A stretch of DNA of 64,000 nucleotides from Treponema sp. (GTDB taxonomy: Bacteria > Spirochaetota > Spirochaetia > Treponematales > Breznakiellaceae): contig WQYB01000004.1 of NCBI GenBank assembly GCA_009781475.1, positions 1-64,000 of the forward strand. The letters run 5' to 3'. Of the stretch, positions 1 through 64,000 are shown one piece after another. The notes beneath the pieces are model-generated. The model saw only the letters and a list, made by a program, of their open reading frames with translations, was not told the DNA's origin and ran no database searches. The stretch's first letter is position 1; every line of letters begins with the position of its first letter. Position numbers and translations under genes: made by a program.

Positions 1-59
1 AATCCTACAAAACATAATAACAGAAAAGCGAAAGATCTTTTCATAAGGCCTCCATAGCA

Positions 60-1727
60 TTATAAACAATGCTCAAGCCTTAGTGTTACGGTTGTACTAT
101 CGCAGACTTCTGACGGACCAAAGTATTGAATTGCGCCCGGAACAAGGAAGCTGGTTTTTTCTGCCCAAGTATCGCGGTTTTGCGCGAATGTTTTAAATGG
201 CTTGCCGTTTAATTCAACCAATGCTTTTTTTATAACTGGTTTTTTTGAGCCGTGTCTTTGTTCAAGGTTCATCATCATTGTAAGAGGAATACCGCCTGCA
301 ATCCATTGCGATGCTGGCGCGATTAGATTTTTCACGCTGGAAAGATAACCTGTAAGACCCGCCGCGATTAAAACAAATGCGCTGTAACCGAGGCTGTAGC
401 AATAGTCTGCATCAAAGTTGGAAGGAAAAGCGCAGCGGCCTTCGTATCCAAAAAAGTGAGCGAGCGCGCTGAACTTGCCGCTGTACTGTTTCTGTTCTTT
501 CATCGCGGCTAATTTTTTTTCTGCCATTCCGATAAGCAGTTTTTCTGTTTCGATTCTTGAAACCTGAACGTTGCCGTGCGGGTCTCGATCCATTAAAAAT
601 TGCTGTGCGATATCTGGAGGCAGCGATTGCATAATTCTGTATGATGGTTCTGATATTCTTGAAGACAGCCAATACAATTGATCGATAAAGTTCGTAATTG
701 CCGCAAACTCTTGTGCTTGCGCGGCGATGGTGTCGTTAAGTTCGCCGATTAATTTTTTTATATCGGGGATAAATTCTACAAGACCTTCGGGAATTAAAAC
801 GATTCCGAAGTTGTCGCCGTTTGACGCACGTTTTACAATCGATGCGCAAATTTGATCGACAATCTGATTAAGCGACATTGCTTTTTCTTCGATTTCTTCG
901 GAGATAAGGCAAACATTCGGCTGTGTTTGCAATGCACATTCAAGCGCGATGTGGCTTGCAGATCTTCCCATTAATTTAATGAAGTGCCAGTATTTTTTTG
1001 CGCTGTTTGTATCACGGCTAAGGTTGCCGATTAATTCTGAATATGTTTTACACGCTGTATCAAAACCGAATGATGTTTCGATATGTTCATTTTTTAAATC
1101 GCCGTCTATTGTTTTTGGGCAGCCAATTACCTGAATCGATGTGCCATTGTTTAAAAAATATTCAGCTAAAAGCGCTGCATTGGTGTTGGAATCATCTCCG
1201 CCGATTACAACGATTGCGTCAAGCCCAAGTTTTTTTGCAGTTTCAAGCGAGGCTGCAAATTGTTCGGGAGTTTCTATTTTTGTTCTGCCTGAACCGATAA
1301 TGTCAAAACCGCCTGTGTTACGGTAAGCGTCGATTATTTCATTTGTAAGAGTAATTGTTTTATTTTCGATTAAACCGCTCGGTCCGCCTTTAAAACCGTA
1401 TAGGGTAGAGGCGGGGTTTCCTTTTTTAAGACCGTCAAACAAACCTGCGATAACATTGTGTCCGCCGGGAGCCTGTCCGCCTGAAAGTATTACGCCGACT
1501 TTTATTTCACGATTGGAGTTTTCTATTTTTTTTTCGCCGTCTTTCGCGAATGTGATTATTGGCTTGCCATAAGTTTGTTTAAAAATATCACGCAGTTCGG
1601 CTAAATCAGAAATTGCTTCTGTGGGAATGCCTGTTTCTATATCTATATCATCAACTGAACCGCAAAGGCTTTGCGGAAGTTTGGGATTATAATTATAACG
1701 TTCTTTTTGCAAAATAGAGATGTTCAT
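60..1727 (-). CDS. pfp: PPi-dependent 6-phosphofructokinase (PFP)
   Basis: Phosphorylates fructose 6-phosphate with pyrophosphate in place of ATP, a reversible glycolytic step in the cytoplasm. The 555-aa length fits the long (plant-beta-like) PFP group. Motifs seen: [10 protein letters not shown] near residue 82, [10 protein letters not shown] (second Asp after GGD, typical of PPi users), [10 protein letters not shown] (Lys where ATP enzymes have Gly) and [11 protein letters not shown]. Start ATG 1727 is preceded by AAGGAG at 1733-1738. The gene stands alone on the minus strand; nothing recognisable lies downstream before the window edge. Long PFPs are the main glycolytic PFK in treponemes (family knowledge). 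Assignment to the PPi type is firm from the GGDD and PKTIDGD motifs. Confidence 0.95.
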
Positions 1728-1945
1728 AAATTACTCCTTAAGTTAGTGAATCTATTTGCTTTTGTGTCTATTTTTGCGCAGTTTTTTCTTGCGTTTGTGG
1801 GTCGCAATTTTCCGCAGTTTACGTTTTCTTCCGCAGGGCACTTAAATCTCCTATGTTGGCGCAAAACGCCTGGATAATGACGGTACAGACCGCTTTAATA
1901 AGTATGAAGAAATCGATAAAAATGATCAATAGTGATTGACACCCA

Positions 1946-1974
1946 TTGACATTATTTTAAGATTTTAATATATT
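1946..1974 (+). promoter_or_regulatory. Sigma70-type promoter for tRNA-Glu
   Basis: A consensus TTGACA (1946-1951) is followed after exactly 17 nt by TATATT (1969-1974). The tRNA gene starts 24 nt downstream of the -10 box. A second TTGACA-like copy (TTGACACC) overlaps just upstream. This is the best promoter match in the window, which fits a stable-RNA gene. The rest of the 1739-1945 gap holds nothing I recognise. Confidence 0.75.
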
Positions 1975-1997
1975 CGTTATTGATAAGATTGAGTTTT

Positions 1998-2069
1998 GTC
2001 TCCATCGTCTAGCGGTTAGGACACCGGGTTTTCATCCCGGCAACCGGGGTTCGATTCCCCGTGGAGATG
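1998..2069 (+). tRNA. tRNA-Glu (anticodon TTC)
   Basis: A full cloverleaf can be drawn. The acceptor arm GTCTCCA pairs with TGGAGAT (first pair G-U), the anticodon stem CCGGG/CCCGG encloses the loop TTTTCAT with anticodon TTC, and the T arm GGGG-TTCGATT-CCCC is canonical. The discriminator is G and CCA is not encoded. The 5' start GTCTCCATCGTCTAG resembles bacterial tRNA-Glu. It has its own promoter and is followed at once by a hairpin terminator, so it is a single-gene unit. Confidence 0.95.
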
Positions 2070-2075
2070 TTTTGT

Positions 2076-2108
2076 AAAAAAAAGAGACTATTTTTAGTCT
2101 CTTTTTTT
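2076..2108 (+). terminator. Rho-independent terminator after tRNA-Glu
   Basis: A hairpin with arms AAAGAGACTA and TAGTCTCTTT around a TTTT loop is preceded by an A run and followed by a T run. It starts 7 nt after the tRNA 3' end. The A and T flanks make it potentially bidirectional. Confidence 0.85.
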
Positions 2109-2156
2109 ATAAATTGAAACCCTTGTAAGAATGGATTGTTTATATTAGATAGAGTT

Positions 2157-2981
2157 ATGAAAAGTAAAAAAATTGTAAAAACAGCAGCATTATTAATTAT
2201 TGGATTTCTAACCCTCCAATCAGCATATTCACAAGTTAGAAACGACATGATTCGCATAAACGGCGGAACTTTTCTAATGGGCAGCCCCGAAGATGAAGGC
2301 GGCAGGCATCAAACTGATGAAGGACCTCAGCATCAGGTCACTGTTAGTTCATTTTTTATGTCGAAATTCCCTATAACACAGGCTGAATACGAAGCAATAA
2401 TGGGAGTAAATCCAAGTCAGCATAGAGGACAGGATTTGCCGGTTGACCGGGTCAGATGGATTGATGCAGTTGAATATTGTAACAGACGAAGCATCGCAGA
2501 AGGTTTAACGCCTGTTTATACGATTGATGGAGCAAATGTTACCTGGAACCGTGAAGCAAACGGATACAGGCTGCCAACAGAAGCAGAATGGGAATACGCC
2601 TGCAGAGCCGGAACAACAACGCCTTATTATTCAGGAGCTTCCATGGATGATGCAGGATGGCACAGAGATAATTCTTTTGTAACACTTGAAACAGGAGCCA
2701 GGCTTAGAACCACATATCCGGTCGGGCAAAAACTGCCGAATGCCTGGGGGCTTTATGATATGCACGGCAATGTGCTTGAATGGTGCTGGGATTGGATGTC
2801 TGCTTATACACCGGAACCAAAAAATAACCCCATAGGACCTGCGACAGGATCAAGACGAGTTTACCGCGGAGGCAGTTTCGACTTTCAGCCTGCTTGGTGT
2901 CGCAGCGCATACCGCTTCGGGCAGCATCAAAGATTTCAAATGTTTTACACGGGTTTTCGGGTAGCGCGTAATATTCATTAA
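2157..2981 (+). CDS. Secreted FGE-sulfatase (SUMF1) domain protein
   Basis: 274 aa from ATG 2157; I prefer this over the track start at 2136 because it gives a clean signal peptide (KSKKIVKTAALLIIGF, ending near QSAYS) and has GAG just upstream. The mature part is a single formylglycine-generating-enzyme fold: MIRINGGTFLMGSPEDEGG, then RLPTEAEWEYACRAG, then DMHGNVLEWCWDW, and a C-terminal GGSF...FRVAR. In true FGE the active site has two cysteines in the GGSYMC...C region; here the first position is Phe and only one Cys (AWCRSAYR) remains, so sulfatase-activating oxidase activity is doubtful. Many bacterial members are non-oxidase binding or structural modules. It is a single gene whose stop overlaps the convergent ligA stop by 4 bp. 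Confidence 0.85.
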   Translation: MKSKKIVKTAALLIIGFLTLQSAYSQVRNDMIRINGGTFLMGSPEDEGGRHQTDEGPQHQVTVSSFFMSKFPITQAEYEAIMGVNPSQHRGQDLPVDRVRWIDAVEYCNRRSIAEGLTPVYTIDGANVTWNREANGYRLPTEAEWEYACRAGTTTPYYSGASMDDAGWHRDNSFVTLETGARLRTTYPVGQKLPNAWGLYDMHGNVLEWCWDWMSAYTPEPKNNPIGPATGSRRVYRGGSFDFQPAWCRSAYRFGQHQRFQMFYTGFRVARNIH

Positions 2982-5056
2982 AATAATTCTCCTTGTTTTG
3001 CCTCAATTTGATTTTTTGTTTCATTAGTCTCAGTCTCAGATTTATTCGATTTAATCGATTTGATCGATTTGATCGATTTGATCGATTTGATCGATTTGAT
3101 CGATTTGATCGATTTGATCGATTTGATCGATTTGATCGATTTGATCGATTTAATCATTGCCAAAAATTCATCTTCGCCGATAATTGGTATTTTAAGCTCA
3201 TTTGCTTTTTTGTTTTTTGATGAACCGGAAGAAATATCATTGTTAACAAGAAACGAAAGGTCTTTAACAACAGAAGATTTTATCTGCGCTCCTAATGCTT
3301 TTGCTTTTTCTTCCGCTTCGCCTCTTTTCATTGTTATTAGTTCGCCTGTAAAACAAAAAGACTTGCCGCGAAGAGGCAGAGATTCTGCAGACGGCGGCAG
3401 AGCAATTGAAATAAAACCTGTTTTCAAAACAGCATCCATTTCTTTTGTACATTCTTTTAAGCCGTCTGCGATAACAGCCGCTGTAATTTCACCTAACCCA
3501 TGAATTGAAGCCAAATCTGATACAGATGCCTGGCGTAATTTTTCAAGTGTGTCAAAACCTGCCAAAGATATTTTTTCCATTGTGGTTTCCGCGATTCCTT
3601 CAAAGTCAAACCCGGCGATAAAAACAGCGAGCGAAAGCTCGCGTTTTGTTTGAATGTGGCGGATTACTTTTGCGGCTGATAATTCTCCCATTCTTTCGTA
3701 TTCAGAAAGTGTTTTTGCCGTAAGTGAATATAATTCATGAATGTGTTTTACATTTTTTTCAAACAATTGACGAATAAGTTTTTCTCCAAGTTCGCGGATA
3801 TCAAGAACGGATACCCATTTTTCAAGTCTGTGTAAAAGACGTTTTGAACATTGAAGGTTAGGGCAGTAAAGCCTTGTTCCGCCGTCGGTTAATTTACTGT
3901 TACATACACCGCAGGTTGTTGGAAAAATTATTTCCTGTGTTTTTTCTGATGATGGAAAAGGAGCGAGCCCTTCGATCTTTGGGATTATTTCTCCGCGTTT
4001 TACAACAGAAACAGCGCAGCCAATTTTTAAACCCATCGAACGAATCATGTCCGGATTGTTAAGGTTTGCGCGTTTTACGGTAGTACCGGCGATGCGCACA
4101 GGGTCGATAATACCGATTGGCGTATATGTCGCACCTGATTCACTCCATTCAATCTCACGCAAGATACTGAAAGCTGCCTCCAAATCAAACTTAAAAGCGA
4201 TTTGTTTTTCCGGGCGGGTTTTTCTAAGGTCTGACATATCAATTTCATTGTATTTAATTACAAGTCCGTCTATATCAAAAGGTAGTTTACTTCTTTTTTT
4301 TGTGATTTTTTCGCGGTAATCAATAATTTCCTGCGTTTTAGTATATGATTTTGTTTCTGTTGTTAAAAATCCGCGCTGTTCAAGCCAAGTTAGTTTCTGT
4401 AATTCTTCAGTAAAAAAATAGTCGTTTTCTGTTGCTGCATCATAAGCCATAAAGGAAAGGTCTTCACAGCCTTCGCCGTCTTTGCGGCGCATAATACCAT
4501 TGGCGGCATTACGGCAATTTGCTTTAGTTGGATATTTATTTTTCCAAATATCTCCGGTCATTATTACTTCGCCTCTTATGCCGCCCGTAAATGAAATGTC
4601 CAGTTTGTGAACAACTCCTTTCATACGCCGCGCATTGGCAGTAATATCATCACCTGTAAAACCGTCTCCGCGAGTGACAGCTTTTAAAAGTAATCCGTTT
4701 TTATATTGTAATTCAAGGCTTGCACCGTCTAATTTATATTGAACGATAAATGTTTTTGTTAATCCGTTTGAATGTTTGTTTAAAAGTTTTTCCATCCATA
4801 TTGTAAATTCCTGCGGGTTTGCAGCTTTGTCCTGGCTTCCCATGGGGATAAGGTGTTTTGCTTTGGGGAAACCGTCGGTATCGTAACCTGTTCCAACTTT
4901 TTTTAATACATCATTTTGCGGGTCAAGTGATTTTAATTCATCCCAAAGAAGATCAAATTCTTCGTCAGAGATTTCAGCTTCTCCATCGTAATAAGAAGCC
5001 TGGTATTTTAAAATTAATTTTTCCAGCTCATTAATCCGCTCTTGTTTAGAACTCAT
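2978..5056 (-). CDS. ligA: NAD-dependent DNA ligase LigA with C-terminal (SIK)n tail
   Basis: Seals nicks in replication and repair using NAD+. Domains in order: Ia and adenylation domain with the lysine motif YKLDGASLEL near residue 108; OB fold; four-Cys zinc finger (CGVC...CPNLQC); helix-hairpin-helix region (IHGLGEITAAVIADG); BRCT domain (LRGKSFCFTGELITMKRGEA). After the BRCT the protein ends in an unusual tail of about 12 IKS triplets plus NKS, encoded by a 9-bp tandem repeat, then an acidic/polar end closing with EAKQGELF. Length (692 aa) is normal for LigA only if the tail is counted. It is the last gene of a minus-strand run after tmk and a small membrane protein, with a family A intergenic repeat just upstream. 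The ATG at 5056 lacks a strong Shine-Dalgarno sequence. Confidence 0.95.
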   Translation of the reverse strand: MSSKQERINELEKLILKYQASYYDGEAEISDEEFDLLWDELKSLDPQNDVLKKVGTGYDTDGFPKAKHLIPMGSQDKAANPQEFTIWMEKLLNKHSNGLTKTFIVQYKLDGASLELQYKNGLLLKAVTRGDGFTGDDITANARRMKGVVHKLDISFTGGIRGEVIMTGDIWKNKYPTKANCRNAANGIMRRKDGEGCEDLSFMAYDAATENDYFFTEELQKLTWLEQRGFLTTETKSYTKTQEIIDYREKITKKRSKLPFDIDGLVIKYNEIDMSDLRKTRPEKQIAFKFDLEAAFSILREIEWSESGATYTPIGIIDPVRIAGTTVKRANLNNPDMIRSMGLKIGCAVSVVKRGEIIPKIEGLAPFPSSEKTQEIIFPTTCGVCNSKLTDGGTRLYCPNLQCSKRLLHRLEKWVSVLDIRELGEKLIRQLFEKNVKHIHELYSLTAKTLSEYERMGELSAAKVIRHIQTKRELSLAVFIAGFDFEGIAETTMEKISLAGFDTLEKLRQASVSDLASIHGLGEITAAVIADGLKECTKEMDAVLKTGFISIALPPSAESLPLRGKSFCFTGELITMKRGEAEEKAKALGAQIKSSVVKDLSFLVNNDISSGSSKNKKANELKIPIIGEDEFLAMIKSIKSIKSIKSIKSIKSIKSIKSIKSIKSIKSIKSNKSETETNETKNQIEAKQGELF
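3041..3157 (-). repeat. 9-bp in-frame minisatellite inside ligA
   Basis: Ten perfect tandem copies of TTTGATCGA (3059-3148, plus strand) are flanked by degenerate copies TTTATTCGA and TTTAATCGA on one side and TTTAATCAT on the other. On the coding strand each unit is TCG-ATC-AAA, giving Ser-Ile-Lys. Because a unit is three codons, copy-number change would lengthen or shorten the LigA tail without a frameshift. The other frames stay open too, which explains the spurious FDR-repeat and IDL-repeat ORFs in the track. Confidence 0.97.
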
Positions 5057-5099
5057 GAAATAATTATATATTAATAAAACAAGATATTATAGCATTTTT

Positions 5100-5125
5100 C
5101 GTGTTGGTTCGTGTGGTTCGTGGTA
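5100..5125. repeat. Intergenic repeat family A (ACGAACC type), copy 1
   Basis: CGTGTTGGTTCGTGTGGTTCGTGG contains three loose direct copies of a GTTCGTG word. Its reverse complement matches the copy at 49431-49458 over about 25 bases (ACCACGAACCACACGAACCA...). It lies between the small membrane protein gene and ligA, both on the minus strand. Confidence 0.85.
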
Positions 5126-5135
5126 GAAATTTACA

Positions 5136-5744
5136 TTAATACCAATTTTCCATTTCCTGGAATCTTTCGCGTACTGTTTGTAAAGAAGCAAGTTCGCGAT
5201 TTATCGTTCTGGCGTAATTTAAAGTTCCGTTTTCGATTCTGAAAGCCTCATCCTGCCAAAAAGTAACACGTTGTAAATCAATCCATCTAAAACGCCTTTC
5301 ATTGGCTTTTTCTGCCCAATGAAGCACATCATCCCAGTAAATTAAAGCAGTGCGATAACAGGTTTCGGCTATATCAAGACTTTCAAGGATTTGATCCCTG
5401 AAAGGAGCATTGTAAAAATAAGCATGACGTTTGTTCCATTTGTTGCCAAGAAACATATATTGTTCAATCAATTTAATATGCAGATGCATATTAAAAAGGT
5501 AGCGGTATTTTTCCCATTGTATTTCATTTTCAATATGTGCAAGAGCGTAAAGAGGGTTAGCAAAAGGAGCTGCTATGGCTCGTTCAAGCCAGTAGATATT
5601 TTCCATTGTATCATCAGGAGCCTGGTTAAGATGAACATGAAAGAGCCTGTAATATTGTTCTTTGTATGTTACGTAATAACTATTTACCGGAATTGCTACA
5701 GTAAAAAAAATGAGTATAGTAATTATTTTAATGGTTGTTTTCAC
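5136..5744 (-). CDS. Small membrane-anchored protein of unknown function
   Basis: I do not recognise a family. I start it at GTG 5744 (202 aa) instead of the track's 5783 because GTG overlaps the tmk stop as TAGTG, has AAAGG upstream, and puts a hydrophobic segment (IKIITILIFFTVAIPV) right at the N-terminus as an uncleaved anchor or signal. The rest is an aromatic-rich, mostly helical domain (many Trp, Tyr and His, e.g. IYWLERAIAAPFANPLYAL and WAEKANERRFRWIDL), probably on the periplasmic side. It is coupled to tmk upstream and followed by ligA. The tight coupling suggests a conserved neighbour of tmk in this lineage; function cannot be inferred. Confidence 0.75.
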   Translation of the reverse strand: MKTTIKIITILIFFTVAIPVNSYYVTYKEQYYRLFHVHLNQAPDDTMENIYWLERAIAAPFANPLYALAHIENEIQWEKYRYLFNMHLHIKLIEQYMFLGNKWNKRHAYFYNAPFRDQILESLDIAETCYRTALIYWDDVLHWAEKANERRFRWIDLQRVTFWQDEAFRIENGTLNYARTINRELASLQTVRERFQEMENWY

Positions 5745-6394
5745 TATACCTTTAATATCGGCATTTGAGAGACTACGCTCCATATCTGATCGGCGATTTT
5801 CTCGACATTTTTAGAGGCATCTATGGTTAAAATTCCGGCTTTTTGATTTTGGTATATTTTTATTAAATTCCTGTATTTTTCCCGTACTTTTTCCTGGAAA
5901 TCAAGATATTCGTAAATTTCAAGCGAGGAGCGTTCTTTCATACGTTCAATAGCAATGTTGGGGTCAATATCAAGAAAAATGGTTAATTCCGGTATGCCGA
6001 ATCCTGAATTTAGAATCTGCGGTAATTCATCTCCGCATTCAATACCTTGATAAACAAGTGAAGAAAACACATATCTGTCACATATAACAAGCTCCCCTTT
6101 ATTAACTCGGCAAATTATGCCTTCCAACCCGTATAAATGCTCATTTCTATCCGCTGCAAAAAGCATGGCAAGTGTCTTAGAATCAATTGATATTTCTTTT
6201 TTTAAGGCTTGACGGATTATTTTGCCAATATGCCCTTCTGTAGGTTCAAAAGTTGAAAAAAACTTAATTTTTTTCTGCTGATTATGGTTTTTTATCCTAT
6301 TGGAGAGCATGGAAAGCTGAGTAGTTGTTCCGCTGCCGTCCCCGCCTTCAAAAACTATGAAATTTGGTATTGTTTTTATTCCATTAATTTCCAT
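5744..6394 (-). CDS. tmk: Thymidylate kinase
   Basis: Phosphorylates dTMP to dTDP for DNA synthesis. Seen: P-loop FEGGDGSGTTTQ at residues 15-26, the DRYVFSSLVYQG motif near residue 105 that binds dTMP, and a lid region KERSSLEIYEYLDFQEKVR. The 216-aa length is typical. It is the first gene of a minus-strand group with the membrane protein and ligA. A divergent intergenic region separates it from tamB. Confidence 0.95.
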   Translation of the reverse strand: MEINGIKTIPNFIVFEGGDGSGTTTQLSMLSNRIKNHNQQKKIKFFSTFEPTEGHIGKIIRQALKKEISIDSKTLAMLFAADRNEHLYGLEGIICRVNKGELVICDRYVFSSLVYQGIECGDELPQILNSGFGIPELTIFLDIDPNIAIERMKERSSLEIYEYLDFQEKVREKYRNLIKIYQNQKAGILTIDASKNVEKIADQIWSVVSQMPILKV

Positions 6395-6419
6395 TTTTAA
6401 AATCTACAGCTCCAATTCT

Positions 6420-6449
6420 GTGACATTTAGCCTGTAAAAGTATTATAAT
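6420..6449 (+). promoter_or_regulatory. Candidate promoter for the tamB-bamA operon
   Basis: GTGACA (6420-6425) and a perfect TATAAT (6444-6449) are 18 nt apart, about 30 nt before the TTG start of tamB. It lies in the only spacer ahead of a six-gene plus-strand run. The -35 box is one base off consensus. Confidence 0.55.
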
Positions 6450-6480
6450 TATAGAAAGTAATTAATTACAAGGTACAAAT

Positions 6481-9400
6481 TTGTCAATCTTCACTGAAAA
6501 AGGCGGGAAAAAGACACTTTCTCGTATTTTTTACATAAAAGTTCTCATTTTTTGCGGTATTATTGGCTTAACTGCTATTGCTATGCAGCCAATACAGACT
6601 GCTTTAAGCCGGATTATACTTCAAATACGCACAAATTTTATTGAAAACCTTGAAGACATTACCGGCATGAAAATTCACTATTCATCGATTCGTCCTTCCT
6701 TTACAGGTTCAATTGATATTAGAAATCTACAATTTAAAAAAGGCGATGATCCTGTTTTTACAGTAGAACGTTTAAGGATTAGGTTTTCTTTTTTTGAATT
6801 AATAATAAGGAAAAATTTCCATATTCACACAGTTCAAATTGAAAAACCTGAATTTATTATTGATGCACAAAGAGACAAGGATACTTTTGATTTACTGTCA
6901 AAATTGTTTGAAGGCAGGGATTTTGAAGACACTGAAAAAACTACCATACAATTAATAGCTGAATTCCTTCCGCAAAAGATTGATTATCAGATTCGCCGCG
7001 GTTATTTTTTATTTTCAGATAAAGGCGCTGTATATCAAATTGCAGATTTAAATCTAAATATCCAGGAAGAAAACGGAGAAATATATCTTAACGGAAATTT
7101 CAGCGCTTTTTATGAAAATTCAGAAATCTTTAACAGTATAATTTCTGTAAAAACAGATGTCAGTTTCAGCGGTTTATGTATTGATAACCTTGAAGAAGGA
7201 AAAGCTGATATTAATTTTTCTGCAGTTACATTTTCACAACATGAACAAACAGGCAGAAATACAAGACAGCATGTTTTATTTACCGTTAACCCTTTTAACC
7301 TTGCTGTATCTTATGATGAAAGGGTTGTAAATATAAGTAAACCAATGGGAAACACATCCATTGAATATTATCTAAGGTATTTTTTCAATACCGGTATTAT
7401 AAATGCCAGGGTAAATATGGATGAATTTAAAATTGGAGACATTATTAATTTGTCCAGCCGTTTAAGCGATATTAATCATCTTTTGCATTTACAGCTAACT
7501 GGTAATTCATCTTTTCATTATAATACTGCAAATAATAAAATGGCTTATGATGTAGACATAAAAGGCGGAATTACTACTGAAGTTATGTTTGATTTGTTAC
7601 CTGATACATTTATTCTAAACGCTTTTGGCAATGAAGAAACTGTTTATGTAAGTGATTTTGTTTTAAGTTCTTCTGTTCAAACAGCAAAAGCAGGTTTTTT
7701 TCATGGGAAACTCGGGTTTAACGGCAATATAAAATTTAAACCTTTCATGCCTTCAGGAATAATTTTCCTTGAAAATTTTGGATTTACCGGTAATGAAAGT
7801 TTAAGTGCTGTTTTAAATGTTTCAAGCAGTATGGATAGAATTAAATTATTTACTGATGTAATAAATATAGCCGGTGCACAGTTTATTAATCTGGATGTAC
7901 TTTTTTATCTATCTGATATAGATATAGCAATAAACGCTTCATGTATGAATGACGAAAGAGGACAGTTATTTATAGACGCTGTTTATAACAGAAATCAAAA
8001 TCAATTTGAAGCATCGCTTTCTTTAATTGATATTTCATTTTATGAAATATCAGAAATAGTCCGTCCTTTTATAAACTATATAAGTACTCCGGTAATTGGT
8101 CAGGCTTTTTTAAAAGATTCATCGGTTAATGCTGATGTTTTCTTTTCAACTGATTTTAAAAATATTGTATATAATGCACCCAATATTATATATAAAACAG
8201 CCAATTATAACGGAGAAATTGCATTATCAGGAACAGATCGTCAATTTACATTAAGTGAAGGAATTATTTTTCTTGATGAAAGTAATCTTTATTTTTCGGC
8301 AAATATAAATTTTTCCAATCCAATGGATTTAAACTTTCTGCTTAATGCAAGTTATCACAATATAGCATGGCGTGTAACAGGTCAATTATTGGACAGAAGG
8401 ACATTAATTATTCATGATCCAAACGGTCTTCATGTTTATGGAAATGTATCGAGTACAGGGGCAATATCCGGTTACATTGAAACTATTGATTTTCCTGTTT
8501 TAATAAATGCTCAGACCGTATATCTTAGTTCATACAGCGCTTTACGCTACACCTCGCAGGATTTTTGGACGATAGATATAAATCATTTTTTGGCAATTTA
8601 CGACGGAGAAGAATCGCTGAGATTTTCCGGAATTGCAGATCATGATGGAGCCAGTTTCAGGAATATATTATACACAGATTCTCTTGGAATCCTTGCAGGA
8701 AGTCTTGATTTATCATGGGATAACGATTTTTCGTATGTCGAATTGATTGTAAATATGACAGACGGGCTTGAAGCAGGTGAAAATTACTATATGGAAGGTG
8801 TTTATAAAGATAATCAAATTAATGCTTATGCTGTTGTTACGGATTTGCAAGTTAGGAGATTTTTAAAAGAAAGCCGTCCATTGCTGGCTAACGGAGAAAT
8901 GATATTTTCATGGGATTCCATAAACTTATTTAATATAAATTTAAATATAACATCAATAAAATCAATTAATCAAAATGATCCTTTTTATGCATCTTTTAAT
9001 ATTAATGTTACAAATGATGAATTGTCTGTAAATCATCTTAATATTGAATATCCGGAGATGAAAATAATTTCGCCGGAAATATATATTAACATAAATGAAG
9101 GTATTTTAAAAACTAAAACCTCTTTTCATGGTTTTGCAATGGATAATAGGCTGGAGGGTTTAATTGATATAAATGGCAGTTTTAATAAAATAAACACATG
9201 GCTTGAAATTGAAAATGCCTTAAATTTATTGGACGGTATAATTACTTTTGAAAATTCAAGGTACGGACATCTTTATAATGCAAATATGGATTTTAATTTT
9301 TCTGTCAGGCAGGGAGAGATTTCAATTACAGGCGGTATTAAAGATTTCCTTAGATTTAAAATTGAAAATGACGGTAATTTTATACTTGGTTTATCTTCTC

Positions 9401-10935
9401 CTTTTCCGATACATGGAACTTTCACCGGTATATACAAAGACGGTATTGTAGACGCAAGCTGCGCCAATATCTATATTGACATGTACGAGTTTTGGAATTT
9501 GATGCCGGATATAAAAGATTTTATTGTTACTTCCGGTTTTTTAACAGGAAATATGGACTTCAAAGGTCCTATAGAGAATCCTGAGTTTTATGGAGTTTTA
9601 AGAGGGTCAAGTATAACCATTCAAGTTCCAAATTTTGTAAGTGAAAATATACGACCTATGCCATTTACAATAATTGCTGAAGGTAATCAGATGACCTTTG
9701 GTCCTATCATTGCAGCAGCAGGAAATGGCGGCGGTATTGTAAACGGTTTTTTTCTTTTTCAAAATTGGATTCCGGTTAATATAATTCTTGATATTAATAT
9801 CCCAAGGGAAAGTCCAGTTCCTTATGGATTTAATGTATCCGGTTTTTTGGCTGACGGAACAGCATCCGGCAAGTTATTAATTAACATAGATATTGATAAT
9901 TATATTGAACTTAAAGGAGATCTTTTCACTAATTATGCAGAAATAGGATTTAATACGGATGTAATTAATAATAATGAAAATGAATTAGTTTTAGACCCAT
10001 TTAATACATACATGGATTTAAATGTTACTACAGGCTCCATGGTAGAATTTACATGGCCTATTGTTAGCCCGATAATTAAGGCTAATGTAGAAATAGGTAC
10101 TTTAATTCATATTTTTACTGATACGCAGGCAGGACAATTTTCATTAAATAGTGATGTAAGGATTCGATCCGGTGAAATTAATTACTTTGGCAGAAGCTTT
10201 TTTATCAGGCAGGCAAATATCCTTTTTAGGGAAAATGAAACTCAATTTAACCCTCGTGTAACAGCAAGAGCGGAAATACGTGAACGTATTGATACAGGGA
10301 ATGTTACCATATCGATGATTATAGAAAACCAGCCATTACTTAGTTTTGAACCGGGTTTTGAGCCTCGTTTTGAATCAAATCCCAGTTTATCAATGCTTGA
10401 AATTTATTCGATTTTAGGTCAAACTTTTTCAAGAAACCCGGGGGAAGAGAATAATGATATGGCTACACGTTTCCTTATTACCTCCACATCGGATTTTTTA
10501 ACTCAAATAATTGCCAGCTCGGATGTATTTTCACAATTTGTGTTTTTTCGTCAAATTGAGCGCCAAATGAGGGATTTTTTAAGGTTAGATATGTTTAGCG
10601 TCAGAACCAGGTTTTTTCATAATGCTTTTATGTCAGGTTTTTCAGGATTTGGGCAAAATTCCATTGATAGTGAAACCGGTGTAGGTAACTATTTAGATAA
10701 TACAACTGTTTTTATAGGTAAATACATCGGACGAGATATGTTTATTCATGGTATGCTTAGGATGAGATACGATGAAAATAACACTACATTTGGTGGTATG
10801 GTTTTTGAACCGGATATCGGTATTGAGCTGCAAAGTCCTTTTGTAAATATAAGGTGGGATTTTTTCCCATATCGCCCGGAAAACTGGTGGTTAAGCGGGA
10901 ATTCAATTACTCTGAGCTGGAGTATGTCATTTTAG
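6481..10935 (+). CDS. tamB: TamB/DUF490-family envelope transport protein
   Basis: A very large (1484 aa) inner-membrane-anchored, periplasm-spanning beta-groove protein thought to move phospholipids or help insert proteins at the outer membrane. One N-terminal membrane segment (YIKVLIFCGIIGLTAIAM) is followed by an AsmA-like start (IHYSSIRPSFTGSIDIRNLQF), over 1000 residues of short beta repeats, and a C-terminal DUF490-like part with IRSGEINYFGRSFFIRQANI and a porin-like end finishing in SWSMSF. The start is TTG with AAGG upstream. bamA follows 8 nt later. The tamB-bamA pairing is the order I recall for T. pallidum TP0325-TP0326. No frame breaks despite the length. Confidence 0.88.
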   Translation: MSIFTEKGGKKTLSRIFYIKVLIFCGIIGLTAIAMQPIQTALSRIILQIRTNFIENLEDITGMKIHYSSIRPSFTGSIDIRNLQFKKGDDPVFTVERLRIRFSFFELIIRKNFHIHTVQIEKPEFIIDAQRDKDTFDLLSKLFEGRDFEDTEKTTIQLIAEFLPQKIDYQIRRGYFLFSDKGAVYQIADLNLNIQEENGEIYLNGNFSAFYENSEIFNSIISVKTDVSFSGLCIDNLEEGKADINFSAVTFSQHEQTGRNTRQHVLFTVNPFNLAVSYDERVVNISKPMGNTSIEYYLRYFFNTGIINARVNMDEFKIGDIINLSSRLSDINHLLHLQLTGNSSFHYNTANNKMAYDVDIKGGITTEVMFDLLPDTFILNAFGNEETVYVSDFVLSSSVQTAKAGFFHGKLGFNGNIKFKPFMPSGIIFLENFGFTGNESLSAVLNVSSSMDRIKLFTDVINIAGAQFINLDVLFYLSDIDIAINASCMNDERGQLFIDAVYNRNQNQFEASLSLIDISFYEISEIVRPFINYISTPVIGQAFLKDSSVNADVFFSTDFKNIVYNAPNIIYKTANYNGEIALSGTDRQFTLSEGIIFLDESNLYFSANINFSNPMDLNFLLNASYHNIAWRVTGQLLDRRTLIIHDPNGLHVYGNVSSTGAISGYIETIDFPVLINAQTVYLSSYSALRYTSQDFWTIDINHFLAIYDGEESLRFSGIADHDGASFRNILYTDSLGILAGSLDLSWDNDFSYVELIVNMTDGLEAGENYYMEGVYKDNQINAYAVVTDLQVRRFLKESRPLLANGEMIFSWDSINLFNINLNITSIKSINQNDPFYASFNINVTNDELSVNHLNIEYPEMKIISPEIYININEGILKTKTSFHGFAMDNRLEGLIDINGSFNKINTWLEIENALNLLDGIITFENSRYGHLYNANMDFNFSVRQGEISITGGIKDFLRFKIENDGNFILGLSSPFPIHGTFTGIYKDGIVDASCANIYIDMYEFWNLMPDIKDFIVTSGFLTGNMDFKGPIENPEFYGVLRGSSITIQVPNFVSENIRPMPFTIIAEGNQMTFGPIIAAAGNGGGIVNGFFLFQNWIPVNIILDINIPRESPVPYGFNVSGFLADGTASGKLLINIDIDNYIELKGDLFTNYAEIGFNTDVINNNENELVLDPFNTYMDLNVTTGSMVEFTWPIVSPIIKANVEIGTLIHIFTDTQAGQFSLNSDVRIRSGEINYFGRSFFIRQANILFRENETQFNPRVTARAEIRERIDTGNVTISMIIENQPLLSFEPGFEPRFESNPSLSMLEIYSILGQTFSRNPGEENNDMATRFLITSTSDFLTQIIASSDVFSQFVFFRQIERQMRDFLRLDMFSVRTRFFHNAFMSGFSGFGQNSIDSETGVGNYLDNTTVFIGKYIGRDMFIHGMLRMRYDENNTTFGGMVFEPDIGIELQSPFVNIRWDFFPYRPENWWLSGNSITLSWSMSF

Positions 10936-10943
10936 GAGTTTTA

Positions 10944-13442
10944 ATGAAATTTAGAGTATTTGTTTTTTTATTTTTAATAACATCGATTTTGTGTTTTTCA
11001 CAAGATTTTCAAGATGATGAATGGTATCAAGGTAAACCAATAAGAGATATAATTTTTACCGGGCTTAGAAACGTAACACAAGCAGAACTTGAACCTTTGA
11101 TGAATCAATATAAGGGACGTAATTTTAATGATGATATTTTCTGGGAAATTCAAGGAAGGCTTTACGCTCTGGAATTTTTCGATCGGATAGAACCTTCTAC
11201 TGTGCGAGCCAATGCAGCAGGCAGCGAAGTAATCATAAGGTTTAATGTTGTGGAGCGGCCGTCAATAGACAGAATTATTTTTTCAGGAAATTCAGGACTT
11301 ACCAGAAGAGAATTAAATGATGTTATTATTTCAAGAATTAATGGAATTTTAAATCAATCAAGAGTTCGACTTGACATTGAAGCAATTACAAACAAATATA
11401 TTGAAAAAGGTTATCCGAATGTTAGCGTAACAGCAACTGAATCCCAGTCAGGTGAATCTTCAGTAACGCTTATTTTTACTATTGTTGAACGCGAACAAAT
11501 TTCTATTTCAAGAATTGAATTTCAGGGAAATTCAAGATTTTCCAATAATACATTAAGAGGTCAGCTTTCGTTAAAACAAAGGGGTATTATAAATGACGGA
11601 GCTTTTCAGGAATCAAAGCTCCTTGCCGACAGAGAATCGATAACAAAATATTATCATGATCGCGGGTTTATCGACGCACGGGTTGTTGATGTTACAAGGA
11701 CGTTTGAAACGGATTCAAAAAGAACAAATATGATTTTAACCTTCATGATAAGTGAAGGAACAGAATTTAAGTTCGGCGGTGTATCATTTGAAGGTAATAT
11801 AATATTTTCTACAGACCAGCTTTCAAGGCTTGTATCATCAAGAGTTGGAGATATTGTCAATATGACAAGGCTGGAAATGGATTTGCAGCGTGTCGCCGAT
11901 TTGTATTTTGAAAACGGATATATATACAATTCCTTTATCAGGACACCTGACAGAAATAACCAGACAAATGTTCTTTCTTTTCAAATTACAATTATAGAAA
12001 GAAGCAGAGCTTATATCGAAAATATAATTATCACAGGAAATTCAAAAACTAAAGATGAAGTTATTTTAAGAGAAATCCCAATGGAACCTGGTGATGTTTT
12101 TTCCAGAACCAAAATTCTTGATGCAATGCGAAACCTTTATAACCTTCAGTTTTTCTCAGTGGTCATTCCTGACTCTTTACAGGGAAGTGCTGAAAATCTA
12201 ATGGATTTGGTTTTCACATTTGAAGAGCAGCCAACCACTGATGTCCAATTTGGTTTTTCATTTACCGGAAATACTGATCCTGAATCTTTCCCAATATCAG
12301 GACTTTTAAAATGGAATGATCGAAACCTTGCAGGTTCTGGAAATCAATTGGGAATCGACATAAACTCATCTATAATAGATACAACTGCAATTTCAGTAAA
12401 TTATTTACATAGATGGGTATTTGGACTGCCTTTATCTTTGGGAGTTGATTTTACAACAAGTTTTTCAAAACGTTTTGCGACCATGAATAACAGTGCTCCA
12501 TGGTTTAACGGTGATGAAAGATACGCATTTCCTGACGGATTCAGCTCATATCAGGAATATATAGAAAATAGAAAAATCCCAACAAGGGATTATTTAATGA
12601 TGTATGAACAAATTTATTTATCATTAGGTCTTACTTCAGGTTATAGATGGTCTACTTCTAATGGTATTTTTGGATTAAACGGCGGAATGCGTTTTGGTAT
12701 AACAAGAAATTCTTATGATGATGAATTATACAGACCTTTTGATCCGGTATTAAGAGAAAGGAATAACCAGTGGACACCAAAGAATTCAGTATGGGCTGCA
12801 GTATCGCTTGATGATCGTGATATATTCTATGATCCAAGCACCGGTTATTACCTTTATAACAGAAATAGTTTTATGGGTGTCTTACCAAGTGAAAGAGAGC
12901 ATTATATCCGAAGCGATACAAAAGCTCAATATTATCTTACATTATTTGATAAACCGGTTACTGAAAACTGGAATTTTAAAAGCGTATTGGCATTCCATGT
13001 TGGGCTTTCAGCAATAATTGGACAACCTGGCAGATCTTTAAAAATTGAAGATGCTAATAAACTTGCTGTAGACGGTATGTTTATAGGAAGAGGCTGGAAT
13101 TCAGAATTTGCAAACAAAGGACTTCTTCTTTTGGATACATGGGTAGAAATGCGGTTTCCATTAATAAAAGGAATTCTAGCTTTCGATTTATTTTTTGAAG
13201 GTGCAGGTGTAGATACAGAAGAAGGTGATTATTTTAGTACTTTTTCAATAGAAAATATGAGATTTGGTTTTGGCGGAGGATTCAGATTTGCGATACCGCA
13301 GTTTCCGATTCGTATAAGTGTAGTAAAGCGATTTAAAGTTATTGACGGACAAATTGATTTACAGCGAGGAGCAATCTTTGCAGGTGATAGAGATTCTAAA
13401 GGCGGAGTTGACATTTCGATGTCTTTTGTAATGTCATATTAA
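10944..13442 (+). CDS. bamA: Outer-membrane assembly protein BamA
   Basis: Central barrel of the machinery that folds outer-membrane beta-barrel proteins. The correct start is ATG 10944 (832 aa): TAGGAG precedes it and a signal peptide follows (MKFRVFVFLFLITSILCFSQ); the track start at 10854 lies inside tamB. Five POTRA repeats are visible (e.g. IRDIIFTGLRNVTQAEL, IDRIIFSGNSGLTRRELND, ISRIEFQGNSRFSNNTLRG, FGGVSFEGNIIFSTDQL, IENIIITGNSKTKDEVI), then a 16-strand Omp85 barrel from about residue 415, ending SMSFVMSY with the terminal aromatic typical of outer-membrane proteins. Orthologue of Tp92/TP0326 by context. Confidence 0.96.
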   Translation: MKFRVFVFLFLITSILCFSQDFQDDEWYQGKPIRDIIFTGLRNVTQAELEPLMNQYKGRNFNDDIFWEIQGRLYALEFFDRIEPSTVRANAAGSEVIIRFNVVERPSIDRIIFSGNSGLTRRELNDVIISRINGILNQSRVRLDIEAITNKYIEKGYPNVSVTATESQSGESSVTLIFTIVEREQISISRIEFQGNSRFSNNTLRGQLSLKQRGIINDGAFQESKLLADRESITKYYHDRGFIDARVVDVTRTFETDSKRTNMILTFMISEGTEFKFGGVSFEGNIIFSTDQLSRLVSSRVGDIVNMTRLEMDLQRVADLYFENGYIYNSFIRTPDRNNQTNVLSFQITIIERSRAYIENIIITGNSKTKDEVILREIPMEPGDVFSRTKILDAMRNLYNLQFFSVVIPDSLQGSAENLMDLVFTFEEQPTTDVQFGFSFTGNTDPESFPISGLLKWNDRNLAGSGNQLGIDINSSIIDTTAISVNYLHRWVFGLPLSLGVDFTTSFSKRFATMNNSAPWFNGDERYAFPDGFSSYQEYIENRKIPTRDYLMMYEQIYLSLGLTSGYRWSTSNGIFGLNGGMRFGITRNSYDDELYRPFDPVLRERNNQWTPKNSVWAAVSLDDRDIFYDPSTGYYLYNRNSFMGVLPSEREHYIRSDTKAQYYLTLFDKPVTENWNFKSVLAFHVGLSAIIGQPGRSLKIEDANKLAVDGMFIGRGWNSEFANKGLLLLDTWVEMRFPLIKGILAFDLFFEGAGVDTEEGDYFSTFSIENMRFGFGGGFRFAIPQFPIRISVVKRFKVIDGQIDLQRGAIFAGDRDSKGGVDISMSFVMSY

Positions 13443-13464
13443 ATAAAATATAATAGAGGTTTGT

Positions 13465-13992
13465 ATGAGTAAGCGTATTTTAATTTTTTTATTGTCGGGT
13501 TTTATTTGCCTTGGCGCTGTTTATGGTCAGCATATTTCCAGAATCGCAGTAGTTGATTTACCAAGAGTCTACACTGAATTTTTCAGGGAATCACAAGCTG
13601 TAAGACAATTTGAAGAACGCGCAGCCAGGGTTCAACGTGATATTGAAAGAATGCAGACAGATATTCGAAACCTTAATACAAGGCTTGCAGACGCTATAGC
13701 AAGAGACGATCAAAGAGAAATGATCAGACTGGAAACTGAAATTAATACAAGAACAGAAAATCTTAGAGTGTTTTTCCAGGCAAGAACTGCAGAACTTGAT
13801 GCCGAAAGAAGACGGCTTATGGAATCAGGTTCATTTTTAAATCAGGTACATGATGAAATACGTTATATTGCCGAAAGCGAAGGATTTACGCATGTTTTTG
13901 ATATAAAAAATACTCCGGGTCTTGTTTGGTATGCCAATTCAACTGATATTACTGACAGATTAATTAATAGTTTGCGTACAAGAAGAAGATAG
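13465..13992 (+). CDS. skp: Skp/OmpH-family periplasmic chaperone
   Basis: A 175-aa secreted protein with a signal peptide (RILIFLLSGFICLGAVYG) and a long charged coiled coil (FEERAARVQRDIERMQTDIRNLNTRLADAI) between two short beta regions, the Skp plan. It starts its mature part with RIAVVDLPRVYTEF, the usual OmpH opening. Family role: holding unfolded outer-membrane proteins on their way to BamA, encoded 22 nt upstream. AGAGG precedes the ATG. Confidence 0.9.
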   Translation: MSKRILIFLLSGFICLGAVYGQHISRIAVVDLPRVYTEFFRESQAVRQFEERAARVQRDIERMQTDIRNLNTRLADAIARDDQREMIRLETEINTRTENLRVFFQARTAELDAERRRLMESGSFLNQVHDEIRYIAESEGFTHVFDIKNTPGLVWYANSTDITDRLINSLRTRRR

Positions 13993-14003
13993 AAAGTAAT
14001 ATT

Positions 14004-16583
14004 ATGGCGGATAGCTTCAGCAGTCCAATGCTTGAGCAATACAGGCGTATAAAAAACCAACAGGAAGGAAATGTATTATTTTTCCGGCTTGGAGATTTTT
14101 ATGAAATGTTTGCTCAAGATGCTATTGAAGTATCAGCCCTTTTAAATCTTACGCTTACAAGCCGCAATGGACTTCCAATGTGCGGTATTCCGTATCATGC
14201 TTCAAGATCATACATCGCAAGATTATTAAAACTTGGAAAAAAAGTCGCTATATGTGAACAATTGACAGCGCCTTCAAAGAGCAGCAAAATTGTTGAGCGG
14301 GATGTAGTGGAAATTATTACTCCCGGTACTACAGTTGATGAAGATTTTCTTGAAAAAGGAAGTTCAAATTATCTTTGCTGCCTTGCTGCAAGCTGTTTAC
14401 CTTCAAACGATATGGCAATAAACAGTGCAGCTTTACTTTCTTTTTCTTATATTGAAATTTCTACAGGTGATTTTTATTCAACAAGTTTTTCAATAAATGA
14501 TACAGAAGTGCTTCGGCAGGAGCTTGAACGCCTTCAAATTAAAGAAATGCTGATACAGGAATCACTTTTAGAAGAAGAAAAAAACATTGCCGCAGCTATT
14601 TTTGACAGAAGCTCCATTGTTTTAAACCGCTGGGCAGACTGGCTTTTTGATCCTGTTCAGGCAAAATCAAGACTGGAAAAACAATTTGGTCTTGCAAATT
14701 TAAAAAGTTTTGGACTTGATGAAAACAGCGCAGAAATAATATCAGCAGGAACGTTACTCGATTATCTTGATAATACATCAAAAAGCATGCTTTCGCATAT
14801 TAGAACTTTAAAAGTGTACCGTGAAAATGAATATATGGGTATTGATGAATCAAGCCAGAGAAATCTGGAATTACTAAAAAACCTAAGAGACGGTGATGTA
14901 CGTTTTTCGCTTTTGGAAGTTATGGATGAAACACGCTGTTCAATGGGAAAAAGGCTTTTAAAAAGACGTATTTTGCATCCGCTGCGCAATATTGAAAAAA
15001 TAAATAACCGCTTATCGCTTGTTGAAGACTTATACAGAGAACAGGGAAAATTAAGCAAACTGCGGGATATATTCGGAAAAACTCCGGATCTTGAACGTCT
15101 TTGTTCAAGATTAGCAATGGATAAAGCGCATGGCAGAGATATGCTTGCTATTAAAAACGCTATTATTTGTTTTAACGCGGTAATGGAACTTTACCGCCAA
15201 AGTAATCCTTATTTTGAAAATGATGATAATTCAGATAACAGTTCTTTTAATATATTACATGAATTATTTGAATTATTGGAGAAAGGAATAACAGATGAAC
15301 CTTCAATTTTACTTAATGAAGGTAATCTGATAAAAGACGGTTTTAATAATGAACTGGATAATCTGCGTTTATTAAAAGATAATAACAGGCAAATTCTGGA
15401 ACAATATCTTGAAGAAGAAAGACAAGAAACAGGAATAACAAGTTTAAAAATCCGCTACAACCGTCTTATTGGTTATTTTTTTGAAGTAAGTAAAACCAAT
15501 CTAGAAAAAGTTCCTAAACATTTTATTAGAAGACAGGGAATTGTAGGCGGAGAAAGATTTTCGACAGATCGTCTTGCAGAGCTTGAATCAGAAATAAACG
15601 GCGCTTCCGATAAAGTGGTAGAACTTGAAAAAACACTATTTTTGGAAATACGGGAAAAAGTTAAAAAAGAATTATTAATTTTATCACGAGCTGCAAGACG
15701 GCTTGCGGAAATTGACGCAAATCAATCTATGGCTAAAGCAGCATCCATAAGAGGATGGACACGCCCTGAATTAAGTGACGATAATAAATTTGAAATAATT
15801 GACGGGCGGCATCCTGTAGTAGAAGCGCATTTAAGCCGCGGAGATTATATTCCAAATAATATAATACTGGGTACTAACAAAGGTGAAATATCTTTTGCGA
15901 TGATTACAGGACCTAATATGGCAGGAAAATCCACATACCTGCGCTCTGCCGCTTTAATTTCAATAATGGCGCAAGCAGGCAGCTTTGTTCCTGCTGCAGA
16001 AGCGAAAATAGGTATTTGTGACCGTATCTATTGCAGGGTAGGAGCGTCTGATAATCTTGCAAAAGGTGAATCTACATTCCTTGTTGAAATGAATGAAACG
16101 GCTTTTATATTAAATACCGCTACTGAAAAAAGCCTTGTTATTATGGACGAAGTAGGAAGGGGAACCGGAACAAATGACGGTCTTTCAATAGCATGGGCGG
16201 TGAGCGAGGAATTATTAAACCGAATAGGCTGCAGATCGCTTTTTGCGACTCATTTTCATGAACTTTCACTTTTATCTCATCCAAAACTTGCGAACAGGTC
16301 GATGGAAGTTCTTGAAAAAGGCGAAAAAATCATTTTTTTACGTAAACTTAAAGAAGGTCCTGCCGCTGAATCTTATGGTATTCATGTTGCAAAATTAGCG
16401 GGACTTTCCAATACTGTGCTTCAAAGAGCGCAGCAAATAATGAATTTATTAAAAGAACGTGATAAAAATTTAAGTAATACTTTTCATAGTGAGAAAAATA
16501 TTCAGAATATTGAAAAAAATGATAATAAAGAAACAAAAAACAGAATAAAAAAAGAAAATACCGAACCTTCATTATTCGATTAA
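14004..16583 (+). CDS. mutS: DNA mismatch repair protein MutS
   Basis: Recognises mismatches and recruits repair. Domain I carries the mismatch-wedge motif GDFYEMFAQDA (Phe-X-Glu) near residue 32; lever and clamp regions follow; the ATPase has Walker A GPNMAGKSTYLRS near residue 640, then VIMDEVGRGTGTNDG and ATHFHELS. 859 aa, full length, with the C-terminal tail ending NTEPSLFD. It begins 11 nt after skp, so it is probably in the same transcript, the same order as in T. pallidum. Confidence 0.97.
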   Translation: MADSFSSPMLEQYRRIKNQQEGNVLFFRLGDFYEMFAQDAIEVSALLNLTLTSRNGLPMCGIPYHASRSYIARLLKLGKKVAICEQLTAPSKSSKIVERDVVEIITPGTTVDEDFLEKGSSNYLCCLAASCLPSNDMAINSAALLSFSYIEISTGDFYSTSFSINDTEVLRQELERLQIKEMLIQESLLEEEKNIAAAIFDRSSIVLNRWADWLFDPVQAKSRLEKQFGLANLKSFGLDENSAEIISAGTLLDYLDNTSKSMLSHIRTLKVYRENEYMGIDESSQRNLELLKNLRDGDVRFSLLEVMDETRCSMGKRLLKRRILHPLRNIEKINNRLSLVEDLYREQGKLSKLRDIFGKTPDLERLCSRLAMDKAHGRDMLAIKNAIICFNAVMELYRQSNPYFENDDNSDNSSFNILHELFELLEKGITDEPSILLNEGNLIKDGFNNELDNLRLLKDNNRQILEQYLEEERQETGITSLKIRYNRLIGYFFEVSKTNLEKVPKHFIRRQGIVGGERFSTDRLAELESEINGASDKVVELEKTLFLEIREKVKKELLILSRAARRLAEIDANQSMAKAASIRGWTRPELSDDNKFEIIDGRHPVVEAHLSRGDYIPNNIILGTNKGEISFAMITGPNMAGKSTYLRSAALISIMAQAGSFVPAAEAKIGICDRIYCRVGASDNLAKGESTFLVEMNETAFILNTATEKSLVIMDEVGRGTGTNDGLSIAWAVSEELLNRIGCRSLFATHFHELSLLSHPKLANRSMEVLEKGEKIIFLRKLKEGPAAESYGIHVAKLAGLSNTVLQRAQQIMNLLKERDKNLSNTFHSEKNIQNIEKNDNKETKNRIKKENTEPSLFD

Positions 16584-16605
16584 AATTATTTTTAATTTTT
16601 TTATT
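16582..16605 (+). terminator. Possible weak terminator after mutS
   Basis: AAAATTA and TAATTTT flank a TTTT loop and run into a T-rich tract. The stem is all A-T, so stability is poor, and it may only reflect local AT richness. Confidence 0.3.
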
Positions 16606-16606
16606 T

Positions 16607-16641
16607 TTCAGTCATGCGCTGCGATATATTCACGCCATATA
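16607..16641 (+). promoter_or_regulatory. Split element shared with the recA leader (comF copy)
   Basis: TTCAGTCATGCGCTG, an 11-nt spacer, then CGCCATATA. The same two blocks with a 10-nt spacer lie in the recA leader (29362-29395). The two halves contain a loose ATGCGC/GCGCCAT dyad. The comF ATG at 16614 in the ORF track falls inside this element, a reason to prefer the downstream start. Confidence 0.6.
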
Positions 16642-16646
16642 TATAT

Positions 16647-17357
16647 ATGAAAATCTTAAAAAATATTTTTTTGGGGATAAAAAACATTCTTTTTCCTGAT
16701 GAATGTGTTATATGTTATGAAAATTTGACAGATTTAAATGAAATTCGTACTGGTATGTGTCTTAGATGCCTTTTATCAATAAAATATGAAAAGGAAAACA
16801 GGTGTTATATTTGCGGAAAACCGTTAATTTCGGAGAATGAAATATGCCTTCAATGCAGGACAAATGAAAACCGCATTTATGAACGTATTTGGATGATTTT
16901 TCCATACACCGGTAAATACCGTAATCTTCTTGCAGGGTATAAATTCAAAAAAAATCTTATGATAATAAATATTTTTTTATTAATAATAAAAGAGGTTATA
17001 GAAAATGAAGTTGTTTTAAAAGATGCTGTAATTGTACCTGTTCCTCCAAGACCGGGAAAAATCAAAAACACAGGATGGGATCAGATAGAATATCTTGTAA
17101 GACAGATAGAAAAACAATCAAATATTAAAGTGAACCGCTGTTTAAAACGAATTAAATCCAAAACTCAAAAGCAGTTAAACAGAAATGAACGTAAAAAAAA
17201 TTTGGAAGGTCGTATTTTAATTAATGGAAAAGCGCCGGAAACAGCGCTTGTAATTGATGATGTAATAACTACAGGTTCTACAATGGAAGTCTGTGCTTTG
17301 GCTCTTAAAAAGGCAGGAACAAAAAAAGTATATGGATTATGCCTTTTCTATGATTAA
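16647..17357 (+). CDS. ComF-family phosphoribosyltransferase-like protein
   Basis: ComF/GntX-type protein: an N-terminal zinc-finger-like part with four CxxC-type pairs (CVIC, CLRC, CYIC, CLQC) followed by a phosphoribosyltransferase fold with the PRPP loop VIDDVITTGSTM near residue 208 and a preceding VPVPPRPGKIKNTGWDQ. In naturally competent bacteria ComFC helps handle incoming single-stranded DNA; elsewhere the role is unclear. I choose ATG 16647 (236 aa, MKILKNIFLG) over 16614, which lies within a repeated regulatory-looking element. Neither start has a Shine-Dalgarno sequence. pyrC follows 20 nt later. Confidence 0.85.
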   Translation: MKILKNIFLGIKNILFPDECVICYENLTDLNEIRTGMCLRCLLSIKYEKENRCYICGKPLISENEICLQCRTNENRIYERIWMIFPYTGKYRNLLAGYKFKKNLMIINIFLLIIKEVIENEVVLKDAVIVPVPPRPGKIKNTGWDQIEYLVRQIEKQSNIKVNRCLKRIKSKTQKQLNRNERKKNLEGRILINGKAPETALVIDDVITTGSTMEVCALALKKAGTKKVYGLCLFYD

Positions 17358-17377
17358 AATTGTAAGTATAATAAATT

Positions 17378-18715
17378 ATGCACTACGATCTGATAATAAA
17401 AAACGGAACAATAGTAACTCCCAAAAAATACTTTAAGGGAGATATAACAGTTAAAAACGGTAAAATAGAAAAATGCGGTTTTTCTGAAAAATCCAGTACA
17501 GCGGATGAAATTTTTGATGCAAATGGTTTACATGTTCTTCCAGGTATTATAGATGCGCATGTTCATTTCCGTGATCCGGGACTTACGGAAAAAGAAGACT
17601 TTGAAACAGGAAGTATAGCCGCGGCAATGGGCGGCATTACTATGATTGCGGATATGCCGAATGTTATTCCGCCTACTTCAACGGTAGAACGTTTTAAAGA
17701 AAAAATAAATATCGCATCAGAAAAATCATATATCGATTTTGCTTTATATGCTCTTTTAAATAATGAAAATATTGGCAGGATAAAAGATTTTAAAAAAACG
17801 GGAGCTTTAGGTTTTAAAATATTTCTTGGAACTTCTACAGGAGAAATCGCTTCTCCTTCGTTGGTTAATTTGTTGCTGCACATGGAAGAATGTCATGAAA
17901 ATGACATGAGAATTGGCTTCCATTGCGAAACAAGTGAAATAAACGATTATTACACAAAAATGTTTAAAAACATTGAAATAAACGAAACAGAAAAAGGACT
18001 TTTACTTTCTGCGGCAAGACCTGTTTTTTCTGAAGTACTTGCAATACAAACAGCGCTTTGTTATGCACAATATACAAAAGCAAAAATACACATTCACCAT
18101 ATTACATCCGCCGACGGCGCTTTACTTGCCGCCGAAGCAAAACAAAAAGGTATTGATATAACAGCAGAAACCTGTCCTCATTATCTTTTTTTGGATGCAA
18201 ATGATCATAAACAAAAGGTTTATCCTCCTTTAAGGGATAAAAATCATAAAAAAGAATTATGGAAAGCGATAGATAAAAAAATAATAGATATGGTGGCAAG
18301 TGATCATGCTCCGCATACAGAATGTGAAAAATCGCTTCCAATTTGGGATTCACCGGCAGGTCTTTGCGGTGTAGAAACTTCAGTACCGCTTATGTTAAAC
18401 GAAATTAATAATGGAAACCTAACATTGGAAAAATATGTAAACCTGGCAAGCGAAGCTCCTGCGAAAATTTGGGGTGTATATCCAAGAAAAGGAAATCTAA
18501 ACCCCGGTGCAGATGCTGATATAACTATTGTTGACATGAAAAAGAAAAAAATAATTTCTGTAAATGAACTTCATTCAAAAAGTAAAACAAGCCCATACGA
18601 TGGAATGAAAGTAAAAGGAATGCCTGTTGCGACAATTGTAAGAGGTAGCTTTGTTATGAAAGACGGCTGTCTTACCGGTAAAAAAGGGTACGGAGTTTTA
18701 ATAAAACCTGAATAA
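17378..18715 (+). CDS. pyrC: Dihydroorotase (class I)
   Basis: Cyclises carbamoyl aspartate to dihydroorotate in pyrimidine synthesis. Metal ligands and signature: DAHVHFRDPGLTEKEDFETG near residue 55, the carboxylated Lys context GFKIFLGTSTGE near residue 147, His pair in IHIHHIT, and DHAPHT near residue 309. 445 aa is normal for the class I (amidohydrolase) type. Its pathway partners carA and carB lie in the same window. It is convergent with the vWA gene, 6 nt apart. Confidence 0.93.
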   Translation: MHYDLIIKNGTIVTPKKYFKGDITVKNGKIEKCGFSEKSSTADEIFDANGLHVLPGIIDAHVHFRDPGLTEKEDFETGSIAAAMGGITMIADMPNVIPPTSTVERFKEKINIASEKSYIDFALYALLNNENIGRIKDFKKTGALGFKIFLGTSTGEIASPSLVNLLLHMEECHENDMRIGFHCETSEINDYYTKMFKNIEINETEKGLLLSAARPVFSEVLAIQTALCYAQYTKAKIHIHHITSADGALLAAEAKQKGIDITAETCPHYLFLDANDHKQKVYPPLRDKNHKKELWKAIDKKIIDMVASDHAPHTECEKSLPIWDSPAGLCGVETSVPLMLNEINNGNLTLEKYVNLASEAPAKIWGVYPRKGNLNPGADADITIVDMKKKKIISVNELHSKSKTSPYDGMKVKGMPVATIVRGSFVMKDGCLTGKKGYGVLIKPE

Positions 18716-18721
18716 TTGCGA

Positions 18722-20080
18722 TTATCCGGGAATTTTAACCGACATTAACATACGGTTTAATACAGCCAATGGATCTTCGTACATTTCAAATCTAAAACGT
18801 ACTTCGTAATTTTTATCGGAGACAACACGTATTGTTTTATTTATACAGTCTCTTACTTCATTTGAACCTATGTCCGGGAAATATTTGGGTTTACGCGGAA
18901 TAAATGTTAGCTGGCTTCCATTCCTTCGGATTTCTCCCAAGTTACCGGGAAGCGGAACAAGGAAGATAAGATAATCATCTGCTTTTCCGCCGCCAACTGA
19001 TAATTTATAACCGGATTTAAGCGAATGAATATTCCGCTTTCCAATTCCGGTATTTTGTTCATCTACAAAAAGATTTAAAATTAAAGGACCTGAAGGATTT
19101 ATTACAACAGGTTTATTTTTATCTATTGCTGTAGGACGATCGTCATAAGGTGTTGTGCGTCTGTTTTGTGATGAAGCGTATTTTGCCAGATCTTTGGAAT
19201 GATCTACAAATTTTTCACCTTGTGAAGCTCTGCCTGCTCCAGCCGAAGCTCCCGCAGCACGATTAAAATTCGATCCTTTTTTGCGGGTTGCAGCAAATAT
19301 TATAAGTCCTAAGAGTAATAAAATAAGCAGAATTAATCCAATGATCAGCGGCAGTGAAAGCTGAGAATCACTAGTCTCTGTTAATTGACCCTGAGTATAC
19401 TGGTTTTGATTATTGGTAGTTGCTCCTGTTGAATCTGATGATGTGGAATCTTGCTGGTCACCGGTTGTTGTATCATCAGTTTGTTGTGATGTTGTATCGG
19501 TTACAGTACCAGTTTGATCTTGTTCTGTAGTTGTTGCAGTAGTACCGCTTCCTGCAGGAGGACGTCCTGAAACCGGAACATTTGTTAACGGCTGTCCTGC
19601 TGTTACCTGAATAAAATCAATTGTAGCATCTCTTGATTCAAGCCGCCCTCTGGCTTCGCTGACAAGAGTACTTGTATTATTTGAACCGATTGAAACAAGA
19701 ATTATTTTTTTTGAACGTGCAGGCAGGGTAGATAAGTATTGTTCAGCGAAAGTTAAAGCACTGCCTATATTTTGCCCGCTTTCAATCGGATACTGTAAAA
19801 GTATTCTGCCGATAATTGTTTCAACATCACCAACGCCGGAGATACGCCTTGCAACATCAAGTCTTGAAGTTCCTGAAAAAGTAATTAAATGGAATGTATC
19901 GCCAACCCTTAAAAACTCAGAAAGAAAAGCTCCGGTTAAATAATTATTAACATTATCATAAGAAGAGCTCATACCTGACGATGTATCCAAAAGTAAAACC
20001 AAATCGATAGGGGAACTTTGTCCGTATACGATAAACCCAGCGCATATAATCAATATTAATGCCAGAATAGTCCTTTTCAT
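18722..20080 (-). CDS. von Willebrand factor A domain membrane protein
   Basis: Start taken at ATG 20080 (452 aa), with AAGGGGTG upstream; the track's GTG is two codons earlier. Signal peptide (RTILALILIICAGFIVYG), vWA domain with a MIDAS-like DTSSGMSSS near residue 33, a Thr/Gln/Asp-rich linker (residues about 175-235), one membrane helix (LPLIIGLILLILLLLGLIIF), then a basic stretch and a C-terminal beta domain (GPLILNLFVDEQ... YKLSVGGGKADDYLIFLV) that resembles an FHA-type fold. So a periplasmic adhesion-like domain is linked to a possible cytoplasmic phosphothreonine reader. It follows the GreA-domain gene by 18 nt; a mechanistic link is not evident. Confidence 0.8.
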   Translation of the reverse strand: MKRTILALILIICAGFIVYGQSSPIDLVLLLDTSSGMSSSYDNVNNYLTGAFLSEFLRVGDTFHLITFSGTSRLDVARRISGVGDVETIIGRILLQYPIESGQNIGSALTFAEQYLSTLPARSKKIILVSIGSNNTSTLVSEARGRLESRDATIDFIQVTAGQPLTNVPVSGRPPAGSGTTATTTEQDQTGTVTDTTSQQTDDTTTGDQQDSTSSDSTGATTNNQNQYTQGQLTETSDSQLSLPLIIGLILLILLLLGLIIFAATRKKGSNFNRAAGASAGAGRASQGEKFVDHSKDLAKYASSQNRRTTPYDDRPTAIDKNKPVVINPSGPLILNLFVDEQNTGIGKRNIHSLKSGYKLSVGGGKADDYLIFLVPLPGNLGEIRRNGSQLTFIPRKPKYFPDIGSNEVRDCINKTIRVVSDKNYEVRFRFEMYEDPLAVLNRMLMSVKIPG

Positions 20081-20098
20081 AATCACCCCTTAAAACAC

Positions 20099-22867
20099 TC
20101 AGATTTCAGCTTGCGTTATTTTTTCTACCAAATAAGAGTTCCTTTCTTCATTTATGGCGAACTCAAATTTTTCGCCTTCAGATTTATTAAGTATAGCATT
20201 TCCGAACGGAGAAAGATAGGAAATAATATTATTATTTGGGTCAGATTCCCATGGTCCAAGAATGGTAAATACCTCTTGTCTGCCTATTGTTTCATTATTT
20301 AGGAATACCTTTGTTCCAAATGAAACCTTGGAAGTATTAACTGATTTTGGATCAAATAACTGAGCTCTTTCGATATCCTCTTTTAACTTGGCTACCTGCG
20401 AATTAAGCTGTTCCTGCTTTTCTTTTGCTGCCTTGTATTCGGCATTTTCTCTTAGATCGCCCAAAGAAAGAGCATATTCTATTTCCTTTGAGTTTGCAGG
20501 GACCTCTACATCCATGATATGTGAAAGTTGTTTCTTTTTTTCTTCGAACATTGCCATGGTAACCATTAATCCTCTTGAAACCTTTTTTTCAACATCGCCA
20601 AGGAACTTAAAGCCAGGATATTTATCAAGAATTCTGGATCGCAGATTCAGTTTATCCTGGGGATCAAGGTCTTTTACGCCGTTTATAAATGTAAATATTC
20701 TGATAATCGCTTCTTCATCGGAATTATCGATAAACGTTGTTATTTCACCGTCTTTAAAAAGAACATTGTGTACAAGTTTATTAATTTTACGGTTTTCAAC
20801 AGTATCCTTATGATTTTTAATATCACGGAAAGTAATATCCAGAATATGAATAAGGGTTATGATTTGTTTTTCTATGTTTATATTTGCAGCTTTAAACCAG
20901 CTTTTTTCCCTTGCGTTTTTAAACAGCCATACAACAGCTTCCCGGCTGTCACGATATTGATCAAAACAATCACCGCAAAGAATTGCCAGTTTATCTTCAA
21001 AACCGCCTTCTTCCAGTTGTTCTGTAATTAACGGTAACTGAGAATAAGGGAATAATTTGATGTAAACATCCGGCCATTCTGATATATGCGCTTTGATGTT
21101 GCTCAAAAGTTCAGTTTTTAATTTTGAATCTTTCATATTTTTAAACATCAAAGGAACATCTTTAATGTTCGAAAAAACATCCTGAAAACTAACAGTTAGA
21201 GATGATTTTAAATGAGTGTAATTTTTATTGGAAGAAAGCTCATTAATAAGCAGATAACTTGCCGCTGCATATTCGGCGTTTTGATTAATGGATTCTGTAC
21301 TTTTACGTGAATCCGAAGCGGAAGCAGAAACTGAAGATAAAAAGTTTGTAAAATATGAAAACATTTCTGTAAAGTATTCAGAATCCGGATCTGCTTTTTT
21401 ATTGCCGGTATAATCCCTGAAAGCAGAAATTTTATCATAAAAGTTTTTCTGAGCGGCAAATTCACTGTAAAGTTTTTCCGTAACACTGACCTGGCTGTCA
21501 CGCACAATAAAGACATCACTATTATCAGGATCTATTCCAAAGTCGGGATTTGATTTTAAAATATCACGCGCTCTTGAACTCCATGTTGACCATTCACTTA
21601 CAGTAAGCAAAGCAGGAGAAAGCTCTGCTTTTATTTTTTTCATATCACAGGCATTGCCGAAACTTTTAATAATTGTTTTTAATGTCCAGATTATATTATC
21701 ATCTTTGTCTTTGATTTTTTCCCTGATTTCGTCTCTTTTTTTTGTAGCTTTTAAAACCCAGATATGTTCTTTAGAAAGAGTCTGAAGAGCGTCAACTGCC
21801 ATTTTTAATGACATTGAATGCCCCCGTTTTTTCATAAAATCAATTTTTATTTCGTCACCTGCAATACCTGCAATACGTCCTACACCCCATGTTCTGTGAT
21901 AAACGAAATTTCCTTTATCAAATGATATATGCTTTTCAAAGTCGGCAATTGCCTGATGTACAGCACGGTAATTCTCGGAAAGGTTTGAAATTCTTATATA
22001 TTCATCAAGCTGGCTGTGTGCTGCGTATTTCTTTTTGTAACATTCGATTATTTCCCTTCTTGCATGAACATCCTTTTCATCATATTCAAGGATGATTTTT
22101 AAAATTTTAATTGCGGTATCGACATTTATGTTTTTATACTTTGCGTAAAGTTCGTTGAGAAGCGACACTGCTTTATCATCACTTACGGCTTTTGCAATTT
22201 TTTTCTGAATGTGAAGAAAGAAGTCAATGTCTTCAACGTTTATATTTACAAGTTTTTCCCATATTTCACGGATATTTGCAAAGTTCGCCTTGTTAATATA
22301 GCGGTGAAGAGCTTTTTTATAATAATCAATTGTTTCTTCTTTATTATTTTGTTTTTCATAATGTTCAGCAATGGATTTTACAATGTCAGCTTCTTCAAAA
22401 TCAACTTTTACAAGTCTTTCCCAAACATCAAATATTTTATCATCTTCGTTATCATTTTTATAACAATCAGCAAGAGTGCGAAGAGCGTATTTTGATTCAC
22501 CGTAATCCAGAATTCTTTCGCATAAGTATTTTACAATGTTCCATTTATGGTTATCTAAAAAGATAGAAACAAGATTTATTATCGCCGAATCATCAATTAT
22601 CTGACGAGATAAAGCGATCATTCCGGAAAGGTAAAGGGCGATTATGCTGTTTCTTGTGTTTGTTAGATGATCGTCACATGTTTTTTTAAGATCATCCAAA
22701 ACTTTTTCTTCACGGGCTTTTTTAAGGATTACATCAAGGTCTTTAAACTGGTTAGTTGAATAATTACCGAGACTTGCTCTTGTCCATTTTTCTTCGTTAA
22801 GAGTTTCATGTAAATTCTTCAGAAGTGTCTGGGCGTTTTCTGATTGTGTTACTGCAGTTTCACTCAT
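20099..22867 (-). CDS. greA: Long GreA-domain transcription elongation factor with TPR and CarD/Tudor-like regions
   Basis: 922 aa, about six times a normal GreA. The last 145 residues are a complete GreA: coiled-coil signature SLGDLRENAEYKAAKEKQ with its acidic tip, then the FKBP-like C-terminal domain (LGPWESDPNNNIISYLSPFG). Residues 1-300 are TPR-like helices, and residues about 318-362 (FVYHRTWGVGRIAGIAGDEI) look like a CarD/Tudor RNA-polymerase-binding module. GreA rescues stalled polymerase by inserting the coiled coil in the secondary channel. I recall T. pallidum greA (TP0019) being similarly long. AGGAG precedes the ATG. It lies between a TPR gene and the vWA gene on one strand. Confidence 0.85.
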   Translation of the reverse strand: MSETAVTQSENAQTLLKNLHETLNEEKWTRASLGNYSTNQFKDLDVILKKAREEKVLDDLKKTCDDHLTNTRNSIIALYLSGMIALSRQIIDDSAIINLVSIFLDNHKWNIVKYLCERILDYGESKYALRTLADCYKNDNEDDKIFDVWERLVKVDFEEADIVKSIAEHYEKQNNKEETIDYYKKALHRYINKANFANIREIWEKLVNINVEDIDFFLHIQKKIAKAVSDDKAVSLLNELYAKYKNINVDTAIKILKIILEYDEKDVHARREIIECYKKKYAAHSQLDEYIRISNLSENYRAVHQAIADFEKHISFDKGNFVYHRTWGVGRIAGIAGDEIKIDFMKKRGHSMSLKMAVDALQTLSKEHIWVLKATKKRDEIREKIKDKDDNIIWTLKTIIKSFGNACDMKKIKAELSPALLTVSEWSTWSSRARDILKSNPDFGIDPDNSDVFIVRDSQVSVTEKLYSEFAAQKNFYDKISAFRDYTGNKKADPDSEYFTEMFSYFTNFLSSVSASASDSRKSTESINQNAEYAAASYLLINELSSNKNYTHLKSSLTVSFQDVFSNIKDVPLMFKNMKDSKLKTELLSNIKAHISEWPDVYIKLFPYSQLPLITEQLEEGGFEDKLAILCGDCFDQYRDSREAVVWLFKNAREKSWFKAANINIEKQIITLIHILDITFRDIKNHKDTVENRKINKLVHNVLFKDGEITTFIDNSDEEAIIRIFTFINGVKDLDPQDKLNLRSRILDKYPGFKFLGDVEKKVSRGLMVTMAMFEEKKKQLSHIMDVEVPANSKEIEYALSLGDLRENAEYKAAKEKQEQLNSQVAKLKEDIERAQLFDPKSVNTSKVSFGTKVFLNNETIGRQEVFTILGPWESDPNNNIISYLSPFGNAILNKSEGEKFEFAINEERNSYLVEKITQAEI

Positions 22868-22887
22868 AATTTTAACTCCTCATCAAT

Positions 22888-23850
22888 CTAACCGGCATAC
22901 ATATTATAAATGTCCGGATCGGTAACTTTTATTTTTAATAAGGTTTCTTCTATCAGCGAAGAATCCTCACGGTTAATTTCATAATAATCAATCAGCCAAA
23001 AATAATGATTTAAAAGTTTTGGTTTTAAATCATCCTGTTTTGCAGGATTTGATTCATACTCGGCTTCCAGTGAAAAAATCGACTGTTTAAGTCTGCCGGC
23101 TTCCATTTGTTTTAACTCTCGTTTAACGGAAAAAACTCCCCATAAATACCCATATACCGGTATCCAATAGGAAATTTGCCCCTCTTTATAACCCAATTCA
23201 CGGACTTTATCACGAAGTTTCAAAATTAAAGCCGATTCCAAAAACCTTATATCAATCTTTGAAGGATCGATAAAAAATGCTTCTCTAAAAAGTGCTTTGG
23301 CAGTTTTAACCTGGGATAATAAAGCGTTTACATCCGCTACTTCCGCAAGTATTTCGGCATCTTCTTTTCTGATACGCAAAGCCTGTTCAAGATAATCAAG
23401 GGCTTCATCGTAATTGCCAAGTCCTTTGCAGCAGCGTCCTGTAAAAAGCAATAAACCATAATCATTCTGATTAGACGGATTACTTAATAATCCTTCAAAA
23501 AAAAACAACGCTTTGGAATAAACATAAAATCTTATAGCATATTGGCATTGTTCAAAATCAGATTCAGAATTTTTATTTAAATGATCCAAGAAAACATGAT
23601 ACTGCTTAAATTGTGATATAATAAGCGAGCCTTTTTCGAAAGGGTTTTCTATCTCATCAATCCTCCTGGTATTTTCAAGCCACCAATTAACGCATTTAAG
23701 CGCATGCTTGATTTCTTCATTTTCAAAGTCTTGTTCTAAAGCCTGTTCCAAAAGCAAACAAGCGGTTATTACATCCGAGGCTTTCAGTTTTTCATAGGCT
23801 TTCTTTATAAGCTCTACGCTACCTTGGAGCGAAACCTGTTCATTTTCCAT
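22888..23850 (-). CDS. TPR-repeat protein of unknown function
   Basis: 320 aa, no signal peptide, so probably cytoplasmic. Helical TPR pairs are visible (GLLLFTGRCCKGLGNYDEALDYLEQALRI, ILAEVADVNALLSQVKTAKALFREAFFIDP), with a C-terminal half rich in Glu/Lys ending DPDIYNMYAG. It is 20 nt upstream of the GreA-domain gene and probably co-transcribed; that protein also has TPR helices, so the two may interact. No catalytic motif. Confidence 0.75.
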   Translation of the reverse strand: MENEQVSLQGSVELIKKAYEKLKASDVITACLLLEQALEQDFENEEIKHALKCVNWWLENTRRIDEIENPFEKGSLIISQFKQYHVFLDHLNKNSESDFEQCQYAIRFYVYSKALFFFEGLLSNPSNQNDYGLLLFTGRCCKGLGNYDEALDYLEQALRIRKEDAEILAEVADVNALLSQVKTAKALFREAFFIDPSKIDIRFLESALILKLRDKVRELGYKEGQISYWIPVYGYLWGVFSVKRELKQMEAGRLKQSIFSLEAEYESNPAKQDDLKPKLLNHYFWLIDYYEINREDSSLIEETLLKIKVTDPDIYNMYAG

Positions 23851-23884
23851 TATTTCTTATATTAGTATACCATTTTTTGACAGT

Positions 23885-23913
23885 TTGACAATAGTACCCT
23901 CGGCATGTATGAT
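23885..23913 (+). promoter_or_regulatory. Promoter of rpe
   Basis: Perfect TTGACA (23885-23890), 17 nt, TATGAT (23908-23913). It overlaps the ATG (23905) that the ORF track uses for rpe, so translation must begin further down, at TTG 23941. Confidence 0.7.
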
Positions 23914-23940
23914 ATCAATATATTTATTAAGGTAAAAGAA

Positions 23941-24591
23941 TTGAATAAAATCATTATATCTCCGTCAATTTTATCAGCTGATTTCTCGGATTTTGGAAGC
24001 GCTGTATCTCAGATCGATGCTTCAGGAGCCGGATGGGTCCACATGGATGTTATGGATGGTTCATTTGTACCGAATATTACATTTGGTCATCATCTTGTGC
24101 GGGCTCTTAGAGGCAGAACTAAATCAATTATCGATGTTCATCTAATGGTAGTTCAGCCGGGACGTTTCATAAAAAAATTCGCTGATTGCGGAGCCGATAT
24201 AATCACATTTCATTATGAATCTGAGGTACATTCGCAAAAATTTTTAACAGAAATCCGAGATTTGGGTATAAAAGCCGGTATTGCCATTGCGCCATCTACG
24301 CCTTATATGGTTCTTGAAGATATACTTCCGTATATTGATTTGGCTTTAATTATGACTGTAAATCCCGGTTTTGGCGGGCAGGCTCTAATTCCGGAATGTC
24401 TTAAAAAAGTAGAAAAATTGAAAGAAATCAGAGAAAAAGCCGGGTTAAATTTCCGAATTTCTGTTGACGGCGGAATTAATGAACAAACAGCTGAACAAGC
24501 CAAAAAAGCGGGTGCTGATACACTGGTAATAGGTTCAGCCTTTTTTTCTCATCAAGATAAAAAATCATTAATTTCCAAACTCCAAAACTAG
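23941..24591 (+). CDS. rpe: Ribulose-phosphate 3-epimerase
   Basis: Interconverts ribulose 5-phosphate and xylulose 5-phosphate in the pentose phosphate pathway. TIM-barrel motifs: SPSILSADFSDFG at the N-terminus, HMDVMDGSFVPNITFG near residue 33, MTVNPGFGGQ near residue 140, and VDGGINEQT. Start moved to TTG 23941 (216 aa, with AAGG upstream) because the earlier ATG lies within the promoter and the shorter protein matches the family's N-terminus. Three envelope genes follow on the same strand. Confidence 0.95.
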   Translation: MNKIIISPSILSADFSDFGSAVSQIDASGAGWVHMDVMDGSFVPNITFGHHLVRALRGRTKSIIDVHLMVVQPGRFIKKFADCGADIITFHYESEVHSQKFLTEIRDLGIKAGIAIAPSTPYMVLEDILPYIDLALIMTVNPGFGGQALIPECLKKVEKLKEIREKAGLNFRISVDGGINEQTAEQAKKAGADTLVIGSAFFSHQDKKSLISKLQN

Positions 24592-24630
24592 GTAAAATTA
24601 TTGGCATTTTAATAAGGAATTCATTATAAT

Positions 24631-25548
24631 ATGGTTATGAGGCAAATAAATTACATATTTTGGCCTATTTTATTGGTTTTTTTACTGTTCCCTGCTGTTT
24701 TTTCTCTTGGTCAAGGACATGAGCAGGATCAATATATCCGGAGATTTCAAAACGGCGCTCAATTTTATAATATTTCACGTTTTGAAGAAGCAGCTGTGGA
24801 ATTCCGCAGAGCTCAGGAAATTTCTCAAACCTTAAACGAAAGAGCAGGGGCGCTGTATTGGGTTATTTTAAGTCAGCTTGCATATTCTGATTTTGGTTCT
24901 GCCATAAGAGATATGGATGAACTTGAAAGAATAGCTCCGAACTCTACATACGCAAGGGATATGATTTATCATCGTGCAAGGGTTTATCATATGCAGGGAT
25001 ATTATGAAGACGCTATCTTTTTATTTAACCGTTATAATTCTTTAACAACCGATGCCGACCGTGAATCGGCAGATCGAAGAGCAGCGGCTTTTTTCTGGAT
25101 GGGTGAATGTCTTTATTCGTTAAATCAATTTGATGAAGCGGAAAAGTTTTATGCCTGGGTTATTGGAAGATATCCGGAAAGCCCTAAAATAGAAGCTGCC
25201 GCCTACCGGTTGGATCTGATAAAACACAAAAAAATTGAAGCAGAACTTCTAGCCCTTTTGCAATGGAGTCATGAAGAGTCTTTAAGAACAAGTGAAGAGC
25301 ACCAAAGAATAATAAGAACTTATGAACATACACTTAATTTATTTCAAAGAAGGATGGCGGATAATATTCAATCAGGCAATTTATTACAGGAATTAAATGA
25401 ACAGCCGGATATTTTTGATATTATTGGTTTTGATGAGCCGTCAAACTTTGATTCAAGGAGCGGGCTTGTTGACAGAGCCATACAGCTGGAAAACGAATTA
25501 CAAGCTATTATCAGGCAGCTTGAACCTCAATTAGGAGGAACATGGTGA
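24631..25548 (+). CDS. Exported TPR protein
   Basis: 305 aa with a signal peptide (FWPILLVFLLFPAVFSLGQG) and periplasmic TPR repeats (NISRFEEAAVEFRRAQEIS, YYEDAIFLFNRYNSL, LYSLNQFDEAEKFYAWVIGRYPES), like the TPR part of CpoB/YbgF or BamD-type proteins but without a lipobox. A charged coiled C-terminus ends in LRQLEPQLGG-like sequence (exact end IIRQLEPQLGGTW). It overlaps the next gene by 7 nt. Probably part of an envelope assembly unit with its two neighbours. Confidence 0.75.
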   Translation: MVMRQINYIFWPILLVFLLFPAVFSLGQGHEQDQYIRRFQNGAQFYNISRFEEAAVEFRRAQEISQTLNERAGALYWVILSQLAYSDFGSAIRDMDELERIAPNSTYARDMIYHRARVYHMQGYYEDAIFLFNRYNSLTTDADRESADRRAAAFFWMGECLYSLNQFDEAEKFYAWVIGRYPESPKIEAAAYRLDLIKHKKIEAELLALLQWSHEESLRTSEEHQRIIRTYEHTLNLFQRRMADNIQSGNLLQELNEQPDIFDIIGFDEPSNFDSRSGLVDRAIQLENELQAIIRQLEPQLGGTW

Positions 25549-26513
25549 ACTTAAAAAAAATATTTTTTTATCTTTTAATTTTCTTTTTAATAAACATTTC
25601 TGTATTTGCTGCTGACATTAAAGTAGGAAATATACGTCTTGTTTTAAATGAACGGACAGGCGCTTATGTTTTGTATTATCTTGACGGCAGGCGTTATGAG
25701 CAATTATTTAACCGAAGTCAATCAACAAGTTATACTTCGATTTATATTGACGGTAATGTTTCCCGCCTTGGAAGCAGGCCTTTTCGCACTAGATATGAAA
25801 ATAGAAACGGAATTCCTTCAATTATATTTGAATCTCCGAATTTAAGGGTTACTAAAAGTTTTACATTTATAATGACAGGTAATTCTCAGCAAATAAACGG
25901 GGTAATGGTAACATATAATGTTCTTAATATAGGGAATACAAATACCATAGTTGGTTTGCGTATGCTTCTTGATACTAGTTTGGGTGAAGGAAGAGGAAGA
26001 ATACCGTTTATATCAAACAGCCGTAATATTACAGATGAAACACTTATAAGAGATGCTTCAGGTGAAAGGTATTGGATTTCCCGCGGACCAAAAGTTTCGT
26101 TAATGGGAAGTATTAGAAATCCATTGGATAATACGGAAAAAGCGCCTGATTTTATTTATTTTGCAAACTGGAAAAGATTAAATGAAGCTCCATGGATGCT
26201 CGATTATTCAGAAGGACGTGCTTTTGGAAATGATTCTGCTGTTTGTTACTTTTATGAACCTGCTTTACTAAGTCCTGGCAGCGATTTTTCCTATTCATTT
26301 TTTCTAACTGCTGAAGATGCTGATTGGTATAATATACCGGTTCAAAATGTTATAGAAACGTTATCCGTTAATCCGGTTGAAAGTGAAAGACTGGATATGA
26401 ATATTTTAATTGAGCTGCAGGAAACATTAAGAAGATTTATTTCAGGACAAATAAACCTTACTGAACAGGAATTATTTGAAATCGAAAGAACAATTGAAAG
26501 ATACAGGCAGTAA
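25542..26513 (+). CDS. Exported protein of unknown function, beta-rich
   Basis: 323 aa, signal peptide (KKIFFYLLIFFLINISVFA), AGGAGG before the ATG. The mature part is a long beta-sandwich-like domain (IRLVLNERTGAYVLYYLDG, TKSFTFIMTGNSQQINGVMVTYNV) resembling carbohydrate-binding or galactose-mutarotase-like folds in pattern only. C-terminal helices are acidic. I know no named family for it. It sits between two TPR genes with overlaps or very short gaps, suggesting a three-gene envelope complex. Confidence 0.7.
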   Translation: MVNLKKIFFYLLIFFLINISVFAADIKVGNIRLVLNERTGAYVLYYLDGRRYEQLFNRSQSTSYTSIYIDGNVSRLGSRPFRTRYENRNGIPSIIFESPNLRVTKSFTFIMTGNSQQINGVMVTYNVLNIGNTNTIVGLRMLLDTSLGEGRGRIPFISNSRNITDETLIRDASGERYWISRGPKVSLMGSIRNPLDNTEKAPDFIYFANWKRLNEAPWMLDYSEGRAFGNDSAVCYFYEPALLSPGSDFSYSFFLTAEDADWYNIPVQNVIETLSVNPVESERLDMNILIELQETLRRFISGQINLTEQELFEIERTIERYRQ

Positions 26514-26521
26514 TATCAAAT

Positions 26522-27637
26522 ATGAAAGCCGATCCTATTTTAAACAAGGCAGCTTTACTTGCAAAAAAACGTTTTTATGAAGAAGCGCTGAAAATATTAA
26601 AAGAGGAAGAAGACAGGTACTACGGTTCATTTAAATATTATTATCTTTATGCTGTTATATCTTTATATTCAGGAAGTTTTGCTGAAGCTCATGAATATTT
26701 TAATTTAGCAAGAAAAATTAAAATTAAAGATCCGCAAACGATGCTGGGACAGGCTGTTCTTTATCTTAGGCGCATGAATACAGGGCAGGCTGTTGAGTAT
26801 TATTTAAATGTTCAGGAAATGGAGCCGAAAAACAGAATAGCTAAAAAAGCATTAGCTGTTATACGCAAATATTCCGCGTCTGAAGCATTGTCTGACTGGC
26901 TTTCTTTTGACAGATTAAAAAAACTATTTCCTGCGATTCCCTCTGCCGGTATAGAAACAAAAAAGGCTGTTAATACAATTATTGTTTTATCTTTAGTATT
27001 GCTTGTCAGTTACGGAGTTCTGACAATTATAAATATTTTACCGAATCCTTTCAGAAACAGAAACCAAAGACCGGCAGCTGATTTTATACTGACACCGCAG
27101 GAGAGGGGTAATCCCGTTCAGGTTGACGGTTTTTACAGATATATTCTAACCCGTGATGAAGCTGTTAGTTTATATGATAATGCACTTAATCTTTTTACAT
27201 CTTACCGTGATGAAGCTGCAAAAATAAATATAAACCGTATTTTAGAATCAAACGCTTCGGAAGGATTAAAAAACAGGGCTCGTCATATTCTGGATAACAT
27301 GGAAGTTCCGGGTTTTGATAATTTTAACAGAAGAGATAATCCTTCATATTCGGATGTAAAAGATGAAACAATTATTTACAGAGATGTACATGTTATCTGG
27401 AGAGGCATGGCTACAAATGTTGAAATTACAAATGAATATACACGTTTTGATTTTCTGGTAGGTTATGATACAAGAAGAACATTGGAAGGTATAGTACCAG
27501 TTATTTTTTACAGCCCTGTTGCAATTAATATAGAGCGGCCTTTAGAAGTATTGGGCAGGATAAGACTTATGCCGACATATTCTGAAATAATGCTGGAAGG
27601 TGTTGCGATACATCAATCCGGCAGACTGGAAAATTAA
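26522..27637 (+). CDS. TPR protein with a central transmembrane helix
   Basis: 371 aa. Cytoplasmic N-terminal TPR domain (EEALKILKEEEDRYYGSFKYYYLYAVISLYSG...), one membrane segment near residues 154-172 (TIIVLSLVLLVSYGVLTII), and a periplasmic C-terminal part of about 190 residues with a beta-rich end (EVLGRIRLMPTYSEIMLEGVAI). Last gene of the rpe group; convergent with dtd, 9 nt apart. Function unknown. Confidence 0.72.
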   Translation: MKADPILNKAALLAKKRFYEEALKILKEEEDRYYGSFKYYYLYAVISLYSGSFAEAHEYFNLARKIKIKDPQTMLGQAVLYLRRMNTGQAVEYYLNVQEMEPKNRIAKKALAVIRKYSASEALSDWLSFDRLKKLFPAIPSAGIETKKAVNTIIVLSLVLLVSYGVLTIINILPNPFRNRNQRPAADFILTPQERGNPVQVDGFYRYILTRDEAVSLYDNALNLFTSYRDEAAKININRILESNASEGLKNRARHILDNMEVPGFDNFNRRDNPSYSDVKDETIIYRDVHVIWRGMATNVEITNEYTRFDFLVGYDTRRTLEGIVPVIFYSPVAINIERPLEVLGRIRLMPTYSEIMLEGVAIHQSGRLEN

Positions 27638-27646
27638 AGAGAACTC

Positions 27647-28123
27647 TTATTGCAATAGTGACTGACACTCTTTAGTATTCAATAAAATCGTAACAGGACC
27701 ATCATTTGTGTAGTTAACTTTCATACTTGCCTGGAATTCGCCGCTTTCGCAAACAAGGTCGTGTTTTACAATTGCTTTTTTAAAATATTCATAGAGTTGA
27801 TTTGCTTTTTGAGGCGGAGCTGCTTCATCAAATGACGGGCGTCTTCCTTTTCTGGCATCGCCAAGTAAGGTAAATTGCGAAATCGCAAGTACTCCTGCAG
27901 ATTTGTCAGTTTCATATAAATCTTTTAATGATAGATTCATTTTTCCATTATTATCTTTAAAAATTCTAAGATAGGCGATTTTTTCGGCAAGCCAATCTGC
28001 ATCAGATTCATTATCATCATGAGCTATACCAAGATATACTAAAAGTCCCGATTTAATTTCACCTTTTACAACGCCGTCTACACTTACACTGGCGTTTAGT
28101 ACTCTTTGAACAACAGCTTTCAT
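27647..28123 (-). CDS. dtd: D-aminoacyl-tRNA deacylase
   Basis: Removes D-amino acids mischarged on tRNA. Family start MKAVVQRVLNASVSVDG, the catalytic SQFTLLGDARKGRRPSF (SQFTL) near residue 78 and the C-terminal NDGPVTILLNT (NxGPVT-type) motif are all present. 158 aa, normal. Downstream of prs on the same strand, with a family B intergenic repeat in the gap. Confidence 0.95.
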   Translation of the reverse strand: MKAVVQRVLNASVSVDGVVKGEIKSGLLVYLGIAHDDNESDADWLAEKIAYLRIFKDNNGKMNLSLKDLYETDKSAGVLAISQFTLLGDARKGRRPSFDEAAPPQKANQLYEYFKKAIVKHDLVCESGEFQASMKVNYTNDGPVTILLNTKECQSLLQ

Positions 28124-28140
28124 AAAATAAACCTCATAAA

Positions 28141-28172
28141 AACTCTGTGTCTCCGTGCCTCCGTGTGAGGTC
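28141..28172. repeat. Intergenic repeat family B (CTCCGTG type), copy 1
   Basis: AACTCTGTGTCTCCGTGCCTCCGTGTGAGG; nearly identical to the copy at 53370-53402, which reads the same on the plus strand though the flanking genes there run the other way. It lies between prs and dtd. Confidence 0.85.
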
Positions 28173-28185
28173 TTTTTTATTAATT

Positions 28186-29265
28186 TTATTTTAAATATAA
28201 ACTTGCATCAAATGCGCGAAGAAGTTTACTCATCGATTCATTATTTATAATTGCTTTTATTATCTGCGAAGCAAGCTCTGCAGAAGGTACAATTTCAAGA
28301 CCGGGAATTCTTTCTTTATAATTTGAACAGGAAACAGTATCGGCTACAATCAATTTATTTAATAAACCTTCATTGGAAAGAGATTCAAGTTTGTCTACAG
28401 CGGGAGCTGAAAAAACAGAATGAACGGAAATAATGTTAATTTCTTTTGGTTTTAACTGAGAAAGAGCGCGGACAAGTTTTTCAACAGAGCCGGCTGTATC
28501 GATCATATCATCTACAACCCATAAAACTTTTCCTTCTACGGGTTCTGCAGAAAGGATGTTAATCGATTCTACTGTGTTTGGTTTGGAATAATCGCGCTGT
28601 TTGTGAGCGACAACCAAAGGCGCTCCGAATGAATTGGCAAAAACGCGAGCTAGTTTTTCTCCGCCTGCATCAACAGAACAAAATGCCCAATTGGCTCTTA
28701 CATCATTTTCCAATCGATCCAGTGTTTTTATATAGTTATCACAAAGATATTTTTTTAAAAGGGTTAATGCAGGAATATCATCGATTGCGCATACAGAAGG
28801 GTCTAGCATTGTTTTTGATTTGTCTGAATGCAATTGAAATGTAACAATATGGCGGGCTCCCAGACCTGAAAGTGTTTTAAGATGAACCCATAAACCGACA
28901 GAACTTCTTCTTGTTGTACGATCAGATCGTGAACAGGAAATAAAAGGTTCAAAGATGATAATTCGTTTTGCCTGGCATCTTATCAATGCGTCTATAGCGT
29001 GGTAAAGTTCGACTTTAGCTTCTTCAACATTTATGCCGGCATCATTTCTGGCACTTGAAGAAAAGATGATTACATCCTTGCCTCTTATTGATGAATTAAC
29101 AGAAACTTCCAATTCACCGTCTGCAAAACAATCGGTATTTAAAAGATCGATACCGTTTATTTGATCTGCGATTTTTGAAAAACTTAGATATTTGGATAAA
29201 TATTGAATTACTTGGGATGTATAATTGCGCATCGAACGGGTAGCGCATACGACAAATGGATTCAT
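28186..29265 (-). CDS. prs: Ribose-phosphate pyrophosphokinase
   Basis: Makes PRPP for nucleotide, His and Trp synthesis. Seen: the flexible-loop motif SCSRSDRTTRR near residue 112, QLHSDKS, and the PRPP-binding loop WVVDDMIDTAGSVEKLV near residue 241. 359 aa is about 40 longer than the common class I enzyme, with extra length in the middle (around residues 175-215) and at the C-terminus. Divergent from recA; its ATG has no Shine-Dalgarno sequence. Confidence 0.9.
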   Translation of the reverse strand: MNPFVVCATRSMRNYTSQVIQYLSKYLSFSKIADQINGIDLLNTDCFADGELEVSVNSSIRGKDVIIFSSSARNDAGINVEEAKVELYHAIDALIRCQAKRIIIFEPFISCSRSDRTTRRSSVGLWVHLKTLSGLGARHIVTFQLHSDKSKTMLDPSVCAIDDIPALTLLKKYLCDNYIKTLDRLENDVRANWAFCSVDAGGEKLARVFANSFGAPLVVAHKQRDYSKPNTVESINILSAEPVEGKVLWVVDDMIDTAGSVEKLVRALSQLKPKEINIISVHSVFSAPAVDKLESLSNEGLLNKLIVADTVSCSNYKERIPGLEIVPSAELASQIIKAIINNESMSKLLRAFDASLYLK

Positions 29266-29296
29266 GTATAGTATTTTGTCAGTTTTTCAGCGTTAA

Positions 29297-29319
29297 TACT
29301 ACTTTACAAATATGTAGTA
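29297..29319. promoter_or_regulatory. Dyad between prs and recA, candidate operator
   Basis: TACTAC-N11-GTAGTA, a perfect 6-bp inverted repeat just upstream of the likely recA -35 box. Position and symmetry fit a repressor site controlling recA, prs or both. The sequence does not match the SOS boxes I know. Confidence 0.4.
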
Positions 29320-29324
29320 GTCTA

Positions 29325-29353
29325 TAGACAAAATTAATAAAATATGATAAAAT
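29325..29353 (+). promoter_or_regulatory. Candidate recA promoter
   Basis: TAGACA (29325-29330), 17 nt, TAAAAT (29348-29353). Transcription would begin near 29360, placing the shared split element (29362-29395) at the very 5' end of the leader. Confidence 0.5.
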
Positions 29354-29361
29354 TTTGTTAA

Positions 29362-29395
29362 TTCAGTCATGCGCTGTACACCTGCGCGCCATATA
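29362..29395 (+). promoter_or_regulatory. Split element shared with comF (recA copy)
   Basis: TTCAGTCATGCGCTG, a 10-nt spacer, CGCCATATA. Both blocks are identical to those before comF. Internal GCGC...GCGC words can pair, so it may act as RNA or as a DNA site. Confidence 0.6.
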
Positions 29396-29412
29396 AGAGG
29401 GAGGAGATTATT

Positions 29413-30543
29413 ATGGCAAAATCAAATGAATCAGAAAAATCAAGGGTCAGTCCTTTAGCTTCAAGCGAAGAGAGAACTAAAGCCCTGGAAGCGGCCCGGC
29501 TTCAAATTGAAAAACAGTTTGGCGCGGGATCATTAATTAAACTGGGAACGTCAGACGGCGCTGCCGGTATCGAGGTAGTACCTTCAGGTTCAATTCTTTT
29601 GGATGAAGCGCTTGGCATCGGCGGGTATCCGCGAGGGCGCATTATCGAGATTTACGGTCCTGAATCATCGGGGAAAACCACTTTAGCGCTTCATGCGATA
29701 GCAGAAGCTCAAAAACTGGGCGGAAATGCAGCGTTTATCGATGCAGAACATGCCCTTGATCCTGTTTACGCAAAAAATCTTGGGGTTAACATCGATGAAC
29801 TTTGGGTCAGCCAGCCGGATAACGGCGAGCAGGCGATGGAAATTACAGAAAGCCTTGTCCGATCCGGCGCTGTTGATGTAATCGTAGTAGACTCTGTTGC
29901 AGCCCTAACCCCTCAATCAGAAATTGAAGGAGAAATGGGAGATGCTCAAATGGGAGCTCAAGCCCGTCTTATGAGTCAGGCTCTGCGTAAACTTACGGCA
30001 ACGATTGGTAAGTCAAGGACAATTTTGATTTTTATCAACCAAATCAGAATGAAAATCGGCGTATTTTTCGGCAACCCTGAAACTACAACAGGCGGAAATG
30101 CACTTAAATTTTATTCGTCTGTACGTCTTGAAGTGCGTAAAACAGAAACAATCGAAGTCAGTAAGGACACAGATGCAATCGGCAACAGGGTGCGCGTAAA
30201 AGTTGTAAAAAACAAGGTTGCGCCTCCTTTCAGAAAAACCGAAATTGAACTTATGTTCGGCAAGGGAATTTCAGCAACAGGAAGTATTCTTGACTGCGCT
30301 GTCAAATACGAAATTATTAAAAAAAGCGGTGCTTGGTATTCATACAAAGAAGACAAAATTGGGCAAGGCAGGGACAATGCCCGCGAATACCTGGAACAGC
30401 ATCCCGATTTTTTAAAAGAGCTTGAAGTTACACTGCGTCAGAAGATTTTTCCGGGAAGGGAATTTCCGCAAGCTAAGGGAGCAGGTGATAAAACCTCCAA
30501 AGGTGCAAAAACCGCAAAAGAGGAAGTAAAAACAGAAGAATAG
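29413..30543 (+). CDS. recA: Recombinase RecA
   Basis: Forms filaments on single-stranded DNA for homologous recombination. Walker [15 protein letters not shown] near residue 78, the long [11 protein letters not shown] start, the DNA-binding loop region ([17 protein letters not shown]), [21 protein letters not shown], and a Lys/Glu-rich C-terminal tail. 376 aa, full length. GGGAGGAG precedes the ATG. It appears to be a single transcription unit closed by a terminator. Confidence 0.98.
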
Positions 30544-30553
30544 GTTCACTATC

Positions 30554-30599
30554 AAAAGGCAGAGTGTTCCGGTTTTTTTAGCGGTGCGCTCTGTCTTTT
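30554..30599 (+). terminator. Terminator after recA
   Basis: AAAAGGCAGAG pairs over 11 positions (one G-T) with CTCTGTCTTTT, with an additional CCG/CGG inner stem and a T-rich loop. The closing T run is short (4). Confidence 0.7.
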
Positions 30600-30626
30600 A
30601 GATTTCCTGTACTGTGTGTAATTATA

Positions 30627-30655
30627 TTGAAATTAACGGCGATTTTGATTATTAT
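30627..30655 (+). promoter_or_regulatory. Candidate prfB promoter
   Basis: TTGAAA (30627-30632), 17 nt, TATTAT (30650-30655), 23 nt before the prfB ATG and right after the recA terminator. Confidence 0.55.
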
Positions 30656-30678
30656 TAACCATAGTATAGGAGTAAATT

Positions 30679-31795
30679 ATGTTGCTTTCAGAATTGGGTG
30701 CGCCCATTGAAGATTTATTTAAAAAAATAAATGATACCTGGAGGCGGCTTTGAAGACGCTTCATTTGCACAGCGTATAATCGAACTTGAAGAGAAAACTG
30801 CGCAGCCGGGTTTTTGGAATGATCAAGAAACAGTAGAAAAAACAGTCTCGGCTTTAAAAAGTCTTAAAAATAGATACGAACCCTGGAAATCACTTCGTGA
30901 TGAAATGATAGATCTGCAAACTCTTTTTGAACTTGCTTCCGAAGCAAAAGATGAAAGTGAAAGCTCAGGCATTGAAAATATATTAAACAATTTAATTACC
31001 CGATACGAAAAATTAAACATCATCGAATTGATGTCAGGTGAAATGGATAAAAATGCGTGCTTTTTTACAGTTCATTCGGGAGCCGGCGGAACCGAAGCAT
31101 GTGACTGGTCGCAGATGCTTTACCGTATGTACCTTCGATGGGCTGAACAAAAAGGTTTTACCGTAGAAGAAGTTGACAGGCAGGAAGCGGAAGGCGGAAT
31201 TAAATCTGCCACTTGCCGAATCGAAGGTGATTACGCTTACGGTTATTTAAAAGGCGAATCCGGTATTCACCGGCTTGTCAGAATAAGCCCTTTTGATTCA
31301 AATGCACGAAGGCATACATCGTTTGCTTCTGTTTATTTATTTCCGGTTATTGATGATACAATCGAAGTAGAAATAAAACCTGAAGATTTACGAGTAGATA
31401 CTTACAGGGCAGGCGGAGCCGGAGGGCAGCATGTCAACAAAACTGACAGTGCTGTACGGTTTACTCATCTTCCTACCGGCATTGTAGTTGCTTGTCAAAA
31501 TGAACGCAGTCAGATTAAAAACCGCGCAATCGCAATGAGCATTTTAAAAGCGCGGCTTTACGAACACTACAGGCAGGAAAAAGAAAAAGAAAATGCAAAG
31601 TTCTCTCAGGAAAAAAAAGATATTTCCTGGGGTAACCAGATAAGATCGTATGTGTTTCAGCCATATACGATGGTAAAAGATTACCGGACAAAGGTTGAAA
31701 AAGGAAATATCCAGGCAGTAATGGATGGTGATATCGATCCATTTATTGAAGAATACCTGAAGTTTTCCTGGCGTTCAAATCAGGAGTATAATTGA
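30679..31795 (+). CDS. prfB: Peptide chain release factor 2, with programmed +1 frameshift
   Basis: Releases peptides at UGA and UAA. The ORF track begins only at 30731, but a proper start (ATG 30679 with TAGGAG upstream) opens 24 codons (MLLSELGAPIEDLFKK...) that end at an in-frame TGA (30751-30753). Just before it is the classical recoding signal: GGAGG, 3 nt, CTT TGA. Slipping +1 on CTT continues as GAA-GAC-GCT into the long frame, for a 371-aa product. The long frame has the RF2 tripeptide SPF (ISPFDSNARRHTS) and the catalytic GAGGQHVNKTDSAVR. RF2 levels are thus autoregulated. The stop overlaps the next gene's TTG. Confidence 0.93.
30740..30753 (+). promoter_or_regulatory. RF2 programmed frameshift signal
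   Basis: Internal Shine-Dalgarno GGAGG (30740-30744), 3-nt spacer, slippery CTT followed by TGA. The spacing equals that of E. coli prfB (AGGGGG-3-CTT-TGA). The base after TGA is A, where E. coli has C. Confidence 0.92.
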
Positions 31796-33270
31796 AAATA
31801 AAAATATTAATTTTATTGATATTTTTCGCAAGTTTAAGCGTTCAGTTATACGCAATGGGATTTATTGATTCATCTGAAACCGAGATCTTAACGCAGAATA
31901 ATGAATGGATTTTATGTATTACCGATTTTGATACAAGTTCACTGCCTGCGGAAAAAATAAATATTTCAAGCGTTGTTACAAGAAAAATGGTAGAAAAAAT
32001 AAATACAGTAAGTTTTCGCACCCGTGTTTTGCAGGAATATAATTATTACGTAAATTACACATGGTATCAGCAGCGTTTAAATGCTTCAAGATCTCTTTCT
32101 GTAAAATTAAATGAAAGATCGAATCAAGTGTATATTGGAGAATCTAACTGGAGGTATCGGCAAAATATAACAAGATTGGATGCAGACATAGAAAGATTAA
32201 GATCTGTTTTGCAGGAAATTGAAGATAATACTCCTTTAATTAATAAAGAGCCTGAGTTTAATCTAACCCCTTCTAATCTTAATTTAATATTTCCGCAATC
32301 ACCGGCTGCAGGAACAGAGTTTAGATTTTGTAACGAGCAAAAAGCTGATGCTTTTCTTAGCGGTTCAATTTCTGATTTTCACGGAAGATATTATTTAACA
32401 ATAAAACTTTATACTGTTTATACAAGATCGTATGTCTGGGAAGATAATATAATATTTTCTTTAGACGATCTTGATAATGCGTTAGACGAAATAACAAGAC
32501 GCCTGCTTTCCGTGCTTTCGGGAAACCGTCCCGCTACTTTAGTGATAAGAGCGCAGCCGGATGATACGCTGGTTTTAATTAACAGAACTTTTGCTGCAAG
32601 AGGAGAAAGCGAAACGCTGGAATATCCGCCGGGAGTAATTACAGTATCAGCGTCTGCCGCGAATCATGAAAGTCTTACATTCGAAACAGAACTTTTTGAC
32701 GGTGAACATGTTGAATTTAATATATATTTAAACCCTGTTGAATATGCACAAATAGAAATATTTTCAAACAAAGAAGGAAGCGTATATCATGGAGCATTAT
32801 ATGTGGGTGAAGCTCCGTTAACATTACGTTTACCTGTAAACCAAATAGAATATTTAGAACTTGAAACGATTGATCAATGGAAAAGCAGTATTATTTTTCA
32901 AACACCTGACAATTCTGATGTCTCTCAATCTATTTTTTTACAGGCAACAATTCCGCTGCAAAGCGGCAGGGTTGACAGAGACAGACAGTGGTTTTATTGG
33001 GTATGGGGCGGAACATGGATTACAGGTATTGGAGCATGGCTTGCATATAATACTTTTGTAAGTGCGGATACCGGTATTAGAATTAATTATGCTCAAACAG
33101 GTACGTATGATGAAAATTTATACAATTATAATATGAACATGTCAGATTTATACACAGGTATGCTTGTTGCAGTAGGTGTAGTTTCTGTATACGGTCTTTA
33201 TCGTTTAGTCAGATATATTCATACATCAAATAAAGGTTCAACACCTATAATAAAAACCGGCGGTAATTAA
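31792..33270 (+). CDS. Exported PEGA-like domain protein with C-terminal membrane helices
   Basis: 492 aa, TTG start overlapping the prfB stop, with AGGAG upstream. Signal peptide (ILILLIFFASLSVQLYA). An N-terminal region (ILCITDFDTSSLPAEKINISSVVTRKM) and a middle PADAFLSGSISDF-type part (seen as ADAFLSGSISDFHGRYYLTIKLY) resemble proteins that measure or bind envelope ligands. A PEGA-type beta domain follows (ATLVIRAQPDDTLVLINRTF... YPPGVITVSASA) and two C-terminal hydrophobic stretches (FYWVWGGTWITGIGAWLAY and TGMLVAVGVVSVYGLYRLV). PEGA domains often occur in surface or cell-wall-associated proteins. Function unknown. Confidence 0.72.
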   Translation: MKIKILILLIFFASLSVQLYAMGFIDSSETEILTQNNEWILCITDFDTSSLPAEKINISSVVTRKMVEKINTVSFRTRVLQEYNYYVNYTWYQQRLNASRSLSVKLNERSNQVYIGESNWRYRQNITRLDADIERLRSVLQEIEDNTPLINKEPEFNLTPSNLNLIFPQSPAAGTEFRFCNEQKADAFLSGSISDFHGRYYLTIKLYTVYTRSYVWEDNIIFSLDDLDNALDEITRRLLSVLSGNRPATLVIRAQPDDTLVLINRTFAARGESETLEYPPGVITVSASAANHESLTFETELFDGEHVEFNIYLNPVEYAQIEIFSNKEGSVYHGALYVGEAPLTLRLPVNQIEYLELETIDQWKSSIIFQTPDNSDVSQSIFLQATIPLQSGRVDRDRQWFYWVWGGTWITGIGAWLAYNTFVSADTGIRINYAQTGTYDENLYNYNMNMSDLYTGMLVAVGVVSVYGLYRLVRYIHTSNKGSTPIIKTGGN

Positions 33271-34143
33271 ATGAAATTCGGCGAAAAAATAAAAAACTTT
33301 TTTTCAGGAAAAAATAATCAGGATGAAGGATTATTCGACGATTTATGCGATTTACTGATAGAAGGAGATTTCGGACCTGCTCACGCTTATAAAATAACAG
33401 ATGTTCTCAAAGATCGCTGTAAAAAAGAAGGATTTGATAATTTACTTCAAAAACTCTGTCTCCTTCTGGAAGAAGAACTTAAAAAAGCTGACAAAAATGA
33501 AAGTTTTATTTTAAAGGATGAAGAGTTTACTGCCATATTAATATTGGGAGTAAATGGCGTTGGAAAAACTACAACCGCGGCAAAACTTTCATATATGTAT
33601 AATTATCAATATAATAAAAAAACAATTCTTGCAGCTGCGGATACATTCAGAGCAGCCGCAATTGACCAGTTAAAAATACACGGAGAAAAATTAAATACAA
33701 GGGTAATTGCACATAAACAGGGCGGAGATCCTGCGGCTGTTGTTTATGACGCTTTGGAAGCGGCTCTTTCAAGTTCTATAGATGCTGTAATTGCAGATAC
33801 AGCAGGAAGAATGCATACAAAATCCGCATTGGTAGAAGAACTGCGTAAAATAGACAGAGTAGTAGAATCAAAAGCAGGCAGCGCAAGATATTTAAAATAT
33901 CTTGTTTTGGATGCAACTACTGGAAGAAACGCATTTACGCAAGCTGAAGTTTTTCATTCTGCAGTTGAATTGGACGGAGTAATTCTAACAAAATATGATT
34001 CAACAGCAAAAGGCGGAGTGGTTTTTTCTTTGGCATCTGAATTACAGCTGCCTGTAATATATTTATGTACCGGAGAAAAATATACAGACATAGAGTTATT
34101 TGATCCTAAATTATTCGTAAGGAGATTTACCGGAATTGAATAA
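33271..34143 (+). CDS. ftsY: Signal recognition particle receptor FtsY
   Basis: Docks SRP-ribosome complexes at the inner membrane. NG domain only: helical N domain, then G1 GVNGVGKTTTAAKLSYMY near residue 92, ADTFRAAAIDQL, DTAGRMHTKSALVEEL, and the closing TKYDSTAKGGVVFS and GEKYTDIELFDPKLFV. 290 aa; the acidic A domain of E. coli FtsY is absent, as in many bacteria. It lies between exported-protein genes and ahead of lolCDE, a secretion and envelope context. Confidence 0.96.
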   Translation: MKFGEKIKNFFSGKNNQDEGLFDDLCDLLIEGDFGPAHAYKITDVLKDRCKKEGFDNLLQKLCLLLEEELKKADKNESFILKDEEFTAILILGVNGVGKTTTAAKLSYMYNYQYNKKTILAAADTFRAAAIDQLKIHGEKLNTRVIAHKQGGDPAAVVYDALEAALSSSIDAVIADTAGRMHTKSALVEELRKIDRVVESKAGSARYLKYLVLDATTGRNAFTQAEVFHSAVELDGVILTKYDSTAKGGVVFSLASELQLPVIYLCTGEKYTDIELFDPKLFVRRFTGIE

Positions 34144-35290
34144 AAAAAAGATTGTTTTTATTATTTTTCTCGTATTACTTTTATTTGCAGGAATAATTGC
34201 TTTGACACAGGAGTTGGATTTTTTATTTGATTTTGAATTTCCCGAAGATAATATAAATATTTCTCAAGAATGGATAAAACAGCCTTCACGATGGTTCCGT
34301 TCAAATATCGGAGGAATGGCGCTTGAAGAGATTCATACCCGGTTTATAGCATTACGAAATGAATATGCTCTATCAATTGAATTTATTCAACATGATAATT
34401 TACCGGAATTTCTTTCTTCATATTATGAAAATAATTTTCTGATAGAAATCCGCACTCTTTTTAAAAACAGGAATCCTATCCGTACTCAATGGCTGTTTAG
34501 AGATATTGAAAAAAACACTCGTGTAAATGCTGTTTTTGTTCAATCAGCAGCTAATAATGAAAGCCAAACAGGAAACAGAACAGGATTTGTAGAAATATTT
34601 GATGAAAAAATGATTTTAATTTGTGAATACAGGTTTTATGATGACGGCGGAATCAATAAAATAGATTATGAATATAATGAAGAATTATTAATAAGCGCTT
34701 CTGTTCAAAAGTGGGATGACGGTGAAAATTATCAAATATTGTTTACAGATTATTACAGGTATAACCTTTCTTTATCACTTAGATCGATAGAAAGAATATT
34801 TTATACAGATATGCTGGCAGGGCTTAATGATCCTGTTCTTATTTCTTTTCCAAGATATGTTATACAGGATAATAACAGCGGATTATTTGTTACAGAAAGA
34901 CTTAATTTGTATCCTGAGTTTTTTGAAGTTGTTTCTATAGTTGAAAGTTCAAGAATAATATATGATACAGATTCAAGGGGAAGAGTATTAGTTCAAACTT
35001 ATTTTAATGAATCCGGTATAATTGAATGGGTTATTCGCAATACATGGCAGGATAACCGTATTATTTCCACAGTAAAAATTGAAGGAGATATAACTCAATT
35101 GGCAGAATATGAGTATAACGCAGCAGGTGACAGGATATTGGAAAGAAATTATACAAATGGTGTTCTTGAAAGACTTGTGCGAGCCGAAGGAAATACAGAA
35201 ATAGAAGAACTATTTATGAATAATACTGTAGTACTTAGGGCTATTTGGGAAGACGGCGTAAAAGTCTCTGAAGTAAGGGTAAGAAATTGA
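34136..35290 (+). CDS. Exported protein with YD-like repeats, unknown function
   Basis: 384 aa, TTG start within the ftsY 3' end. Signal or anchor segment IVFIIFLVLLLFAGIIAL. The C-terminal third has short beta repeats that read like degenerate YD/Rhs-type or MORN-type units (YDTDSRGRVLVQTYFNESG, YEYNAAGDRILERNYTNG, VRAEGNTEIEELFMNN). Because its stop overlaps the lolC start, it may be a periplasmic partner in lipoprotein export, but nothing in it resembles LolA or LolB. Unassigned. Confidence 0.7.
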   Translation: MNKKKIVFIIFLVLLLFAGIIALTQELDFLFDFEFPEDNINISQEWIKQPSRWFRSNIGGMALEEIHTRFIALRNEYALSIEFIQHDNLPEFLSSYYENNFLIEIRTLFKNRNPIRTQWLFRDIEKNTRVNAVFVQSAANNESQTGNRTGFVEIFDEKMILICEYRFYDDGGINKIDYEYNEELLISASVQKWDDGENYQILFTDYYRYNLSLSLRSIERIFYTDMLAGLNDPVLISFPRYVIQDNNSGLFVTERLNLYPEFFEVVSIVESSRIIYDTDSRGRVLVQTYFNESGIIEWVIRNTWQDNRIISTVKIEGDITQLAEYEYNAAGDRILERNYTNGVLERLVRAEGNTEIEELFMNNTVVLRAIWEDGVKVSEVRVRN

Positions 35291-36585
35291 TTAAATCCTG
35301 GATATTATTTGTTGCATCAAGATATATTTTCAAAGGGAGATCAAGTTCACCGATTTTGGCTGTTTTAGGAATAGCCGTTGGTGTTCTTGCATTGATTGTT
35401 ATTATTTCTGTAATGAATGGATTTCAATTGGGATTTATCGAAAGTATTCTGGAAGTATCTTCGTATCATCTTAGATTGGACAACTTTAATGAAGATGATA
35501 CTGAAATGCTGCGGGAGTTAATGCTTTCGCTGCCGGGTGTTAAATCTGTAGTTCCATTCAGAGAATTTCAATCACTTGCAAGAGGGAGACGAGCAAACCA
35601 GCAAGCTGTATTGGTTAGAGGTTTAAACGAGAATACTCTTGAAATTGACAAAACGATGGGAGAAAAACTTGATTTTGAAGCAGGTTTTTTTGATTTATCC
35701 AGTCCTGATAATGTATTACTTGGGGCGGAACTTGCAAGAAGATTAAATAATAGTATAGGAGATGAAATTACATTATATTCGATAACAGGTATTTTATCCT
35801 CTGAAGATGAAGGAGGATATAAAAATTTTATAATAACAGGAATATTCAGGACAGGATATTATGAGTATGACTGCAGCTGGGCATTTATTAATTTAGATAG
35901 TATAAGTTTTTTGGATGATGATAGTGATTTAAAACTTGGAATTAAACTAACAAATCGTTTTCATGACAGAAACATAAAAGGACAGGCAGAAAAACTGTTT
36001 ATTAATAATAATATTTCTGATGAAATAAAATTGTCAAGCTGGAGAGATTATAACCGTTCTTTTTTCGGAGCGCTGCGGACAGAAAAACTTTTTATGTTTG
36101 TTCTTGTAGGTTTAATTTTTATTGTGGTTGGGTTAAATATTTTTCAAGCACAAAGGAGATCTGTTTTACAAAGACGAGAAGAAATAGGTTTATTACGGGC
36201 AGTCGGAGGTAAACAAAATTCTGTTCGTCTTGTTTTTATATTGGATGGAGCAATTATTGGTTTTACAGGTGCAAGTCTTGGAGTTATAGGCGGATTATTT
36301 ATTGCATTTAATATCCAAAAGTTTTTTTCTTTCGTAGAAACAACTGTAAATATATTTATCGGCATTATTAATAAAATAGCCTTATTTTTCGGAGCAGGTA
36401 TGACAGAAAACTTCGCTGTTTTTTCACCGGCAGTATTTTACATTAAAGAGATACCTTACCGGATAATTCCTTTAGAAATAGTTATGATTTTTATGTTTGG
36501 TTTTCTGTCAGCACTGGTTGCTGCTGCAATTGCTTCAGAAAAAGCTATTAAAATAAAACCTGCAGAGGTGCTTCGTTATGAATAA
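35287..36585 (+). CDS. lolC: LolC/LolE-family lipoprotein-export permease
   Basis: Inner-membrane subunit of the ABC machine that releases lipoproteins for transfer to the outer membrane. MacB/FtsX fold: one N-terminal helix (SSSPILAVLGIAVGVLALIVIISVMNG), a large periplasmic domain with the MacB-core features, and three C-terminal helices, with the cytoplasmic coupling motif RREEIGLLRAVGG near residue 298. TTG start. Overlaps lolD. Which of the two permeases equals LolC or LolE cannot be told by eye; I name this one lolC by position. Confidence 0.88.
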   Translation: MIKSWILFVASRYIFKGRSSSPILAVLGIAVGVLALIVIISVMNGFQLGFIESILEVSSYHLRLDNFNEDDTEMLRELMLSLPGVKSVVPFREFQSLARGRRANQQAVLVRGLNENTLEIDKTMGEKLDFEAGFFDLSSPDNVLLGAELARRLNNSIGDEITLYSITGILSSEDEGGYKNFIITGIFRTGYYEYDCSWAFINLDSISFLDDDSDLKLGIKLTNRFHDRNIKGQAEKLFINNNISDEIKLSSWRDYNRSFFGALRTEKLFMFVLVGLIFIVVGLNIFQAQRRSVLQRREEIGLLRAVGGKQNSVRLVFILDGAIIGFTGASLGVIGGLFIAFNIQKFFSFVETTVNIFIGIINKIALFFGAGMTENFAVFSPAVFYIKEIPYRIIPLEIVMIFMFGFLSALVAAAIASEKAIKIKPAEVLRYE

Positions 36586-37258
36586 TATTAAAATTGTAAA
36601 TATAGTTAAAAACTATATTTCCGGCAATGAAACGCTTCATATTTTAAAAGGAATTAATTTTGAAATAGAAGAAGGGAAAACAGCAGCTATAAGCGGACAG
36701 AGCGGAAGCGGAAAAAGTACGCTTTTAAACATTATAGGCGGGCTGGATCGCTGTGATGATGGGAATGTATTTATTGGCAGAGACGAAATAACAACGCTTA
36801 ATGAAAAAGATATTTCAGTTTATAGATCTAAGAAAATCGGTTTTATTTTTCAATTTCATTATTTATTAAAAGATTTTACAGCTTTGGAAAATATTATGCT
36901 TCCGGCTTTTATAGCAGGATTAAAGAAAAAAGATGCAATTGAAAGAGCTAAAACACTATTATCTGATTTTAAACTTGAAGACAGGACAAATCATTTTCCT
37001 TCACAGCTTTCCGGAGGAGAGAGGCAAAGAGTAGCTGTTGCGCGATCAATGGTTAATGATCCGGCTTTAATTCTTGCAGATGAACCTACAGGAAACCTTG
37101 ATCCTCAAAACAGTGAAATAGTATCTGAACTTTTGTATGAAGGAGCGCGAAAATGGAATAAAACATTAATAGTTGTAACACATGATAAAAAAGTTGCCGC
37201 AAACGCTTCTGTAAAGATGATACTGGAAAACGGAATATTAAAAGAGGAAATACATTGA
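36578..37258 (+). CDS. lolD: LolD-type ABC transporter ATPase
   Basis: Drives lipoprotein release. Walker [20 protein letters not shown] near residue 40, Q loop [21 protein letters not shown], signature [15 protein letters not shown], Walker [16 protein letters not shown]-switch VVTHD. The 226-aa size and FHYLL Q-loop context fit the LolD/MacB class. It overlaps a permease on each side (8 and 4 nt). Confidence 0.95.
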
Positions 37259-38529
37259 TTAATACTGCTTCTTTTTTTATTGCTATAAGATACTTATGGG
37301 GAAGAGCCCGTGAAGGCGTACGTTATTTACGCGGAGCAGCAGCAGGTATAGCAGTAAGTCTTATTCCGATTATTGTAACATTAATTGTAGCGGATGGAAT
37401 GATAAAAGGCATAACTGACAGGTATTTAGAATTGGGAACAGGACACTTACAAGTTTTTGATCTGAATGCATTTGAAAATATTGATGAAATTTTAGAAAGT
37501 GTTAAAGAAATGGATGGAATTAGGGGAGTGTGGCTTGAACAAAGAGGAATGGGAATACTTTCCGGCAGGAATGGAAGAACAGGAGTTACAGTCCGTTCGA
37601 TAGACCCTTCTTTTTGGGACGATCAAAAAAGCACTCAGCTTTTAAAAATTATAGACGGAGTTCATAAACCGCACTCAGATCGCGATGTAGTGTTAGGTGA
37701 AACATTAGCGGAAAATATCGGCGCTCAAGTGGGAGATACTGTAAGGCTGATGACAGTGCGTACAAATGAAGAAGGCAGAATGCTGCCGAGAATGACATCT
37801 TTTACGGTAAATGGAATTATTTCCTGCGGTTATAATGAACTTGACGCATTATGGTGTATAACAACTTACGATGGAGGAAATCGTATTTTATCTTCAGATC
37901 AATCATCGTCTAGTTTTATTGTAAAAATAGACGATCCTTACAGGAAAGCAGATTTTTATGCATGGGAATTATCAAAAAAATTAGGAAATGATTTTGGTAT
38001 TTTTTCAGTATATACATGGAAAAATCTTTTACATTCACAATACAGTTCATACGAAACAACAAGGCAGCTTTTATTGTTTATAATGGCTTTAATAGTAATA
38101 GTTGCCGCAGTTAACGTATCTTCGGCTACAAGTATGCTTGTTTTAGAGCGCCAAAGAGACATTGCAGTGCTTAAGGTTTCAGGTGCAAGTGTTTTAAACG
38201 TAAGTGCAATATTTTTATGGGGAAGTTTTTTAACAGGACTTGCAGGGAGTTTAATAGGAATAACAATTGGACTTATTATAGGAATTAATATTAATACTTT
38301 AATTCGTTCACTTGAAAATCTACTTAGTTTTTTTTCCAATTTATTTAATGGAAATGATATTAAAATACTCGACCCTGGTTTTTATCTTGAAACAATTCCA
38401 ATTATTATCGATTGGCAAGCCGTTTTTATGATAGGTTTTTTCGCAATATTGTGTTCTGTAATAGCTTCTTTGATTCCGGCATACAAAGCAGGAAAGCTAA
38501 AACCAATGGAATTAATAAGAAAGACTTAA
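37255..38529 (+). CDS. lolE: Second LolC/LolE-family permease
   Basis: 424 aa, TTG start overlapping the lolD stop. Same plan as lolC: N-terminal helix (GIAVSLIPIIVTLIVADGMI), periplasmic domain, coupling motif LERQRDIAVLKVSGASV near residue 297, and three C-terminal helices ending LIPAYKAGKLKPMELIRKT. The two permeases differ enough to be a true heterodimer. The Lol set supports a double-membrane cell with outer-membrane lipoproteins, as expected in spirochaetes. Confidence 0.87.
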   Translation: MINTASFFIAIRYLWGRAREGVRYLRGAAAGIAVSLIPIIVTLIVADGMIKGITDRYLELGTGHLQVFDLNAFENIDEILESVKEMDGIRGVWLEQRGMGILSGRNGRTGVTVRSIDPSFWDDQKSTQLLKIIDGVHKPHSDRDVVLGETLAENIGAQVGDTVRLMTVRTNEEGRMLPRMTSFTVNGIISCGYNELDALWCITTYDGGNRILSSDQSSSSFIVKIDDPYRKADFYAWELSKKLGNDFGIFSVYTWKNLLHSQYSSYETTRQLLLFIMALIVIVAAVNVSSATSMLVLERQRDIAVLKVSGASVLNVSAIFLWGSFLTGLAGSLIGITIGLIIGININTLIRSLENLLSFFSNLFNGNDIKILDPGFYLETIPIIIDWQAVFMIGFFAILCSVIASLIPAYKAGKLKPMELIRKT

Positions 38530-38583
38530 AATATTTACCTGAATAAAAAATCTTCATTCCAATATTAGTAAGGAGGATAATTT

Positions 38584-40785
38584 ATGGAATTAATAAAAAA
38601 AATAAACGATGCGATTAAATTTACAGATATATACAAAGCTAATTCAGACGATATTTTTATACGTGAAATAGAATGTGTCAATTTTCAATTGGAAACGATC
38701 TTATGTCCTATCGACGATAATGATAAAATTGCAGGACGTGTCTCACATGGATTTGCAGGATTTTCATCTCAATACGGAGGGCTTTATACATATTATTTTA
38801 ACGAACTTTTATTCCTTAACGCTTTAGATAAAAGCAGAGCGGAATTAAGTCCTGAAACAATTATGCAAGCTGAATCAATTGCAGAATTCTGGAAGTTGGA
38901 AAATACTGCAAAAAAAGTAAACGATGCGTTTATCGCTCAATATGGATTTGAACCTGCGCATAGTTACAAAGCACCGGGGTTGGCTAATTGTGATGTACGG
39001 ATTGCCGGAACTAACGTGGACTTTGCCAAACTAATAAGGCTTGGCTTGGATGGTTTGGACGAAGAAATCAAGCGTATGTTAGGTGAAAATGGTAAATCAT
39101 CTTTTTATAAAGCATTACATATGTGGATAGATACTTTGCGCAGTGTGTGTGAGCGATACAGGAAACAAGCAGAAGAAAAAAACACAATACACTTTAACCG
39201 TATGGCTGATGTTTTAAAAAATATACAGCATGAAGCGCCAAAAACTTTCCAGGAAGGTCTTCAATTATTTTGGATATACGCATCATGTTCTGATATGATG
39301 AATTACGGAAGGCTGGATGATGTGTTAGGTGAATTATTTGTCTGTGATATAGATAATGGTATTATCACAGAAGAAGATGCTGTGCAGCTTGTATTGGGAT
39401 TGTACAAACATTTAAAAACAATTAATAAAATGCATGATTGCAGGATTATCATCGGCGGAAAAGGTAGGAAGCATACCGAAGAAGCCGACCGCCTTGCCAT
39501 TGTTTTTATGGAAGCATCCAGACGGTTTAAAGAAACAGTACCGCAATTAACACTGCGTTACTACAAAGGTATGTCGCAAGCCGTATTTCAAAAAGCAATG
39601 GAAGTAAACGGTGAAGGCTGCACATTTCCAATAATTTATTCTGATGAAACTAATATTGCGGCAGTAGAAAAAGTATACGGAGTCCCGGCAGAAGAAGCGC
39701 AGCAGTATGTTCCTTTTGGCTGCGGTGAATATGTCTTGGTTGGTATGAGTACTGGTACTCCTAACAATGGAATAAATCTTTTAAAAGCGCTGGAAATGAC
39801 ACTTCATAATGGTATTGATAAGTTCCATAATGTATTTTGCGGACTTAAAACAGGTGATATATCATCGTTTAATACATTTGATATTTTATACGAGGCTTAT
39901 TTAAAACAACTTAAAGAACCTGTTGAATATGCAGCTGTTCATAAAATGTTAAATTACAGTATCGCAGGTCAGCAAGCGCCATACTTGCACCTTAGTTTGC
40001 TTATGGATGATTGTTTGAAGCGAGGGAAGCCATTGCTTTCAGGCGGTGTACGGTATTTAAATGCATCCAGCGAAGTTTTTGGGATAATCAGCGCTTCAGA
40101 TAGTTTTACCGCTATAAAAAAATATGTATATGATGAAAAACTTTTTTCTTTATCTAAAGTTGTTGAAATGCTGGATGTGAATTTCGAAGGGTACGAAAAA
40201 GAACGTTTAATGTTTTTAAACGCTCCCAAATACGGTAACGACGATACAGAAGCTGATGCGATGGCTGTCCGTGTTTTTAATGATATATCAGATATGACAA
40301 TAGCTGCGGGAAAAAAGGCAGGACTCAATCGTTATGCGATGGTAAGTGTGAATAATTCTATGAGCGCAGAATGGGGGTTTTATTGTGAGGCTTCAGCTTG
40401 CGGGCGCAAACGAGGTACGGCTCTTTCGAACGGTAACGGTCCGTCTTTAGGCGCAGATAAAAACGGCATAACGGCTTTACTAAACTCAATGGCAAAGTTT
40501 GATGCTAGTAAACATGTAGGTGTAATAAATAACATCCGGCTGACTAAACGTTTGTTTACAGAATCATTGGCGCAGATTAAAGTTTTGCTTACCACTTTTT
40601 ATGAAAATAACGGAGTACAAACCAACATTTGTGTTATAAGTAAAAATGATTTGGAAAACGCAATGCTGGAACCGGAAAAATACCAGAATCTTATTGTACG
40701 CATCGGTGGTTTCAGCGCAAGATTTGTAACACTTAATCCTTTTGTGCAGCGTGAAATTATAGACCGGACAACGTATGACGAATAA
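38584..40785 (+). CDS. Glycyl radical enzyme, PFL-like, substrate unknown
   Basis: 733 aa with a strong AAGGAGG site. Thiyl Cys in PFGCGEYVLVG (Cys380, Glu two residues on, as in the dehydratase and decarboxylase classes and unlike PFL's double Cys). Glycyl radical loop IVRIGGFSARFVTLNP near residue 709, 24 residues from the end, with Phe where Tyr is usual after the radical Gly. SNGNGPSLGADKNGITALLNS matches the conserved PMQGADKNGPTA-like segment of the family. Oxygen-sensitive radical chemistry implies an anaerobe. It is shorter than choline lyase, hydroxyproline or glycerol dehydratase (780-850 aa). The activase overlaps its 3' end. No microcompartment or transporter genes are nearby to hint at the substrate. 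Not expected in T. pallidum. Confidence 0.85.
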   Translation: MELIKKINDAIKFTDIYKANSDDIFIREIECVNFQLETILCPIDDNDKIAGRVSHGFAGFSSQYGGLYTYYFNELLFLNALDKSRAELSPETIMQAESIAEFWKLENTAKKVNDAFIAQYGFEPAHSYKAPGLANCDVRIAGTNVDFAKLIRLGLDGLDEEIKRMLGENGKSSFYKALHMWIDTLRSVCERYRKQAEEKNTIHFNRMADVLKNIQHEAPKTFQEGLQLFWIYASCSDMMNYGRLDDVLGELFVCDIDNGIITEEDAVQLVLGLYKHLKTINKMHDCRIIIGGKGRKHTEEADRLAIVFMEASRRFKETVPQLTLRYYKGMSQAVFQKAMEVNGEGCTFPIIYSDETNIAAVEKVYGVPAEEAQQYVPFGCGEYVLVGMSTGTPNNGINLLKALEMTLHNGIDKFHNVFCGLKTGDISSFNTFDILYEAYLKQLKEPVEYAAVHKMLNYSIAGQQAPYLHLSLLMDDCLKRGKPLLSGGVRYLNASSEVFGIISASDSFTAIKKYVYDEKLFSLSKVVEMLDVNFEGYEKERLMFLNAPKYGNDDTEADAMAVRVFNDISDMTIAAGKKAGLNRYAMVSVNNSMSAEWGFYCEASACGRKRGTALSNGNGPSLGADKNGITALLNSMAKFDASKHVGVINNIRLTKRLFTESLAQIKVLLTTFYENNGVQTNICVISKNDLENAMLEPEKYQNLIVRIGGFSARFVTLNPFVQREIIDRTTYDE

Positions 40786-41518
40786 CTCAGAAAAAGAAGG
40801 TTTTGTTTTTGATATTCAGCGATTTTCTACTCATGATGGACCGGGAATCCGTACAACTATTTTTCTTAAAGGCTGTAATATGCGCTGCCCTTGGTGTCAT
40901 AATCCGGAAAGTTTTGCCGCCGCCGAAGGAGGCGAACAATTAAAAACAGTTGATGAAATTATGACAGAGATAATTAAAGATAAAAAATACTATCATTCAT
41001 CCGGCGGCGGTATTACTTTTTCAGGCGGCGAGCCTACAATGCAGTTCCCTTTCCTTTTAAACTTATTAAATGCCTGTAAAGAAAATGACATTCAAACAGC
41101 ATTGGAAACAAACGGTCTTTTTCCTGTTACTTATCTGCATGAACTTTTTAAAAAAGTAGATATATTTCTTTTTGACATTAAACATACTGATGATAAAGAA
41201 CATCTTTTCTGGACAGGTGTTTCAAATACAGAAATATTAGAAAACCTTTCAAAACTTTGTAAGAATAACAGTAAAGTAATACTTCGATGTCCTATAATTC
41301 CAGATATTAACAATAATGATACTCATTTTCAAGCTCTAGCAATATTAAAGAAGAAAAATCAAAATATTAAATCGATTGATTTAATGCCTTATCATAACAT
41401 TGGGTCTGATAAATGGGAAAAATATGGATTGGTTTACAAATTTAAAGAATTACCTTCTGCAAGCGCCGAACAAAAAAACATGTGGCAAAAACGGTTAGAC
41501 TATTTTTTATCTATTTAA
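40775..41518 (+). CDS. Glycyl-radical-enzyme activating protein (radical SAM)
   Basis: Installs the glycyl radical on the enzyme encoded just upstream. Radical SAM motif CNMRCPWCHNPE (CxxxCxxC) near residue 31, preceded by FSTHDGPGIRTTIFLKG, then GGGITFSGGEPTMQ. At 247 aa it lacks the inserted ferredoxin-like segment with extra cysteines that most activases of dehydratase-type enzymes carry, so it is the short, PflA-like form. The start ATG overlaps the enzyme gene by 11 nt, so translation is coupled. Confidence 0.92.
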   Translation: MTNNSEKEGFVFDIQRFSTHDGPGIRTTIFLKGCNMRCPWCHNPESFAAAEGGEQLKTVDEIMTEIIKDKKYYHSSGGGITFSGGEPTMQFPFLLNLLNACKENDIQTALETNGLFPVTYLHELFKKVDIFLFDIKHTDDKEHLFWTGVSNTEILENLSKLCKNNSKVILRCPIIPDINNNDTHFQALAILKKKNQNIKSIDLMPYHNIGSDKWEKYGLVYKFKELPSASAEQKNMWQKRLDYFLSI

Positions 41519-41520
41519 AT

Positions 41521-41544
41521 AAATATTTATAAATAAATATTTTT
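41521..41544. terminator. Possible bidirectional terminator between the activase gene and carB
   Basis: AAATATTTAT and ATAAATATTT form an all-A/T inverted repeat ending in a T run, in the 26-bp gap between two converging genes. The location is right but the stem is weak. Confidence 0.45.
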
Positions 41545-44500
41545 CTAACAGTAATCTTCCCAGGATTTTATTTCAATTTCAGCTCCGTTGTGCAATGTTT
41601 CAAGAGCATCGATAAATTCTTTTGCAACTTTTATATTTGTAAACAATGGAATATCAAAGTCAATTGCCATACGGCGGATTGTATAATCATTTTTTAATTC
41701 AAGTTCGGCATTGTTCTTTGGAATATTTATGATTAAATCTATACCGCGGTTTTTTATTAAAGTTGCAATGTTCGGCTCTTTTTTTTCTAAAGGCCAGGCT
41801 AAGGCTGTAACAGGAAGTTTTTCGTCTGATAAAAATTTGGCAGTTCCGCGTGATGCATAAAGCTGGTGACCCATGTTAACAAGTTTGCGCGCAGAATCCA
41901 AAAAGTCAAGTTTGTCTACCATTGGTCCTGTAGATAATAAAACATTCGCGTTTGCTTTCGGAATTTTGTATCCGACAGAAAGAAGAGCTTTTAAAAGCGC
42001 ATCAGAAATACTTGAACCTATACATCCAACTTCGCCTGTACTTGCCATTTCAACACCGCTTACAGGGTCTGCTCCATGTAATCTTGAAAAACTAAATTGA
42101 GCAGCTTTTACACCGACACAACCTAGCTCTAAAGTTGAAACCATTGATTTTTCTACAGGAACATCCAACATGGCTTTAACTGCAAGTTCTATCATGTTGA
42201 CACGGCTTACCTTTGAACAGAACGGGAAACTTCGGCTTGAACGTAAATTACATTCTATTACACGAACTTTTCCTCTTTGAGCCAAGAATTGAATATTAAA
42301 AGGTCCAGTAATATCAAGAGCTTTTGCAATTTTTTCGGTTATCTGTTTTATTTTACGAAGTGTTTCAATGTATAATCTTTGTGCAGGAAGAACAACGGTT
42401 GCATCACCGGAATGAACACCTGCATTTTCGATATGTTCTGTAATAGCGTGAAAAAGTATTTCGCCTTTACGCGCGACAGCGTCAATTTCGATCTCTCTTG
42501 CGTTTTCTGCAAACTTGGAAATAACAACAGGGTGTTCAGGGGAAACATCAGTTGCAAGATTAAGAAATTTTTCAAGACTAGTATCATCCCAGGCAACATT
42601 CATAGCTGCTCCCGATAATACATAACTTGGTCGTATCAGAACAGGGAAACCAACTGTTTTGGCGAATTCTTTTGCGGTTTTAAGGTCTGTAAGTTCTTTC
42701 CATTCGGGCTGTTTTATTTCGAGCTTATCCAAAAGAGCAGAAAATTTATTGCGATCTTCTGCCATGTCGATTGACTGAGGTGTTGTTCCGTATATGTGAG
42801 CGCCTGCATCAAAAAGTTTTGTAGCAAGATTATTCGGAGTTTGGCCGCCCATCGATACAATAATACCGTTTGGATTTTCTCTTTCATAAATATCCAAAAC
42901 ACGCTCAAGAGTTAATTCTTCAAAATATAACCTGTCGCACATATCATAATCTGTAGAAACAGTTTCCGGGTTACAGTTTACCATTATCGAATTACGTCCA
43001 AGATTTCTTGATGTTTGAACGGCATTAACGCAGCACCAGTCAAACTCAACGCTCGAACCAATTCTGTAAACGCCGGAACCTAAAACCATTACGCCTTGTC
43101 CTGATGAACTTACATCATCAAGATTAACTCCTATTTTCGGAGAATTGGCATTGCTGTATGTCATGTATAGGTAATTATTTTTTGCCTGATATTCTGCGGC
43201 AAGAGTATCTATTTGTTTTATCGCAGGCAGGATTCGGTATTCTTTTCTGATTGAACGGACTTCCATTTCTGATAAATTAACAAACGAACCTATTTGAGTA
43301 TCAGAAAAACCAAGCTGTTTTGCTTTTGCAAGTAATTCTGAAGGTATACTAATTTTAGTATTGGAAGTTGATGAACTTTTAAGATTTTTCATCTCTTGTT
43401 CTGTTTTCCAAATGTTATAAAGTTTGCTTAAAAACCACTTGTCAATTTTTGTTTGTTTGTAAACTTTATCAACAGTCCAGCCTTCGTTAAATGCACGGTA
43501 GATAACATAAATACGCCTGTCTGTAGGTCTTGAAAGTGCGTCACGAAGTCTTGCTTCCATTGAAGCAGTGTTTGAAGGCAAAGAAAAACTAGCGCCGCAC
43601 AGGCTGTCATCGCCGCAAATACCCGGCGCTCCAATACCTGTCATACGCAGCGCTTTTTGAATTGCCTCTTCAAATGTTCTGGCTATGGACATAGCTTCGC
43701 CGACTGATTTCATTTCAGAGCCGATACGAACGTCAACATTTTTAAACTTGGTAAGATCCCATCTTGGAACTTTAACAACAAGATAATCAAGAGCTGGTTC
43801 AAAACAGCATTTAGTTACTTTATTAATACGGTTTTCAATTTCCATCATTGAATAACCAAGAGCTATTTTAGCTGCGATAAAAGCTAAAGGATAACCTGTC
43901 GCTTTTGATGCGAGCGCGGAACTTCGTGAAAGACGCGCGTTAACTTCGATAATGCGGTAATCTTCAGAGAAAGGGTCGAGAGCAAACTGGATATTACATT
44001 CACCAACAATTCCAAGGTGACGTATAACGTCGATGCCGACTCTTCGGAGTTTTCCAAGTTCGGAATCTGATAAAGTTTGCGCAGGGGATACTACAATACT
44101 TTCACCTGTGTGTATTCCCAATGGGTCAAAGTTTTCCATGCTGGCGACAGTTATGCAGTTATCGCTTGAATCTCTTACAATTTCAAACTCTATTTCTTTC
44201 CATCCGCCTAGCCATTCTTCAATCAAAATTTGCGCAGGAGTATCAATTTCATTCTTTCTTGCAAATACCATTGCGCATCTTTTTAAAAGGTCAGCCTCAT
44301 TGCGGCAAATGCCGGAGCCCGCTCCTCCAAGTGTAAACGCTACACGCGCCATAACAGGAAAGCCGATTTCGTTGGCGGCTTTTAACGCAGCTTGTGAATC
44401 AGTTACTGCAAAGCTGCGGGCAGTAAGAGCACCGATTTCATCAAGGCGGTTTTTAAAAAGCTGGCGATCTTCTGTATCTTCTATCGATTTTACCGGGGTT

Positions 44501-44865
44501 CCTAAAACACGTACGTTATTTTTTGCAAGAGTTCCTTCTTTTTCCAATGCAACACCGCAATTAAGAGCGGTTTGTCCGCCGAAAGAAAGAAGAAGTGCAT
44601 CCGGTTTATCTTTTTCGATAACTTTACGCACATATTCGGGTGTGACAGGAAGAAAATATGTAGAGTCTGCCATTCCTTCGCTTGTTTGAATCGTTGCAAT
44701 GTTCGGATTAATTAATATTGTTTTAATACCTTCTTCACGTAATGCTTTTATTGCCTGAGATCCTGAATAATCAAACTCTCCTGCCTGACCGATTTTTAAT
44801 CCGCCAGAGCCAAGTATTAAAACTTTATTCGGCAGTTGTTTGCCGGATTTTGTATTAGGTGTCAT
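41545..44865 (-). CDS. carB: Carbamoyl phosphate synthetase large subunit, CPS1/CAD-like type
   Basis: Makes carbamoyl phosphate from bicarbonate, ATP and ammonia for pyrimidines and arginine. Two ATP-grasp halves: GESIVVSPAQTLSD and GSGVYRIGSSVEFDW (start of the second half, near residue 590), ITEHIENAGVHSGDATVV, ECNLRSSRSFPFCSK, and a C-terminal MGS-like regulatory domain (LINIPKNNAELELKNDYTIRR-type text: IINIPKNNAELELKNDYTIRR shortened here). 1106 aa, about 30 longer than E. coli CarB. Several stretches, e.g. FEELTLERVLDIY and EMASTGEVGCIG, match what I remember of animal CPS1 better than E. coli CarB. The ATG overlaps the carA stop by 4 nt. Confidence 0.93.
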   Translation of the reverse strand: MTPNTKSGKQLPNKVLILGSGGLKIGQAGEFDYSGSQAIKALREEGIKTILINPNIATIQTSEGMADSTYFLPVTPEYVRKVIEKDKPDALLLSFGGQTALNCGVALEKEGTLAKNNVRVLGTPVKSIEDTEDRQLFKNRLDEIGALTARSFAVTDSQAALKAANEIGFPVMARVAFTLGGAGSGICRNEADLLKRCAMVFARKNEIDTPAQILIEEWLGGWKEIEFEIVRDSSDNCITVASMENFDPLGIHTGESIVVSPAQTLSDSELGKLRRVGIDVIRHLGIVGECNIQFALDPFSEDYRIIEVNARLSRSSALASKATGYPLAFIAAKIALGYSMMEIENRINKVTKCCFEPALDYLVVKVPRWDLTKFKNVDVRIGSEMKSVGEAMSIARTFEEAIQKALRMTGIGAPGICGDDSLCGASFSLPSNTASMEARLRDALSRPTDRRIYVIYRAFNEGWTVDKVYKQTKIDKWFLSKLYNIWKTEQEMKNLKSSSTSNTKISIPSELLAKAKQLGFSDTQIGSFVNLSEMEVRSIRKEYRILPAIKQIDTLAAEYQAKNNYLYMTYSNANSPKIGVNLDDVSSSGQGVMVLGSGVYRIGSSVEFDWCCVNAVQTSRNLGRNSIMVNCNPETVSTDYDMCDRLYFEELTLERVLDIYERENPNGIIVSMGGQTPNNLATKLFDAGAHIYGTTPQSIDMAEDRNKFSALLDKLEIKQPEWKELTDLKTAKEFAKTVGFPVLIRPSYVLSGAAMNVAWDDTSLEKFLNLATDVSPEHPVVISKFAENAREIEIDAVARKGEILFHAITEHIENAGVHSGDATVVLPAQRLYIETLRKIKQITEKIAKALDITGPFNIQFLAQRGKVRVIECNLRSSRSFPFCSKVSRVNMIELAVKAMLDVPVEKSMVSTLELGCVGVKAAQFSFSRLHGADPVSGVEMASTGEVGCIGSSISDALLKALLSVGYKIPKANANVLLSTGPMVDKLDFLDSARKLVNMGHQLYASRGTAKFLSDEKLPVTALAWPLEKKEPNIATLIKNRGIDLIINIPKNNAELELKNDYTIRRMAIDFDIPLFTNIKVAKEFIDALETLHNGAEIEIKSWEDYC

Positions 44866-46013
44866 TTTTTACTTTCCTTTATGTCAGAGATAAAGTTATC
44901 AAAAACAAATTCGGTATCACGGGAGCCGGGACAACCTTCGGGGTAGAATTGCACCGCTTTAAATGGTTTATTTTCGCATCTAATTCCTTCTACAGTGCCG
45001 TCATTAGCGTTTGTAAACCATTGTTTCCAGTTTGGCGGCAGCGTTTCTGCTCTTACAGCATACCCGTGATTTTGAGATGTAACATAACAGCGGTTTTTGC
45101 CTTCGTCAGCATTAGTGTTTTCGTAACTTGGCTGGTTTTGACCTCTGTGTCCGAAATGTAATTTATATGTGTCAGCTCCTGCTGCAAGAGCCATAATTAA
45201 GTTTCCTAATCCAACACCAAGTACAGGTTTATTGGAAGAAAGTGCAGTTCGAACTGTATCTATTAATTTTTTATATTCTTTTGGATCTCCGGGTCCGTTT
45301 GAAATTAAAAGTCCGTCATAATTAATTTTTTCAATATCAAGATTACATGGTATTCTTATAACTTCCAGCCCGCGATTTAAAAAACAGCGGATAATATTCG
45401 CTTTAACACCGCAGTCAATAAGCGCTATTTTTAAACCTGTATTATTTTTAGAAGGAGTATATGTTTTTATTTCATCTGAAAATCCGGATTCATTTGTAAG
45501 TTTTATTTTACTAAAAGAAATATCATCAAAGCTCTGTTTATCTTTTTTTTCGATTAAAATTTTCCCGCGCATAGTGCCGCGATCCCTTAAACGAATTGCT
45601 AAAGCACGTGTATCTATTCCGTAAATTCCCGGAATATTGCATTTTTCAAGCCATGCTGATAAAGAAAGTTTCATGGAATAGTGACTGGGTTCTTCGCATA
45701 AATCAGAAACAATAAGACCGTTTGCCTGAGCTTTTTCAGATTCAAGTAAAACAGGAATTCCATGTTCATCAAAAAAAGGCGCGCCGTTTTTATTAACAGG
45801 CACGCCAATGTTACCGGCAATAGGCCAGGTAGAAACAAAAATTTGTCCCTTGCATCCGGGATCGGTTAAAGATTGAATAAGCCCCGACATACCTGTATTG
45901 AAAATAACTTCGCCGGCAGCGCTTTTACATTTGCCGAAAGCCCATCCAAGGAATTCACTTCCGTCTTCCAAAACAAGTTTTGCCTGTCGCTGCGCTAAAT
46001 CAAAATTACTCAT
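44862..46013 (-). CDS. carA: Carbamoyl phosphate synthetase small subunit, glutaminase apparently dead
   Basis: Start taken at ATG 46013 (383 aa; GGAGT upstream), not 46037. The N-terminal CPSase domain is normal (AKLVLEDGSEFLGWAFGK... FNTGMSGLIQSLTDPG). The C-terminal class I amidotransferase keeps ISNGPGDP, RGQNQPS, TSQNHGYAV and FTNANDG, but the nucleophile site reads GVGLGNLIM where active enzymes have GICLGH (codon GGA at 45210-45212), and the triad His reads Tyr in VQFYPEG (TAC at 44943-44945). The Glu remains. It should not hydrolyse glutamine and may act as a structural partner for an ammonia-using CarB, as in mammalian CPS1. Co-translated with carB. Confidence 0.92.
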   Translation of the reverse strand: MSNFDLAQRQAKLVLEDGSEFLGWAFGKCKSAAGEVIFNTGMSGLIQSLTDPGCKGQIFVSTWPIAGNIGVPVNKNGAPFFDEHGIPVLLESEKAQANGLIVSDLCEEPSHYSMKLSLSAWLEKCNIPGIYGIDTRALAIRLRDRGTMRGKILIEKKDKQSFDDISFSKIKLTNESGFSDEIKTYTPSKNNTGLKIALIDCGVKANIIRCFLNRGLEVIRIPCNLDIEKINYDGLLISNGPGDPKEYKKLIDTVRTALSSNKPVLGVGLGNLIMALAAGADTYKLHFGHRGQNQPSYENTNADEGKNRCYVTSQNHGYAVRAETLPPNWKQWFTNANDGTVEGIRCENKPFKAVQFYPEGCPGSRDTEFVFDNFISDIKESKK

Positions 46014-46032
46014 TCTAACTCCTATATTTTTT

Positions 46033-46050
46033 ACCACGAACCATCACGAA
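46033..46050. repeat. Intergenic repeat family A, short copy
   Basis: ACCACGAACCATCACGAA, a shortened relative of the copies at 5100 and 49431, in the gap between icd and carA. Confidence 0.65.
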
Positions 46051-46057
46051 ATAATAA

Positions 46058-47254
46058 TTATAAACGTGAAGCGATCTCATCAATAAAATCCCAAGAATCT
46101 AATATTTTTGCAGGCGGCGGATCAGATAATTTTGCTAAATCGCCTGTCATTATTCCATCATCAATTGTTGAAAGCACAGCTTTTTCCAAACGTTGTGCGA
46201 AATCGCCAAGGTCGCCAAGATTGTCAAGCTCTGCGCGTTTGGATAGTGCGCCGCTCCATGCAAAAATTAACGCTGCAGGATTTGTGCTTGTTTTTTCACC
46301 TTTCTGCCAGCGGTAGTAGTGCTGCTGCACAGTGCCGTGAGCCGCTTCATATTCAAAAACTCCTGAAGGAGAAACAAGCACGCTTGTCATCATCGCAAGA
46401 CTTCCTGCTGCGCTTGCAATCATATCGCTTTGAACATCACCGTCGTAATTTTTGCATGCCCATAAAAAGCCGCCTTTGCTTTTTACTACACGCGCTACAG
46501 CATCATCTATCAATGTGTAAAAATAATCGATGCCTGCAGCGGCGCATTTTTCTTTAAACTCATTTTCATAAATTTCTTCGAATATCGTTTTAAAACGTCC
46601 GTCGTAAATCTTGGAAATTGTATCTTTTGTTGAAAACCATAATGGGATTTTTTCGTTTATGGCATAAAGGAAACAGGCTCGTGCAAAACTTTTAATTGAT
46701 TCATCAAGATTGTGCATTCCCTGAACAATTCCGCTGCTTTTGAAATTTGCTATTTCCATCCGGCGTTCCGTTCCATCAGCTTTTGTATATACTAACTCAA
46801 CTTTACCGGGACCTTCTATTTCCATTTCAGCCGCTTTATAAACATCGCCGTAAGCATGACGACCAATAACGATAGGAGATTTCCATGTTATAACAGAAGG
46901 TTTTATCCGATTCACGGAAATAGGTTTTCGGAATACAGTACCGTCAAGTATTGCTCTTATTGTAGCATTAGGGCTTGGAAGTAAATATTTTAAATTATAT
47001 TCTTTTTGCCTTGCAGTATTAGCTGTTATGGTGGCGCACTTTACACCCACACCGTATTTTTTAATAGCTTGCGCCGATTGAACTGTAACTTCGTCATTAG
47101 TATTATCGCGGTTAGAAAGCCCAAGATCGTAATATTCGGTTTTTAAATCGATAAAAGGAATAAGCAGTTTTTCTTTAATTATTTCCCATAAGACTCTTGT
47201 CATTTCATCGCCGTCTATTTCGACAAGCGGCGTTTTCATGTTGATTTTCAGCAT
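46058..47254 (-). CDS. icd: NADP-type isocitrate dehydrogenase, eukaryote-like subfamily
   Basis: Oxidatively decarboxylates isocitrate to 2-oxoglutarate. 398 aa; [20 protein letters not shown] at the N-terminus, [17 protein letters not shown] and the substrate region, [26 protein letters not shown], and [12 protein letters not shown] with the GTSTNPAA-like [13 protein letters not shown] (Lys for Gly). These are hallmarks of the homodimeric type II IDH shared by eukaryotes and some bacteria, unlike E. coli Icd. No other TCA enzyme is in the window, so it probably serves glutamate synthesis. It lies upstream of carA on the same strand, 44 nt away. Met-6 (47239) is an alternative start; neither has a clear Shine-Dalgarno. 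Confidence 0.93.
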
Positions 47255-47293
47255 AAAAACAGTATAACAATTTTGAAAAATTTAGTAAATGGG

Positions 47294-49405
47294 TTAATTC
47301 TTAATTAATTTAAGCCTGAGGGTATTCAATAAAACAGATAAAGAGCTTAAACTCATAGCCGCAGCGGCAAACATGGGGTTTAAAAGAGGTCCTCCGAAAA
47401 GATATAAAAATCCTGCCGCTACAGGAATGCCGAGTATATTGTATCCGAAAGCCCAAAATAGATTTTGTTTTATTATACGAAGGCTTTTTTTGCTTAAATT
47501 TATCACAGCAGGAACATCCATAGGATCGTTTCGCATCAGAATAATATCGGCTGCTTCGATAGCTACATCAGTTCCGCTGCCGATTGCTATGCCGATGTCC
47601 GCCTGTGCCAGTGCCGGAGCATCATTAATGCCGTCTCCAACCATAGCAACTTTTTTATTGCCGGTTTGAAGATTTTTAATTATTGTTAATTTATCTTGCG
47701 GCAATACTTCTGATATTACCCGTTTAATTCCGGCTTCTTTTGCAATAGCATCTGAAGTTTTCCTGTTGTCACCCGTTACCATTACAATGTCTATTCCGGA
47801 TCTGTAGATTTTTTCTATTGCAGATTTTGTGTTTGTTTTAATTACATCTGCCAGGGCGATAATTCCTGCAATCTTTCCGTAGAGAGCTACAAAAATCGGC
47901 GTTTTTCCTTCCAGTGCAAGTCTGTCTGAAACATCATCCAATTTTCCAAGTACGATATTTCTTTTTTGCATTAATCTTTTATTTCCGATTAGTACCGAAA
48001 CAATATTATTTGAAGATATTATTGGCAGAACGGCATTTGCTTCAATTCCAAATCCCGGTATTGCTTTAAAATCTTTTATATTAATTTCTGAAAGACTTTG
48101 ACCTAAACCCTGTTTCTCAGCTTCTCGTACAATTGACTGTCCTAAAGGATGTTCGCTGCCTTTTTCTGCGGCTGCGGCAATCTTTAAAAAGTTTTCATTA
48201 ATTTCTTTTGAATCCTTCCAGTTGCCGACTCCCCATTCGCTGTTTCCAATTATAATATCAGATACTTCGGGTTTACCTTCTGTAATTGTTCCGGTTTTAT
48301 CGAACACAATTACTTGAGTTTTTCCAGCAGTCTCCAATGATTGTCCGCTTTTAATTAAAATGCCGTTTTCTGCTCCTTTGCCTGTTGCAACTATTACAGC
48401 GGTAGGAGTTGCAAGTCCAAGCGCACAAGGACATGAAATGACTAATATACAGATAAATATTGTAAGTGAAAATTCAAGCGCACTTTGATTTTCAGGAAGA
48501 TTGATAAGCCCTGATGAGGCAGCAGCAAACCATGCGATGCCTGCCAGAAAAGCAATCAATAAAACAACCGGAACAAAATAACTTGATACAACATCTGCTA
48601 ATTTTGCTATCGGTGCTTTTGAATTTAAAGATTCTTCAACAAGTTTTATTATTTGTGCCAATGCTGTTTGTTTTCCCGTTTTTTCCGCACTTACTTTAAT
48701 TACTCCGTTACAGTTAAGAGTACCGCAGAAAACAAGATCGCCTGGTTTTTTATCAACGGGGATACTTTCTCCTGTCAGCATTGATTCGTCAATGGACGTA
48801 TAACCTTCTGTTATAACTCCGTCTACAGGAATTTTCATGCCGGGTTTTATGTAAATAATGTTTCCAGGTACAACTTTTTCAACAGGTACTTCTTTTCCTT
48901 TGCCGTCTGCGATAATTATGGCAGTTTTGGGAACAAGCGATAAAAGATTTTTTATTGAATTACCGGTACGTTTTTTTGATGAAGATTCCAAACTTTTTCC
49001 AAGAAGTATTAAAGTGATTATTACAGCGGCTGTTTCATAATAAAGAGAATGAGCTGCCATTTTGTTTCCGGTAATTATTTGAAATGTATTATATAAACTG
49101 TAAATAATGGCGGCGCAAGTGCCTATTGCTATAAGAGAATCCATAACAGGTTTTCTCTGAAATAATTTTTTAAAACCTGAGGTATAAAAAAAACCGCCTG
49201 CTATTACAACAGGTATAGTAAGTATTAATTGTATTAAAGCGTATATTAATGGAGCCTGATTTGGTGAAATAATTTCAGGAAAGGGTAGTATTACAGGAAT
49301 CATTGGAGCCATTGCAATATATAAAAGCACTGCGCTAAAACAACCTGCAACTATGAGTCTTTTATTTAAATCTTTTTCTTTAACTACCGTACAGCAAGAT
49401 GACAT
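47294..49405 (-). CDS. copA: Copper-type P1B ATPase lacking the N-terminal HMA domain
   Basis: Exports Cu(I) (or Ag(I)) using ATP. Eight membrane helices, CPC motif SCPCALGLATPTA in helix 6, phosphorylation site FDKTGTITEGKP, the nucleotide-domain HP motif SEHPLGQSIV, hinge GDGINDAPALAQAD, and the Cu(I)-class residues YN in helix 7 and MSLSSLSVLLNTLRL in helix 8. At 703 aa it has no CxxC metal-binding domain; the N-terminus is just MSSCCTVVKEKD, whose CC pair may bind metal. AGGAA precedes the ATG. A family A repeat separates it from hisS. Confidence 0.92.
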   Translation of the reverse strand: MSSCCTVVKEKDLNKRLIVAGCFSAVLLYIAMAPMIPVILPFPEIISPNQAPLIYALIQLILTIPVVIAGGFFYTSGFKKLFQRKPVMDSLIAIGTCAAIIYSLYNTFQIITGNKMAAHSLYYETAAVIITLILLGKSLESSSKKRTGNSIKNLLSLVPKTAIIIADGKGKEVPVEKVVPGNIIYIKPGMKIPVDGVITEGYTSIDESMLTGESIPVDKKPGDLVFCGTLNCNGVIKVSAEKTGKQTALAQIIKLVEESLNSKAPIAKLADVVSSYFVPVVLLIAFLAGIAWFAAASSGLINLPENQSALEFSLTIFICILVISCPCALGLATPTAVIVATGKGAENGILIKSGQSLETAGKTQVIVFDKTGTITEGKPEVSDIIIGNSEWGVGNWKDSKEINENFLKIAAAAEKGSEHPLGQSIVREAEKQGLGQSLSEINIKDFKAIPGFGIEANAVLPIISSNNIVSVLIGNKRLMQKRNIVLGKLDDVSDRLALEGKTPIFVALYGKIAGIIALADVIKTNTKSAIEKIYRSGIDIVMVTGDNRKTSDAIAKEAGIKRVISEVLPQDKLTIIKNLQTGNKKVAMVGDGINDAPALAQADIGIAIGSGTDVAIEAADIILMRNDPMDVPAVINLSKKSLRIIKQNLFWAFGYNILGIPVAAGFLYLFGGPLLNPMFAAAAMSLSSLSVLLNTLRLKLIKN

Positions 49406-49430
49406 TTTGTTTCCTTTTTTTTTTATTTTT

Positions 49431-49458
49431 AACCACGAACCACACGAACCAACACGAA
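49431..49458. repeat. Intergenic repeat family A, copy 2
   Basis: AACCACGAACCACACGAACC followed by AACACGAA; same word set as 5100-5125 but in the opposite orientation relative to the flanking genes. Confidence 0.85.
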
Positions 49459-49464
49459 AATTAA

Positions 49465-50805
49465 TTATTTTTTTGTGAAGCTCCTCGGTAAAATACTTAA
49501 AACCTCATTTAGTGTTAGTTCTTTGTTTTGCCGCGTAGCAATTTCGCGTAATGTAATATTGTCTTTAAGCGGATTAACACCCGGTATTATCACATAAGGT
49601 ATTCCTTTTTTTTCTGCCAGCATAAACTGTTTTACTAGCTGTTTTTCCGCGTTTCCTGCCGCATCTAAAAAAACTTCGCAGGTTATACCTTCCTGCCGTA
49701 ATTTTGCAGCCAGCGCCTGATACTGCCCTGATTTTTCAATATCTATACAAGTTATGGCTGCAGAGCATTTGTTTGATGGCGGCAGTTTATTTAAACTTTC
49801 CAAAGCGGCTAAAAGTCTGTCTAACCCGATTGAAGAACCTACGCCGCTTATTGAAGCATCTATTGAAGTATTTTTGGAATATAAACCTGCAAGGTTATCG
49901 TACCTTCCGCCTGAACAAATTGAGCCGATTTCCGGCATATCATTTAAAAATGTTTCAAAAACTACACCTGTGTAGTAATCAAGCCCTCGTGTTATCGAAG
50001 GAGCTAAAACAAACGGCTCCTTATTTGATGAAGGAACAACGTCGATCATAAATTGATATAACATGGAAAGACGCTGTGATTCTGCGCAAACACCGCCTGA
50101 TAATTTTGTTATGCAATCAAGGACTTCATTAAAACTTCCCTTTGCTCCGATAAACTCAAGGATTTTTTGAGCGTTTACATCTCCTGATATTCCGCAAAGG
50201 TTTTTGTATGTTTCATCTTTACCGATTTTTGAAAGTTTATCCACGGTGCGTAGAATATCTACAGATTTTTCAATTTGTCCAATGTGTGAAAGAAACCTGT
50301 TAAAAAGACCGCGATGGTTTACATGGATATTAATATCTAATCCTAAATTTTGAAGAGCACTATGTATTAAAAATAAAATTTCAAAATCAGATGCCGGACT
50401 ATTACTGCCAATTATATCAAAATCGCATTGAGTAAATTCACGGTAGCGGCCGCGCTGGGTATTTTCGCCTCTCCAAACTTTTCCTATATGATACCTTTTA
50501 AAAGGAAATGTAAGTTCATTTTGATGTAATGCAATAAAACGCGCAAACGGAACAGTAAGATCAAATCTAAGAGCTACATCCCTTTCCCCATTATCTTTAA
50601 AACGGTATATTTGTTTTTCAGTTTCTCCGCCGCCTTTGCCTAAAAGTATTTCAGCATATTCCATAGCAGGAGTGTCGATTGGAACAAATCCAAAGGATTT
50701 AAATGTATTTTCTATATTTTCGATCAAAGAGCGCCTTACAATTTCTGCGTTTGGAAGAAAATCTCTAAAACCTTTTAAGAGCCTTGGTTCAATGTAGTCA
50801 GCCAT
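49465..50805 (-). CDS. hisS: Histidyl-tRNA synthetase
   Basis: Class II synthetase charging tRNA-His. Motif 1 region near residue 25-60, motif 2 FRYREFTQ-like segment (GRYREFTQCDFDIIG), the histidine-A loop RGLDYYTGVVFE near residue 270, GGRYDNLAGLYSK, and the anticodon-binding domain at the C-terminus. 446 aa. It lies between repeats of families A (downstream) and B (upstream). Confidence 0.95.
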   Translation of the reverse strand: MADYIEPRLLKGFRDFLPNAEIVRRSLIENIENTFKSFGFVPIDTPAMEYAEILLGKGGGETEKQIYRFKDNGERDVALRFDLTVPFARFIALHQNELTFPFKRYHIGKVWRGENTQRGRYREFTQCDFDIIGSNSPASDFEILFLIHSALQNLGLDINIHVNHRGLFNRFLSHIGQIEKSVDILRTVDKLSKIGKDETYKNLCGISGDVNAQKILEFIGAKGSFNEVLDCITKLSGGVCAESQRLSMLYQFMIDVVPSSNKEPFVLAPSITRGLDYYTGVVFETFLNDMPEIGSICSGGRYDNLAGLYSKNTSIDASISGVGSSIGLDRLLAALESLNKLPPSNKCSAAITCIDIEKSGQYQALAAKLRQEGITCEVFLDAAGNAEKQLVKQFMLAEKKGIPYVIIPGVNPLKDNITLREIATRQNKELTLNEVLSILPRSFTKK

Positions 50806-50869
50806 GTTGTAACTATAAATTAAATATGAAACATGAACAAGAGAGTTTAATCAATATAAGAATTTTCTA

Positions 50870-50953
50870 CCACAGAGGACACGGAGTTTCACGGAGTTTT
50901 TAGTACGAAAGCTCTTCCTTTCCCCTCCGTGTTTCTCCGTGTACTCCGTGGTT
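50870..50953. repeat. Inverted pair of family B repeats between the acyl-CoA ligase gene and hisS
   Basis: Left arm CCACAGAGGACACGGAG + TTTCACGGAG; right arm, read as the reverse complement, CCACGGAGTACACGGAG + AAACACGGAG; about 32 nt between them. The arms match at about 23 of 27 positions, so the whole could fold as a hairpin or represent a miniature element with terminal inverted repeats. Confidence 0.8.
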
Positions 50954-50963
50954 AAATTTTGAG

Positions 50964-52682
50964 TTATACGTAAAGATAGCGTTTAATTTTCATTGTTGGG
51001 GTTTTTTCAAAAGGTTCGTACTTAATTTCTATCCTGCTAAGTTTTGAAAAAGCCGCCAGTTTTTTATTTACCCATGTGCGAAGGTCTTCCATTGCATGTT
51101 CAATAACGACGCAGGCGCTTTTGGCAGCTTCGCTCAGTCTTACTAAAGCGATAAGCTCGCCTTTTTGACCTGAATATACAAGAGATTCTTCTACAAGCTG
51201 GGAAGAACCTAAAAGCCTTTCAATTTCTTCTGGATATATATTTTCACCGGAAGGACCTAAAATTAATGCTTTAAGCCTTCCTCTTATATGAAGCTGTCCT
51301 TTTTTATCAAAATTGCCGAGGTCTCCTGTGCGAAGCCAGCCGTCTGTTGTAATTGTTTCAGCAGTTTTTTCGGTATCATTATAATAACCGAGCATTATAT
51401 TGGGTCCTGTTACCTGAATTTCACCTTCAGTTGATTCAGAGTTAGTTAGGCACTTTGCTATTCTAAGTTTTACGCCTTTTGGAGGAACAATACCGGATTT
51501 TAATGTAAAACACTTTGGCGCATTACCTGCTACCAAAGGAGCGGCTTCTGTAAGACCATAACCAATTGTGTATGGAAACTTAGCGTGGTAAAGAAATTTT
51601 TCTACATCTGGAGCCAAAGGAGCGCCGCCAATACCAAAAAATCTGATGCGCCCGCCTAAAGCCTTTTTTAATTTTTTCCCTGCAACCCTTATCGCCAAAG
51701 AACGTGTTAAAGGAAATTTGTATAATTTGTTTTTTAAAAGTTTTGGAGCAATACCATTGTTGTAAACTTTTTCTATTAGAAGGGGAACAGAAGTCATTAC
51801 AGTCGGGCGTATAAGCTCAAGAGCGGGAAGTAATACAGAAGGTGACGGAGGACGATCAAGGTATGCTATGCTGGCTCCGCAAATTACAGGCGCTATAAGA
51901 CCTAAGCCGCATTCATAAGAGTGAGCAAGAGGTAATACTGAAAGCAATTTGTCTTTCGGAGAAATTGTAATAAAGGAAAAAGATGATCTTGCACTGAAAA
52001 TAATATTCTTGCTGGAGAGCATAACTCCTTTGCTGTTTCCCTGTGTTCCGCTTGTGTAAATAATACTGGCAAGATCGTTTGGATTATCCTGCAAAGGCAG
52101 CGGAAGATTATTTATTGTGTCCAAAGGAAAAAGTTTTTTCTCGCCGTCAATCGAAACTGATATTTCTGTATTGGAATTTGCCATACTATCAATATAAATT
52201 AAAGGTATTTTTGAAAATACCGGAAGCAGCTTTTCATTTAAAAAATCGTCGGTTTGTACGGATTCATCTTCAACATTAGCAATTTTTTCCGCCATACTAC
52301 GGCTGATACATACAGCCCTAACGCCGGAATGTTCGATTAAATATTGAATTTGCTCATTGGAAAAACCGGTAAGTAAAGGGACAGAAACAGCGCCTGCGAT
52401 TGCAATTCCGAAATAGGCAAGCGGCCATTCCGGGCTATTTTCCGAAAAAAGCATGACTCTATCGCCTTTTTGCACCCCTAGCTTTGTTAAAACCGATGCA
52501 ATTTGAGCAGAACTGTAACCCATTTGTTTATATGTTACGGATCTGTCAATTTTACCGTCAATTATCATGGAAAAAGCAGTATTATCTTTATATTTCTCAG
52601 ATACTGAAAGGCACATTTGAGCGAGTGTAGCATTTGCTACAGGATCATCATCAAAGGCTTTTTTAATACTTTTTTTATTCAT
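50964..52682 (-). CDS. fadD: Long-chain acyl-CoA synthetase (AMP-forming)
   Basis: Activates fatty acids with ATP and CoA. AMP-binding P-loop IIYTSGTQGNSKGVMLS near residue 208, then FGIGGAPLAPDVEKFL, YGLTEAAPL, and the hinge region DGWLRTGDLGNFDKKGQLHIRGRLK; C-terminal Lys region KTPTMKIKRYLYV. 572 aa. Fatty-acid scavenging is expected because treponemes commonly take up host or environmental fatty acids (established for some species). Substrate chain length cannot be read. A second AMP-ligase with a fused carrier domain lies at 61974. Confidence 0.88.
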   Translation of the reverse strand: MNKKSIKKAFDDDPVANATLAQMCLSVSEKYKDNTAFSMIIDGKIDRSVTYKQMGYSSAQIASVLTKLGVQKGDRVMLFSENSPEWPLAYFGIAIAGAVSVPLLTGFSNEQIQYLIEHSGVRAVCISRSMAEKIANVEDESVQTDDFLNEKLLPVFSKIPLIYIDSMANSNTEISVSIDGEKKLFPLDTINNLPLPLQDNPNDLASIIYTSGTQGNSKGVMLSSKNIIFSARSSFSFITISPKDKLLSVLPLAHSYECGLGLIAPVICGASIAYLDRPPSPSVLLPALELIRPTVMTSVPLLIEKVYNNGIAPKLLKNKLYKFPLTRSLAIRVAGKKLKKALGGRIRFFGIGGAPLAPDVEKFLYHAKFPYTIGYGLTEAAPLVAGNAPKCFTLKSGIVPPKGVKLRIAKCLTNSESTEGEIQVTGPNIMLGYYNDTEKTAETITTDGWLRTGDLGNFDKKGQLHIRGRLKALILGPSGENIYPEEIERLLGSSQLVEESLVYSGQKGELIALVRLSEAAKSACVVIEHAMEDLRTWVNKKLAAFSKLSRIEIKYEPFEKTPTMKIKRYLYV

Positions 52683-52762
52683 ACTATTTTAGAGTAGTAC
52701 TAATATGTAAAAGTTGCAAGGAAAATCTTCATTATTTTATGTAAAAATGGTATGATAATACT

Positions 52763-53359
52763 ATGTTTAACAGTATTAGGGGTATTGTAAGCTCAAAAAA
52801 CATTGATTCTCTGTTTCTTCTTTGCGGTGACATTGAATGGGATATATCGATGCCTGCAAATGATATTCAGGAAATGTCATTAAACAGTGAGTGCAGGATT
52901 TTTACCTGGTTATATCACCGTGATGACCAAATGAAAATTTTTGGTTTTTCAAATGAAATACGGCGTAATACTTTTTTGGAATTGTTAAAGGTTGAAGGTA
53001 TTGGACCAAAAGGCGCTGTAAAAATAATGAGCGGAATAACCCAGACTGATTTGGAACATGCTCTTGAAAACGGCGATTTAAATCGACTTGAAGCAGTACC
53101 CGGTCTTGGTAAAAAAACCGCTCAAAAGATGCTTTTATCATTGAAAGGAAAATTGATTCAATCTGCGGAAAGTACAGTAGTTTCATCGCCTTATAATGAT
53201 CTTGTTGAAGCGCTTGTAGGTATGGGATATGACAAAAAATCCGCAACAGAAGCATTAGTAAAAGCCGCAGCATCTTTAGATGCCGATACAAATATGTCTA
53301 ATAGTGAAAAGGAAAAAGAATTATTCAAAGATGCAATTATATATTTAAGTGGCGCTTAA
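52763..53359 (+). CDS. ruvA: Holliday junction complex subunit RuvA
   Basis: Binds four-way junctions and loads RuvB. OB-fold start (MFNSIRGIVSSKNIDSLFL), tandem helix-hairpin-helix motifs (LLKVEGIGPKGAVKIMSG, LEAVPGLGKKTAQKMLLSLKG) and the C-terminal RuvB-contacting domain (LVEALVGMGYDKKSATEAL). 198 aa. First gene of the ruvA-ruvB-queA group; divergent from the acyl-CoA ligase gene. No clear Shine-Dalgarno. Confidence 0.95.
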   Translation: MFNSIRGIVSSKNIDSLFLLCGDIEWDISMPANDIQEMSLNSECRIFTWLYHRDDQMKIFGFSNEIRRNTFLELLKVEGIGPKGAVKIMSGITQTDLEHALENGDLNRLEAVPGLGKKTAQKMLLSLKGKLIQSAESTVVSSPYNDLVEALVGMGYDKKSATEALVKAAASLDADTNMSNSEKEKELFKDAIIYLSGA

Positions 53360-53369
53360 TGAAAAAATT

Positions 53370-53402
53370 AAAACTCCGTGTCTCCGTGCCTCCGTGTGAA
53401 AT
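53370..53402. repeat. Intergenic repeat family B, copy 3
   Basis: AAACTCCGTGTCTCCGTGCC + TCCGTGTGAAAT, between ruvA and ruvB and ending about 15 nt before the ruvB start codon, leaving the GGAG site free. Confidence 0.85.
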
Positions 53403-53417
53403 ATTTGGAGATTATTT

Positions 53418-54443
53418 ATGAAAAATAAAAATGACAGCCTTGTGCGTCCTGAACAACAAAACGGAGAAGACGATAAAGACATCAGCCTGCGCCCGAAATA
53501 CATGTCCGAATTTATCGGACAAAAAGGGATGAAGGAAAACCTTTCCATTTTTATTTCTACCGCCAAGCAGCGAGGTGAAAGTCTTGATCATCTTTTTTTA
53601 ATTGGACCTCCGGGATTGGGAAAAACAACTTTGGCGCAGGTTGTTGCCAACGAACTTAATACTGGTTTTGTTCAAACTTCCGCACCTGCTCTTGATAAAC
53701 CAAAAGATTTAGTAGGGCTTTTAACAAATTTAAAAGAGCGTGATGTTTTTTTTATTGATGAAATACACAGATTAAAACCGGCAATTGAGGAATTGCTATA
53801 TATCGCTATGGAAGATTACGGAATCGATTGGGTTGTAGGGCAGGGACCTATGGCAAGAACCTTAAGGATTGCCATTAAACCATTCACACTTGTCGGCGCT
53901 ACTACAAAAGCGGGAGTTGTTTCGAGTCCTCTTATAAGCCGTTTTGGAATACCGTTTAGATTTTCATTTTATGAACAAAATGACATGGAAGCGATTGTAA
54001 AACGTTCAGCAGGTATTTTAAATGTAAAAATTAATAATGATGCAGCATCTCTTTTGGCAAAATCTTCAAGAGGAACACCGCGTGTTGTAAACAGATTATT
54101 GCGGCGTATGCGTGATTTTGCTCAGTACGCTAAAGAACCTTCGATAACACTGGCTGTAGTCAGTGACGGTTTATCACGTCTTGAAATCGATGAACTTGGA
54201 CTTGAAAAACAAGACAGGGAAATTTTAAACATCATAATAGAACGTTATAAGGGTGGACCTGTAGGCGCTGAAACTCTGGCTATTTCCATAGGTGAATCTA
54301 TTGAAACACTTGAAGATTATTATGAACCGTATTTAATACAAGCAGGTCTTTTACAGCGTACTCCACGCGGTAGAATGGTAACAAGTTTGGCGTATGGACA
54401 TTTGGGACTTAAACCTGTAAATACTGATACTTTATTTAATTGA
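53418..54443 (+). CDS. ruvB: Holliday junction helicase RuvB
   Basis: AAA+ motor for branch migration. Walker [19 protein letters not shown] near residue 62, Walker [16 protein letters not shown], sensor [18 protein letters not shown], and the winged-helix C-terminus ([16 protein letters not shown]). 341 aa, with GGAG before the ATG. Confidence 0.97.
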
Positions 54444-54450
54444 AAACATA

Positions 54451-54493
54451 AAACGCGGATTAACGCGAATTAAACAGATTAACGCGGATTAAT
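54451..54493. repeat. Intergenic repeat family C (AACGCGGATTA type)
   Basis: AAACGCGGATTAACGCGAAT then TAAACAGATTAACGCGGATTAAT: four loose copies of a 10-12 nt word, in the gap between ruvB and queA just ahead of the queA ribosome site. Confidence 0.85.
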
Positions 54494-54497
54494 AAAT

Positions 54498-54512
54498 AAG
54501 GAGAAATAAATC
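54498..54512 (+). promoter_or_regulatory. Ribosome binding site and ATC start of queA
   Basis: AAGGAG at 54498-54503, then 6 nt, then ATC at 54510. A TAA stop lies immediately before ATC in frame, so no upstream start is possible, and the frame contains no ATG, GTG or TTG until 54723. Confidence 0.75.
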
Positions 54513-55595
54513 AAAACGAACGACTTTTATTTTAATCTTCCTGAAAACTTAATCGCGCAGTTTCCTTCCAAAGAAAGAGGGCAGAGCAGGCTTTTACTTT
54601 TAAATCGTATAACAGGCGAAAGAATTCACAGTAATACCGATCAATTACCTGATATTCTATGTGAAAAAAAGTTTTTAAGCCCGTCAGGTGAAAAACCATT
54701 ATTAGTTTTTAATGATACAAAGGTGCGAAAAGCCCGCCTTACCGGAAAATCAATTGAAACAGGAACAATGGTAGAATTTTTGTTACTTGAATATGACAAA
54801 ACTTGCAATGAATGGAAAACAATTGTACAACATGCAAAACGTCGGAAACCCGGCAGCCGTTATGAATTTTTTGATAAAAATAAAAATATTATTGCAGAAG
54901 CTGTAATAACAAAAGCGCAGGATGAATTTAGATACATACAAATAAAAAATAAAATCGATAATAAACCAATCGACGATGATTTTTTTGATAAATACGGTCA
55001 TGTTCCGCTGCCGCCTTATATAAAAAGAAAAGACGAAAGTATTGACAGTGAAAGGTATCAGACAATTTATGCAGACAAAACAGGATCTGCTGCAGCGCCA
55101 ACGGCTGGACTGCATTTTACACAAGAAATTTTAGACAAACTTGATTTATTCGGCATAGAAAGAGTTTTTATAACACTACATGTAGGTTTAGGAACTTTTT
55201 TACCTGTTCGTACTGAAAACATAATAGAGCATAAAATGCACAAAGAAACATTTTTTATAAATGAGATGACTGCTAAAAAAATAGAAAACGCAAAAGAGGC
55301 GGGACGTAAAATAATAGCAATTGGAACTACAAGTGTACGCACTTTGGAAAGCGCATGGGATAATAATATTAAAAAAATCGTACAAAAAGAAGGGGATACT
55401 TCGATTTTTATTTACCCCGGTTATAAGTTTAAGTTGGTAGATGTTATATTTACAAATTTTCACACGCCGGAATCTACACTTTTAATGCTTGTATCCGCCT
55501 TTGCAAATAAGGATATAATTCTGGAATGTTATACCGAAGCAGTAAAAGAGCAATATAGATTTTTTAGCTACGGTGATGCAATGCTGATTTATTAA
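54510..55595 (+). CDS. queA: S-adenosylmethionine:tRNA ribosyltransferase-isomerase QueA, apparent ATC start
   Basis: Adds the cyclopentenediol precursor in queuosine synthesis on tRNA. The track begins at GTG 54723, but the frame is open from 54510 and encodes the conserved family N-terminus (KTNDFYFNLPENLIAQFPSKE, shortened quote: FYFNLPENLIAQFPS) and VFNDTKVRKARLTG. From ATC the protein is 361 aa, the expected size; from GTG it would lack about 71 conserved residues. Other motifs: TGSAAAPTAGLHFT, VGLGTFLPVR, IGTTSVRTLES, NFHTPESTLLMLVSAF. ATC is very rare as a start; a single base change from ATG (or a sequencing error at 54512) would explain it. Convergent overlap of 32 bp with the GT2 gene. 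Confidence 0.88.
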   Translation: MKTNDFYFNLPENLIAQFPSKERGQSRLLLLNRITGERIHSNTDQLPDILCEKKFLSPSGEKPLLVFNDTKVRKARLTGKSIETGTMVEFLLLEYDKTCNEWKTIVQHAKRRKPGSRYEFFDKNKNIIAEAVITKAQDEFRYIQIKNKIDNKPIDDDFFDKYGHVPLPPYIKRKDESIDSERYQTIYADKTGSAAAPTAGLHFTQEILDKLDLFGIERVFITLHVGLGTFLPVRTENIIEHKMHKETFFINEMTAKKIENAKEAGRKIIAIGTTSVRTLESAWDNNIKKIVQKEGDTSIFIYPGYKFKLVDVIFTNFHTPESTLLMLVSAFANKDIILECYTEAVKEQYRFFSYGDAMLIY

Positions 55596-56889
55596 CAGGA
55601 AACAATGTTTGCGCAGCTTCAAAAGGAATTCTGTCTGTTGTTTCCCATTTAAAATAATCATAACTTGTAGTAAAAGCGGCAATAAAGATACGAAAATACC
55701 CGATTGTATATATTGGATTAAAAAATAAAACAGCCAATTTTTCGGATAACGGAATCTTTATATTACGCCAATCAACGATAAGCGGCAAAAGAGTGAAGGC
55801 AAAAAGAGAGCCGTATATAAATAAAAATGAAATTACCGCAAGGCGCAAAGCCGGCACAAGACTTACAGCATTACCGAAAAGTGAAAAACAGATAGCGGCA
55901 ATACCGAATATCATCACCGCCGCAGAAACGCCGAGTAGCGCATAAGCGGGATATGTACTGTATAAAAAATCGTAGTTTTTGCGCAATTTTACTTTTCCTG
56001 AAAATGTTTTTTTAACGATTTTTTTATGGTAACGCCGCTGGCATTGAGTATAACCTTTGATCCAGCGCATCCTGCGTTTAAAAGCAGTTTTTGCATCGGT
56101 TGCTTCTTCTGTATAAACCCTTGCATAAGAATAATAAAATGTTGTCCAGCCTTTTAAAATAGCATCGGCTGTCATTTCATAGTCCTCAGTAAGACCGCGG
56201 TAAGGCCAGCCGTTATTTTCTTTTATTACATCTGTACGCACCATCATACCGGTTCCGATTATTGTGATAGTCATATCTAAAATATTACGGGCGCGGTTTC
56301 CAAGTTCGTCTACCTGTGTCCATGTAAGAGCAGTACAGTTTGAAATAATTGATCTAGAATCACAGCGGCGGCTTAGCCAATTTTTTACAAGTTTTTTACC
56401 GCAGATGATCTGTTTGCCGCTGCCAAGAGCATTATTCATTTCTTCCACCAGATCGGGTGATGCAAGATTGTCAGCATCTACTATCAAAAATGCTTCGTAC
56501 TTATCCGGAGTATCGGTTAGTATTTTTTTTAGAATACCGTCAAGAGCATCACCCTTACAGGTTTGACCGCTTATTATAGTCACATAGGTGCGTTCATAGG
56601 AAGCGGCGATTTTTATTGTGGGATCGGCATGGTCTGCAACAACGATATGGACATCGAAAAACTCGGGATTATAAGTTTGAGCGGCAAGAGAATCAAGACA
56701 ATGGCTAATAACAGCACTTTCATTTCTGGCAGGAACAATGACGGCGATTTTATTCATTTTTGGATTATTAAGTCTTTTTTGCTTTCTGAAGGCGGCAAAA
56801 TAATAGCTGATACGCGGTAAAAATAATGTAAGGGCTGCAATACAAAACCAAAGATAGATTTTCAAAGCCAATTCTGTTGCGTATTCCAT
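55564..56889 (-). CDS. Membrane glycosyltransferase family 2
   Basis: 441 aa. N-terminal helix (IYLWFCIAALTLFLPRISYYF), GT-A catalytic domain with VIVPARNESAVISHCLDSL, DXD-like FLIVDADNLASPD near residue 140, acceptor-site TEDYEMTADAIL, and the QxxRW-type RRMRWIKGYTQCQRR; then three or four C-terminal helices. Architecture resembles processive or polysaccharide-type synthases (BcsA, IcaA or NodC class) and also glucosyl-lipid transferases. The acceptor is unknown. It lies alone on the minus strand; an outward-facing surface glycan role is likely. Confidence 0.82.
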   Translation of the reverse strand: MEYATELALKIYLWFCIAALTLFLPRISYYFAAFRKQKRLNNPKMNKIAVIVPARNESAVISHCLDSLAAQTYNPEFFDVHIVVADHADPTIKIAASYERTYVTIISGQTCKGDALDGILKKILTDTPDKYEAFLIVDADNLASPDLVEEMNNALGSGKQIICGKKLVKNWLSRRCDSRSIISNCTALTWTQVDELGNRARNILDMTITIIGTGMMVRTDVIKENNGWPYRGLTEDYEMTADAILKGWTTFYYSYARVYTEEATDAKTAFKRRMRWIKGYTQCQRRYHKKIVKKTFSGKVKLRKNYDFLYSTYPAYALLGVSAAVMIFGIAAICFSLFGNAVSLVPALRLAVISFLFIYGSLFAFTLLPLIVDWRNIKIPLSEKLAVLFFNPIYTIGYFRIFIAAFTTSYDYFKWETTDRIPFEAAQTLFPVNKSALHHRS

Positions 56890-56961
56890 ATTATTTAATG
56901 AGTATACATGTAAGTTAATATAATGTTAAGAGTTTAATGTTTTTTTTTGATAAAAAAAAGC

Positions 56962-56992
56962 TCTTGCGCAAGAATTAAAAAAATGGTAATAT
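56962..56992 (+). promoter_or_regulatory. Palindrome overlapping the promoter of the 57019 gene
   Basis: TCTTGCGCAAGA (56962-56973) is a perfect 12-bp palindrome. It contains TTGCGC, a possible -35 box, followed 17 nt later by TAATAT (56987-56992). A dimeric regulator bound there would block the promoter. Confidence 0.45.
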
Positions 56993-57018
56993 GATAAAAA
57001 AATGGAGGTTAATTAATT

Positions 57019-57441
57019 ATGACAGAAAAAATGATTGAACTTGGTTTTAAGGAACCGGAAAAGAAAAAAAGGCTTTTTAGCATTCGTCACTGGGCTCGTA
57101 ACAATTTAAAAGATGACAATATATACTCTGTAGAAGAAAACGTAGATAACATTAATTTATCGGAAGGAAGTTATTTACATATAATAGCAAGAAACGGAGG
57201 CTCTTTTATTTTGGAAGAAGGAGCCACTTTAGTAGCTCCTAATCTTGAAAAATGTAACTCTATAATATTAAAAGCGGGAGCAAAAGCATGGCTTCCTAAT
57301 CTTCAAAAAACTGAAGAAGGATGGTTTGCCGGCGGCGATATAAATAGAAATGGCATGGTTCTTGTTGAAAAAGGTGCGTTAATATATGCTCCCCGTGCAA
57401 TATTTAAGCAACAAGCAGGAGACGGAGAGTTCCTTACATAA
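57019..57441 (+). CDS. Small protein of unknown function, possible beta-helix
   Basis: 140 aa, GGAGG 9 nt before the ATG. Basic N-terminus (EPEKKKRLFSIRHWARNN), then a pattern of short beta strands with Gly turns (SEGSYLHIIARNGGSFILEEGATLVAPNL, shortened: IIARNGGSFILEEGATL; IILKAGAKAWLPNL; MVLVEKGALIYAPRAIF), similar in rhythm to bactofilin or pentapeptide-like beta-solenoids but without a match I can name. No signal peptide. It stands alone with a strong promoter region and a perfect terminator, suggesting an expressed gene. Confidence 0.7.
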   Translation: MTEKMIELGFKEPEKKKRLFSIRHWARNNLKDDNIYSVEENVDNINLSEGSYLHIIARNGGSFILEEGATLVAPNLEKCNSIILKAGAKAWLPNLQKTEEGWFAGGDINRNGMVLVEKGALIYAPRAIFKQQAGDGEFLT

Positions 57442-57444
57442 GGT

Positions 57445-57477
57445 AATCTCTAAAAACTAAAATAGTTTTTAGAGATT
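57445..57477. terminator. Perfect 15-bp hairpin terminator
   Basis: AATCTCTAAAAACTA, loop AAA, TAGTTTTTAGAGATT. It follows the 57019 gene stop by 3 nt and faces the end of the lipid operon, so it could serve both strands; a T run after the stem is lacking on the plus strand. Confidence 0.7.
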
Positions 57478-57504
57478 GATGTAATTATATCATTTTGAGA
57501 ATAT

Positions 57505-58605
57505 TTAATAGAAAGCATTTAATAAAACTTCCGCAACAGCTTTAGCGCCTGAAATATCATTACAGCTTTTTTCATTGTAAGAAAACTTTTTTAAAAGTTC
57601 ATAATCGTTTTTGAAAAGCCGGTCTAAAATACAGGATAACTCTTTGGGAGAGCCGCATTTTAAACCATATTCATTTTCAACTATATATTGATAATTTTTT
57701 TCTTCCTGTCCGGGTATGTGCCCTGTAATTATAACAGGAACGCACATTTTTACAGCTTCTAAAATCATATTGGGACCGGCTTTTGCGATTAAAATATCAG
57801 CGTTAGAAAGCCTTGAATCCATATCATGAACATAACCTAACACAGAAACATTTTTTTTGTTTAATAGTTTTTTGTCCAGGTATTCCTTTAGTTTTTTGTT
57901 GCTTCCTGTTACAACAGTTAAATTTACATCATATTTTAAAGCTGCAAGTATAAATTTCAATGTTACTTTATCGCGTTTTAAGCTGGGGCTTACCATTAAA
58001 ACATCAGGAACTGAAATATTTGTTTTCGGTTTTTTATTTATTTTGTTAAATTTTTCATTTATGGGAAAACCGGAATGAAATAATCTTTCTTTTTTAAAAC
58101 CCTTTTTTAAAAGCGCATTATACATTTTGATTGTAGGCACAAAGGTTATCTTGCATTTTTTATCATGCCAAAGGTGTGAATGTTTAACCAGGTCTATAAT
58201 GCAAGTGTAAAGCGGAGTATTTAATTTCATTCTTTTTAAACAATTAGTAATACTTCCGACAAAACATGGATGCACCGATAAGATTATATCCGGCTTATAA
58301 TCATTAATTAATATGCTGAAACGTTTAAATATAGCCTGATAAAGAATAAAATTTGAAAAACCTCTGAAAAACGATGTAAATTCAAAAAACAATTTCCAGA
58401 AAAATCTATATCGAGTTGTAAAAGAAATATAACCTTTTTCATCACCGTCGTAACCGGGAAAAAACTCCATAGAATCAAATGCTAAAACATCCGTATTGAG
58501 GTTTAACTCTGAAAGAGCATTTTTTATTGCATCTGAGCTGCTTTTGTGCCCTCCGCCTTTTCCGGATGTTAAGATTAGGATTTTATTTTTGGTATTCGTT
58601 TTCAT
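57505..58605 (-). CDS. MGDG-synthase/MurG-like glycosyltransferase
   Basis: 366 aa GT28-type enzyme. The N-terminal ILTSGKGGGHKSSSDAIKNAL is the diagnostic start of monogalactosyl- and glucosyl-diacylglycerol synthases (UgtP/MGD1); the C-terminal donor domain has ADILIAKAGPNMILEAVKMC and VPVIITGHIPGQEEKN, as in that family. Such enzymes transfer a hexose to diacylglycerol at the inner membrane. Being last in an operon with an acyltransferase and a fatty-acyl ligase supports a lipid acceptor. AAGGA sits directly against the ATG. Sugar specificity unknown. Confidence 0.85.
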   Translation of the reverse strand: MKTNTKNKILILTSGKGGGHKSSSDAIKNALSELNLNTDVLAFDSMEFFPGYDGDEKGYISFTTRYRFFWKLFFEFTSFFRGFSNFILYQAIFKRFSILINDYKPDIILSVHPCFVGSITNCLKRMKLNTPLYTCIIDLVKHSHLWHDKKCKITFVPTIKMYNALLKKGFKKERLFHSGFPINEKFNKINKKPKTNISVPDVLMVSPSLKRDKVTLKFILAALKYDVNLTVVTGSNKKLKEYLDKKLLNKKNVSVLGYVHDMDSRLSNADILIAKAGPNMILEAVKMCVPVIITGHIPGQEEKNYQYIVENEYGLKCGSPKELSCILDRLFKNDYELLKKFSYNEKSCNDISGAKAVAEVLLNAFY

Positions 58606-58615
58606 TCCTTAAGTT

Positions 58616-59044
58616 TTAGAAAAAATTATGAAGAGCGGTACTGAGTACTGCAATTAATATACCAATGTAAAAAATCCAGAATACTGTCATGAATATGGAT
58701 AATGCCAAGCCGATGCTGCCCGTAATTACACCTGCTAATGCAATATGAAATTTATCATGACTTTCATTTAAAACAGTTCGTGCCTTTTTACCTGTTGATA
58801 TAGCAATAGCGCCTAAAATAATGCCTACAATGAGCCAGCTTGTAACAAGACTTATTATACCCATAACAAGGGAGGCTACAGCTCTGGATTCAGAATCTGC
58901 GATTTCAGGTGATGGTTTAAAAACCAGATTATTGTCATTAGACTCTTGAACTATTGAATTTTGCTGCGGTTCAGCTTTATTACCGCAAGAGGAGCAAAAA
59001 GCAGCGTCATTTTGAAATTCTTTGCCGCATTTAGAACAATACAT
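58616..59044 (-). CDS. Zinc-ribbon and DUF4190-like membrane protein
   Basis: 142 aa. N-terminal zinc ribbon MYCSKCGKEFQNDAAFCSSCG (two CxxC pairs), a linker, then a DUF4190-type part with two or three membrane helices (AVASLVMGIISLVTSWLIVGIILGAIAI and GVITGSIGLALSIFMTVFWIFYIG). Function unknown. GGAGG lies inside the end of the hydrolase gene, 1 nt away, so it is co-translated with the operon. Confidence 0.8.
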   Translation of the reverse strand: MYCSKCGKEFQNDAAFCSSCGNKAEPQQNSIVQESNDNNLVFKPSPEIADSESRAVASLVMGIISLVTSWLIVGIILGAIAISTGKKARTVLNESHDKFHIALAGVITGSIGLALSIFMTVFWIFYIGILIAVLSTALHNFF

Positions 59045-59045
59045 A

Positions 59046-60047
59046 TTAATTAACCTCCGTAATTTTTACATTATTATATTTTTGCAAGAAATTTGCAATA
59101 GCTTTATCGTAGTCAGCTTCTTGTGAAGATCTGACATGGGAATGTCTGCCTTCCGGGAAAAACTTAAGTTCTTTGTATTTTGAAACACATGAATTAAAAA
59201 GTTCCTCACTTTTAGATTTAATACAAAAAATATCTTTTGCACTCCAAATGAATAAAAACGGGATTTCAATATCTTTCATATATTTTTTTGGAGTTTCTTC
59301 AAAAAGCCTGACTCTGGCAAGAATAAATGCAAGGAAAAAAACCAAATAAAGCATAGGAAAAGGGCGTTTTTTACGCAATTTAAAATTTTCTTTGAATATT
59401 TCGTAAAAACTTAAAAATATTCCGTCAGTAACTATTCTTTTTACTAAATCGCTGCCTTCATTTTTCAGTTTGATATAAGCAAAGACTGCCGCAGCTCCTC
59501 CGATGCAAATTCCGTGAAGCGTAAAATCGGTTATGGAATATTTTTTGTTAATAAGTTTTATCCATGAAACTAAATCGCCGCTTTCCTTTATACCCGAAGT
59601 TATATATTTTCCGTCACTAAGACCATGCGCCCTGACATCGATTACCAAAATATTGTAACCGTTTTTTTTATAAACATCTGCAAAATAATAAGAGTACAAA
59701 AGCGATTCAGTTCTTCCTTGCAGGATTACAGCGCATTTGTCAAAACCGAAATTTATATATTCGCCGTATAAATTAAGTCCGTCATTTATTATATGCAGCT
59801 CTTCTGTTTTATCCTTGAATTGCAATGCCCAATTAATTCCTTCAGAAAACATATACATTTGCTGTTCATCTTTTGTATTGGTACATTCTCTTGTTCTTTT
59901 CTTCTTTGGGTTGCGGTACATTGTGTTGCAAAAAATTATAATAGGAATTAAAAAGAACATAATAATACCGCTTACAGCCCCAAAAGAGGCTGCGGCAATA
60001 GCGGTAATTACCCAGGGGTTTTCCAATGCGAGAATTGATGAAATCAT
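59046..60047 (-). CDS. Alpha/beta hydrolase with Cys nucleophile, membrane-anchored
   Basis: 333 aa. N-terminal membrane helix (AAASFGAVSGIIMFFLIPIIIF), then an alpha/beta hydrolase: GRTESLLYSYYFADVYKKNG, DVRAHGLSDG, the elbow HGICIGGAAAV, acid FIWSAKDIFC and catalytic His in EGRHSHVRS. The elbow Ser of GxSxG is Cys here, as in dienelactone hydrolases (GYCLGG). The gene overlaps the DegV stop by 4 nt. Substrate unknown; in a lipid operon a thioesterase or lipase-like step on acyl carriers or lipids is a reasonable guess. Confidence 0.83.
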   Translation of the reverse strand: MISSILALENPWVITAIAAASFGAVSGIIMFFLIPIIIFCNTMYRNPKKKRTRECTNTKDEQQMYMFSEGINWALQFKDKTEELHIINDGLNLYGEYINFGFDKCAVILQGRTESLLYSYYFADVYKKNGYNILVIDVRAHGLSDGKYITSGIKESGDLVSWIKLINKKYSITDFTLHGICIGGAAAVFAYIKLKNEGSDLVKRIVTDGIFLSFYEIFKENFKLRKKRPFPMLYLVFFLAFILARVRLFEETPKKYMKDIEIPFLFIWSAKDIFCIKSKSEELFNSCVSKYKELKFFPEGRHSHVRSSQEADYDKAIANFLQKYNNVKITEVN

Positions 60048-60991
60048 AATTTGCTTACTATGTCATTTATGATTTCTTTTTCAAACTTCAAGTCTGTTAT
60101 TTCTGTTCCGAAATAGTATGCGCCAAGAAGCCCGGGACCTACGTTTATACCGCACATAGGATATACGTTGCAAATAATTACTTCTTTTGGTTTTATTTTT
60201 TCAATAATTTTGGAAGCCAGGATTTCAGCCTGTTTTTTTCTTGCTGAATGAGCGACAAAAATAATCTGTTCGTTTGCAGATTTAATTGTTTTTTCAATAT
60301 ATTCAACTGTAGCTTTGTATGCCTTTTCGTAGCCGCTTACCTTTGTTAAAACTGTAACCATGCCGTCAGGACCAAAATCTCCCATAGGTTTTATCCCTGC
60401 TACAGTACCGAAAAATGCCTTAGCGTGAGAAATTCTTCCTTTAGATGCGACCCAAAATAAATCGTCAATGGGACCCATTTGATGAAGTGTCATTTTAATC
60501 TTTTCCAGCTTTTGTGCATTTTGCTCCAGTGATAAACCTTCCGCGCGGAACTGACAAGCCTTTACAGTTAAAAGTCCCAGAGCTACCGAATATTTTCTGG
60601 AATCTACAATAAATATTTTTCGTTCGGGGTATTTTTCCAATAAAGCTTTTTGTGCGCATGTCATTACATTGTATGTTGCGCTGAGGCTGCTTGATATGCA
60701 TAGAGCCAAAACGTCTTTTCCTTGCTGCAAAAAAGATTCAAAATATGAAGTAACATCATCAACACTGAGCGCGGCAGTTTTGTATCCGTTTTTATTTGAT
60801 TTTAATGACGAATAAAAATTGTCAAGCTCTTCATCGCTTAAATCAAGCCTGCCTTCGACATCATCTGCTTCCGGGGTACATAAATAACCTTTAAGGTAAC
60901 CGTCAACTTCAAAGCGAGTCCTAAGTTCTGGTGACAAATCGCAGGCTATATCAGCAAAAACTGCATAGCTGTACTGTTTTTCTTCATTCAT
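60044..60991 (-). CDS. DegV-family fatty-acid-binding protein
   Basis: Start at ATG 60991 (315 aa), with AGGAGGAATT upstream. DegV fold: SYAVFADIACDLSPELRTRF at the N-terminus, CISSSLSATYNVM near residue 95 (the Ser loop that binds the carboxylate), DSRKYSVALGLLTVKA, and GRISHAKAFFGTVAGIKPM. DegV proteins (FakB in Gram-positives) bind free fatty acids and hand them to kinase FakA; FakA is not in this window. Here the neighbours suggest it supplies fatty acids to the acyl ligase two genes upstream. 8 nt after the PlsC-LRAT gene. Confidence 0.9.
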   Translation of the reverse strand: MNEEKQYSYAVFADIACDLSPELRTRFEVDGYLKGYLCTPEADDVEGRLDLSDEELDNFYSSLKSNKNGYKTAALSVDDVTSYFESFLQQGKDVLALCISSSLSATYNVMTCAQKALLEKYPERKIFIVDSRKYSVALGLLTVKACQFRAEGLSLEQNAQKLEKIKMTLHQMGPIDDLFWVASKGRISHAKAFFGTVAGIKPMGDFGPDGMVTVLTKVSGYEKAYKATVEYIEKTIKSANEQIIFVAHSARKKQAEILASKIIEKIKPKEVIICNVYPMCGINVGPGLLGAYYFGTEITDLKFEKEIINDIVSKL

Positions 60992-60999
60992 AATTCCTC

Positions 61000-61977
61000 C
61001 TAAATTTTTAAAGTAACTCTGTTTGCAAAGTCCAGGCAATTATTGTTTATTATACTATATCCGCCTTGTCCAAGACATGATTTTGCATACTTTTCAATAT
61101 CTTCCGCATTTCTAATAAATCTTTTTTCGCTTCTTTTCATCGTGCGTACTTCAGGGATTTTAGCGCCGCAAAAATCCTTCAAAGAAATAGAATTAACAAT
61201 TACATTTTCTCCTGCTCTGTTTACAGTATAGCCAAATTGAATAACTTCGTCTGCATTAATATATACGCCGTAATGGTGGTGAGAACCTGCATTAATGCGG
61301 ATAATGTCGCCTTTTTTAGGCGAGATAAAATCATATTTATTGGAAAACTTCTGCGCTTTTTCTCTTTTTAATTTATAAAAAAGCATTAAATATTTATTGC
61401 TTATTTCAGCATTTATTTCTTTTAATTTTTCTTTTGTAAGTTCTGTATCTGAATAATCCGATAAATCTATGCTGTTTCCGATCATTACGTGAACTCTCTT
61501 AAAAAGTCCGTAATTAAAATCGTTAACAACCGGAATTATCTTTACTCCTGTTTTTACTGCAATCATTATATATCCTTCAGAAAATTTTGAAGGTTCGTAT
61601 GTAAACTTAAAACCGCCTTCGGGAAACATCAAAATGGGTCTGCCCTTTGCGGTTATTCTTTTGCTTTTTTGAATAAAATCTAGGCTGCGCCCGTCTCTTT
61701 CAATAAAAATGCCTCCGGCTATTCTTATTAATAGTTTTAATAATTTACGTTTTTTATTGTACCAATCAATAACCAAAAAGTGTAATCTTTCAAAGAAAAA
61801 TATAAGAGCGATAACAATACCGTCCATAAAAGATCGATGGTTAGAAATAATTAAAGCGCTGCCGTTTGTCCGTTTAATTTTTTTATTATTGTCCTCATAA
61901 TAAGTTTTTGTTTTAAATATAAAAAGCTGAAAAAGTAAAAGCTGTATAAGTCCGAAGTAATATATAATTATACTCAT
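61000..61977 (-). CDS. PlsC-type acyltransferase fused to an LRAT-like (permuted NlpC/P60) domain
   Basis: Start at ATG 61977 (325 aa), overlapping the upstream stop as ATGA. Domain 1: N-terminal membrane helix (IIYYFGLIQLLLFQLFIF), PlsC motifs NHRSFMDGIVIAL (HX4D), ERDGRSLDFIQ, FPEGGFKFTYEPSKF and a PVVND-type block. Domain 2 (from about residue 222): KKGDIIRINAGSHHHYGVYI, VIQFGYTV and SIINNNCLDFANRV, which match the His, second polar residue and Cys of LRAT/H-rev107 enzymes. PlsC adds acyl groups to lysophosphatidate; LRAT-type thiol enzymes move or remove acyl groups through a Cys intermediate. The fusion is one continuous frame with no indel visible. Confidence 0.85.
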   Translation of the reverse strand: MSIIIYYFGLIQLLLFQLFIFKTKTYYEDNNKKIKRTNGSALIISNHRSFMDGIVIALIFFFERLHFLVIDWYNKKRKLLKLLIRIAGGIFIERDGRSLDFIQKSKRITAKGRPILMFPEGGFKFTYEPSKFSEGYIMIAVKTGVKIIPVVNDFNYGLFKRVHVMIGNSIDLSDYSDTELTKEKLKEINAEISNKYLMLFYKLKREKAQKFSNKYDFISPKKGDIIRINAGSHHHYGVYINADEVIQFGYTVNRAGENVIVNSISLKDFCGAKIPEVRTMKRSEKRFIRNAEDIEKYAKSCLGQGGYSIINNNCLDFANRVTLKI

Positions 61978-63932
61978 AACATCTCTTTTATATAATTGTA
62001 AAAGCACTGCGGAGTGCGTAAGTTTTGGTTTTTTTCCAGATTGATTTGAATGTTAAATATACTTTCAATTTCACATATCAATGTAAAATAGTCAAGACTG
62101 GTTGCGCCTAAATCAATAAAGAAATCTGAACCAGTTTGTACTTCTGTATCAGTATTTGCTGCAGATTTAAACACTTGTTTAATTAATAACATCGCAGCAT
62201 CGTCTGTTTTGTCATCTTGTTTATAACAGATGTCTTTAAGATTTCTGCTATTCAATAAAATAACTTCGCCTTCAGTGATTTTTCGTTTTAATAACTCGCG
62301 CGAAACTTTAATCGCATTTGGGTTTGCAATTAACTGTCGGGTTACAAAAATCTCTTTTACATTCTGTCCGTAGGTGATTTGCGCTAAAGACTTTTTTAAT
62401 ATTTCTATTTCATTGGAAATTATTGTGTCCGGCAGCTTTTCGTTATATTCCAAAACGATTGAAAGTTTTCCATCCAGTTCTAAAACGCATAGTTTGTTTG
62501 CATTTTTAACTTTTAATTCATTTTGAATTGTATCAGGATGTATATTTTCGCCGTTTTCACTGATAAAAAGATCGCTTTTCCGTCCTACAATGTAATGCCG
62601 TCTGTTTATTGTTTTTATTATATCATTAGTTTTTATACAGTAAAAACCGCATTGATTTTCTTTAAGTGTGATAATTTTTTTACAAATAGAACTGCCGGAT
62701 ACAACTAAAGTTCCGTCTTCGTTATAAGTGTAATCGGCGCTTATAAAAGGATTCCCTATTGAGCCGTCTGTTCGTTTTTTTATTCTCTTTGAAAGATTTG
62801 CTCCTGTAATAGCAGTTTCTGTAGTACCGTAACCGTTAAAAAGCGGATAACCGATGCAGTTAATGATTTTTAAAGCATCGCTTTCTATATAAGCACCGCC
62901 TGAAATCATAAACACAGGAGATAATCCGAACGATGCGGCAAGTACTTCTTTAAAAAGTTTTTTTGAAATCCAAACACCTAATGACGGAAAAATATTTTGC
63001 AAGGCAAAAGCAAGTTTTATACCTCTTTGAAATTTCTTTTTTCGTACTTCGCTTTCCTGCGAAATCCCATTCATTATTCCTTTGTGTAATTTGTGGAAAA
63101 GGATCGGAGGGGCAAAAATATGCGTTACCTTGTGCCTATTTATTGTTCCCCTTATAGTGTCCGGGGAATTGTCTTTGAGAAAAACCATTGTACGTCCGAA
63201 AAAAGCAAACCAAAAATAACTTACCATAATTCCAAAGATGTGAAAAAGCGGTAAAATCATAACAACCTTAATTCTTTTTTTGTAGTCATTCATAAGCCAA
63301 TTATTGGTTTTTATAATATCTTTTGTATTTAATATTTGATTTACAACAGCCTCACCGTCAAATACGCATATCTTTGCTTCAAGACCTGTAAGAGTAGAAG
63401 ATAAAGCAAATTCATTATCCCAAAATTCATCTGAAATTTGCATATTTTTATTTTCATAAGTGTCAATATTTATAACAGTAAAATCAATATAGTCATTTGA
63501 AGATGTTATTACCAGATTAACATTAAGGATTTTTAGGAGTTTTATTCTTAGATCCGCAGGGTAAAACGAATTAACAAGATACGGTTTGTTGCCGCTCATT
63601 AAAATTGCCCAAAACGAAATTAAAAAATTTGGCGTATTAACAAGGTCAATAGCAATATATTCACCGGATGTATCAGGATATGTTTGTTTTATAAATGCTG
63701 CAAATGATCGTATCTGTAAATCTAACGTTTTGTAGGTTACTGCATCAATTTCTAAATTGACAAGCCTTTCGTATGCAAAAAGGTTTTCATGTGAAAATAT
63801 TATTTTATATATATCTTTGAATGTTTTATCTGATTTCATTACAGCGTTCAGGTTCTTTTTAATAGTTTTTTTATAATTTTCCATAAAATCTGATAACCCT
63901 TTAATATGCTCCGATAATAAAATCAGATTCAT
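61974..63932 (-). CDS. AMP-dependent acyl ligase with a C-terminal acyl carrier domain
   Basis: 652 aa from ATG 63932 (GAAGG 8 nt upstream); the track's TTG 63947 is possible. Adenylating domain: VNTPNFLISFWAILMSGNKP, FHIFGIMVSYFW, AFGLSPVFMISGGAYIESDAL, GYGTTETAITGANLS, and DTIQNELKVKNANK-type C-terminal lobe. The usual Gly/Ser/Thr-rich P-loop (YTSGTTGxPKG) is not visible: at that place there is LSSTLTGLEAKICVFDG, so adenylation may be altered. The last 80 residues form a phosphopantetheine carrier domain, FFIDLGATSLDYFTL, with the attachment Ser near 612. Product: an acyl group activated and held on its own carrier, ready for the acyltransferase encoded downstream. First gene of the operon within this window. 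Confidence 0.85.
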   Translation of the reverse strand: MNLILLSEHIKGLSDFMENYKKTIKKNLNAVMKSDKTFKDIYKIIFSHENLFAYERLVNLEIDAVTYKTLDLQIRSFAAFIKQTYPDTSGEYIAIDLVNTPNFLISFWAILMSGNKPYLVNSFYPADLRIKLLKILNVNLVITSSNDYIDFTVINIDTYENKNMQISDEFWDNEFALSSTLTGLEAKICVFDGEAVVNQILNTKDIIKTNNWLMNDYKKRIKVVMILPLFHIFGIMVSYFWFAFFGRTMVFLKDNSPDTIRGTINRHKVTHIFAPPILFHKLHKGIMNGISQESEVRKKKFQRGIKLAFALQNIFPSLGVWISKKLFKEVLAASFGLSPVFMISGGAYIESDALKIINCIGYPLFNGYGTTETAITGANLSKRIKKRTDGSIGNPFISADYTYNEDGTLVVSGSSICKKIITLKENQCGFYCIKTNDIIKTINRRHYIVGRKSDLFISENGENIHPDTIQNELKVKNANKLCVLELDGKLSIVLEYNEKLPDTIISNEIEILKKSLAQITYGQNVKEIFVTRQLIANPNAIKVSRELLKRKITEGEVILLNSRNLKDICYKQDDKTDDAAMLLIKQVFKSAANTDTEVQTGSDFFIDLGATSLDYFTLICEIESIFNIQINLEKNQNLRTPQCFYNYIKEML

Positions 63933-64000
63933 GCTGCTTGCCTTCAATAAATGAAAACTCTATATTACTATTTTTTTCAAAATGCACATGAATACTTTTT

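Follow-up and report, generated by a model that had tools for sequence, protein, structure and literature searches.

The minus strand of the window (the whole stretch of 64,000 nucleotides of Treponema sp. DNA that was analyzed) contains, at 61000-61977, a single open frame of 325 residues with its ATG at 61977, in which a PlsC-type acyltransferase is joined to an LRAT-like domain. All window features given below lie on this strand unless stated otherwise. The acyltransferase domain (residues 31-151, 61525-61887) matches Pfam family PF01553 with an E-value of 2e-20 and 73.3 bits, against a cut-off of 23, and carries the HX4D motif (residues 47-52 with H47 and D52, in NHRSFMD; 61822-61839) and the FPEG motif (residues 118-121, 61615-61626), which extends to FPEGG at residues 118-122. 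The LRAT-like domain (residues 220-321, 61015-61320) was assigned by its match to PF04970 (E-value of 3.7e-12, 47 bits against a cut-off of 24.3) and by its fold, and is the only LRAT match in the entire window genome (E-value of 4.5e-12 in the whole-genome search, well beyond chance). Three motifs stand out in this half, namely HHHYGVYI with His235, the putative catalytic base (61273-61275), VIQFG with Gln247 at the third triad position (61237-61239), where canonical LRAT/PLAAT domains have His, and NNNCLDFANRV with Cys314, the putative nucleophile (61036-61038). An alignment of 42 LRAT domains further places Tyr307 (61057-61059) as the equivalent of the conserved NlpC/P60 tyrosine, the role of which is described in PMC3142127. 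The protein ends at residue 325, right after the LRAT domain, and lacks the C-terminal membrane helix of PLAAT enzymes. The first-pass annotation, which had joined these acyltransferase and LRAT motifs in one frame without naming a strand, thus located them correctly, and its description of the C-terminal domain as LRAT-like agrees with both the above-cut-off Pfam match and the PLAAT-like predicted fold.

Structural models were built from the six orthologues (pLDDT 44) and from the 42-row alignment (pLDDT 83, pTM 0.66), of which the latter was used. Residues 1-210 of this model match the Thermotoga maritima PlsC structure 5kym with a Z-score of 16.3 over 190 residues and an rmsd of 3.7 (Foldseek, VIA-align 2). 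Residues 217-325 match human PLAAT4 (7zot) with a Z-score of 14.5 and HRASLS3/PLAAT3 (4dot) with 14.1 (VIA-align), while across PLAAT2/3/4, including HRASLS2, the scores are 13.5-14.5 over about 100 residues (Foldseek, VIA-align 2). The LRAT half is therefore modeled as a permuted NlpC/P60 fold of the PLAAT-like type. Structure prediction of the C-terminal residues had been proposed as a check in the first-pass annotation, and the fold obtained for 217-325 is like, rather than unlike, that of LRAT/PLAAT. An NlpC/P60-type peptidoglycan hydrolase is unlikely, as relatives of the domain are fused to a cytosolic phosphopantetheinyl transferase (PPTase) and the listed structure matches are PLAAT enzymes.

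The fusion gene lies in an operon with several genes of lipid metabolism. Its ATG overlaps the stop codon of the upstream gene (ATGA, 61974-61977), and the two are therefore probably translationally coupled. This upstream gene (61974-63884) encodes an AMP-binding acyl-acid ligase (PF00501, 6.9e-26) with a C-terminal acyl carrier protein (ACP) domain (PF00550, 2.8e-4). The 3' end of a FakA-like fatty acid kinase gene is found at 63901-64000, and the gene continues outside the window (L002 3902-5479), where its product shows Dak2, FakA-like_M and FakA-like_C domains; ahead of it, also outside the window, are genes for an MFS_2 transporter and a Gly_transf_sug glycosyltransferase. Downstream of the fusion gene follow a FakB/DegV fatty-acid-binding protein (60044-60994; PF02645, 4.7e-46, with a FakB1 model match of 4.2e-26 that is below the cut-off of that model), an alpha/beta hydrolase (59046-60047; PF12146, 8.1e-12), which is found at every locus of the window PlsC-LRAT lineage, and a small zinc-ribbon/DUF4190-like membrane protein (58616-59044), named from sub-threshold Pfam matches. 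Next are a glycosyltransferase resembling MGDG synthase and diglucosyl-DAG synthase (57505-58605; PF06925, 6.6e-14, and PRK13608, 2.3e-30, the latter below cut-off) and a family 2 glycosyltransferase (GT2) (55564-56889; PF13632, 1.9e-23), which is 70-72% identical to the copies in the Bacillota operons. A plus-strand frame of 140 residues beside these genes (57019-57441) had no Pfam match. Nearly all genes of the operon are carried by the loci L023 and L024 at 64-75% identity, and a core of glycosyltransferase, ligase-ACP, PlsC-LRAT and hydrolase is found in genomes G006, G015 and G209. Taken together, the gene content suggests an operon for fatty-acid activation, salvage and lipid acylation, apparently of an undescribed type, and the presence of glycosyltransferases suggests that the final lipid may be a glycolipid. 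The activity of the ligase should be considered uncertain in the PlsC-LRAT lineage, as its ATP-binding loop reads SSTLTGLEAK, as compared with MSSGTTSSPK in the Bacillota relatives.

Full-length orthologues with the same two domains, at 66-73% identity, were found in G006, G015, G209 and two Oscillospiraceae metagenome-assembled genomes (MAGs; L023 and L024). A more distant orthologue in G1183 has the same domain order, with 45% identity in the PlsC domain and 53% in the LRAT domain. The fusion, including the window protein, is thus present in seven genomes from two phyla, and since these genomes are independent, an assembly artefact or a spurious join of two genes is ruled out. In the window protein and the five closer orthologues, H47, D52, FPEG, H235, Q247, Y307 and C314 are all invariant, and the second glycine of FPEGG is the only motif residue that varies among those five. 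As identity among the orthologues is no lower in the LRAT half (70-72%) than in the PlsC half (62-74%), the LRAT half is taken to be under constraint. The domain fusion is real, conserved and apparently undescribed; its families are known, while their arrangement is new and one catalytic position is altered.

This altered position separates the domain from the canonical family. The His of the dyad is present in 42 of 42 aligned LRAT domains, and no domain aligned over the Cys column lacks that residue (two insert-bearing rows are misaligned at this point, yet contain NNCEHF), so that the conservation of Cys314 in homologues, on which the initial reading had depended, is borne out. The third triad residue, however, is His in all 28 canonical domains, whereas the 14 domains of the window subclade have Gln, Glu or Ala there. 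In the window protein, the triad thus reads Cys-His-Gln rather than Cys-His-His, while two relatives have Glu or Ala, the latter in L097. In the window-type PlsC-LRAT fusions, the canonical NCEHF has also drifted to NNC(L/F)DFA. Because of Gln247, our claim is limited to a divergent LRAT-like subclade, to which the window domain is assigned by sequence, and does not extend to canonical LRAT/PLAAT enzymes. The changed residue could reflect altered or weakened catalysis, although mutagenesis cited in PMC3142127 suggests that the third triad residue may be dispensable in LRAT.

In the tree, the subclade (21 rows) is split from 25 canonical domains with support of 100/99, and it occurs in three states, namely as a lone gene, as a PPTase fusion and as a PlsC fusion. 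With a carrier-protein model, all 20 subclade loci were found to have an ACP at a distance of no more than 1.5 kb, as compared with none of 30 canonical LRAT loci. The corresponding Fisher value of 2e-14 should be read with the consideration that these loci, being related and having one operon in common, are not independent, and that some of the subclade loci themselves went into building the model. Nonetheless, the model also detects E. coli AcpP at 2e-16, and is therefore not blind to ordinary ACPs. At L091-L096, L105 and L056/L057, the LRAT-like domain is the N-terminal part of a fusion with an Sfp-type PPTase, encoded directly after an ACP gene. The operon of the LRAT-PPTase type also contains a gene for a patatin-like phospholipase in two Bacillota genomes (L098 3521-4456 and L103 3802-4734).

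The unfused state offers a view on how the fusion could have come about. In Bacillota of the family/order around G417, the subclade LRAT is not joined to PlsC and is either fused to the Sfp-type PPTase or encoded by a lone gene. The genes there are ordered as ligase-ACP, PlsC1, PlsC2, in some cases a second ligase, ACP, and LRAT or LRAT-PPTase, while hydrolases, FakB (two copies in relatives), MFS and FakA are found after or beside the LRAT genes. A PlsX gene (PF02504) adjoins FakA in L116, with similar frames in L117 and L118; the window operon itself has FakA and FakB, PlsX being present only in the relatives. The window protein aligns as PlsC1 and LRAT joined end to end. We infer that PlsC2, the second ligase and the ACP gene may have been deleted from within the operon, and that the PPTase part was either lost or never gained. 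The seven PlsC fusions form one LRAT branch (support 100/99), and the PlsC half of the window fusion groups with PlsC1 (92/82) and not with other sampled PlsC homologues of the genus.

A second PlsC-LRAT fusion was found in L043 and L044 (family f3 of the same order). It consists of PlsC and a canonical LRAT with the His and NCEHF, followed by a hydrophobic C-terminal tail, and no ACP was detected nearby with the carrier-protein model. In the trees, the LRAT halves of L043/L044 group among the canonical LRATs (100/99), and their PlsC halves fall near PlsC2 (96/90, or 85/79 with more rows); it should be noted that support for the PlsC placements, both with PlsC1 and with PlsC2, is moderate. A single origin of all PlsC-LRAT fusions is unsupported, as both halves of L043/L044 place apart from those of the window fusion, and the combination seems, from these trees, to have arisen twice, independently. 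The data support the view that the PlsC and LRAT halves belong together, as the two are encoded by separate genes of one operon in Clostridia and as PlsC and LRAT were seemingly fused twice.

As the unfused operon and the deeper fusion both occur in a Bacillota order, Bacillota are the likely source, and the window-type fusion probably originated in Clostridia, with subsequent movement between Bacillota and spirochaetes. The window PlsC-LRAT is 73% identical to that of L024 and 66-67% identical to those of the congeners G006 and G015, while for RuvB the window genome shares 79-83% identity with congeners, as compared with 55% with the L024 genome. Spirochaetal FlaA genes are present in the window genome and absent from the genomes of L023 and L024. 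Horizontal transfer between phyla would fit these values. Mis-binning of the L023 and L024 MAGs is a conceivable alternative, although the genes flanking these loci differ from those of the window. L024 is suggested to come from a termite gut, as its sample name, Emb289, recurs in a paper on termite MAGs (PMC7024585).

Each half of the protein, as well as the operon, can be compared with known systems. The PlsC half shares HX4D, FPEG and the fold with PlsC (PF01553, 5kym), the window protein differing in its additional C-terminal LRAT. The LRAT half shares with LRAT/PLAAT (HRASLS; PF04970, 7zot, 4dot) the permuted NlpC/P60 fold and the His-Tyr-Cys residues, but has Gln for the second His and NNC(L/F)DFA for NCEHF, has no C-terminal membrane helix and is linked to ACP genes. 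The placement of PlsC beside an acyl-acid ligase, with an MFS transporter in some loci, is reminiscent of Aas and the lysolipid transporter LplT, and NCBIfam Aas-type models match the PlsC half, if weakly and far below cut-off. Here, however, the ligase is a separate, overlapping gene fused to its own ACP rather than one polypeptide with PlsC, an LRAT is added, and the transporter is of the MFS_2 type and absent from some loci. FakA and FakB, along with PlsX in the relatives' loci, recall the FakAB-PlsX salvage of Gram-positive bacteria, although the present system also has ACPs of its own, along with two PlsC paralogues, a ligase and the LRAT. Finally, LnsA of Staphylococcus aureus is likewise a permuted papain-like enzyme implicated in bacterial acyl transfer (PMC7387801); it works with LnsB rather than PlsC, and the likeness is drawn from its description.

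Our preferred reading, which we consider an even call, is that the fusion is a membrane-associated lipid acyltransferase with two active sites, fed by the neighboring ACP and acting in an operon for the salvage of fatty acids and the acylation of lipids. In such a scheme, the ligase, or FakAB with PlsX in the relatives, would load acyl chains onto the ACP, and the PlsC domain would use one chain from the ACP to acylate a hydroxyl group on a glycerolipid or lysolipid. Cys314 of the LRAT domain would accept an acyl group in thioester linkage, the donor being either this ACP or this lipid, and the group would then be handed to another acceptor on the lipid, or to water, with the PlsC half replacing the membrane anchor that PLAAT enzymes have as a C-terminal helix. 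That the PlsC half transfers an acyl chain from ACP to lipid is very likely. The LRAT half has the requisites for a thioester intermediate on Cys314, its catalysis being putative.

As to the donor of the LRAT half, acyl-ACP is favored over lipid, since adjacency to an ACP is common to all three architectures and since the PPTase fusion points the same way. BtrH is a papain-fold precedent for ACP-dependent acyl transfer (PMC10318531), and PMC7387801 describes LnsA as an NlpC/P60 enzyme needed for lipoprotein N-acylation, with an unknown acyl donor. Several points count against the two-site reading and should be considered, namely that characterized LRAT/PLAAT enzymes use phospholipid and not ACP as donor (PMC4624172), the presence of Gln247, the changed ligase loop and the second fusion without an ACP. 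A more far-reaching version, that the subclade is a new papain-fold class with acyl-ACP as donor, that the fusion attaches acyl chains from a single carrier at two positions of the same lipid and that it forms the core of an undescribed lipid pathway of gut Clostridia and spirochaetes, is put forward only tentatively.

A donor on the lipid side leads to a Lands-type remodeler in one protein, in which the LRAT half would deacylate a membrane (glyco)phospholipid in the manner of PLAAT phospholipase A1/2, PlsC would refill the lysolipid from acyl-ACP, and FakB, FakA and the ligase would recycle the fatty acid. The nearest structures, being PLAAT phospholipases/acyltransferases, agree with such a role, as do the neighboring FakB and FakA, which capture free fatty acid, the patatin-like phospholipase in the operon of two relatives and the resemblance of the PlsC half to the Aas acyltransferase domain; moreover, that PlsC and LRAT were seemingly joined twice suggests a shared lipid substrate. 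As remodeling leaves both the PPTase fusion and the constant ACP adjacency of the subclade unexplained, we regard it as possible but rather unlikely. Those same two observations, with ACP adjacency at 20/20, would be accounted for if the LRAT half edited the ACP, as a thioesterase that removes incorrect acyl groups in a housekeeping role alongside PPTase, ligase and PlsC. An ACP editor would, however, be out of place in a fusion with PlsC, and the vicinity of the second fusion lacks an ACP, which makes this role improbable. Least probable is a non-catalytic domain that binds or positions ACP or membrane, for which the changed third triad residue (Ala in L097) and the drift of NCEHF to NNC(L/F)DFA could be cited, as His, Tyr and Cys are invariant in the subclade despite its deep divergence from canonical LRAT.

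We found no paper joining LRAT with PlsC or PPTase in bacteria, although this is weak proof of novelty, as subscription papers were mostly outside the search. The role of bacterial LRAT-type proteins is poorly known, and the subclade offers a strong genomic clue that the canonical sampled LRATs lack, with ACP, a kinase pathway and PlsC in one operon and three fusion states. It may show by which route certain gut bacteria incorporate salvaged fatty acids into their lipids, and in what way acyl carrier proteins take part in lipid chemistry of the LRAT type.

The surroundings of the module differ between genomes. Aryl polyene (APE) loci hold a PlsC-type ApeD, ACPs and an acyl-ACP synthetase, according to PMC8253772, and a near-complete cluster of the aryl polyene type (L061, L086, L087, L060 and L088) borders the PlsC-LRAT module in G015 and G209, with genes for Ketoacyl-synt_2, an ApeI-like dehydratase, MMPL, LolA-like proteins and lipoproteins, as well as an aromatic amino acid lyase in G015. 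In G006, the module adjoins LolA, DUF3261 and MMPL genes. Ketoacyl-synt_2 (PF13723), with matches in G015 and G209, had none in the window genome (G000, 93% complete) or in the two Bacillota genomes of L023 and L024. Membership in an aryl polyene cluster was rejected, as the adjacency is limited to two genomes and the module exists without APE genes; the module may instead have been recruited at such clusters as an acyl-attachment unit. G015 also encodes, at L035 163-1929 (reverse complement), a protein of about 590 residues in which an LRAT domain is located at the C-terminus.
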